Shown one piece after another: positions 1 to 32,330 of a DNA stretch of 32,330 nt; positions within the stretch are counted from its first letter, which is position 1, and each line of letters begins with the position of its first letter. The DNA is taken from IMG/VR virus record IMGVR_UViG_3300029812_000045, positions 1 through 32,330 of that record; one strand, written 5' to 3'. Under the pieces are notes generated by a model. That model was not told the origin of the DNA, did not search any database, and saw nothing but the letters and a program-made list of their open reading frames with translations. A program made the translations under genes and the position numbers. This DNA is from a virus.

Positions 1-81
1 AGGGTGCTACGAGACCTAGCGACTTATGCGGACGCAGGATGCGGGGTGATACACAGCTATACAAGTAGGGAATTGAGAGAA

Positions 82-252
82 ATGGGCAATTCCCTCTTCT
101 TACGCCACGACCACGCCGACCCCTGCAACACTAAGGACTGTCCCTGCTTTGCGCTGGGATATAAGCAGAGAGCCGAAGATAGAGACGCATTCTTTGCAGC
201 AAGGAATGAACGGAGAAGGAGGCGAGATGACACAAGAAATAGAAGCCTATGA
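82..252 (+). CDS. Small hypothetical protein, Cys/His N-terminus and basic tail
   Basis: A 56-residue reading frame from ATG 82, ending inside the start of the next gene. The product has HDHAD, a CNTKDCPC cluster and a strongly basic ERRRRRDDTR end. The Cys and His residues could bind a metal, but no family is recognised. The same frame is open upstream to a GTG at position 4 and may run off the window edge, so the true start is uncertain. The ribosome site before ATG 82 is weak (GAGAGA). The 26-nt overlap with the well-supported gene at 227 is tolerable for a phage. It may be a small regulatory or nucleic-acid-binding protein, but that is only a guess. Confidence 0.4.
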   Translation: MGNSLFLRHDHADPCNTKDCPCFALGYKQRAEDRDAFFAARNERRRRRDDTRNRSL

Positions 253-1018
253 CGCCCGCCCTGACATCTTCAAGGAGCGCGATCCCCAGAGGGCCATTAT
301 CCGCTACACGGAGATTGCCCAGGCCGTTGGCAGCCTCATCGAGAAGCAGAATCTCTATGTCGCCATCGGGGGGCGCAAGCACGTCCGTATTGAGGGCTGG
401 CAGGCGCTAGGGGCACCTATGGGCATCTTCGCCGAAGTGGAAAGTAGCAAGCGTATCCAGGACGGTGACAGGTGGGGCTATGAGGCTGCGGCTTGCGCCC
501 ATCGGATATCCGGCGAAACGATCTCTGCCGCCGATGCTGAATGCTGGTCGGATGAACAGAACTGGCGGGGGAAGCCGGACTTTCAGATACGCTCAATGGC
601 CCAGACCCGGGCCTGCGCGAAGGCGCTCCGGCTAGCTCTCGGCTTCGTCATGGCGATGGCGGGCTATGAGGCAACCCCAGCAGAGGAGATGGTGCCAGAG
701 AGCAGACGCCCCTCGATGGGGCATCCCAAGCGGGTAGCCAAGAAGCCGACGAAGGATGGCCCTGATTACAGCGGCTTCTGGACGATAGTTCGCAGGGATT
801 ACAAGTTGGAGAGCGGCACAGTTCACGGCCTGCTGAAGGTGGCAAGTCTCAAGGATTGGATAGAGGCCGGCCTCACACTGAATCAAGCCTTCGTCATCTG
901 CAAGGAATACGCCGAGCTCATCAAGCAGGGTTGGAACCCCCCTGAAGCGGAAGCTGAGATGCACCGGCGGCACTTTGAGAGAGAAGAGGAAGAAGAGGCA
1001 GTCGAGACACAACCATAG
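227..1018 (+). CDS. Putative phage recombination / ssDNA-annealing-type protein
   Basis: 263 aa from ATG 227, chosen because AAGGAGG sits just upstream; the frame is open further upstream but without such a site. Seen: an N-terminal block around residues 20-100 with IGGRKHVRIEGWQ, and a block near residues 120-150 with RSMAQTRACAKALR followed by LAGYE-like and TPAEEM-like motifs (here AGYEATPAEEM). A predicted small C-terminal domain with FWTIVRRDY is followed by a very acidic tail (EEEEE). From memory, the RSMAQTRA..KALR..LG..MAGYE.TPAEEM signature is common in phage early proteins, some annotated as Erf- or Rad52-like annealing proteins. That role suits the neighbouring RuvC and loader genes but is not proven by the sequence. 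An acidic tail like this is typical of ssDNA-handling proteins. Confidence 0.6.
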   Translation: MTQEIEAYDARPDIFKERDPQRAIIRYTEIAQAVGSLIEKQNLYVAIGGRKHVRIEGWQALGAPMGIFAEVESSKRIQDGDRWGYEAAACAHRISGETISAADAECWSDEQNWRGKPDFQIRSMAQTRACAKALRLALGFVMAMAGYEATPAEEMVPESRRPSMGHPKRVAKKPTKDGPDYSGFWTIVRRDYKLESGTVHGLLKVASLKDWIEAGLTLNQAFVICKEYAELIKQGWNPPEAEAEMHRRHFEREEEEEAVETQP

Positions 1019-1083
1019 CTCGCACCCCCTTTCCGCCCTTTGTGTCTTGGCCGGGGCACGAAGGGCGATAAGGAGGAACGAGC

Positions 1084-1932
1084 GTGACAACAGAGCCATT
1101 GTGTTCTGTGCCTGGATGTCCGGCACCTACCTCTGACGACTGGCATCGCTGCTTCGTCTGCGGCAAGAGGCCCATCGATCATCAACATTTCCCCAAAAAG
1201 TCCCTCGCCGGCAAGGGGGCCAAGATCGTCGCCGCCCTGTGTAGAAAACACCATGACAAGATCACCCTGCATCAGTGGCGGGAGGGCGTTTTCACACATC
1301 CTGATGGCTCTGTGCGCTATTACGTCCAGAACGAGAAGGGTGAGCAGCAATGCGAGCGCATCATCGAGGCGGCGCCCGCTCATGGTGAGCCTGTCGAACC
1401 ACGACTGCCGGCCGTCAAGGAACCATCGGCCAGAGAGCAAGTAGCCAAGGCCAGCGCCAAGGGCCGTCAGGCCCTAGAACTCGCCAGCAGCGTCGGCGAA
1501 GTCAAGAACATAAGGGATAGAGCCAATGCTTTGAGGATGTATGCCCAAGCCTGCGGCCTGGGCTTGCAGGCTCAGAATGAGATGGCTGACATCAAGATCA
1601 GGGCCGAGCGCAAAGCGGGGCAACTCCTGCGCGTCATTGAGCGCGAACCCGGCAAGAGGAAGGGCTTGACCTCATTGCAGGCTGCAATCAGGTCGGTGGG
1701 CATCGATTCCGCGATGGCCCATCGCTGGCAACTAGAAGCCGAACTCCCCGACCTTGAATACGAGGCATACGCCCAGACCTGCAACCAAGAGGGCATCGAG
1801 TTGACCACCGCTGGCATCCTGCGCCTCATTCGTGCCCTGCTGCGAGAGGGCGAGGAGCCAGAATCGCCCTGCCCTAAGTCTGCTACGGGACGGCATGAGT
1901 ATGTCTGTCGGCATTGCGGGAAGGAACGATGA
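1084..1932 (+). CDS. Zinc/HNH-like N-terminal domain fused to phage helical (ParB-neighbour-type) domain
   Basis: 282 aa from GTG 1084, six bases after AAGGAGG. Residues 1-65 carry Cys/His pairs (CSVPGC, CFVCGKRP, IDHQHF, CRKHHD) arranged like a degenerate HNH or treble-clef zinc fold. After a linker, residues about 135-270 contain a helical region with VGEVKNIRDRANALRMYA and IRAERKAGQLL, a pattern found in many phage and mobile-element proteins of unknown function. The C-terminus ends in CRHCGKER, possibly another half zinc knuckle. The linker HGEPVEPR is encoded by a repeat-like sequence (see repeat entry). A DNA-binding or endonuclease role is plausible from the HNH-like part. The fusion is unusual and the function of the second half is unknown to me. 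Confidence 0.6.
   Translation: MTTEPLCSVPGCPAPTSDDWHRCFVCGKRPIDHQHFPKKSLAGKGAKIVAALCRKHHDKITLHQWREGVFTHPDGSVRYYVQNEKGEQQCERIIEAAPAHGEPVEPRLPAVKEPSAREQVAKASAKGRQALELASSVGEVKNIRDRANALRMYAQACGLGLQAQNEMADIKIRAERKAGQLLRVIEREPGKRKGLTSLQAAIRSVGIDSAMAHRWQLEAELPDLEYEAYAQTCNQEGIELTTAGILRLIRALLREGEEPESPCPKSATGRHEYVCRHCGKER
1381..1404. repeat. Interspersed GGTTCGACAGGCTCACC-type repeat inside a CDS
   Basis: The minus strand reads GGTTCGACAGGCTCACCATG, a short partly self-complementary element (TGGT/ACCA ends). Sequences of this type (TTCGACAAGCTCA and TTCGACAGGCTCACC variants) are scattered in high copy in the intergenic DNA of several bacterial lineages. Here it lies in frame and encodes the HGEPVEPR linker between the zinc-like and helical halves of the host gene. 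Only one copy is seen in the window. That it derives from the genomic repeat family is recognised from memory and has not been checked by search. Confidence 0.5.
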
Positions 1933-1962
1933 TGCCCAGACCTAGAGAGAAGGGGCAAAAGG

Positions 1963-2223
1963 ATGTTCTTAGGTTGCTACCTCATAGTTAACCCAACTGG
2001 TCGGCAACATTTCCGCCTAACCCGCCTATCTCCACGTCTTAAGCCCAATGAGTTCGCCTTTCGGCTGGACATTGATGTGCCTCAGAGTTTTTACCGCAGA
2101 GTCTTTAGCCAGCGCCTTGAGGTTCCCCAAGAAATGGCAGACCAGATTCCTAGCCTTGTCTATCAACTGCGGGATAGACAAGGGCGGTTCGTGGCGAAGG
2201 GAAAGGGTAGTGGCCAGATCTAG
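1963..2223 (+). CDS. Small conserved-looking phage hypothetical protein
   Basis: 86 aa from ATG 1963, preceded by AGAAGGGGCAAAAGG. The product contains RLSPRLKPNEFAFRLDIDVP, a beta-rich segment typical of small phage early proteins of unknown role, and ends in a Lys/Gly-rich tail. No catalytic motif, signal peptide or membrane segment is visible. It follows the zinc/helical fusion gene after 30 nt and overlaps the next candidate gene by 14 nt. Function unknown. Confidence 0.55.
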   Translation: MFLGCYLIVNPTGRQHFRLTRLSPRLKPNEFAFRLDIDVPQSFYRRVFSQRLEVPQEMADQIPSLVYQLRDRQGRFVAKGKGSGQI

Positions 2224-2512
2224 AGCCGAGATCGGCCAGCGCTGGCGAATCCGTGACCTGCACGGCAAAGGCAAACACGGCTGGCGCATCGTCGTGGGAA
2301 TCCGGCATGACAAGAAGCAGGGTCGTCTCTACGGCATCCGTGACGGGCGCTGCCCTGAATACCCGCTCGGACCAGTCTCGGCCACCAGGGAGCGGGGTCG
2401 CTTCTTCAGAGCCCGCAGCCTGAAAATGCGCGACAAGCGTAAACGACCCGCGTATCTAAACTCTCAAACGGGCCACCAGAATAGGCGACAAGTGCCATCA
2501 ACGGGCGTATAG
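2210..2512 (+). CDS. Small, highly basic hypothetical protein
   Basis: About 100 aa if it starts at GTG 2210, which follows GAAGGGAAAGG and overlaps the previous stop by 14 nt. The frame is open further upstream, but that part competes with the gene at 1963. The product is rich in Arg and Lys (for example RRQVPSTGV and KMRDKRKRP), with repeated RIRDLHGKGKHG and GIRDGR-like segments, so nucleic-acid binding is possible. No family is recognised and the frame could be spurious in this GC-rich DNA. Confidence 0.4.
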   Translation: MARSRAEIGQRWRIRDLHGKGKHGWRIVVGIRHDKKQGRLYGIRDGRCPEYPLGPVSATRERGRFFRARSLKMRDKRKRPAYLNSQTGHQNRRQVPSTGV

Positions 2513-2557
2513 GCAAAGATACAAGGAGGTGCTTATCGACTGAGCTATCGGGGCACA

Positions 2558-2607
2558 CAGCGAGGGGTGTCCTGTCAGGGGAATAGGCGATGTCTCGCCC
2601 CTCGCTG
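2558..2607. other. Long intergenic inverted repeat (hairpin)
   Basis: CAGCGAGGGG at 2558-2567 pairs perfectly with CCCCTCGCTG at 2598-2607. One G-T and one further G-C pair extend it inward to about 12 pairs with a loop of about 26 nt. It lies in the only early gap of note (2513-2675), 30 nt after an orphan AAGGAGGT (2523-2530) that has no start codon at usable distance. No T-run follows, so it is not a standard terminator. A structured leader or a protein-binding site are alternatives. Confidence 0.5.
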
Positions 2608-2675
2608 CGGGCGTCTCACTGATCGAGTTCGTTCTGTTCTAGCCGGCATGGGCGGAACCTGGTGGGGCGTCCGCA

Positions 2676-2921
2676 ATGATGGGCGAGGCGATACACACAC
2701 CAGGGCCGTGGCCCTCGATGAAGGAACGCAAGTCCTGTCGATGCTGTATGCACTACGAGCCAGGGTTGCCTTGCCCGTTCTACACCGCCTGCAAGGGCAG
2801 CAACTCAGGGGCCGGGCCTACGTGGTGGGTCTATGACGAGAGAAGGGAAGAGATGGCGTTGGCCGATGACAGGTTGCGGGACAGGCTGAGAGTGTTGGGC
2901 CTTGACCAGTCCGTGCTTTAA
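2676..2921 (+). CDS. Small cysteine-rich hypothetical protein
   Basis: 81 aa from ATG 2676, or 67 aa if the internal ATG 2718 is used. Seen: CRCCMHYEPGLPCPFYTAC, a four-to-five cysteine cluster likely to bind zinc, then a Trp/Tyr segment and a helical, charged C-terminus (RREEMALADDRLRDRLRVL). A competing frame over 2567-2836 lacks such order. Located 19 nt upstream of the replisome-organiser gene. The ribosome site is modest (GGTGGGG). Probably an early regulatory protein; function not recognised. Confidence 0.55.
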   Translation: MMGEAIHTPGPWPSMKERKSCRCCMHYEPGLPCPFYTACKGSNSGAGPTWWVYDERREEMALADDRLRDRLRVLGLDQSVL

Positions 2922-2940
2922 CCAGCAGGAAGGCTAGACG

Positions 2941-3756
2941 ATGGCCTGGACTGAGAGCCACCAGTCACTCCTAGATCATCGCAAGACACTGCGTCTTGCT
3001 AGAGAGCTAGGGGTCGATCAAGTAACGGCCATCGGCCATCTCCACATCTTCTGGTGGTGGGCGCTCGACAATGCACCAACTGGCGTCCTGACGGGGATCG
3101 ATCCCGAAGACCTTGCCGCCGCCGCCCGATACCACGCAAACGCTTCTTGCCCAGAAAAGGGCGGCAATACCTTTTTAGAGGGTCTCATTACTGCCCAATT
3201 TGTGGACAAAAAGGAGCACGGCGGGGACAGACGACCAACGCTCCACATCCACGACTGGGAACAATATGGCGGTAAGTTGTTGTTAGCACGTGCTAGGCAC
3301 AAGGAACGCATGAGGCGAGCACGTGCCTCACTAGAGGAGAGAACAGTAGATAAGAGTAGATCAGATCCTACTCCTCCTATCGCGGGCGCGGACACAGACC
3401 CACGCAGTAAGCGCCTATACGCGCACTATGAGGCCGCGTTTGACCTGGCGCTCACGCCCACGCGAGCGCAGGCGCTCGATGACCTGGCCGAAGAGTTCGG
3501 CTTGACCGACGTGCTGGACGCCATCACCGAAGCGGCGATCTACGGCAAGAGCGATACCCACTACATCGAAGCGATACTCCGCCGATGGCGCATTGAAGGC
3601 AAGGGCGGCAAACGCCGAAAGGGAGGCAATCGTGGAGAAGCTAGGCAAGCTACTACCCGGCGCGAGTTCGCAGAATACGCCGTCGAAAACTGGGGAGAGT
3701 GCGGGTTCAAAAGCCAAGAAGCGACCAGAGAATACTACGCCGAAGATCTCAAGTGA
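2941..3756 (+). CDS. Phage replisome organiser / DnaD-like replication protein
   Basis: 271 aa from ATG 2941 after CAGGAAGG. Residues 1-115 match the layout of phage replisome-organiser N-terminal domains: a winged-helix-like start (WTESHQSLLDHRKTLRLARELG), the aromatic IFWWWALDNAPTG segment, then DLAAAARY and IHDWEQYGG. A basic linker follows (RHKERMRRARA). Residues about 160-235 form a helical domain with RAQALDDLAEEFG and HYIEAILRRWR, like the DnaD C-terminal domain that binds ssDNA. Such proteins recognise the phage origin and recruit a helicase loader, which is exactly the next gene. The last 125 nt also encode the start of that loader in another frame. An origin may lie within or near this gene but I see no iteron array. 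Confidence 0.75.
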   Translation: MAWTESHQSLLDHRKTLRLARELGVDQVTAIGHLHIFWWWALDNAPTGVLTGIDPEDLAAAARYHANASCPEKGGNTFLEGLITAQFVDKKEHGGDRRPTLHIHDWEQYGGKLLLARARHKERMRRARASLEERTVDKSRSDPTPPIAGADTDPRSKRLYAHYEAAFDLALTPTRAQALDDLAEEFGLTDVLDAITEAAIYGKSDTHYIEAILRRWRIEGKGGKRRKGGNRGEARQATTRREFAEYAVENWGECGFKSQEATREYYAEDLK

Positions 3757-4504
3757 GGACAGAGCTATCGCCCTGAAACAGGAAGAGCAGGAATACTACA
3801 AGCGCATCAAGCCTGCCTATGAGGAAGAGCCTAGCTGCCTGATTTGCGGCGACGCCAGGTGGATCAGGACGGGGCGCTGGATTCAGGGACGCCAGGGAAG
3901 GGAGGTCGAGATCGTCCCCTGCCGCTGCACGAGGGAGACGCGAGAGCAGAAGGAACAGCGAATCATGGGCCATTCGGGGACGCCCTTCAAGTTCATGGAC
4001 GCGACTTTCGAGACCTTTGAACGCACGAAGGGCCTGGGGGAAGCGATAGCGGCGGCTCAGGACTTCGCTGAGGGCCGCCTGGAATGCTTGGTGCTGTCGG
4101 GACCTACTGGCAGGGGTAAGACGCACCTGGCGGTGGCGGCGGCCAGGGTAAGGGCGATGCGGGATGAGACACCGAGGTTCTGCTTCCTGAACGTGCCCCA
4201 ATTCCTGGACAGGATACGGGCGAGCTACGGGGGGCAGGAGGATGAGGCCCTGATCATGGGGCCAGCTCAGGATTGGCCTGTCGCCATCATCGACGACCTG
4301 GGCGCTCAGCGCGGCACAGCCTGGGCCGATGAACGGATTTACTGCCTCATCGATGCTCGTTACAGCCAGGGCCGGGCGAGCGTGATCACAACCAACGTCC
4401 TGCCGGCTGAGTGGGAAGAGCGCGTCAGGTCGAGGCTGACCGACCGGCGGGGCTCGAAGGTTTGCCTGATCACGGCGCTGGATTACAGGAAGGGGAAGGC
4501 ATGA
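3632..4504 (+). CDS. DnaC/IstB-like AAA+ helicase loader
   Basis: 290 aa from GTG 3632, chosen because AAAGGGAGG lies 6 nt upstream; a TTG at 3593 in the same frame has no such site. The N-terminal about 60 residues are low-complexity and charged. A zinc-ribbon-like part has CLIC at 69-72 and CRC at 97-99. The AAA+ core has Walker A GPTGRGKT (157-164), Walker B VAIIDD (217-222) and a sensor-like VITTNV near 251. This layout (zinc element then AAA+) is that of DnaC-type loaders that place the replicative helicase on DNA. It overlaps the replisome organiser by 125 nt in the +1 frame and is joined to the next gene by ATGA. No helicase is visible, so the host DnaB is the likely partner. Confidence 0.85.
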   Translation: MEKLGKLLPGASSQNTPSKTGESAGSKAKKRPENTTPKISSEDRAIALKQEEQEYYKRIKPAYEEEPSCLICGDARWIRTGRWIQGRQGREVEIVPCRCTRETREQKEQRIMGHSGTPFKFMDATFETFERTKGLGEAIAAAQDFAEGRLECLVLSGPTGRGKTHLAVAAARVRAMRDETPRFCFLNVPQFLDRIRASYGGQEDEALIMGPAQDWPVAIIDDLGAQRGTAWADERIYCLIDARYSQGRASVITTNVLPAEWEERVRSRLTDRRGSKVCLITALDYRKGKA

Positions 4505-4704
4505 CGCTAATTCATTCTCGGGGGGGAATGCTTCATAACAGACGTACTGGCGTCTTTGGTTGGAGTCGGTGTAACTGCTGGCTTCCCGAAGACCGCCTTA
4601 CTACAGATGACCGCTTGGTGACTTGCAAGCATTGTCGACGCCAGATTCGGGCTGAATTGACCTCAGGGCAACAATTGCCGTTAGCCGAGGAGGGGAAGGG
4701 ATGA
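4501..4704 (+). CDS. Small zinc-binding hypothetical protein
   Basis: 67 aa from ATG 4501, overlapping the loader stop as ATGA, and itself overlapped by the resolvase start as ATGA. Seen: CNCW near residue 21 and CKHCRR near residue 43, which form a plausible four-cysteine zinc site in a very short protein. The ATGA junctions suggest translational coupling with loader and resolvase. No known family; DNA binding is only inferred from the zinc knuckle and the neighbours. Confidence 0.65.
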   Translation: MTLIHSRGGMLHNRRTGVFGWSRCNCWLPEDRLTTDDRLVTCKHCRRQIRAELTSGQQLPLAEEGKG

Positions 4705-5192
4705 AGACTCTCGGCATAGACCCTTCCTCGCGCTCCATCGGCTTGGCCATGCTGGACGGCGAGCGGCTGCTATGGGCCAAGAGTTTTCTGCTGCGGGGCA
4801 GCCTAGAGGGCCGCTTAGTCGCCGCCAGCGACATGATGAAGATGACCCTGGTTCTGGCCTATGACCGACCGGAGCAGGTCATCCAAGAAACGCCTGGCCC
4901 TTGGGCACGGAGCAGCCTCAAGTCCTCGCAGCACACAGTCGAAGTCCTAGCGAAGGTGCGCGGGGTCATCGCTGCTGCCGCCGCCGCTGCCGACATCCCC
5001 TGCCACGAGATGACGGTGAATCGCGCCCGCTACCTGCTGTTCGGCAAAGGGAACACAGCCAAGCACGTTGTCATCGACATGCTCAAACTGATGGGCTACG
5101 AGCCGCCGGACGAGCACGCGGCGGACGCTCTCGTGGTGGCTCTTGCTTGGCAGCGAGAGCGAGCGTTCGAGGAGAGAGTTGCAGCCCAATGA
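4701..5192 (+). CDS. ruvC: RuvC-like Holliday junction resolvase
   Basis: 163 aa from ATG 4701, with GAGGAGGGGAAGGG just upstream. RNase H-fold signatures are in order: LGIDPSSRSIGLAML with Asp7, VIQETPGPW with Glu63, and DEHAADALVVALAW with His139 and Asp142. In some RuvC proteins a His replaces the first Asp of the last pair, so the site looks complete. The length fits RuvC (about 160-175 aa). In the phage it would resolve branched replication or recombination intermediates before packaging. Coupled by ATGA on both sides. Confidence 0.85.
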   Translation: MKTLGIDPSSRSIGLAMLDGERLLWAKSFLLRGSLEGRLVAASDMMKMTLVLAYDRPEQVIQETPGPWARSSLKSSQHTVEVLAKVRGVIAAAAAAADIPCHEMTVNRARYLLFGKGNTAKHVVIDMLKLMGYEPPDEHAADALVVALAWQRERAFEERVAAQ

Positions 5193-5347
5193 AGAGGCTG
5201 GTGCTAGGCGATGTTGTTCCGCCGCCTGGGGTGCAGGAGTCGAGCTTGCTGCCCTCGAAGTGGTTAGGGATCATTGGCAGCATGGCCCTTCCGGCGCGGC
5301 TTCTGCATCCTAGAGGGCGGATCAGCATGGCGCAAGGGGGCTGGTGA
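5189..5347 (+). CDS. Small hypothetical protein coupled to the resolvase
   Basis: A 52-aa frame whose ATG overlaps the resolvase stop (ATGA). The product starts MKRLVLGDVVPPPGVQ and has a mildly hydrophobic centre (WLGIIGSMALPARLL). There is no close ribosome site, so expression would rest on translational coupling. No family recognised. After its stop the same frame reads on to 5404 without another stop; no start codon supports a separate gene there. Confidence 0.4.
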   Translation: MKRLVLGDVVPPPGVQESSLLPSKWLGIIGSMALPARLLHPRGRISMAQGGW

Positions 5348-5455
5348 GGTAGTGTTCTTGGGAACTACGGCTACGGCTGGTGGATGAGCAGGGACGACCG
5401 CACCTAGAGGTCGTGGGTAGCCAGCCCCCAAGCGCCGCCAGGAGGGAGGAGAAGG

Positions 5456-5677
5456 ATGAGCGAAACCTTAATCACCTATGAGGGGGAAATCCACCAGCGT
5501 CCAATATCACGAGGAATCGTCCTAAAAGAACTTGGCGAAGATGGCACATATCTTGATCAGGTTCTGGCGGAAGCGCTGGGCGGTGACTACTCCGCAAGCT
5601 CAGGGGCGCGATTTCGGGGCCGAATCACAATTGAGCGCTTTGATGTTAAGGAGCCGCCCGAAGGAGGCTCTAGCTGA
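5456..5677 (+). CDS. Small hypothetical protein
   Basis: 73 aa from ATG 5456, with an excellent ribosome site (AGGAGGGAGGAGAAGG). The product begins MSETLITYEGEIHQRPISRG and includes VLKELGEDGTYLDQVLAEALG, then FRGRITIERFDVKEPPEGG. It is an alpha/beta-looking cytosolic protein without recognisable motif; small early phage proteins of this style are common. Its last codons contain an AAGGAGG that could serve a downstream CTG-initiated frame (see findings). Confidence 0.6.
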   Translation: MSETLITYEGEIHQRPISRGIVLKELGEDGTYLDQVLAEALGGDYSASSGARFRGRITIERFDVKEPPEGGSS

Positions 5678-5767
5678 GGCTCCATCGGTGCCTGCCCTTC
5701 GTGGTGCTGGGGGCGTGTGTGGTGGCGGGCATCGTGAGCGGCTGGCAGAGTCAAGGAGGGGAGAACG

Positions 5768-5857
5768 ATGGCAATGGGTTGGATATGCCCCAAGTGCGAC
5801 TGGAAGAACGGCTGGTGGGCAGACAGGTGCGCTCACTGTGGAACCAAGAGGCCCTAG
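5768..5857 (+). CDS. RanBP2-type zinc-finger microprotein 1
   Basis: A 29-aa reading frame, ATG 5768 to TAG 5857, with a strong ribosome site (CAAGGAGGGGAGAACG). The product fits the RanBP2-type finger W-X-C-X2-C-X3-N-X6-C-X2-C exactly: Trp5, Cys7, Cys10, Asn14, Cys21 and Cys24, followed by a basic GTKRP tail. The finger is essentially the whole protein. In eukaryotes this fold binds single-stranded RNA or ubiquitin; the role in a phage is unknown. A second, diverged copy follows 21 nt later. A longer frame (5701-6504) runs over it in another phase. Confidence 0.65.
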   Translation: MAMGWICPKCDWKNGWWADRCAHCGTKRP

Positions 5858-5878
5858 ATGCCAGAGGAGGGAACGACG

Positions 5879-5983
5879 ATGAGCAACTGGCGTTGCGGGA
5901 ATTGCACATACGAGAATCCAAGCAAGAATCTATATTGTGGCAACTGCGGAAGTCGCCGCTTGCCCCCAACAAGGAGGCCCTAA
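5879..5983 (+). CDS. RanBP2-type zinc-finger microprotein 2
   Basis: A 34-aa reading frame, ATG 5879 to TAA 5983, preceded by AGAGGAGGGAACGACG. Trp4, Cys6, Cys9, Asn13, Cys20 and Cys23 again match W-X-C-X2-C-X3-N-X6-C-X2-C, with a basic, proline-rich tail ending RRLPPTRRP. It shares motif and frame with microprotein 1 but little other sequence, so an old duplication or separate recruitment is possible. Its stop is directly followed by the ATG of the membrane protein (TAAATG), and the ribosome site of that gene lies in its last codons. Confidence 0.65.
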   Translation: MSNWRCGNCTYENPSKNLYCGNCGSRRLPPTRRP

Positions 5984-6238
5984 ATGCCAGTCCTACCCGA
6001 TTTCCCACTGTGGATCGTCTGCTTGCTGCTCGTGGCGACGGCGGCGTCCGTGTGGCTGGTGGCGATGTGGTGGAACTACCAATGGATATACCCGCTGGAA
6101 TACGACGCAGCGACCCGGCAGGTTCGGCAGCACAAAGTGCGAGTGCGCCGCCAGCGGAAGATTCGCCCGTTCAGGTGCCAGGATGGGCTGAGGCTGCTGG
6201 ACGAGAATGGCAAACTACCGCCGGACAAGGGGGAGTAG
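5984..6238 (+). CDS. Small N-terminally anchored membrane protein
   Basis: 84 aa from ATG 5984 with AAGGAGG 6 nt upstream. Residues about 8-30 (FPLWIVCLLLVATAASVWLV) form one membrane segment. The remainder is basic and cytosolic-looking (RQHKVRVRRQRKIRPFRCQDG). It lies immediately before a transglycosylase-like domain in the -1 frame, so it could be a holin-like or anchoring partner in lysis. No known family is recognised. Confidence 0.6.
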   Translation: MPVLPDFPLWIVCLLLVATAASVWLVAMWWNYQWIYPLEYDAATRQVRQHKVRVRRQRKIRPFRCQDGLRLLDENGKLPPDKGE

Positions 6239-6504
6239 ATGAGCGCATCCGGCGGGCAACGGAATACTGGGGCGTCGAGTGGGCAGCAGATGAACTCCTT
6301 TACGTCGAGTGGTGCGAGTCACGACACAGAGACTGGGTGGTGGGCAGCGCCGGTGAGCTTGGACGTTATCAGTTTATGGCTAGCACTTGGAATACGACGC
6401 CGTATGGACACCTTGATCCTCGGAATCCTGAAGCGGCGACGTTTGCAGCGGCGTGGATGGTGAGCGTTGGAAGGCAATATGAGTTTAGCTGCTGGCCCCG
6501 ATAG
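6175..6504 (+). CDS. Rpf/transglycosylase-like peptidoglycan hydrolase domain
   Basis: At least 109 aa if GTG 6175 is used; the conserved domain begins near 6235. Seen: YVEWCESRH with the probable catalytic Glu48, GSAGELGRYQFMASTW, TPYG, then DPRNPEAATFAAAWM and GRQYEFSCW. This matches the resuscitation-promoting-factor/lytic-transglycosylase fold that cleaves the glycan strand. The start is uncertain: the frame is open to 6082 (ATG), 5701 (GTG) and even 5674 (CTG with AAGGAGG 6 nt upstream). The longest form would add an N-terminal hydrophobic segment and a low-complexity linker, but would run through three other apparent genes. It probably degrades the wall at entry or lysis. Confidence 0.6.
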   Translation: MPGWAEAAGREWQTTAGQGGVDERIRRATEYWGVEWAADELLYVEWCESRHRDWVVGSAGELGRYQFMASTWNTTPYGHLDPRNPEAATFAAAWMVSVGRQYEFSCWPR

Positions 6505-6572
6505 CCTGCGCCAGACACGGGCTGGGCGTGGCTCCAGGCGACGGGAACGAGAGTGATGGTGGAGGTGCTGGA

Positions 6573-6722
6573 ATGAATTGGGGAGATTTCCTTTTCGGTA
6601 TCTGGATAGGCATCACGCTAACCGTCGTGGTAGAGCTTGCGGCACTCGTCATTTGGGCTGTCCTCTATGACTTATTTTCGCGGGTTAGCAAGTTAGAGGA
6701 TGCTGGCCGAGAGGAGGAGTGA
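6573..6722 (+). CDS. Small single-span membrane protein
   Basis: 49 aa from ATG 6573, behind GGTGGAGGTGCTGGA. The product starts MNWGDFLFGIWIG, has a hydrophobic segment across residues 8-32 (ITLTVVVELAALVIWAVLY) and a charged C-terminal tail (SKLEDAGREEE). Size and topology fit a small holin or a lysis regulator, supported by the amidase gene two genes downstream. An in-frame extension to GTG 6528 is glycine-rich and less convincing. No named family. Confidence 0.5.
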   Translation: MNWGDFLFGIWIGITLTVVVELAALVIWAVLYDLFSRVSKLEDAGREEE

Positions 6723-6723
6723 G

Positions 6724-7005
6724 ATGAAGAGGGATGAGGCGCTGAGAATCCTGATGGAGCTAATAGACGAGCAGCCCACTTCAATGGAGTATGAGGCCGT
6801 TCTCGCTACCCTCTCTGCCCCCTGCCCCATCTGCGGTGGGAGGGAGCCGCTGGCGGCATTTGACGGGTGGATTCCTCAAGTGGGAAGCGCTGAAGAAGGT
6901 GCCGCCCCTTGCTTCTTTGGAGCTAAACCACTAGATCGGCCTGTTTGTCCTGTCTACGTCCTCGTGTTCGCCGACAAGCCATATGAGGAGAGAAGCCATG
7001 ATTGA
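6724..7005 (+). CDS. Small hypothetical protein with CPICGG motif
   Basis: 93 aa from ATG 6724 after GAGAGGAGGAGTGAG. An N-terminal helix (RDEALRILMELIDEQ) is followed by CPICGG near residue 38 and two further cysteines (PCFF and VCPVY), which may complete a metal site. It overlaps the amidase start by 8 nt. No family recognised; the context suggests an early or lysis-region accessory protein. Confidence 0.55.
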   Translation: MKRDEALRILMELIDEQPTSMEYEAVLATLSAPCPICGGREPLAAFDGWIPQVGSAEEGAAPCFFGAKPLDRPVCPVYVLVFADKPYEERSHD

Positions 7006-7804
7006 TCTCCGCAGCCGCATCCCCTCCGGCTATACTGGCCGCTTTACCATCCCTAACCTGGACGAAGTGGAGGCTATCGCCGTCCACCATTCGGTGTCGG
7101 GCTGGGTTTGGAATCCGCTTACTCAACAGTATACGGGCCAGGCGTGGAACGAGGCGGTGGATGTACCACAGGAAGTTGAGATAGCCCACCTTCTAGCCAT
7201 TGACCGTTGGCACACGTCACAAGGCTATGGCGGCTTCGGCTATCACATGGCCGCGTTCCCCTCTGGGAGGCGCTATCTCTGCGGCTCTTTGAATACTGCT
7301 CGCGCTCACGTCGCCAGTCTCAACAAGTATTTCCTTGGCCTGGTGCTCATAGGGGACTTCACCGATGCCGTGCCTTTGGATACCCACTTAGTTGCCGCTT
7401 CTGGCTGTGTTGGCTACGCCTGGGGCGAGTTAGGGCGAGAGTTGCCCTGTGTCGCTCACCGCATGATTCGTTTGCAGAACACAACCTGTCCAGGCAACAG
7501 ATGGCGAGAGTGGCTGCCGTTGATTGAGAAGGAGGAGGACATGATAACCATAGAGCAGGAGATAGCATACAAGGAAGCGTTGGGGGAAGAGCTAGAGTTC
7601 ATTGACAACTGTTTGTCATTTGCTGACGACCTGCGCTTCCATGAGCGGGAACTGGCCTTCTGCACTTGGCCTCGCGGCCCTGGGTTTGGGACACCACCTC
7701 CCGATTGGGAGACCTTCCGCAGGATGGCGCCAACCTATAGGGCGCTGATAACCGCAGCCGAAAGAGGTCTGGAGCGCTGCTCAATATATGGTAGACCTGG
7801 TTAG
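6998..7804 (+). CDS. N-acetylmuramoyl-L-alanine amidase endolysin (PGRP/Amidase_2)
   Basis: 268 aa from ATG 6998 with GAGGAGAGAAG upstream. The zinc amidase fold spans residues about 20-180: AVHHS (His30), YGGFGYHMAAFPSG near 77-90, AHRMIRL (His154) and TTCPGNRW (Cys164). His30, His154 and Cys164 correspond to the zinc ligands of T7-lysozyme-type amidases. The enzyme cuts the bond between muramic acid and the stem peptide. No signal peptide is seen, so release would need a holin. The last about 85 residues (from EEDMITIEQEI) are a helical domain I do not recognise, perhaps for wall binding. Confidence 0.85.
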   Translation: MIDLRSRIPSGYTGRFTIPNLDEVEAIAVHHSVSGWVWNPLTQQYTGQAWNEAVDVPQEVEIAHLLAIDRWHTSQGYGGFGYHMAAFPSGRRYLCGSLNTARAHVASLNKYFLGLVLIGDFTDAVPLDTHLVAASGCVGYAWGELGRELPCVAHRMIRLQNTTCPGNRWREWLPLIEKEEDMITIEQEIAYKEALGEELEFIDNCLSFADDLRFHERELAFCTWPRGPGFGTPPPDWETFRRMAPTYRALITAAERGLERCSIYGRPG

Positions 7805-7855
7805 CCAGGCCACCCCACGTTTGACAACAAGGTTATATTGGAGTAACATGAATGT

Positions 7856-8431
7856 ATGGGTGGCTCGGTTGAGAGCAGAAGGGTGGCCAGTCGGCGTTGG
7901 AGTGCGGCTCATCCCGAAAAGCGGCGCGAGTGGGGGCGGGCCTATCATTACCGACATCGAGAGAAAGAGCTAAAGCGCGGTAGAAATTATAAGCTAAACC
8001 ATCCAGACAAGGTAAAGGGGTGGCATGAGCGGCGGAAGGTGTCATGTGCTGATTGTGGTAGCCCTTGTAGAGGGAGAGCGGTGGAGCCTCGATGCCATCA
8101 TTGTGCAGCCAAATATTACAGAGGGGAAAAGAGAGGGAAGGTCTACAAGGGCGGCATTCGCATAAGCAGTGAAGGCTATCGTGTAGTTCGCAAAGATGGC
8201 CGTGAGCGTTATGAACACAGGGTAGTTTGGGAAGCTGCCAACGGCCCAATCCCAAGGGGTTGGATAGTTCACCACCTGAATGGAGACAAGTTGGACAACC
8301 GAATCGAGAATCTCATCGCTGTGTCTAGGTCTGATCATTATAAACTGCATTCTTTGGGTTCAATTTTAGGGACTATTGAAAAGCATGTTCGCGGGCTTGA
8401 AAGCCGCTTGCGGCTGGGTAGGCCAGGATGA
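7856..8431 (+). CDS. HNH homing-type endonuclease
   Basis: 191 aa from ATG 7856, with a GGAG about 12 nt upstream. The N-terminal half has repeated basic helices (AAHPEKRREWGRAYHYRHREK) and a four-cysteine zinc site (CADCGSPC and CHHC). The C-terminal half is a classical phage HNH-3 domain: EHRVVWEAANGPIPRGWIVHHLNGDKLDNRIENL, where the HH pair and the Asn residues form the metal-dependent nuclease site. Quoted in pieces: HRVVWEA, VHHLNGDK, DNRIENL. The gene is visibly richer in A/T than its neighbours, a sign of separate origin. It is inserted between amidase and ASCH genes and overlaps the latter by ATGA. No intron is apparent. Confidence 0.85.
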   Translation: MGGSVESRRVASRRWSAAHPEKRREWGRAYHYRHREKELKRGRNYKLNHPDKVKGWHERRKVSCADCGSPCRGRAVEPRCHHCAAKYYRGEKRGKVYKGGIRISSEGYRVVRKDGRERYEHRVVWEAANGPIPRGWIVHHLNGDKLDNRIENLIAVSRSDHYKLHSLGSILGTIEKHVRGLESRLRLGRPG

Positions 8432-8739
8432 TCTTCACGCGAGTCCACTGCGACATGATTGGGCGCGGCACCAAGACCCAGACACGCCGTCTCCGGCGTG
8501 GGCCATACAAGGTCGGCGGGGTCTACGCCGTGCAGCCTGGGCGCGGCAAAAAGGCGGTGGGGCACATCAGGATCAAGAGGATTTGGCAAGAGAAGTTGCT
8601 GTATATGACTGAGGACGATGTGCGGGCCGAAGGCTTCGAGGCTTGGCATAATTTCATAACAGTTTTCTATGCCCTGAACAACATAACGAAGCCCCTAATT
8701 GCACCTGTCTGGGCCTTCGAGTTCGAGGTGGTGGAATGA
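8428..8739 (+). CDS. ASCH-domain protein
   Basis: 103 aa from ATG 8428 (ATGA overlap with the HNH gene). The motifs FTRVHCDMI, GTKTQTRR, GGVYAVQPGRGKKAVGHIRI and the TEDDVRAEGF helix match small phage ASCH/PUA-like proteins, a beta-barrel fold that binds RNA or nucleotides and in some members modifies cytidine-type substrates. The substrate cannot be read from the sequence. It ends in ATGA with the next gene. Confidence 0.7.
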   Translation: MIFTRVHCDMIGRGTKTQTRRLRRGPYKVGGVYAVQPGRGKKAVGHIRIKRIWQEKLLYMTEDDVRAEGFEAWHNFITVFYALNNITKPLIAPVWAFEFEVVE

Positions 8740-9041
8740 ACAAGAGACAAGTCATCAAGATAGCGACGCCTTATGGCATGGTGAGTGTTCGCGCCCGCAT
8801 CCTCGCCCCAGGACTGGCTGTCCACAAAGCCAATCTAGATGACTGCCTGCCGCCGAATTACGCCTGGGGCATCACACACATCCTGTCTGGGACGCATATA
8901 ACCCGTGCCGCAACGCAGCCGAAGGCGGTGAAAATAGCCCGCGCCCTCGCTGCCGTAACTGACTGGTCGAAGATCGAGAAGGGCACGTTGCCGAAGGAGT
9001 TAGGACGGAAGGTTATTGACGCGATTGCGAGTGTGGTCTGA
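8736..9041 (+). CDS. Hypothetical protein
   Basis: 101 aa from ATG 8736, overlapping the ASCH gene as ATGA. It begins with a basic beta segment (KRQVIKIATPYGMVSVRARIL) and contains YAWGITHILSG and TQPKAVKIARALAAVTDW, suggesting an alpha/beta fold. No catalytic motif, membrane span or cysteine cluster. It belongs to the same early-type gene string; function unknown. Confidence 0.6.
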   Translation: MNKRQVIKIATPYGMVSVRARILAPGLAVHKANLDDCLPPNYAWGITHILSGTHITRAATQPKAVKIARALAAVTDWSKIEKGTLPKELGRKVIDAIASVV

Positions 9042-9059
9042 GTGCCAGGAGTGGCCTAG

Positions 9060-9089
9060 ATGACCCAGGCTGAGGGCGTGACGCTATGA
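9060..9089 (+). other. Nine-codon leader ORF coupled to the next gene
   Basis: ATG 9060 begins a 9-residue peptide (MTQAEGVTL) whose TGA overlaps the ATG of the next gene (ATGA at 9086-9089). An AGGAG lies about 9 nt before it, whereas the next gene has no clear site of its own. It may serve as a coupling leader; chance cannot be excluded for so short a frame. Confidence 0.3.
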
Positions 9090-9298
9090 TCTTCAAGACT
9101 GACACGGGCGAGCTTGTCATGTTGTTTAGCCAAGGCAAGGGGCCGAAGCTGTACCACAACATCGTCTGTCTAGGGAACAGGCGTCACTACCGCAAGGACG
9201 GCACATGTAGGCACACTGAAGCGCTGTTAGGTCTGATGCGGCCTTGGCACAGGGCGCGGGCTACGGTAACACCTTGGGGGAGCAGCCATGACGCTTGA
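9086..9298 (+). CDS. Small hypothetical protein
   Basis: 70 aa from ATG 9086. The product starts with MIFKTDTGELVMLFSQG and has a Cys/His scatter (IVCLGNRRHYRK and CRHTEALL) that could bind metal. The direct ribosome site is weak, and translation may be coupled to a nine-codon leader. It overlaps the next gene by 11 nt. No family recognised. Confidence 0.5.
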   Translation: MIFKTDTGELVMLFSQGKGPKLYHNIVCLGNRRHYRKDGTCRHTEALLGLMRPWHRARATVTPWGSSHDA

Positions 9299-9518
9299 GC
9301 CTGGCCAGAAGGTGCGTGTGGTGCGGCTCCTCGTTGGTCACACGGACGTTAGGCATATTGGCGAGGTAGGTCGTATCCTCAAAATCAGCGCCAAGGGCTA
9401 CCACGTTCTCCTAGACTCCTTCGATGAGGAGGCCATATTCCAGGAAGGGGAGCTAGTTGGCTCTCATCTCCCCAGCGCAACGCAACTTGACACCCTACCC
9501 GTTACCGTGTATCGTTAG
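9288..9518 (+). CDS. Small SH3/KOW-like beta-barrel hypothetical protein
   Basis: 76 aa from ATG 9288, with TTGGGGGAGCAGCC as ribosome site. GQKVRVVRLLVGHTDVRHIGEVGRI and YHVLLDSFDEEAIFQEGEL give the alternating beta pattern of small SH3-like or KOW-like barrels. That fold assignment rests on pattern alone. Function unknown. Confidence 0.55.
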   Translation: MTLEPGQKVRVVRLLVGHTDVRHIGEVGRILKISAKGYHVLLDSFDEEAIFQEGELVGSHLPSATQLDTLPVTVYR

Positions 9519-9523
9519 GCTGA

Positions 9524-9805
9524 ATGAACACTTCTGGTCCCTTGGGGCTATCAGAGGTAAGCGTCTACCGGCAGCGGGTTCTCCGAGAGGTCAGCGACCG
9601 CAGGCCGAGAAGGTGGTGGGGAGGACTACCCTGGGTGCTTCATCATCGGGAACAGAGATCGATCCTCAGCCCCAAGTTCATCGCCTATCTGGACAACAGG
9701 ATGGAACTGAAAACTTGGCGGCAGCGCTTCAAGTTCCTCACTCACCAAACCCCCCAATGGTGGGCCGACAGATACGCTGAGTTCGGAGATTGCCAACGCC
9801 TATAA
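9524..9805 (+). CDS. Hypothetical protein upstream of terminase
   Basis: 93 aa from ATG 9524, chosen over a competing frame (9457-9780) whose product looks disordered and proline-rich. The C-terminal half (FIAYLDNRMELKTWRQRFKF and QWWADRYAEF) is helical and tryptophan-rich. The ribosome site is poor. Its stop overlaps a TATAAT hexamer. Possibly a small packaging or regulatory protein; no family recognised. Confidence 0.45.
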   Translation: MNTSGPLGLSEVSVYRQRVLREVSDRRPRRWWGGLPWVLHHREQRSILSPKFIAYLDNRMELKTWRQRFKFLTHQTPQWWADRYAEFGDCQRL

Positions 9806-9806
9806 T
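9801..9806 (+). promoter_or_regulatory. Candidate -10 box (TATAAT) for the packaging operon
   Basis: A perfect TATAAT ends the last early-region gene. No good -35 hexamer lies 16-18 nt upstream (the best is TGAGTT-like), so the call rests on the -10 box and on position: it precedes a structured leader and the terminase genes. Confidence 0.35.
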
Positions 9807-9829
9807 TGGTGTTAGACTATAGGGGAATC

Positions 9830-9889
9830 GAATAGGAGTCCGGGACTCCCCAATTCTCGTGTATGTGTGAGAGGGGGAGTTTTTCTTTT
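9830..9889 (+). terminator. Attenuator-like leader: two mutually exclusive hairpins, the second a rho-independent terminator
   Basis: Hairpin 1: GGAGTC 9835-9840 with GACTCC 9844-9849 (loop CGG), extended by GAAT 9830-9833 with ATTC 9853-9856. Hairpin 2: ACTCCCC 9845-9851 with GGGGAGT 9874-9880 plus inner CTC/GAG, followed at once by TTTTTCTTTT (9880-9889). The 5' arm of the terminator is the 3' arm of hairpin 1, so they cannot form together. This is the geometry of an attenuator ahead of terminase at 9919. Confidence 0.6.
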
Positions 9890-9918
9890 GGGGCGGTTGT
9901 AAAGCAGCGAGTATCAAG

Positions 9919-10239
9919 ATGACTTGGCAGAAGGGACAGAGCGGCAACCCTAATGGCCGGCCACGCAAGAATAGGGCGATGACTGATGAACTACGTTGCC
10001 TCCTTCAAAGGAAGTGGCAGCCTCGGGATACTACAACCCGTGAACTTATCGCGCAGCAACTGATCTGCCTTGCCTTGACTGCGGACTTAGACGCCATCAA
10101 ATACATCTTTGACCGTGTGGATGGGAAGCCAGCCCAGAGCCTAGAACATAGTGGCCCCGGCGGTGGCCCCATAACTCTCGAAGGCCTGCTAGATCAGGCA
10201 TGGAAGAAGAGACGTGGTAACGACGACCCTCAGCCCTAA
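9919..10239 (+). CDS. Putative terminase small subunit (DUF5681-like N-terminus)
   Basis: 106 aa from ATG 9919. It starts MTWQKGQSGNPNGRP, the KGQSGNPxGRP signature of DUF5681-type phage proteins found directly before large terminase genes. A helical part (TDELRCLLQRKW and RELIAQQLICLALTADLDAIKYIFDRVDGKP) follows. The position next to terminase supports a DNA-recognition role in packaging initiation. No obvious ribosome site is close to the ATG (AAGCAGCGAG only), which may fit control by the upstream leader. It overlaps the large subunit by 26 nt. Confidence 0.7.
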   Translation: MTWQKGQSGNPNGRPRKNRAMTDELRCLLQRKWQPRDTTTRELIAQQLICLALTADLDAIKYIFDRVDGKPAQSLEHSGPGGGPITLEGLLDQAWKKRRGNDDPQP

Positions 10240-11584
10240 ACTCGTTGATATCTGGGCCTCCTACATCGACGATCCAGTAGCTTTCGTTATTGAGATCCTC
10301 TGTGAACAGCCGACGCCCTATCAGGCTGCCGTCCTCCGTGCTCTCGCCGCTCACCGCCGGGTGGCTTGGCGCAAGGGCCACAAGGTCGGCGGGACCAAGA
10401 CCGAGGTCTGGGCCGCCCTATGGTACTTCGCCACTAGGCCCGACTCCCGCGTCGTTGACACGGCTCCTACCTATGATCGTCAGGTCAAGCGGGTCTTCTG
10501 GCCTGAGATGCACCGCACGGCTAGGAAGTCCGGCTTGGCGCCTCACCTAGAAATCCTCGAGACTCAGATATACAGCGTCGGTCGTCAGGGGGGGTTCATC
10601 ACCGGCGAATCGTCTGATGCCCCAGATAACATGCAGGGCTTCCATTCAGCCAGAAGCGGCGTCCTGTTCATTGTGGACGAGGGATCAGGGGTTGACGATG
10701 CCATCTACGAGGCCATCGAAGGCTCGATGGCTAGTGCTGAGAGCCGGATCTTGGTGGTCGGCAACCCGCTACGGACCGAGGGCAAGTTCTATCGAATCTT
10801 CACGTCCGAAGCCGATATGTGGCAATGCTTCCACACCTCGTCTAAGGACTCGCCCTTCGTCTCTAGTGAGTGGCTGGACGAGATGGAGCGGGAGTACGGG
10901 GACGGCTCGCCGCAGTATGCCGCCCGTGTCCTGGGTGAGTTCCCTGAAGAGACTGAGGATACCCTGCTCCGCCTGGCCTGGATAGAGGTTGCCACGACTG
11001 CCAAGGTAGAGACTGAGGAAATCTACAGCCTGGGTGTTGACGTGGCCCGCAGTGAGAAGGGAGACATGACGGCGCTAGTGCTGCTTAGAGGCGGCAAGGT
11101 GCAGAGCGCCGAGGAGCACCAGGGATGGCCCGTCACGGCCACTACAGGACGGGTCGTGGCAATCCGCGAGAACATCCCCAGTGTGAAGGTAGCCGTTGAT
11201 GACACTGGCGTTGGCGGCGGCGTCACCGACATGCTTCGGGAGAAGGGCGTCGATGTGCTGGCGGTCAACTTCGGGGCTGCTGCGGATGATGCTAACCGCT
11301 TCTTCAACAAGGCCGCTGAGATGTATTGGCGGCTGCGAGGGGCCTTCCAGGAAGGGAGTATCGCCATCCCCGCCGATCATCGCTTGATGGCGCAGCTCTC
11401 CCAGATCAAGTACGAGACAACCTACCTGTCCTCCGGGCGTGATCGCATCAAGGTGGACAAGTTCGGCCTGACGGCCTCAGAGCGCCGGCAGGGGCGCAAG
11501 GGGCGCAGCCCCGACTTAGCTGATGCTCTGGCCTTGGCATTCGAGGCGCGGGCGAAGGGGCAGAGGAGGTGGATACTAGCATGA
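10214..11584 (+). CDS. terL: Terminase large subunit
   Basis: 456 aa from GTG 10214 (GGAAGAAGAG upstream). ATPase half: a Walker A region at residues 53-63 (RKGHKVGGTKT), TAPTYDRQVKRVFW, and Walker B VLFIVDE at 150-156, then the VVGNP coupling motif near 181-185. RNase H-like nuclease half: GVDVARSEKGD with Asp276, VAVDDTGVGGG with Asp329, and SPDLADAL with Asp434 and Asp437. This is the packaging motor that cuts and translocates DNA into proheads. The P-loop lacks the usual G-K-T/S order, which is odd. It ends in ATGA with a 53-aa frame before the portal gene. Confidence 0.92.
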   Translation: MVTTTLSPKLVDIWASYIDDPVAFVIEILCEQPTPYQAAVLRALAAHRRVAWRKGHKVGGTKTEVWAALWYFATRPDSRVVDTAPTYDRQVKRVFWPEMHRTARKSGLAPHLEILETQIYSVGRQGGFITGESSDAPDNMQGFHSARSGVLFIVDEGSGVDDAIYEAIEGSMASAESRILVVGNPLRTEGKFYRIFTSEADMWQCFHTSSKDSPFVSSEWLDEMEREYGDGSPQYAARVLGEFPEETEDTLLRLAWIEVATTAKVETEEIYSLGVDVARSEKGDMTALVLLRGGKVQSAEEHQGWPVTATTGRVVAIRENIPSVKVAVDDTGVGGGVTDMLREKGVDVLAVNFGAAADDANRFFNKAAEMYWRLRGAFQEGSIAIPADHRLMAQLSQIKYETTYLSSGRDRIKVDKFGLTASERRQGRKGRSPDLADALALAFEARAKGQRRWILA

Positions 11585-11742
11585 TAGCCAGTGGTTTTTG
11601 CCGTCATTTGGAGCTACAAGACCTACCATCTCAGCTTAACGGCTTTTCTGAGGGTTATAGGGCTCGTGTGGACGACCTCAATTCCCACAACCTATTCAGT
11701 TTAGCTGATGCTCCTTTTCTGGCTGGAGATATTATACCATGA
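11581..11742 (+). CDS. 53-aa unannotated-size ORF between terminase and portal
   Basis: ATG 11581 overlaps the terminase stop (ATGA), and the TGA at 11740-11742 overlaps the portal ATG 11739 (ATGA), so it fills the gap exactly. The product starts MIASGFCRHLELQDLPSQLN and ends LAGDIIP; it is helical and neutral, without a known motif. It has no strong ribosome site and would depend on coupling. The two perfect junctions make coding likely. It may be a small head-assembly factor or simply a translational bridge. Confidence 0.55.
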   Translation: MIASGFCRHLELQDLPSQLNGFSEGYRARVDDLNSHNLFSLADAPFLAGDIIP

Positions 11743-13709
11743 ATGACCTTGGCTGGGCACCGCCCGTCAAGTTCCACCGCAAGCAGGCATTCGAGATCGT
11801 CCCCACCTGGCAGCAAGGGATCGCGCAGCCTACCGACGCGGATCTCGCCAACTTCGCCTCGTCGGGCTACGCGGCTAATTCCCTCATCTATGCCTGCATC
11901 CGAGAGCTGGCAACCTCAGCGGCAGGCGTTCCCATCGAGTTGCTGCGGCCTGATAAGGAAGGCTGGCAGCCTGAACCGCAGCACGCCGTCTTGGACTTGC
12001 TGGACGAGCCAAACGATGATATGGACTTTTCCTCTTTCATAGAGACTCTTGTGACACACCGCGCGTTCGCTGGCAACGCCTACATCGAGAAGGTGCGAGC
12101 TGGGGGTCGCGTGGCTCGGCTCGGCTTCCTGCGGCCCGACCGCGTGGAGATCAAGCCTGGAGCCAAGCGGGAGGATGACATATTCGTCTACACCATCGGC
12201 ACCACGAAGCGCTACATCGAGCGTAAGGACGTGATCCACTTCAAGCTGCCGAATCCCAAGAACGACTTCTACGGCCTGTCGCCCATCGAGGTCATCGCCA
12301 GGGAGGGCGACCTTGACCAGCGCATGACGGACTTCGCCTCGGCGTTCTTCAAGAACGCGGGAGTGCCGTTCGGCCTGCTGACTGTACCTGGGGCCACCAC
12401 GGAGGAAGAGAAGAAGCAGATACGCTCCCGCTGGCGGCGGGCCTTCCAGGGCATCAAGAAGTGGTTCCAGCTCCTCATCCTGAATCAAGAGAGCGCCAAG
12501 TATCAGGCATTGGGCCTCAGTCAGAAGGACATGGAGTTCGAGTCTACACGGAAGCAGGTAGAGTCCCGCATCTGCGCGGCCTTCGGGGTGCCACCCATCC
12601 TCGTCGGGGCGCTGGTGGGTCTCGAGCACGCGACCTACGCTAACTACGGAGTGGCGCAGCAGTCCTTCTGGTCGGAGACCATGAAGCCTCTGCTCTACCG
12701 CATTGCTTCTAGGCTGACCCGCGACCTCCTGCCCGAATTCGCCACCACCGCTGACCGCCGGGCGCGGCTGGCCTTCGACACGTCGGGCGTGGCGGCCTTG
12801 CAGCAGGACAACACGGGCAAGCTGGAGGTCGTGGCGAAGCTCATTGCTGGGGGCGGGTTCACGCCGAACCAGGCGCTGGAGATAGTCGGGATTCCGGCCG
12901 TTGAGGGTGCTGACTTCTACGTGCGGTCCCTGACACAGCTCATCGAGCGGCCAGCAATGAAGAGCCGTGTGGGGTTTAGCCTGCCAGAAGGTAAGGCGAC
13001 AGCGCAGGCACAGCGCTTCGTGGAGGCTCTATTGACGATACGCCAGAGGACGGAGATTCCATTTGCCCATGACCTTGAGGAGTACTTTGAGGCATGGGCC
13101 AGGCGCATCGTCTCCGCGCTTGAGATGGATTCCCGGGCCCCCATCGACCAGCTTCTCCCTGCATCTGCCGACGCTGAACTCGCCACCATCTACGCTGCTC
13201 ACATTGAGGCCATGTCCCGAGCGACGTGGCAAATTATTGACGAGATGTTGCCGAAGGGCCGCAAGGAAGGCTATGAGGACAGGCTGCTAACGCCGCTGTT
13301 GGCCCGCGTTGGCGGTAGGGTATCGGGCATCCATGAAGTCACGCGTCAGGCTCTTCGGGGCACCATCCAGCGGGCTAACGAGGAAGGCTACAGCGCCTAT
13401 CAGATGATCAACGGCGTCGAGGCTGACAACTTCCCTGGCGTCCGCAGCATCGTGACCGAGACCTATGCCAATCGCGCCCAGGCCATCGCCAGGACGGAGC
13501 TTGCCACTTTTCAGAACTGGGCGGCGAACAGGCGCTATGCTGAAGCTGGCGTGACTCAGGTCGAGATCGTGGACGGCGATGGCTGCGGCTGGACGAGCCA
13601 CAACGATCCCGATATCGCGGACGGGTCGCGGCGGACGATAGAGGAGGCCGACGATTATCCGCTGGCCCATCCTAATTGCTGTCGCGTGACGATCCCTGTA
13701 GTAGAATAG
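11739..13709 (+). CDS. Portal protein fused to MuF-like head morphogenesis domain
   Basis: 656 aa from ATG 11739. Residues about 1-400 are an HK97-type portal: NSLIYACIRELATSAAGVP, FIETLVTHRAFAGNAYIEK, FYGLSPIEV, FFKNAGVPFGLLTVPG, and FGVPPILVGALVGLEHATYAN. The portal forms the dodecameric DNA gate at the capsid vertex. A helical linker (about 420-500) leads to a MuF/SPP1-gp7-like domain (about 500-656) with TRQALRGTIQRANEEG, ARTELATFQNWAANRRY and the closing C....HPNCCRVTIPV signature. In many phages these are separate neighbouring genes; here they are one frame with no stop. MuF proteins enter the head and assist early infection or assembly. Confidence 0.85.
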   Translation: MNDLGWAPPVKFHRKQAFEIVPTWQQGIAQPTDADLANFASSGYAANSLIYACIRELATSAAGVPIELLRPDKEGWQPEPQHAVLDLLDEPNDDMDFSSFIETLVTHRAFAGNAYIEKVRAGGRVARLGFLRPDRVEIKPGAKREDDIFVYTIGTTKRYIERKDVIHFKLPNPKNDFYGLSPIEVIAREGDLDQRMTDFASAFFKNAGVPFGLLTVPGATTEEEKKQIRSRWRRAFQGIKKWFQLLILNQESAKYQALGLSQKDMEFESTRKQVESRICAAFGVPPILVGALVGLEHATYANYGVAQQSFWSETMKPLLYRIASRLTRDLLPEFATTADRRARLAFDTSGVAALQQDNTGKLEVVAKLIAGGGFTPNQALEIVGIPAVEGADFYVRSLTQLIERPAMKSRVGFSLPEGKATAQAQRFVEALLTIRQRTEIPFAHDLEEYFEAWARRIVSALEMDSRAPIDQLLPASADAELATIYAAHIEAMSRATWQIIDEMLPKGRKEGYEDRLLTPLLARVGGRVSGIHEVTRQALRGTIQRANEEGYSAYQMINGVEADNFPGVRSIVTETYANRAQAIARTELATFQNWAANRRYAEAGVTQVEIVDGDGCGWTSHNDPDIADGSRRTIEEADDYPLAHPNCCRVTIPVVE

Positions 13710-13731
13710 GGCGTGGAGGAAGGAGGTAGAC

Positions 13732-14109
13732 ATGGAAGTGTTTATCTATGTGGCAAGTGTCCTAATCGGCTTTGCGGCAATTCTCGTGATGCGGGCTGCC
13801 TATAAATTGCATCAAGAGAATGATCGTCTCCTTGGTTTATGTTTTATCCATCGTTTCCTGAGCAGATGGCATCGGAGCAAGGAGAACATCATGGGCTCAG
13901 GAACGGGAGTAGGTGGTTGTGGGCCGATCAACCCTGATCCTGGGTTGCGAAACCTGATCGAGAAGGGTGGGCCAGGGCATGTCCCGTTGCCTCAATGTCT
14001 AAAGGGGCCAATAGCCGTTGATCCTGGCGTCATAGTTTACGAGGGTGGATGGAATAGGCCCTGGTGTTGCTGGCGGGCCATTTGGCCTTGGCACAAGTGT
14101 AAGGAGTGA
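13732..14109 (+). CDS. Small membrane protein with Cys/Trp-rich C-terminus
   Basis: 125 aa from ATG 13732 behind a perfect site (GGAGGAAGGAGGTAGAC). Residues about 4-21 (FIYVASVLIGFAAILVM) form one membrane span. A basic stretch, a Gly/Pro-rich middle (GSGTGVGGCGPINPDPG) and an unusual end, WNRPWCCWRAIWPWHKCKE, follow. It sits between portal and protease, where structural genes are expected, so it may be a moron-like insertion acting on the host envelope. No family recognised. Confidence 0.6.
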   Translation: MEVFIYVASVLIGFAAILVMRAAYKLHQENDRLLGLCFIHRFLSRWHRSKENIMGSGTGVGGCGPINPDPGLRNLIEKGGPGHVPLPQCLKGPIAVDPGVIVYEGGWNRPWCCWRAIWPWHKCKE

Positions 14110-14114
14110 CGCTT

Positions 14115-14996
14115 ATGGACAAGAAATACTTCAAGGCTCCCGTGGCCATCAAGGACGAGGAGCAGGGCCGGATTGAGGCCCTGTTCTCTGTGTTCAACAT
14201 GGTGGACTCGGACGGCGATGTGGTGCTGCCAACTTTCTTCACCGAGGGCCAGCAGGTGCCGATCTCATCCTGGGGGCACAAGTGGGGTGATCTCCCTGTC
14301 GGCAAGGGCACTGTCCACGTCGGGAAGCAGGGAGCGGTGCTTGCCGGCGGCTTCTTCATGGATACCGAGCATGGCCGTGAGCATTTCCGCACCGTCAAGA
14401 ACATGGGCAACCTCCAGGACTGGAGCTTCGGCTTCGACGTGGTGGAGTCCAGGCACGGCGACTTCGACGGCCAGGAGGTGCGGTTCTTGGAGAAGGGGAC
14501 GCTGTTCGAGGTGTCGCCCGTCTTGGTTGGAGCGAACAGGGAGACGCAGACGCTAGCGGTGAAGGCCGAAGAGAAGAAGGCCATCCCCTACAAGCGCACA
14601 GCCCTTGCCTCTGAGGACACGCCCTGGAATGGCCCCCGCGAGGTGGCGGCTGCGGAGGTAAGCGACCTTCAGATCATGTGTGCCATCGTCCAAGGGGACG
14701 GCGACAAGAAGGGTGACTACAAGCTCGCTCACCACAAGGCTGACGGCCATGCCTGCGTGTGGCGTGGCGTGAGGGCTGCTGCTGCCGTCTTGATGGGGGC
14801 GCGTGGCGGGGTGGATGCCACGCCAGCGGAGATCGCCGGGGCTAAGGCCCACATCGGCAAGCACTACGCCGACTTCGACAAGGGCGACCCGCCCTGGAAG
14901 GCGCTCGAACTTTTGGCCGAGGACGACGACGATGATGGGAAGGACTGGCAGCGGCAAGCGGGGGTTCAAATAGCTGTAGCGAGTCAAAGGAGGTGA
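14115..14996 (+). CDS. HK97-type prohead protease (S78 family) with C-terminal extension
   Basis: 293 aa from ATG 14115, 8 nt after AAGGAG; a GTG at 14106 inside that site is less likely. The protease domain (about 1-160) has VFNMVDSDGDVV, SSWGHKWGDLPVGK with probable catalytic His55, GFFMDTEHGREHF, and LQDWSFGFDV with probable catalytic Ser104. It would trim the capsid protein N-arm and itself during maturation. Residues about 165-275 add a second domain (AIPYKRTALASEDTPW, YKLAHHKADG, WRGVRAAAAVLMGARGGVD, HIGKHYADFDKGDPPW) seen attached to some phage proteases and of unknown role. It ends in an acidic run (DDDDDG). Confidence 0.88.
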   Translation: MDKKYFKAPVAIKDEEQGRIEALFSVFNMVDSDGDVVLPTFFTEGQQVPISSWGHKWGDLPVGKGTVHVGKQGAVLAGGFFMDTEHGREHFRTVKNMGNLQDWSFGFDVVESRHGDFDGQEVRFLEKGTLFEVSPVLVGANRETQTLAVKAEEKKAIPYKRTALASEDTPWNGPREVAAAEVSDLQIMCAIVQGDGDKKGDYKLAHHKADGHACVWRGVRAAAAVLMGARGGVDATPAEIAGAKAHIGKHYADFDKGDPPWKALELLAEDDDDDGKDWQRQAGVQIAVASQRR

Positions 14997-15002
14997 GAAA
15001 GA

Positions 15003-15170
15003 GTGCGCAACATCCGCGTCCATCGATACGCAGAACCCAAGAACGTCGGTGGGTGGGCTGGTTGGATTGAGCCAGATGATTTGTCGTGGATTGTGTTTGT
15101 TCATCTTGATGGCACTGTCCGCGCCTATCTCCACCGTGAACCTGATACGGGTGCTGTAATCGATAGCTAG
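15003..15170 (+). CDS. 55-aa hypothetical protein
   Basis: GTG 15003 follows a near-perfect AAAGGAGGTGA by 7-9 nt, and the frame closes at TAG 15170. The product begins MRNIRVHRYAEPKNVGGWAG and contains WIEPDDLSWIVFVHLDGTVRAY, a compact alternating beta pattern with a GW.GWIEP..LSWI.FV..DG...AYLHRE look typical of small phage proteins near capsid genes. Role unknown. It is followed by two hairpins, then the capsid gene. Confidence 0.6.
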   Translation: MRNIRVHRYAEPKNVGGWAGWIEPDDLSWIVFVHLDGTVRAYLHREPDTGAVIDS

Positions 15171-15176
15171 ATGTAT

Positions 15177-15204
15177 GGGTAAGCGGGGGGATGACCCGTT
15201 ACCC
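15177..15204 (+). other. Bulged hairpin upstream of capsid gene
   Basis: GGGTAA 15177-15182 and CGGG 15184-15187 (one bulged G between) pair with CCCGTTACCC at 15195-15204, loop GGGATGA. It starts seven bases after the 55-aa gene's stop. No T-run follows, so it is more likely RNA processing or stability than termination. Confidence 0.5.
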
Positions 15205-15271
15205 AACACACTCTTTATCACATAGCTCGCGCTGAAACGATAGACAATCGAATAGAAGGTAGAGGCCATAG

Positions 15272-15297
15272 GGCCGTCCGAAGAGGGCGGCCTTTTT
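15272..15297 (+). terminator. Rho-independent terminator before the capsid gene
   Basis: GGCCGTCC 15272-15279 pairs with GGGCGGCC 15285-15292 (one G-T pair), loop GAAGA, then TTTTT 15293-15297. Only 19 nt separate it from the capsid ATG, leaving no room for a promoter between them. It must therefore be partial or be bypassed, which would set capsid expression. Confidence 0.75.
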
Positions 15298-15316
15298 CGT
15301 TGAGAGGAGGAATCGT

Positions 15317-16732
15317 ATGGCCACATCTACAAGCCAAATGCTTCGTAACGAAGCACAAGACCTCCTTGGCCGTGCTCAGAAGGCCCTAGAGGAGAAGGAT
15401 AGGGAATCCTACGACCGCATCTGGCTAGAGTACGTCGCCAAGAACAAGGAGGCAGAGGAGGAGGCAGGGCGCGAGGCGGAACTGAAGGCAGCGCTGGAGA
15501 AGTATGCCCCGGCGCCGTCAGAGATCCGCAATCCAGAGGAGGCGCTGATCCAGGTCAAGCCCACCAGCGAGGCCACCAAGGGCGTCCTGATCCAGAGCGA
15601 TAAGGGCGGCGTGGAGGTCGTCCAGTTCGCCGATGACAAGGCGGAGGGCTGGATCAAGGGCTATCCCTCCAGCGTTCAGCACCCCTCCATCATCCGGCGG
15701 CTGACCGCTGAGAAGGCCCTGGAAGCCTCGCAGGAGTTCGATGCCTTCTGCAAGTACGTCCGCTACGGCGAGCGTTTCTTCAGGGACGACCCTGACGGTT
15801 GGAAGGCGCTGCAACGCCTGAACCTGAAGCGCATCAAGGCGCTCCAAGAGGGCGACGACCCCGAGGGCGGCTACCTCGTCCCCACGGATGCCGTCCGGCT
15901 TCCCATCATCATGATCGAGGGCGTACCCGGCGGTGTGACGCGGCCCATCTCATCCCAGTTCACCACCACTCGGGACGGGGGCACCTGGCCCGCCAGCACC
16001 GATGCCCTGACCTTCGCAGGCATCGCTGAAGAGGCGGCAGGCACCGCCAGCGACCCGACCTTCACCGAGGTGCCCTTCACCATCCGCAAGGCTGGGCGCA
16101 ACAACAAGGTCAGCGAGGAACTGCTGGCCGACAGTGCGGTGAACATCCCGTCCTTGCTTGGCCTTCTCTTCACCCGCGCCCTTGGGCGCTACGAGGATCA
16201 GCAGGCCATCGAGGGCGACGGCTCAACCGAACCCCTTGGACTCCGCACCACTGGCGCTCCCCAGGGGGACATCGCCGACATCACCGACCTGTTCACGATT
16301 GCTGGCGCTCCGACCGTCGCCGAGCTCCTGAAGGCCTACCACGAGCTTCCGGCCCAGTGGCGGCAGAACGCGACCTGGCACACCACCAGCTCCTTCATGG
16401 GGCAGGTGGCGGGCATCGGCAGTACGGCGGCAGGCATCCACCACCTACAGGCGCTCACCGCTGCCCCCGACAAGGTGCTGCTTGGCCGGCCTGTCGTCAT
16501 GTTCGACGGCACCGGTTGGGATGACGCTACTGCGCTGGCCGCCAGTGAAGAGGTCGGCTGTTTCGGTGACTTCTCCCAATACTACTTCATCACCCGCGTC
16601 GGCATGATGATCCGCCGCTTGGACGAGCGCTACGCCGACACCGACCAGGTCGGCTTCAGGGTGCGTGTGCGCTACGACAGTTTCTTTGCCGTCAGCACAG
16701 CGTTCATCATCCTCAAGGTCGCCGCTACCTAG
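15317..16732 (+). CDS. HK97-fold major capsid protein
   Basis: 471 aa from ATG 15317 behind GAGAGGAGGAATCGT. The N-terminal about 75 residues are a charged coiled coil (scaffold-like delta domain, for example KNKEAEEEAGREAELKAALEKY). Residues from about 180 carry the classic HK97 features: GDDPEGGYLVPTDAVRLPI, FAGIAEEAAGTASDPTFTEVPF, RKAGRNNKVSEELLADS, YEDQQAIEGDGSTEPLGL and late FFAVSTAFIILKVAAT. The N-arm is expected to be removed by the upstream protease. It would form the icosahedral shell. It is bounded by a terminator upstream and a strong GC hairpin downstream. Confidence 0.92.
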   Translation: MATSTSQMLRNEAQDLLGRAQKALEEKDRESYDRIWLEYVAKNKEAEEEAGREAELKAALEKYAPAPSEIRNPEEALIQVKPTSEATKGVLIQSDKGGVEVVQFADDKAEGWIKGYPSSVQHPSIIRRLTAEKALEASQEFDAFCKYVRYGERFFRDDPDGWKALQRLNLKRIKALQEGDDPEGGYLVPTDAVRLPIIMIEGVPGGVTRPISSQFTTTRDGGTWPASTDALTFAGIAEEAAGTASDPTFTEVPFTIRKAGRNNKVSEELLADSAVNIPSLLGLLFTRALGRYEDQQAIEGDGSTEPLGLRTTGAPQGDIADITDLFTIAGAPTVAELLKAYHELPAQWRQNATWHTTSSFMGQVAGIGSTAAGIHHLQALTAAPDKVLLGRPVVMFDGTGWDDATALAASEEVGCFGDFSQYYFITRVGMMIRRLDERYADTDQVGFRVRVRYDSFFAVSTAFIILKVAAT

Positions 16733-16754
16733 GCGGCCTAGACAAGAAGCACGC

Positions 16755-16779
16755 GGGGGGCGGGTAATGCCCGCCCCCT
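16755..16779 (+). other. Strong GC hairpin after the capsid gene
   Basis: GGGGGCGGG 16756-16764 pairs perfectly with CCCGCCCCC 16770-16778, loop TAATG, with a G-T extension. It lacks a T-run (TAGCTTAG follows), so it is probably an mRNA 3' protector or partial terminator that shapes the capsid to decoration protein ratio. Confidence 0.6.
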
Positions 16780-16799
16780 AGCTTAGAAAGGAGCAAAAC

Positions 16800-17189
16800 A
16801 TGAGCGGAAGAATGTCCGCAGTCCACGAAGCTAGCCACCTGTTGACGCCCGCCGTCTGCGTGGTGCCGCAGTCAGCTACCGCCGCCACCTATAACGGAGC
16901 CGGCGTTGCGCTTTCTGCCAAGCGGGGCGTGTATTTCGTCGTCGCTGCCGGCACACTGACTGGTACGGCGACGGTGGCCGCCCACCTTGAGGATAGCCCA
17001 GACAACACTACCTTCACTGCCGTCAACACCACCACCTATCCTGAAGCGACCCTGGCGGCTTCCAACACGGCGAACAGCGTCCGCGAGATGCACTACAGTT
17101 GCGGTGCGGGCCGCCAGATATACGCCCGTGCTGTGGTCGTCGTTGCCAACAACACCGCGATCGTCAGTTGCGTCGGGGCCACGTACTAA
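16800..17189 (+). CDS. Putative capsid decoration / head-associated beta-sandwich protein
   Basis: 129 aa from ATG 16800 with AAAGGAGCAAAAC. A short N-terminal stretch is followed by an all-beta pattern rich in Ala/Thr/Val: VYFVVAAGTLTGTATVAAHL, EDSPDNTTFTAV, and YARAVVVVANNTAIVSCVG. The DS.DN.TF motif recurs in the C-terminal domain of the first tail tube protein in this window, which suggests a common add-on fold. Its position directly after the capsid gene is where decoration proteins usually lie. The function is inferred from position and fold only. Confidence 0.6.
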   Translation: MSGRMSAVHEASHLLTPAVCVVPQSATAATYNGAGVALSAKRGVYFVVAAGTLTGTATVAAHLEDSPDNTTFTAVNTTTYPEATLAASNTANSVREMHYSCGAGRQIYARAVVVVANNTAIVSCVGATY

Positions 17190-17392
17190 TGCGCGTCAGG
17201 GCCTTAAAGCCTTGCGACGCCATTGTCGGGCCTGTCACGACGGCACTCTTCGAGGGGCAATGCTATGACCTGCCTCAGAGGGAGGCGCTGATCCTGATCG
17301 ATAATGGCTGCGTCGAGCGCGTGGAAACGAAGCAGGTAGAGGGGCCGCCGGAGGACAAGGCACGGCGGCCCCGCCGCAATAAAACTAAATAA
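17189..17392 (+). CDS. Small hypothetical protein in the head operon
   Basis: 67 aa from ATG 17189, overlapping the previous stop (TAATG). It has a beta N-terminus (MRVRALKPCDAIVGPVTT) and LPQREALILIDNGCVERVE, followed by a basic tail (ARRPRRNKTK). The organisation resembles the short proteins found after capsid genes, which often have an SH3-like fold and a basic tail. No specific function. Confidence 0.6.
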   Translation: MRVRALKPCDAIVGPVTTALFEGQCYDLPQREALILIDNGCVERVETKQVEGPPEDKARRPRRNKTK

Positions 17393-17401
17393 GGAGGAAC
17401 C

Positions 17402-17695
17402 ATGCGGACATGGATTCCACTTGCCAAGATGCCCGAAGATCGGAGGGTGAGAGTTCTTCGCATCGAATATTCCATGTTCCTTCATATCCTCATGCCAGAC
17501 GGCAAGCGATTAATCAGGCAGAGGGGGCTTCCATCTGACGCCAAAATCATCGCCATATCGGATGAGCCAGCATGGGCGGCAATAGAGTTCGTCATCCATA
17601 GCGAGTCTTTTGAACCTGTCCCCGGAGGGACGATGCCTGACACTCAAGAAGTGATATACGAGGAATTGCCGCTCGCTCAGGAGGTGCCTCAATGA
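17402..17695 (+). CDS. Hypothetical protein upstream of glycosyltransferase
   Basis: 97 aa from ATG 17402 after AAGGAGGAACC. Beta-rich, with RVRVLRIEYSMFLHILMPDG, IIAISDEPAWAAIEFVIHSESFEPVPGG and an acidic end. No known motif or membrane span. It overlaps the glycosyltransferase start as ATGA, so it may belong to the same cassette rather than to the virion genes. Confidence 0.6.
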   Translation: MRTWIPLAKMPEDRRVRVLRIEYSMFLHILMPDGKRLIRQRGLPSDAKIIAISDEPAWAAIEFVIHSESFEPVPGGTMPDTQEVIYEELPLAQEVPQ

Positions 17696-18525
17696 TTTAT
17701 ATAGGCTGCCCCATCTGGCGGTACTTCGACGTGAGGGCCGCGCACTCCCTGAACACGGCCATCGCCATGCGCGACCCGGAGGAACGCGTCTACTGGGAGA
17801 CGATAGACGGCGACGCCTTGATCTCCCGCACCCGCTCGCAACTGGCCACCAAGTTCCTTATGGACCCCGAGTGTGAAGGTGCCGACGTGATGGTCATCCT
17901 GGACGACGATGTTCAGTTCATGCCCGAAGACCTGTGGAAGATCGTCGCCCTGGCCAGGAAGAAGCAGCAACTGGCTGGCGGAATCTACGTCACCAGGGAA
18001 CGGGAGCCACACATGGCCTCCCTCTGCTTCCCCAACCAGGAGATAGTCTTCGGCCCCAATCAGGACCCGGTGCAGGTTCGCTATCTGGCGACGGGCTTCA
18101 TGGCCATCCCCCGCTGCGTCTTCAACTCCCTGCTGGCGCATCCAGGGTTCGAGACTGCTCACGGCAAGGAGCCGCTGTCCTATTGCCAGCTTGGGGTCGG
18201 TGAGATACCGATGTGGGACTTCTTCAGGCCGTTCACCATCAAGGAAGAGGACGGGCGCATCCATTACCTGTCGGAGGACTGGGCCTTCTGCGAGCGGGCC
18301 AAGCAGTGCGGCTTTGAGGTCTGGGTAGACCCGACAATCATCCTTCAGCATCGGGCCTACGTGTCGGTTACTGTCCACGACCTGCCGACGGCCAGGAAGA
18401 TACCCCTTCCGATGTTGAGCAAGGAGGCGGCACCTGGCAGGGGCCGGTCGGTACTCAGCGTCGGCGAGGACAAGGAGGAGGCGAGCGTTGGCACTCAGCA
18501 AAAGAAACGCCGGGGTACTCGTTAG
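17692..18525 (+). CDS. GT-A type glycosyltransferase
   Basis: 277 aa from ATG 17692 (ATGA with the previous gene; CAGGAGG upstream). The fold signature runs from the start: MIYIGCPIWRYFD, LISRTRSQLATKFL, and VMVILDDDVQFMPEDLWKI with the metal-binding DDD at residues 71-73; then LAGGIYVTRE, YLATGFMAIPRCVF, SEDWAFCERAKQCGFEVW and HRAYV. This is the usual order of nucleotide-sugar-dependent GT-A enzymes. The acceptor is unknown: virion protein, phage DNA or host surface glycan are all possible. Placed between capsid and connector genes and followed by a methyltransferase gene that overlaps by 38 nt. The last about 40 residues are basic. Confidence 0.8.
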   Translation: MIYIGCPIWRYFDVRAAHSLNTAIAMRDPEERVYWETIDGDALISRTRSQLATKFLMDPECEGADVMVILDDDVQFMPEDLWKIVALARKKQQLAGGIYVTREREPHMASLCFPNQEIVFGPNQDPVQVRYLATGFMAIPRCVFNSLLAHPGFETAHGKEPLSYCQLGVGEIPMWDFFRPFTIKEEDGRIHYLSEDWAFCERAKQCGFEVWVDPTIILQHRAYVSVTVHDLPTARKIPLPMLSKEAAPGRGRSVLSVGEDKEEASVGTQQKKRRGTR

Positions 18526-19147
18526 GCCCAGCCAGAGGAAGCCCCGCCCAAAAGAGTTGGCTGGCGTTGGCCGGTCATCCTCATTCGATCTTAGGCAGGC
18601 CGCCGAGCTCGACTGGTGGTGGCAGTTTCTCCAGCACCCGACGGCACGGGCACGGATGTACGCCCTTTATGGCGCCCGCTATCTTTCCTTCCTCTGGCGG
18701 GAGTTGAGGGAGCCGGGCGTCGCCGCCGAATTCGGCTCTGGCCCGATGCCCGTTCTGGAGATTACTGGGGCCACTCAGGGCGTGGCCGTGGACACGCTGG
18801 CCAAAGGCTATAGGGAACTCGGCCTTTACCAATCGGCATTGCCCCTGGTAGCCAGCACGGACGAACTCCTCGATAACGAGTTCGATACCGTGCTCGTCCT
18901 GAACGTTCTCGACCATTCGGACGACCCTGGGAGACTGATCTGCGAGGCTTGGCGGGTGCTGAAGCCGCAGGGGAAGGTTCTCGTCTTCGTTCATCTGGGC
19001 TTCTCCGACGACAAGCACTTCGAGATTAACGTGGGCGAGTGCAAACGGTGGCTGCTGGGCACGGGCTTTGAAATCGTCCGTGAGGCTATGCGTCAGCCCC
19101 AGCCCTACGACCCGCCAGCCTTTGTTTGCGTAGCGAGGAAAAGATGA
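18488..19147 (+). CDS. Class I SAM-dependent methyltransferase-like protein
   Basis: 219 aa from TTG 18488, chosen because AAGGAGGAGGCGAGCG precedes it. After a basic N-terminus, YGARYLSFLWRELREPG leads to a Rossmann-like core: VAAEFGSGPMPVLEITGA (SAM-site region), VDTLAKGYREL, and NEFDTVLVLNVLDHSDDPGRLICEAWRVLKPQGKVLVFVHLG, the typical methyltransferase motif series. No N6A-type (D/N)PPY motif is seen, so a sugar, protein or small-molecule substrate is more likely than adenine in DNA. Overlap with the glycosyltransferase suggests that they act in sequence. Joined to the next connector gene by ATGA. Confidence 0.75.
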   Translation: MALSKRNAGVLVRPSQRKPRPKELAGVGRSSSFDLRQAAELDWWWQFLQHPTARARMYALYGARYLSFLWRELREPGVAAEFGSGPMPVLEITGATQGVAVDTLAKGYRELGLYQSALPLVASTDELLDNEFDTVLVLNVLDHSDDPGRLICEAWRVLKPQGKVLVFVHLGFSDDKHFEINVGECKRWLLGTGFEIVREAMRQPQPYDPPAFVCVARKR

Positions 19148-19782
19148 TGGCAGTAGTAACCGATGCCTACGCGACCGCAGAGGAGTATCGGGCGCGTAGC
19201 ACCAAGACAACCACTGGCGACGACGCTGATATTGACGAGCAGTTGAAGGCTGTCTCCCGCGTCATCGACCAGGAGTGCCGACGCTTCTTCACCATCGACG
19301 CGGAGGCCGTGACCCGTCTCTACGACGGCAATGGGGAGAGAGTCCTGTGGCTCCCTGACGATATCGCCACTGCCACGGGCCTCATCGTCAAGGTTGACCT
19401 GAACGGCGACTATGCCTTCGGTGGGGCTAACGAGACCCTAACCATCGACACCCACTTCTGGCTCGGGCCGCAGAATGCCGACAAGGGCGCGGAGGTCAGG
19501 CCCTGGGAGTTCTTGGAGGTGCATCCTTCTAACACGGTCCTCTCAGCCTGGCCCGAGCAGCGGCGTTCCGTCCAGGTGACGGCGAAATTCGGCTGGCTTG
19601 TTGTGCCCGATGGCATCAGGGAGGCAACATGTGCCATCACGCGCCAGCTTCGGGACATGCAGGAGGCGGGGTTCACCCTAACCCTGGAGAACATCGACGC
19701 CGCCATTCGGCTTTCGCCACAGGCGGCAGGCATCCTGAAGGATATCAAGAAAGCCTATAGCCGAAAGGTGTTAGCCTTCTGA
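19144..19782 (+). CDS. Head-tail connector protein (HK97 gp6-like)
   Basis: 212 aa from ATG 19144 (ATGA overlap; GAGGAAAAG upstream). The N-terminus ATAEEYRARSTKTTTGDDADIDEQLKAVSRVIDQECRRFF and the rest (LYDGNGERVLWLPDD, then VQVTAKFGWLVVPDGIREATCAITRQL) are typical of phage gp6-like adaptor proteins: a helical core with a beta insert. It would bind under the portal and continue the DNA channel. It ends as TGATG with the next gene. Confidence 0.75.
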   Translation: MMAVVTDAYATAEEYRARSTKTTTGDDADIDEQLKAVSRVIDQECRRFFTIDAEAVTRLYDGNGERVLWLPDDIATATGLIVKVDLNGDYAFGGANETLTIDTHFWLGPQNADKGAEVRPWEFLEVHPSNTVLSAWPEQRRSVQVTAKFGWLVVPDGIREATCAITRQLRDMQEAGFTLTLENIDAAIRLSPQAAGILKDIKKAYSRKVLAF

Positions 19783-20261
19783 TGCTAAAGGTCAAGATCA
19801 TCGGCCTAGAACAGTTGACCAAAAAGCTGCAAGCCGATCATCTTCTTGGCCCGCCCATCAAGAAGGCCATGCAGAAGTCGATGCTATTTGTTGAGGGCGA
19901 GGCACGAAAAGGGGCCAAGCCCCACGCCGTCGATACCGGCGAGCTGGCCCGCTCCATTAAGAGCAGCCTGGGACCAGAGGCCGTGCCTCTGTCGGCTAAG
20001 GTCTTCACCAACAAAATCTACGCCCTGCCCGCTGAGTTCGGGCGCAAGCCTGGGAAGATGCCGCCAGTGGATGCTATTGCTGGTTGGGTTCGGAGGCATG
20101 GCATCGGCGTTCCCCCCTTCGTCATTGCCAGGGCCATCGGGCGACGCGGCACGAAGGGCATCTTCTACATGAAGAAGGCAGCGGAGGCTGGCCAGAAGAA
20201 AATCCCTGGCTTCTTCAAGGAAGCTGCCAGCGCCATCGAGAAGATATGGGGGAAAAAGTGA
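19782..20261 (+). CDS. HK97 gp10-like tail/neck component
   Basis: 159 aa from ATG 19782. LKVKIIGLEQLTKKLQ, then AMQKSMLFVEGEARKGAKPHAVDTGELARSI, and late YALPAEFGRKPGKMPPVDAIAGWV with PPFVIARAIGRRGTKG: this order (helix, VDTGxLxxSI, AxxxEFG, RPAL-like end) is that of gp10/HK97-type proteins at the head-tail joint. The protein is basic. It overlaps the next gene as GTGA. Confidence 0.8.
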   Translation: MLKVKIIGLEQLTKKLQADHLLGPPIKKAMQKSMLFVEGEARKGAKPHAVDTGELARSIKSSLGPEAVPLSAKVFTNKIYALPAEFGRKPGKMPPVDAIAGWVRRHGIGVPPFVIARAIGRRGTKGIFYMKKAAEAGQKKIPGFFKEAASAIEKIWGKK

Positions 20262-20677
20262 GCTACGCCGACGCCCGCGCCCGAATAGCAACTGTCCTAG
20301 CAACGGTGGCCATTACCAGCCCTATTGAGCAGACGATCAAGAAGGTCTACGCCGATCCGCCAGGGACAATAGGCGACGTGCCCTGCTTCATTCTCTACGG
20401 CTCGTCGGGGAGCGTGGGCTGGATGATGGGCGGCACGAGTGGCGTGGAGAGTCACACTGAGCGGGTCCGGCTGTTGATCTATGACTCGGATCTCGACCGC
20501 GCCGCCAACATCGTGCGGGCGTATCGGATGGCCTTGCTCACAGCCTTCGCTTCTGAGGGCGGACTGGGCAATGCGGCCGTCATTGAGGGGTTCTCCTGGG
20601 ACGAGCCTGCCAGCTTCAGTTACGGCGGTAAGGACTTCACCGGGCAGGACTTCATGATCACATTCAACACAGACTAG
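20258..20677 (+). CDS. Putative tail terminator / head-tail completion protein
   Basis: 139 aa from GTG 20258 (GGGGGAAAAA directly upstream, GTGA overlap); an ATG at 20246 adds four residues but has a poorer site. YADARARIATVLATVAI, DVPCFILYGSSGSVGW, ERVRLLIYDSDLDRAANIVRAYRMALLTAF and YGGKDFTGQDFMITFNTD give the alpha/beta pattern of tail terminator proteins that cap the tail tube. The assignment rests on gene order and pattern. Confidence 0.6.
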   Translation: MSYADARARIATVLATVAITSPIEQTIKKVYADPPGTIGDVPCFILYGSSGSVGWMMGGTSGVESHTERVRLLIYDSDLDRAANIVRAYRMALLTAFASEGGLGNAAVIEGFSWDEPASFSYGGKDFTGQDFMITFNTD

Positions 20678-20686
20678 GAGGTAAGC

Positions 20687-20884
20687 ATGACAAAGAAAGA
20701 CACGCGGCCCTGTGGGGAGCCGTACCGGGTGCTGGTGGGCCTATCGGTCAGGGATAAGGCAGGCCAGCTTCGGCGCTTGTGCGAGGCCGGTGAGGTCACG
20801 ACCCGAATCCCTGCCTGCTCGGTGGGCTGGCTCCTGGAGCAGGGGAAGATTGAGCCGGTGAAGGAGGTGAAAGCCGATGACTAA
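20687..20884 (+). CDS. Small hypothetical protein before tail tube gene
   Basis: 65 aa from ATG 20687 with AGGAGGTAAGC. It contains YRVLVGLSVRDKAGQLRRLCEAGEV and PACSVGWLLEQGKIEPV, a short alpha/beta protein resembling those that sit beside tail genes. It overlaps the tail tube gene by 8 nt and holds its ribosome site. Function unknown. Confidence 0.6.
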   Translation: MTKKDTRPCGEPYRVLVGLSVRDKAGQLRRLCEAGEVTTRIPACSVGWLLEQGKIEPVKEVKADD

Positions 20885-21605
20885 ATACGCTTCGGATAAG
20901 GCCTTGCTTTTTTGGGATGGCTACAACCTGACGGGCTATTCCACCGAGCTATCCTTGGAGACGCGGGCTCTCACGCAGGACATGACCGTGCTCGGCAACA
21001 CCTGGCGGCAGCACGCCCATTCGGGCTTGAAGGAAGCCGACGTTTCCTACGAGGCCTTCTACGACACAGACATCGACGCTGCCTTCGCAGCCCTGACGGG
21101 CAGCGGCACGGGGTTGGTGCTCTTCGAGGGCAACACGGCGGGCAAGAAAGCCGTAGGGCTGGCGGGAATGCTCCAGAGCGGCTACCCTCGCCGAACCACC
21201 CTCGGCGAGTTCCATAGGGCCAAAGGCGAGTTCCAGGTGTCGGGTGACGTGGAGGAGGGTATGATCATCGCCCCCCACGCGGCCTATGACTCCGACCCCG
21301 CTGTCGTGGCTGGCCAGGACAACACCGAATCGTCGAATGCTGGTGGCTCTGGCTATCTTCAGGTCACGGCCCTAACCCTCGGCGGCTACACGAACATCAT
21401 CGTGAAGATCAGGGACTCGGAGGACGACGTGACTTATGCCGACCTAATCGCTTTCACGGCAGTTACGGCGGCGCCGGCAGACGAGCGCAAGACGGTGACT
21501 GGCACAGTGAACCGCTACGTCAATACCGAGTGGGCATTCACCGGCACCGGCACCGGCGAGAGCGCCAGCTTCATCACCGTCTTTAAGAGGAACCCGTCGA
21601 CGTAA
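20877..21605 (+). CDS. Major tail (tube) protein with C-terminal add-on domain
   Basis: 242 aa from ATG 20877 with AAGGAGGTGAAAGCCG. The N-terminal about 135 residues are tube-like: YNLTGYSTELSLETRALTQDMTVLGNTWRQH, FYDTDIDAAFAALTGSG, FHRAKGEFQVSGDVEEGMI. After a linker a second beta domain (about 155-242) reads YLQVTALTLGGYTNIIVKIRDSEDDVTYADL, then VTGTVNRYVNTEWAFTG; such Ig-like extensions decorate the tail surface in many siphophages. Subunits polymerise to form the long tube. A terminator follows, in line with high expression. Confidence 0.75.
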   Translation: MTKYASDKALLFWDGYNLTGYSTELSLETRALTQDMTVLGNTWRQHAHSGLKEADVSYEAFYDTDIDAAFAALTGSGTGLVLFEGNTAGKKAVGLAGMLQSGYPRRTTLGEFHRAKGEFQVSGDVEEGMIIAPHAAYDSDPAVVAGQDNTESSNAGGSGYLQVTALTLGGYTNIIVKIRDSEDDVTYADLIAFTAVTAAPADERKTVTGTVNRYVNTEWAFTGTGTGESASFITVFKRNPST

Positions 21606-21632
21606 TAACAACCGCATAGGCTACGCGGCGAG

Positions 21633-21656
21633 GCCGCCCTTCGGGACGGCTTTTTT
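21633..21656 (+). terminator. Rho-independent terminator between two tail tube genes
   Basis: GCCGCCC 21633-21639 pairs with GGGACGGC 21643-21650 (one bulged A), loop TTC or a UUCG-type tetraloop, followed by six T at 21651-21656. It lies 28 nt after the first tail tube stop and 25 nt before the second tube-like gene. Confidence 0.8.
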
Positions 21657-21680
21657 GATCGCCCTAAAAGGAGGGCAGGC

Positions 21681-22085
21681 ATGACCAAATACAAGAGCAG
21701 TAACATCATAGTCCAGTTCGATAACTCTGGCGGCAACCTCATTAACATGACTTCTTACGTCGCCGCTAGCTTTGATCTCAGCCCATCGGCGGAGACCATT
21801 GACTCCACCAGCTTCGGTGATACCTGGCGTGAGCACCTGGCCACGCTGAACGATGGCGGCAGCGTTACGCTGTCGGGCTGGTATGACGACACAGCAACCG
21901 TGGGTCCCGACGCCATCTTCAACGCTGTGGGTTCCGTGCGTAGTCTGAAGATCACCTGGGGCAGCACCAAGACCTCAAGCGTGGAGGTTGTGATCACCAG
22001 CTACAAGCGCACAGCTAGCATCGGCGCATACACCCGCTTTGAAGTGGGACTTCAGGCCACGGGCGAAGTGGCTGAGGACGCATAA
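21681..22085 (+). CDS. Second tail tube-like protein
   Basis: 134 aa from ATG 21681 with AAAAGGAGGGCAGGC. SSNIIVQFDNSGGNLINMTSYVAASFDLS, then TIDSTSFGDTWREHLATLNDGGSVTLSGWYDD and FEVGLQATGEV are typical of short siphophage tail tube proteins. It shares the MTKY start and the G(D/N)TWR(E/Q)H segment with the gene at 20877. One of the two is probably the main tube protein and the other a variant or distal part; the sequence alone does not tell which. Confidence 0.7.
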   Translation: MTKYKSSNIIVQFDNSGGNLINMTSYVAASFDLSPSAETIDSTSFGDTWREHLATLNDGGSVTLSGWYDDTATVGPDAIFNAVGSVRSLKITWGSTKTSSVEVVITSYKRTASIGAYTRFEVGLQATGEVAEDA

Positions 22086-22087
22086 GC

Positions 22088-22372
22088 GTGATTGTGCCGG
22101 AGCGTGTCGCCCGTTGGCTCAGAGCGTTGGCTGACCAGATTGAGCTTGGGGTCTACGCCTCCGCATCCATGAACGACGAGATCGTGATGGTGCGCGAGAA
22201 GAGGCCCGACAGCTCCGTCATGCGGCACCGCACGGGCGAGCGGGTAATCACGCTTCGGCTCGAAGAGGCTGGCCACTATTTCACCCCGCAGAACACACAA
22301 AAGCATAAGGAGGTTCGAGATGTCAAAGCTCACACGGGGCAGCCTACGTCGAATAGAGTTGCCCCCAAATGA
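22088..22372 (+). CDS. Hypothetical tail-region protein
   Basis: 94 aa from GTG 22088, two nt after the previous stop; GAGGA lies about 10 nt upstream. It begins MIVPERVARWLRALADQIELG and includes ITLRLEEAGHYFTPQNTQKHKEV. The last 17 codons overlap the chaperone gene start, so the true end is as given but the overlap (53 nt) is long. No family recognised. Confidence 0.5.
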   Translation: MIVPERVARWLRALADQIELGVYASASMNDEIVMVREKRPDSSVMRHRTGERVITLRLEEAGHYFTPQNTQKHKEVRDVKAHTGQPTSNRVAPK

Positions 22373-22748
22373 AGAGGGGGAGGTCGACTGGATAGAAGGC
22401 CCTGAGCGCCTAACGGCGGGGTTCTTCGAGGATATCGGGCTGGCATTCCAGAAACTCGGCCTGCCAGTGGATGTAGGCCCCGAAAGCCTCTCCAACATTG
22501 CCGCCAGCCGTATCGCCATCCAGCACTGGGCTGAGGGCTGGTCTTTCACCGATGAGGACGGCAAGCCTCTACTCATCTCTCAGGAGGCCGTGCGCCTTCT
22601 CAGCCTGGAACAGATAGGCCATGTCTCCAATGAGATCATGGCCGCAGCCAAGTTCAGGACACCGGAGCAAGAGCGAAATTTAGCGAGGCGGCGGCGCGGC
22701 ACCTCCGGCTCGCCCGGGAAGTCACGGCGACGCAAAACCCCGAAATGA
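22320..22748 (+). CDS. Tail assembly chaperone, G-type
   Basis: 142 aa from ATG 22320 with CATAAGGAGGTTCGAG. KLTRGSLRRIELPPNEEGEVDWIEGPERLTAGFFEDIGLAF and EAVRLLSLEQIGHVSNEIMAAAKF, then a basic tail (RRRRGTSGSPGKSRRRKTPK) read only in the zero frame. Position before the tape measure and the slippery heptamer at 22676 identify it as the lambda-G-like chaperone that keeps the tape measure soluble. The basic tail is replaced when ribosomes shift to -1. Confidence 0.75.
   Translation: MSKLTRGSLRRIELPPNEEGEVDWIEGPERLTAGFFEDIGLAFQKLGLPVDVGPESLSNIAASRIAIQHWAEGWSFTDEDGKPLLISQEAVRLLSLEQIGHVSNEIMAAAKFRTPEQERNLARRRRGTSGSPGKSRRRKTPK
22676..22682 (+). promoter_or_regulatory. Programmed -1 frameshift slippery heptamer (A AAT TTA)
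   Basis: AAATTTA at 22676-22682 is in the zero frame of the G-type gene as A AAT TTA, a canonical X XXY YYZ site. After a -1 slip the frame is open from AGC 22682 through 22930, with no stop and a helical product. The downstream 50 nt are very GC-rich and may form a stimulatory structure. Confidence 0.8.
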
Positions 22749-22930
22749 GGGCACGGTTGGAGGCAGAGGTGAACAGGGTCGCGCCCATGCCGCAACTAGA
22801 GCCGATGGCTATCTTGATATGGCAGACGGGACTCAGCTACAGCGAGCTTCGGGCCATGCCCAAGGACGTGCTCGATGACCTACAACTGCTGAAGGCGGCA
22901 GAGCAGCGGGCGGCGCGGGAGAAGGAATGA
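22682..22930 (+). CDS. Tail assembly chaperone, T-type extension reached by -1 frameshift
   Basis: The -1 frame after the slip adds 82 residues to the first 121 of the G-type product, giving a fusion of about 203 aa. The extension starts SEAAARHLRLAREVTATQNP and continues IWQTGLSYSELRAMPKDVLDDLQLLKAAEQ, the typical T-like part with W..G.SY.EL..MP.DV. An ATG at 22745 overlaps the G stop (ATGA) and could start the last 61 residues alone, but the coding pattern continues upstream of it to the slippery site. The GT protein bridges tape measure and tail tube subunits. Confidence 0.75.
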   Translation, partial: SEAAARHLRLAREVTATQNPEMRARLEAEVNRVAPMPQLEPMAILIWQTGLSYSELRAMPKDVLDDLQLLKAAEQRAAREKE

Positions 22931-22936
22931 ACAATG

Positions 22937-23119
22937 TTAGGCTTCGGGCTTAGGTCGACGCAGGATAACAACATGTCGGCGGCCAGCCATCATCAAGAAG
23001 CCAAACCACTTGACATCATAGTAGGCAGTGACTACCTCCCAGTCTTCCTTGGCCCTCTTGTTGATCTCGACCTCAAGACCAGCCCTGGTTCCCGTATCGA
23101 TAACACGATATTCATACAT
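22937..23119 (-). CDS. DUF4177-like small protein, only minus-strand gene
   Basis: 60 aa, read on the minus strand from ATG at 23119, preceded by AAAGAGGAGGAAGGC. The product has YEYRVIDTG, a helix LEVEINKRAKEDWEVVTAYYD and the closing HVVILRRPKPEA, the pattern of DUF4177-type proteins (Y-x-Y..., L...L...A..GWE.V, ...ILKR). In the same frame an upstream ATG at 23194 would add 25 residues with CYDC. The gene fits entirely between chaperone and tape measure, opposite to everything else, as expected for a moron with its own promoter. Function unknown. Confidence 0.65.
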   Translation of the reverse strand: MYEYRVIDTGTRAGLEVEINKRAKEDWEVVTAYYDVKWFGFLMMAGRRHVVILRRPKPEA

Positions 23120-23149
23120 GCCTTCCTCCTCTTTCAGGTTTGCCACGCA

Positions 23150-23155
23150 ATCATA
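23150..23155 (-). promoter_or_regulatory. Candidate -10 box for the minus-strand gene
   Basis: The minus strand reads TATGAT, one change from consensus, about 30 nt before the DUF4177-like start. No convincing -35 is seen at the usual distance (TTCTCC lies 20 nt upstream). Weak evidence, backed by the need of this gene for its own transcription. Confidence 0.25.
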
Positions 23156-23187
23156 ACAGAGCTTCCGCCCTCTGTGGAGAATTCCTG

Positions 23188-25737
23188 ATGGCAACTAGCA
23201 CATTATCGATCCTCATCAATGCCCAGGATAAGGCCTCCGGCACCCTGGACAAGCTTCACGGCAAGGCAGGGAAGCTCGGCAATGTCCTGGGTACAGCGCT
23301 GAAGGCGGGTGCCCTAGCCGGCGGTGCGGCACTGGCAGGTGCTGGCGTAGCCGCCGTCAAGATGGGCATGGACTTTGAGAAGTCGATGGCCGAGGTCAAG
23401 ACGCTCATACCCGACATCTCCGAGAAGGCCTTCGGCCAGATGAAGGACGATGTTCTGGCTCTCTGTTCAGAGATGGGCATTGCCACCGACAAGGCCGTGC
23501 CCGCCCTCTACCAGGCCATCTCCGCTGGTGTCCCCAAAGAGAACGTCATGGAGTTTATGACGGTGGCCTCCAAGGCGGCCATCGGCGGTGTAACTGACCT
23601 AAAAACTGCCGTGGATGGCCTGACCACCGTCGTCAATGCCTTCGGATATGAGGCCAGTGAGACCGGTCGCGTAGCCGATGTCATGTTTACCGGTGTCAAA
23701 CTCGGCAAGACAACAATGGAGGAACTATCTACCTCCATGTTTCAGGCGGCACCACTCGCGGCTGCTTTGAGTCTTGATATCGAGGATGTCGTTGCAGCCA
23801 CAGCGACGCTGACGAAATCTGGCACGCCCACCAGCGTCGCCATGACGCAGATTCGGCAGTCGATGGTCGCACTATCGAAGCCGAACAAGGAAATGATCGG
23901 CCTGCTGGAAAAGACTGGATATGTGAGTGGGGAAGCCCTGCTGCAATCTGAGGGCTTTGCTGGGGCACTGGATATTCTGGCCAAAGCCGCTGGTGGCAAT
24001 AAGGAAGAGATGGCTAAGGCGTTCGGCTCAGTTGAGGCTCTACAAGCGGTGCTGGGGCTGACAGGCGAGAATGCTGAGACTGCGGCTGCGGACTTGGCAA
24101 CCATGACAACTTCCACTGGTGCCGCTGATGAAGCCTTCAAAACGATGGCGGACACCGCCAGCTTCAAACTGAACAAGGCCATCAATCAGGTCAAGGTTGG
24201 AATGACCATTCTGGGCGGCAAGGTTCTGCCCGTTCTTATTAAGGGCTTCGAGAAGGCCATCACGTTCATCCAGCAACAGGTCATCCCCGTCCTAAAGGAC
24301 TTTTGGCAGGAACACGGAGAAGAGATCAAGCGCTTTCTGGGGGATACTGCCGATCTCCTGCGGTCTATCTTTGTGCCTGCTCTGGATACTCTCAGGGACG
24401 CCTGGGCCAACATCGCGCCCGTATTGGAGCGGCACGTCCTGCCGGTTCTGAAGAAGGTCGGCCAATTCCTTTTAGAGCACAAGCCTCTCCTCATCGCCAT
24501 CGGTGTGGCCGTCGCCGCGCTGGTCGCTCCCTGGCTAGCTGTAGTGGCGGCCATCGCTCTCGTGCTGGCCAAGTGGGACGAGATCAGCCAGTTCTTCACT
24601 AAAGATATCCCTGCCGCCATCGATAGCTTCCTCACGAAGTTCAAGGAGATTCCCATCATCGGGGCAATCTTCGAGGGGGCGTTTGAGGAAGCTAGGATCA
24701 TCGTCGAGACCGTTTTTGCCATCATCAAGAATTACGTGGAGACAACCATCAACGCTATCCGGGACACCATCACCATCGTCACCGCCCTCATTCATGGCGA
24801 CTGGGAAGGAGCCTGGCAGGGCATCAAAGACCTGGTGACTGGCATCTGGGACGGCATCAAGGAACACATCAAGCTAGTTCTAGGCGGCATTAAGGACATC
24901 ATCTGGAATCGCATTAGCGCGCTCAAGGGCGTCGTGAAGGATGCCTGGGCACTTGTCGAAACATACTTCCGTGAAGATATCCCCAACTGGTTCAAGAATA
25001 ACTGGAAGGACATCCTCATCGGCGTCTTCGCCGGTATCCCCATCCTGCTCATGTATAAGTTCCGTGACAAGCTGAGCGGGGCCGTGACGACGGTGGCCCA
25101 GGAATTGCTAGATCAGGGGACGGCGATCATCGACCACATCTGGGAGGGGTTGAAGGCCCTGCCCGGGTTTGCCGTCGACCTCATGACGGGCTTCGCCACG
25201 ACTCTAGCCATGTCAATTATCGCTGTGGCAAGCGATCTTCTACAGGTAGGGAAGGACATCATCGCCTGGATATGGGAAGGCTTGAAAGGCATCTATGATC
25301 TCGGTGTCGACCTAGTTGAGGGCCTCTGGGCAGGTATCCTATCAATGAAAGATTGGCTTCTGGATCAAGTCAGTGGGCTAGCAGGGGACATCCTGAGTGC
25401 CATTAAGGATGGCCTGGGTGATCTTAACCCGTTCTCGCCCTCGAAGTTCGGCATCAAGGTTGGTAAGGGGCTGGGACAAGGGATCGTTGCCGGTATCGGT
25501 GCCACGCTGCCAGATGTTGCTAGGGCGGCGGCAGGCTTCCGGCCAGCGATAGGGGGTTTCACTCCCGCCCTGACCAGTCCCGCTCTCGCCCATCCTGGTG
25601 CCGCTGCTGGCATTCCTGGCGGGGGCGGCGGGCATACGACCCACATCCATTTCGATGGCCCACTGCTGGGCGACCAGCGCCAGCTTGAGGAATTGGCGGA
25701 CGCCCTAGAGCCTGAGATGCGGCGGAGGTTCGGATGA
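23188..25737 (+). CDS. Tail tape measure protein
   Basis: 849 aa from ATG 23188 (GTGGAGAATTCC upstream); earlier in-frame codons lie over the inverted gene. N-terminal STLSILINAQDKASGTLDKLHGKAGKLG is followed by a TP901/PhageMin_Tail core (about 65-290): MAEVKTLIPDISE, AISAGVPKENVMEFM, KAAIGGVTDLKTAVDGLTTVVNAFG, GTPTSVAMTQIRQSM. Hydrophobic stretches lie near residues 432-460, 607-624 and 666-684, possibly for the DNA-injection pore. A helical repeat region and the common NPFSPSKFG...GLGQGIVAGI end follow. The tape length sets tail length; at about 0.15 nm per residue it suggests roughly 125 nm. Overlaps the next gene as ATGA. Confidence 0.9.
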   Translation: MATSTLSILINAQDKASGTLDKLHGKAGKLGNVLGTALKAGALAGGAALAGAGVAAVKMGMDFEKSMAEVKTLIPDISEKAFGQMKDDVLALCSEMGIATDKAVPALYQAISAGVPKENVMEFMTVASKAAIGGVTDLKTAVDGLTTVVNAFGYEASETGRVADVMFTGVKLGKTTMEELSTSMFQAAPLAAALSLDIEDVVAATATLTKSGTPTSVAMTQIRQSMVALSKPNKEMIGLLEKTGYVSGEALLQSEGFAGALDILAKAAGGNKEEMAKAFGSVEALQAVLGLTGENAETAAADLATMTTSTGAADEAFKTMADTASFKLNKAINQVKVGMTILGGKVLPVLIKGFEKAITFIQQQVIPVLKDFWQEHGEEIKRFLGDTADLLRSIFVPALDTLRDAWANIAPVLERHVLPVLKKVGQFLLEHKPLLIAIGVAVAALVAPWLAVVAAIALVLAKWDEISQFFTKDIPAAIDSFLTKFKEIPIIGAIFEGAFEEARIIVETVFAIIKNYVETTINAIRDTITIVTALIHGDWEGAWQGIKDLVTGIWDGIKEHIKLVLGGIKDIIWNRISALKGVVKDAWALVETYFREDIPNWFKNNWKDILIGVFAGIPILLMYKFRDKLSGAVTTVAQELLDQGTAIIDHIWEGLKALPGFAVDLMTGFATTLAMSIIAVASDLLQVGKDIIAWIWEGLKGIYDLGVDLVEGLWAGILSMKDWLLDQVSGLAGDILSAIKDGLGDLNPFSPSKFGIKVGKGLGQGIVAGIGATLPDVARAAAGFRPAIGGFTPALTSPALAHPGAAAGIPGGGGGHTTHIHFDGPLLGDQRQLEELADALEPEMRRRFG

Positions 25738-28106
25738 GCGGGTCATTTACCTACGAGTGGGACAAGGACGGCGATGGCTCGTTCTCCGAGGACATCTCGG
25801 GCTACGTCCTGAGCTGCGACATCAGGAGGGGCCGGAGGACGGATCTCGGCCGGATGCCCGCCGGCAGCGCGACCCTCGTCCTGAACAACCACGACGGGCG
25901 CTTCAGCCCCGATAAGGCTGCTGGCCCCTACTACGGCCAGCTCAATCTCTATCGGCGGCTCCGCATCAAGGGGACAGTGGTTGGCGCTTCCACCTACGGG
26001 ATGATCTATATGTACGTCTTGGGCATGAGCAATAAGCCCAAGATTAAGCAGCAGGTCGTGACGTGGTTCCTGGGAGACAAGTTCGCCCTCTGGCAGGACA
26101 AGAAGCTGAACCTGCTCTTCATGCGGCAGCTTCCCGTCAAGTGCGCCCTCGACCTAGCCGTGAACAGGGCGGCGGGAGACAACGAATGCACCAACCCCAG
26201 TGTGGAGAAAGACCTGACAGGCTACTCGGCGCTTCAGGGCGTGACCCCTGCCCGTGATGCCACCATGAAAATCGAGGGCGACTACACCGTGAGATGTGAT
26301 TGTCCTGGCACCAACGCGGGCGAGGGCTTGCGTTACGACGCGACGGGGCAGGTGTCAACTGGGAAGCCCATCATTGCCAGGATTTGGGTGAGGGCTAGCG
26401 AGACGGTCAACCTGGTGTTCAGGGCTTATGACAGCGTGATAGGGGAGCTAAGGAGGGCAACAGTAAGCGTAGGGTCGACGCCAACACTGCTTGAAATTTA
26501 TGGGTTAACCTTAAAATTCCAGCCAGGTTCCAGCCACTATTTTGAACTCTATACTGAAGGCGCTACCGAGGTCATGTTCTGGGCTGACGGCCTCTACTTC
26601 ACAACGCCTGAAAGTACTGGTGAGCTCTTTTGGCGCGATCTGGATGATGGCACGGCAGAGATCGAGCTTGCCGCCTCTTACCGCCAGCCAGCACTCGAAA
26701 TCCTCCAAGCCATCGCCGAGAGCGAGCCGCGTTCCTTCTTCTTTACCTACTGCGATAAAAATAGTCCATACTTTGAGCGCCTGCGTTTCAGGGACAAGGA
26801 CTGGCGGGCGACGGCCATCGCAGCGGGCCCCGTCGCCACCTTCAGCGACGATGGGGCCGACGTGCCCTACTTCGATGTGGTCTACCGCGAGGATGCCAAG
26901 GATCGCATCAGCGAGGCGGAGGTCACGAGTCAGGGGGACTACAGCGACGAGAACGAGTTGTCGCGCATCTGGGAGCTATCGCCTGTCCCCTACACCGTGC
27001 CCGGCGGCGACAGCCTGGAGTTCCACATCCCTTATTCGCAGCCAGCGCGGGACTGTGTGCTGACGGTGAACGATCCCGACAGCAGCCCTGTCGTCTTCTA
27101 CCAAGGGGCGGAGGACGGGTATATCCGCCGCATCGGGCTTACCTATCCCCCAGCAGGGCCAGGAATGACCTTTGGCGACTCCTACTTATGGGTTGGCCAG
27201 CAGCTATCCCTAGGCCCTGCTTACCATTCATATCGATCCTACCTGCGCTTCAATACGGCCGCCATTCCAGATGACGCCACAATCACAAAAGTCAGACTAG
27301 TACTGAGGGCCAAGATCAACTATTCCGACCAGGACTTTACGATCCAGGTTAGGGATAAAAGCTGGGGGCCTACCCTCGGCACCGATGACTGGGACGGGAC
27401 GGGTACAATCCGAGGTACTTTCAACACAGTAGGTTTCCCCGCCGCAGGCAACAAATTTCCGATTGATATTGCGATAGCAGCCGTCAACAAAACGGGCTAT
27501 ACCGAATTCGAACTGACCAGCGACCGAGAGATCGCTGGGACAGAGCCAACTGGTAAGGAACGTGTCGCCGTCTCTTCGCAGGAAGGCGGCTGGGCTCCAC
27601 AGTTGATCGTGACCTACGGCATAAGCTTCTCGTCCATCGAGTTCGAGAACTACGGCGTAGGCGCCTATGTGAAGGCCACGACACCTGCTGGGACGCCCAT
27701 CGACGTGGAATACATGTATATCGAGGGCATCCCCCTTCAGGCCAGCAGCGAGGAGTCAAAGGTCATCAAGGCTTCGGTCAGCCCGCCGCCGGTAGACCGC
27801 ACCCTCTTCCTGGCCCTGCCGCTTCAGGGCACCCGCACAGCGAGCATGGAGGCTGAGGCCACACGTCTTGCAAATCGCTACGACATCGATGCTCCGCCCA
27901 AACGCATCTCTCTTACCCTGCGGCCAAAATCCGATGCTGTGCTTACCCAGATGCTCACTCGGGAGATCGGCGAACTGATCCACGTCGAGAACATCAACGA
28001 CCCCTTCTCAAGTTTTATCGATGCCAATTTCTGGATCGAGGGGATCAGGCACCGGCTTCGGCCAGGAGGTCTCCTAGAAACGACCTTTGACCTGGAGGAG
28101 CAATAA
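25734..28106 (+). CDS. Tail tip / hub-type protein with two inserted lectin-like domains
   Basis: 790 aa from ATG 25734. The N-terminal part (GYVLSCDIRRGRRTDLGRMPAGSATLVLNNHDGRFSP) and the C-terminal part (RTASMEAEATRLANRYD, LIHVENINDPFSSFIDANFWIEGIRH) belong to a siphophage tail/hub protein. Between them, residues about 150-290 look like a CBM4/9-type jelly roll (CTNPSVEKD, ALQGVTPARDAT, FELYTEGATEVMFWADGLYF), and residues about 455-630 like a DNRLRE/CBM96-type beta domain (DSYLWVGQQ, YRSYLRFNTAAIPDDATITKVRLVL, WAPQLIVTY). Both inserts are locally A/T-richer than the flanks. They probably contact host glycans. Its position after the tape measure supports a role at the tail tip. Confidence 0.7.
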   Translation: MSGSFTYEWDKDGDGSFSEDISGYVLSCDIRRGRRTDLGRMPAGSATLVLNNHDGRFSPDKAAGPYYGQLNLYRRLRIKGTVVGASTYGMIYMYVLGMSNKPKIKQQVVTWFLGDKFALWQDKKLNLLFMRQLPVKCALDLAVNRAAGDNECTNPSVEKDLTGYSALQGVTPARDATMKIEGDYTVRCDCPGTNAGEGLRYDATGQVSTGKPIIARIWVRASETVNLVFRAYDSVIGELRRATVSVGSTPTLLEIYGLTLKFQPGSSHYFELYTEGATEVMFWADGLYFTTPESTGELFWRDLDDGTAEIELAASYRQPALEILQAIAESEPRSFFFTYCDKNSPYFERLRFRDKDWRATAIAAGPVATFSDDGADVPYFDVVYREDAKDRISEAEVTSQGDYSDENELSRIWELSPVPYTVPGGDSLEFHIPYSQPARDCVLTVNDPDSSPVVFYQGAEDGYIRRIGLTYPPAGPGMTFGDSYLWVGQQLSLGPAYHSYRSYLRFNTAAIPDDATITKVRLVLRAKINYSDQDFTIQVRDKSWGPTLGTDDWDGTGTIRGTFNTVGFPAAGNKFPIDIAIAAVNKTGYTEFELTSDREIAGTEPTGKERVAVSSQEGGWAPQLIVTYGISFSSIEFENYGVGAYVKATTPAGTPIDVEYMYIEGIPLQASSEESKVIKASVSPPPVDRTLFLALPLQGTRTASMEAEATRLANRYDIDAPPKRISLTLRPKSDAVLTQMLTREIGELIHVENINDPFSSFIDANFWIEGIRHRLRPGGLLETTFDLEEQ

Positions 28107-28364
28107 ATGGCAGAGCAGGAAAAGGGCATCGGCCAGCGCATCTCTGAGGCGATCCGGCAGCATCGCGCTGGGCATCATGGAGCGAAGTCGGTCAAGCCCT
28201 GGATGCTGTCGGCTGTGGTGCTGCCCTCCTACACCGACGCCACGAGGCCCAGCGCGAGCAGCGTTGATCCCGGCACGGTCATCTACAACAGCGACGACCA
28301 CGGCCTGAACGTGTCGGACGGGACATCATGGCGAGCGCCGAGCGGAGGGTGGGTGGTGACATAG
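28107..28364 (+). CDS. Small tail-fibre-related protein
   Basis: 85 aa from ATG 28107, after GGAGGAGC. An amphipathic N-terminal helix (GIGQRISEAIRQHRAG) precedes RPSASSVDPGTVIYNSDDHGLNVSDGTSWR, a motif frequent in tail fibre and receptor-binding proteins (G.VIYN.D...L..SDGTSWR). It may be a fibre base or a short spike. No membrane segment. Confidence 0.6.
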   Translation: MAEQEKGIGQRISEAIRQHRAGHHGAKSVKPWMLSAVVLPSYTDATRPSASSVDPGTVIYNSDDHGLNVSDGTSWRAPSGGWVVT

Positions 28365-28720
28365 ATGTGGCTAGATTCCGAGTCGGCACGGATGACGGGC
28401 GCGTTGGCACCGACCGCGTGGGCGGCCTGGCGGCTATCATCTACTACGAGCCAGCTTTTGCTATCGCTGTATGGAGTCAACACCCGATGGTTAGCAGTTC
28501 GCTGGCTAGCCAGACTGAGCAGCTCATTGCCACTCTCAGAACCATTCTCGGGCAGGTGTCACTGATGGCGCAGAGCGAGCACAACACCGTATATCTGACG
28601 GTACGGAGCGAGCACGCTCAAGTTGCGGTGATGCTTAAGCAGGCCCATACGCAGGTTGAACAAACGATCAAAACACAACACGATCAGCGGATAGTCGAAG
28701 TGGAGACGGTGCAGAGATGA
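28328..28720 (+). CDS. Hypothetical tail-region protein with long C-terminal helix
   Basis: Up to 130 aa from ATG 28328; GTG 28367, just after the previous stop, would give 117 aa and avoid the 37-nt overlap. A Gly-rich start (FRVGTDDGRVGTDRVGG) leads to AAIIYYEPAFAIAVWSQ and a long polar helix or coiled coil (LASQTEQLIATLRTILGQ, HAQVAVMLKQAHTQVEQTI). A competing frame at 28365-28565 is less ordered. It overlaps the next gene as ATGA. Possibly a fibre or baseplate linker. Confidence 0.5.
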   Translation: MASAERRVGGDIDVARFRVGTDDGRVGTDRVGGLAAIIYYEPAFAIAVWSQHPMVSSSLASQTEQLIATLRTILGQVSLMAQSEHNTVYLTVRSEHAQVAVMLKQAHTQVEQTIKTQHDQRIVEVETVQR

Positions 28721-29079
28721 GCGATACAACCATCACGGTACATGAGGGCGAGGACAAGGTTATCCCTATCCAGATCAACGACGGTGCGTCGCCGATGGTT
28801 CTGACCGGAGCTACGATCTACTTCATGGTCAAGAAGCACCTAGCGGACACAGACGACACCGCCCTGATCAAGAAGGATAACGCCACCGGGGGGGAGGGTG
28901 GCATTGACATCACCGATGAGACGGGCGGTGTCATCAACTTGACGCTCGTTCCGGCAGACACCGTTGGGAGGGGCGGGCAGGCCTACATATATGACGTGAA
29001 GGTGGTGACGAGCGAGGAGAAAAAATACAGCACCGATTACAGTGACTTCTGTGTGCTTGACGTGGTGAGGCAGAGCTGA
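28717..29079 (+). CDS. BppU-N-like baseplate/fibre-base beta protein
   Basis: 120 aa from ATG 28717 (ATGA). TTITVHEGEDKVIPIQINDG, PMVLTGATIYFMVKKHL, TALIKKDN and GGQAYIYDVKVVTSEEKKYSTDYSDFCVLDVV match the Ig-like N-terminal domain of BppU-type receptor-binding proteins, here standing alone. It would anchor fibres to the tail tip. Ends as TGATG with the fibre gene. Confidence 0.65.
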   Translation: MSDTTITVHEGEDKVIPIQINDGASPMVLTGATIYFMVKKHLADTDDTALIKKDNATGGEGGIDITDETGGVINLTLVPADTVGRGGQAYIYDVKVVTSEEKKYSTDYSDFCVLDVVRQS

Positions 29080-31358
29080 TGGCCTACGACATTCCAGACG
29101 AATCACTGGCAGCCCACGGCGAACAGGCCACGCTATTCTCGACAGATGTTGACGCTCTGGTTCAGGGCTTCAACCGCGAGGGCGTGATCTCTGGGTGCGC
29201 GGTCACGGCACAAACACCGGCGGCGATGGCCGTAGACGTGGCGCTCGGCGTAATACGCATCGGCGGGAGCGATGTCGATGTGGCCGCAGGTTCGGTCAAC
29301 ATCACGGCTGCCGACGCGACCAGGATGCGTATCGACATCATCGTTGTGAACAATGCCGGCACCAAGAGCGCCGTCGACGGGACGTGGGACGCGACCGATA
29401 ATCCCCTCATGCCGGCAATTCCCGCCAACTCGGTCCTGCTCGCCGGAGTCTTTGTGCCTGCGGCTGCCACGACCATCACGAGCGACGAGGTCATTGACAA
29501 GCGCGTATTCTTGGGTTCGCTGCAAGAGGGCGATATTCCCGCCGCGATCATGCGGGACGCCGAGCACACGGCTATAGGCGATGGTGCTCCTCACCACGCG
29601 CCTGAATCTGGGGAATCCGCCACACATACCCACGATGCTCGCTATCACACGGAGACTGAACACGGTGGCGTCAGCCCACAGGGACACCACGCCGAAGCCC
29701 ACACGTTGGCAAGCCATACTACCAAGGCTCACTCGGAACTCTCTGATGCCCCAGAGGACGCTCACCATGCCAAGGTTCATGGTCTAGCCGAACACAACAC
29801 AGGCTCGGCCCGCATCTCCGTTGGCCTGGATGCCGATAAACCTGCGGCTGCGACGGCGGACAGGCTCTACTATGCCACCGACATCAAGATACTCTACCGT
29901 GACACGGGGGTGGCCTGGGAGGAGATAGCACGGGGTGAAGCAGCCGCCAGACTTGCTCAGCTTGCAGAAAAGGCCCACGCCTCACTCACGGGTGTGACGG
30001 CTGACCAGCACCACGCTGAGACACACAGTGCCGAACACCAGCATGGGGGAAGCCAGGAGGTAGCCACAGCCACGCCCGCTGCCAACGTCATTCCAAAGGC
30101 GGGGGCCGATAGCAAGCTGGCGTCGGGCTTCCATCCTGTCATAGCGTCGGGCGACCTTCACACGGAGTATCAGAAGGAGTCAGAGAAGGGTGCTGCCAAC
30201 GGTTACGCAGGGCTAGATGCTGGCGGCGACGTGCCTGACGCACAAATACCAGCAGGCGTGACCCGTGATTCCGAACACGGCGACTTTACCCCCCAGGGCC
30301 ACGCAGCTCTTATCGAGCACGCCGACATCTCCCCTGCCGAAGGCTTCATGCGCAAGACAGGGGCGGGGGCCTACACCGCCCACAAGTCCAACCTGAGCGC
30401 GGCGGCGGCGCCTACGGTCAACGATGACGGCACGGCAGGATATTCCGTTGGCTCACGCTGGATTGATACCACCAACGACAAGGAGTATGTCTGCCTGGAT
30501 ATCACCACTGGCGCGGCGGTGTGGACGGAGACGACGGGCGCTGGTGGCGGCGGAGGCGCGATAGACATCCAAGAAGGTAGTGCCAGCATCGTCGGCGCGG
30601 CTACAGCCATCAACTTCGCCGCTGCTGATTTTGTTGTCACTGACGAGGGCGGCAACGTAGCGGGCATCGCCATCGACTACCCAAACTCCAAGATTGCCCG
30701 CAAGAATCAGGCTGAGACTATCACAGGTGCCTGGACGTTCCAGAACAGCGTCATCATCAATCCAGGCACCCTTAGTGTAACGAAGACAGGCGCAGTTGGC
30801 GTTTACCTGGCCAACTTCGTCAACTACATGAGCGGCGGCGTCGGCACGGCCATTGGCGTTGGTGGCCAGGACATCCTCTTTGGCACTACGACCTTCGACC
30901 GCAAGGCCAAGGGTCTCTTTTTCCGCGTCGTCGATATGCAGCAGGGCGGTGGCGGCACCATCACCGAGTTCTATGCCGCTGAGATTCAGTTCCAGTTTTC
31001 TACCGCTGACACCCACACAATCGACGAGATGATAGCACTCTACGCCAACTTGAACGGCACGCCCAGCCTCGCCAACGTCACCATCACCGCTGCCTATGGG
31101 ATAAAGCTGGACGACCTCAGCCTGAGCCAGATGACCACTTATACAGGCATAGACCTCCCGAACTCGTCTAACGCTGGCACCAACTACCTCATGCGCCTCG
31201 GCCCCGCCACCCGCTACTTTCAGGTGGATGGTGGTGCAGCGCCGGGGGCGGGTGCCAGCAAGTGTCACATCAACATCGGAGGAAGCCTGCTCGCAATCAC
31301 AGCAGGCGCAGCAGACAGCGGCGGCGCGGGCCTTCGTGCCCTGTGCGTGCCGAACTAA
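29079..31358 (+). CDS. Tail fibre protein with His-rich shaft
   Basis: 759 aa from ATG 29079. An N-terminal beta domain (about 1-150: GFNREGVISGCAVTAQ, GVIRIGGSDVDVAAG, MRIDIIVVNNAGTKSAVDG) is followed by a His-rich shaft at about 170-330 with many HH and HxH pairs (THTHDARYHTETEHGG, HHAEAHTLASH, DQHHAETHSAEHQHGG), as in trimeric fibres that bind iron through HxH. Two small repeated cap motifs follow: RLYYATDIKILYRDTG and GSRWIDTTNDKEYVC. The C-terminal 250 residues are beta-rich (GAWTFQNSVIINPG, YAAEIQFQFSTADTHT, YTGIDLPNSSNAGTNY) and probably bind the receptor. No chaperone domain seen. Confidence 0.8.
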   Translation: MAYDIPDESLAAHGEQATLFSTDVDALVQGFNREGVISGCAVTAQTPAAMAVDVALGVIRIGGSDVDVAAGSVNITAADATRMRIDIIVVNNAGTKSAVDGTWDATDNPLMPAIPANSVLLAGVFVPAAATTITSDEVIDKRVFLGSLQEGDIPAAIMRDAEHTAIGDGAPHHAPESGESATHTHDARYHTETEHGGVSPQGHHAEAHTLASHTTKAHSELSDAPEDAHHAKVHGLAEHNTGSARISVGLDADKPAAATADRLYYATDIKILYRDTGVAWEEIARGEAAARLAQLAEKAHASLTGVTADQHHAETHSAEHQHGGSQEVATATPAANVIPKAGADSKLASGFHPVIASGDLHTEYQKESEKGAANGYAGLDAGGDVPDAQIPAGVTRDSEHGDFTPQGHAALIEHADISPAEGFMRKTGAGAYTAHKSNLSAAAAPTVNDDGTAGYSVGSRWIDTTNDKEYVCLDITTGAAVWTETTGAGGGGGAIDIQEGSASIVGAATAINFAAADFVVTDEGGNVAGIAIDYPNSKIARKNQAETITGAWTFQNSVIINPGTLSVTKTGAVGVYLANFVNYMSGGVGTAIGVGGQDILFGTTTFDRKAKGLFFRVVDMQQGGGGTITEFYAAEIQFQFSTADTHTIDEMIALYANLNGTPSLANVTITAAYGIKLDDLSLSQMTTYTGIDLPNSSNAGTNYLMRLGPATRYFQVDGGAAPGAGASKCHINIGGSLLAITAGAADSGGAGLRALCVPN

Positions 31359-31368
31359 GGGAGGAATC

Positions 31369-31806
31369 ATGGCCTTAACGATAGAGCAACTCAAAGCCTT
31401 CGGCTACCGGACAGAGGAGATGGCTCAGCAGATAGCACGGCTGCTGAACATCGGAAACACCGCTGCTCAGGACTTGCCAGACGGGGAGCAGCGCCTCTAC
31501 CTGCGATTGTCCTATCAGGTAGCTAAGGCTGCCTTGGTCGTGGCCCTGCGCGATGCCTTGGCGGGAGTACCAACTGAGCCGCCGCTCAGCAAGGTGGATG
31601 GCTATGCCATCGAACAGGCGATGGGGGACATCAACAAGGCCGTGGGCTATCTGCGGAGCCTCGCTGCTGGCCTTCAATCTAACCCCGTCGTGCAAGAGGA
31701 CGGCACTATTGTCGTTGGCTGGACGGACGAACAGCGCGAGGCCATCAAAGCCGAGTTAGAAGCGAAAGCCCAGGAGATCAAGGACGCGCTGGCGGCGCTG
31801 CCCTAG
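31369..31806 (+). CDS. Helical hypothetical protein downstream of fibre
   Basis: 145 aa from ATG 31369 with AAGGGAGGAATC; longer in-frame starts lie inside the fibre gene. Nearly all helix: LTIEQLKAFGYRTEEMAQQIARLLN, YQVAKAALVVALRDALAG, EQAMGDINKAVGYLRSLAAGLQ and a charged coil at the end (AIKAELEAKAQEIKDALAALP). It could assist fibre folding or be a small tail protein. No family recognised. Confidence 0.6.
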   Translation: MALTIEQLKAFGYRTEEMAQQIARLLNIGNTAAQDLPDGEQRLYLRLSYQVAKAALVVALRDALAGVPTEPPLSKVDGYAIEQAMGDINKAVGYLRSLAAGLQSNPVVQEDGTIVVGWTDEQREAIKAELEAKAQEIKDALAALP

Positions 31807-31837
31807 ACAAATTGGCGCGCAGGAAGGGGTGAGCATC

Positions 31838-32086
31838 ATGCCAGAGTGGATAGCAGAGACGCTCAAATACGTCGGGCCGTTTGGCGTGTTCTGCCTGGCC
31901 ATGCTCTACCTGCTGTTGCGCGACCGCAACAACCGCCGGCAGCCTAACCCCGGCCCGCCGCTCACCGACGGCCACTGGCAGCAGGACATGAAGGAGGCTC
32001 AAAGGGAGACCAACGAGACGCTGGGCCGCATCGAGAGGGCATTGATGCTTCTACTAGGCCGGATGGGAGTTGACCCGCTGCCATGA
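31838..32086 (+). CDS. Holin-like single-span membrane protein
   Basis: 82 aa from ATG 31838, preceded by GGAAGGGGTGAGCATC; a GTG at 31829 is too near that site. An N-terminal membrane segment (residues about 10-27, VGPFGVFCLAMLYLLL) is followed by a basic anchor (RDRNNRR) and a helical tail (DMKEAQRETNETLGRIERALMLLLGRMG). The topology matches small phage holins and haemolysin XhlA-like proteins. It would release the amidase, although that gene is far away in this window. ATGA with the next gene. Confidence 0.6.
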   Translation: MPEWIAETLKYVGPFGVFCLAMLYLLLRDRNNRRQPNPGPPLTDGHWQQDMKEAQRETNETLGRIERALMLLLGRMGVDPLP

Positions 32087-32330
32087 AGCCGTCCGTCATC
32101 GCCAAGTCTGGCTCCGACATCGGGGCCGAGATCCTCCGCCTGCGGCAATTCCAGCAGACCTACGAGATGCTGTCCAAGGCCCTGCCGGACGGCGGGCCGC
32201 TGGGCGACGTTGCGGCAGGCGGCAGTGATGCGCTGGCCTGGGTTCTGGGCGACGTGCCGCCGCTATCGGAGATGCTTGAAAAGACGCTGAGATACGCTGT
32301 AGAGGGGCCATCGCCCACTGAGGCAGGTGG
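32083..32330 (+). CDS. Hypothetical protein, cut by window end
   Basis: ATG 32083 overlaps the holin-like stop (ATGA), and the frame is open to the last base, so at least 82 residues are encoded and the 3' end is missing. The visible part starts MKPSVIAKSGSDIGAEILRL and continues with short helices and Gly/Pro turns (LPDGGPLGDVAAGGSDALAW). No motif recognised. Confidence 0.55.
   Translation, partial: MKPSVIAKSGSDIGAEILRLRQFQQTYEMLSKALPDGGPLGDVAAGGSDALAWVLGDVPPLSEMLEKTLRYAVEGPSPTEAG

Follow-up and report, generated by a model that had tools for sequence, protein, structure and literature searches.

The DNA analysed here, a stretch of 32,330 bases taken from an IMG/VR virus record and hereafter called the window, carries terminase, portal, capsid and amidase genes. 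Upstream of the amidase gene, two very short frames (ZF1 and ZF2) and a gene for a small membrane protein (TM84) form a nest in the +1 frame, within the linker-coding part of a longer gene, here termed the enclosing gene (Table 1).

Table 1. Genes in and around the nest, with positions in the window (SD, ribosome site; LLR, codon-usage score).
Feature	Position	Strand	Product or assignment	Start, SD and remarks
Upstream gene	5456..5677	+	73 aa	its TGA stop and the enclosing gene's CTG start overlap
Enclosing gene	5674..6504	+	signal anchor, linker, C-terminal lysozyme/SLT-like putative peptidoglycan hydrolase domain	probable CTG start at 5674; SD AAGGAGG 5661-5667
ZF1	5768..5857	+	RanBP2-type-like zinc-finger microprotein, 29 aa, MAMGWICPKCDWKNGWWADRCAHCGTKRP	SD AAGGAGG 5753-5759
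ZF2	5879..5983	+	RanBP2-type-like zinc-finger microprotein, 34 aa, MSNWRCGNCTYENPSKNLYCGNCGSRRLPPTRRP	SD GAGGAGG 5864-5870
TM84	5984..6238	+	84 aa, single TM, basic tail; frame of ZF1 and ZF2	SD AAGGAGG 5971-5977
Holin-like gene	6573..6722	+	small TM protein without family match; position and hydrophobicity holin-like	LLR +29.4
Amidase/endolysin gene, downstream	7004..7804	+	Amidase_2-like; phrog_822, E=8.8e-6	start 6983 in the ORF list

An earlier note on this DNA had described ZF1 and ZF2 as two frames of 29 and 34 codons, 21 nt apart, each with a strong ribosome site of its own and an exact fit to a RanBP2-type finger motif, and this description was confirmed. Both peptides fit W-x-C-x2-C-x3-N-x6-C-x2-C exactly, so that each has four cysteines, through which it would bind one Zn2+, and both ribosome sites are near-perfect. 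The corresponding DNA motif occurs at exactly two sites in the window, ZF1 and ZF2, and at none in 100 dinucleotide shuffles, while in the other genes of the same phage that were tested, 129 ATGs lie internally and out of frame, and just 2 of them have a GGAGG at the right distance. An alternative start for ZF2 at ATG 5858 would give 41 aa and abuts the ZF1 stop codon; ATG 5879 is the likelier start, judging by the position of the good ribosome site. The two fingers score 17.6 and 21.2 bits against PF00641, both under the curated Pfam cut-off of 27 bits, and codon-usage scoring did not favour frame 2 over either finger segment (over ZF2, -9.0 for the finger frame and +2.7 for the enclosing frame). 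Searching phage isolates with ZF1 or ZF2 by tblastn returned chance-level matches only.

The probable start codon of the enclosing gene lies in a CTGA that overlaps the stop of the preceding gene; GTG 5701, at which the earlier note had begun this frame, is a later in-frame codon. Its hydrolase domain gave weak matches to PF06737 and PF01464 and a match to phrog_342 (E=5.6e-4), and on these weak matches the enclosing gene may be assigned a role in lysis. A single-sequence AF2 model of this domain (pLDDT 35) is meaningless and was left out of the evidence. The codon-usage LLR of TM84 was +21.5 in its own frame and -14.7 in the overlapping frame. The amidase gene also matched PF01510 (E=0.0011), under the cut-off. 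RNA folding across the nest was not more stable than in shuffled sequences (z +1.2), and thus a structural RNA does not explain the nest.

Two other phages, here L019 and L042, allowed a comparison of the locus. L019 was retrieved by the finger motif itself, while L042 was reached by way of a CPICGG-family protein encoded nearby and not by its finger. Around the fingers L019 and the window are syntenic, and L019 has the same nest; L042 encodes a micro-finger (MGKMPVWVCLKCKTVNFTWAKCPKCGAKAP) at the same place and in the same +1 relation, with a loop one residue shorter. The earlier note had named lack of conservation of the Cys, Trp and Asn positions in homologous phages as grounds for refutation; the fingers of L019 and L042 keep all six key residues, with invariant key codons, while most other residues differ. 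In all three phages, a long frame with an N-terminal hydrophobic anchor and a C-terminal putative wall-hydrolase domain encloses, in the +1 frame, both a finger and a protein of 67-94 aa with a single TM segment. The hydrolase-like domain of L019 and L042 is common to both and has a D-T-G-G-A-I motif; it has no Pfam match and could be read by eye as 3D-like. The start region GGAGG-N6-CTGA is kept throughout (window 5661-5677; L019 minus strand ~7970-7954; L042 3784-3798), and the long frame of L042 has an additional in-frame ATG upstream. The earlier note had also stressed that the fingers occur in pairs, which held only in part: L019 and L042 have one finger each, so the pair is not conserved at this locus, and tandem pairs were found in two unrelated phages, L031 and L023.

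Nested fingers are known from these three phages only. No close relatives were found in IMG/VR through the RuvC-like protein or the portal, Megablast against phage isolates gave no match, a DNA pattern of the conserved upstream stretch found L019 only, and a profile of the hydrolase domain (A3) found in IMG/VR only the two phages already known here. The A3 profile likewise had no match among 400 genomes from the phylum to which a Chloroflexota MAG belongs, and the CPICGG-family profile had none in cellular genomes. A portal search in that phylum returned remote relatives only (best 31% identity), and micro-fingers were absent from the 8 genomes checked. The best full-length relative of the portal-MuF-like fusion of the window (11739-13709) lies in a genome of this phylum (31%, E 3.6e-65), which may be taken as a weak hint at the host.

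Structure prediction, a check that the earlier note had named, was run for ZF2. With an alignment of 20 micro-fingers, AlphaFold (AF2) gave a model with pLDDT 82.9, in which the two crossed beta-hairpins of the RanBP2 fold are present (seen in the ZF2 model only). It superposes on RanBP2/NZF fingers, the top PDB matches being those of Trabid NZF1, Nup153, RanBP2 and ZRANB2 (rmsd 0.4-0.9 A, TM 0.7-0.8); the Foldseek E-values were 0.06 or worse, owing to the very short chain. A profile of the micro-finger set found the RBM10 finger, its closest match, and ArnA in the PDB. Spacing and predicted ZF2 fold are thus like those of RanBP2-type/NZF fingers (PF00641), but the phage protein consists of one finger entirely, scores under the Pfam cut-off and lacks the RNA-reading residues. 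The ArnA finger of Sulfolobus (5a8i, 8s05; PMC6509490), with which profile and fold agree, is prokaryotic, RanBP2-type and placed at the extreme N-terminus, but is fused to an FHA domain, and the partner of ArnA is the vWA protein ArnB.

Known NZF fingers that bind ubiquitin are marked by Thr-Phe/Tyr after the second Cys and a hydrophobic residue before the last Cys. ZF1 has D-W and H at these places, while ZF2 has T-Y (within CTYEN) but N before its last Cys, so neither carries the complete set. RanBP2 fingers read GGU/GGN RNA via D4, an aromatic residue at 17, R19 and R20, and a finger with K/S at 19/20 showed no RNA binding (PMC6384913). By the position mapping of this analysis, positions 4/17/19/20 are G, G, W, A in ZF1 and N, P, K, N in ZF2, and neither finger therefore shows the residues of the ssRNA-binding subclass. 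The earlier note had given ssRNA or ubiquitin as the ligands of such fingers, and the diagnostic residues of both window fingers do not support either; the inhibition of a host protein, which it had also put forward, drew no evidence for or against.

It could nevertheless be argued that the fingers bind single-stranded GG-rich RNA in the manner of ZRANB2 and so regulate translation or mRNA of the phage or the host. The fold is the same as that of the ZRANB2 type, the closest PDB profile match is the finger of RNA-binding RBM10, the peptides are basic (net charge +3 and +5 in the window, +5 in L019 and +6 in L042), known RNA-binding fingers of this type read GGU/GGN (PMC6384913), and the locus is rich in GGAGG. 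However, all four RNA-reading residues are replaced in ZF1 and ZF2, and the trait is inconsistent between the relatives, L019 having R19 R20 and L042 an aromatic residue at 17. The basic charge is weak evidence for nucleic acid, as basic residues in the +1 frame may be imposed by the codons of an acidic linker in the enclosing frame. I regard RNA binding of this kind as improbable. Since the RNA-reading residues and the complete ubiquitin-binding set are both missing and charge says little, docking on a protein is favoured as the role of the finger; this more specific reading is tentative and falls short of an even chance.

Whether the fingers are genes at all was approached by resampling codons in either frame. 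When the enclosing protein was held fixed, one finger appeared in the nested frame in 0.5-1.1% of trials, with no ribosome site required. The window has two fingers with strong sites, which argues against the view that the enclosing hydrolase gene alone is real and that its codons yield the finger frames by accident. In favour of that view, the enclosing frame is maintained and codon usage over the fingers is slightly better in it; against it stand the recurrence of the motif in L042, which was not selected for the motif, and the strong coding signal of TM84 in the same frame as the fingers. Chance fingers are accordingly quite unlikely. Between the window and L042, 13/13 key-codon columns are unchanged (P=2e-4), while the sequences have diverged so far that substitutions counted by codon position are nearly saturated and favour the finger frame only weakly. 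The same pattern of conservation bears on a further possibility, namely that the short frames serve mainly as leaders, upstream or internal, whose translational coupling sets how much TM84 or hydrolase is made, with peptides that have no target. TAG-ATG abutments and 4-nt overlaps would suit such leaders, as would a position immediately 5' of TM84 and, in another phage (L037), of a PG-binding gene; yet a leader would have no need of the six finger residues, and L042 and L019 retain these amid changes at most other positions, which makes this about as doubtful as chance fingers.

When the nested proteins were held fixed and their codons resampled, the enclosing frame was open with P=0.003 in the window and 0.004 and 0.018 in the relatives, figures that, like those for the finger, are not fully independent since the three phages are related. 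The codon signal of TM84, and the fact that the enclosing gene of the window and of L019 has to start at CTG, might suggest that the long frame is an accident beside real nested genes, its hydrolase domain being expressed otherwise, e.g. by frameshift from TM84, but the opening of the long frame in three phages at these probabilities, the hydrophobic anchor in each and the conserved GGAGG-N6-CTGA start site make this very unlikely. The earlier note had set the fingers and the 5701-6504 frame against each other as competitors, and this either/or was mistaken: the enclosing frame is also maintained, and the locus is therefore dual-coding. Dual coding of the nest is the best reading of these comparisons, short of proof. 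The same kind of nested finger stands at the same place in two other uncultured phages, and so the fingers are probably real proteins that have been widely overlooked; the proposal of free-standing RanBP2-type-like fingers in a phage is supported to this extent, their translation being probable.

I therefore put the probability of the dual-coding micro-finger reading at roughly 0.6. On this dual-coding reading, two zinc-binding microproteins of ~3-4 kDa would be made from their own ribosome sites within the gene of a putative exported peptidoglycan hydrolase, in a frame one nucleotide off that of the hydrolase, from which the small membrane protein would be made as well. Both frames would be translated late, alongside the lysis genes, and the fingers would remain cytoplasmic. 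Each may serve as a compact module for docking or regulation, with a partner from the host or the phage that is most likely a protein and less likely a nucleic acid, and its action could tune late expression or the timing of lysis; this last step is suggested by location, as holin-like and amidase genes follow and the finger of L037 shares 4 nt with a PG_binding_1 gene. A more elaborate version would make the locus a lysis-control cassette: the linker of a CUG-started exported hydrolase would carry the finger tandem and the membrane peptide as overprinted genes, and a single stretch of mRNA would yield the enzyme together with cytoplasmic factors for timing when it is made or released. Phage one-finger proteins might then form a broad class that has gone unannotated, with this cassette as one case, but as a whole the scheme is speculative and rather unlikely.

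The two ingredients of this arrangement have precedents. Rz/Rz1 spanin genes include genes embedded out of frame in a lysis gene, and gene callers often miss them (PMC6139136). The nest resembles them as a case of small genes lying wholly inside a lysis-cassette gene in another frame (+1, in three phages, the lysis role of the enclosing gene being putative), but differs in having several microgenes in a row, a putative hydrolase on the outside and presumptive cytoplasmic fingers; it has no lipoprotein and no i-spanin/o-spanin pair, and neither a lipobox nor a coiled-coil was seen by eye in ZF1, ZF2 or TM84. One-domain zinc-finger micro-proteins of <70 aa without other domains have been described in Haloferax volcanii (PMC6562870). 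ZF1 and ZF2, at 29 and 34 aa with a single finger each, fall within this description, whereas the Haloferax genes are archaeal, chromosomal, un-nested and outside any phage. In the literature searched, no finger nest within a putative hydrolase gene was found, and no description of stand-alone RanBP2 fingers of phages either (coverage of this literature is incomplete).

Stand-alone fingers extend beyond this locus. The motif behind GGAGG...ATG was found in 39 stretches of IMG/VR, and a control with shifted cysteine spacing in none; this DNA pattern did not demand that the ATG be in frame with the finger, and of the re-scanned sites 37/38 were in frame and open. Among the matches listed, distinct ORFs that start with a finger were <=45 aa in 12/27 viral and 3/69 cellular cases (Fisher P=7e-6, the cellular figure being a sample), and in the cellular genomes the finger mostly stood at the head of a longer protein, again among the matches listed. 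With a pattern for the X5-loop finger, L042 was the one clear stand-alone case; the other matches lay in longer proteins or in reads where no stand-alone start was clear. phrog_17317, a PHROG of 31 positions with unknown function, is matched by two of the stand-alone phage fingers in the set (best E 1.9e-5) and weakly by ZF1 (E 0.032), and ZF2 has no match to it. Other phage stand-alone fingers lie among nucleotide-metabolism genes, and a role specific to lysis is hence not general. Because gene callers omit very short frames as well as frames nested in longer ones, a class of such phage proteins would escape notice on two counts. The viral over-representation of finger-only proteins turns the use that phages make of a single 30-residue finger into a testable question, and the locus itself is a clean example of dual coding, one host gene harbouring several microgenes.

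Several minor observations were made along the way. The tandem micro-fingers of L031 (928-1017 and just downstream, minus strand; 30 and 27 aa) overlap by GTGA, beside a third cysteine-rich frame and with a tRNA-like sequence and a thioredoxin gene nearby. Upstream of the nest, 5219-5320 of the window (~100 bases) is 81% identical to L019; several frames look conserved there, without a clear gene assignment. A structured RNA-like element (window 5329-5436; L019 minus strand 9190-9286; L042 ~2579-2722) lies immediately upstream of the next gene's ribosome site in the three phages (z -2.5 and -3.6) and has a conserved closing stem, GGCGC...GGGGGYTGG / CCAGCCCCC..GCGCC, with a variable interior and no match in Rfam. 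Where the window has ZF2, L019 has a TM microgene of 40-47 aa (7630-7773, minus strand). In L042 the TM gene is divided in two by TAG-ATG (4183-4278), and a second, diverged copy of the hydrolase-like domain with a similar GEVVD leader lies downstream of the nest (4857-5246).
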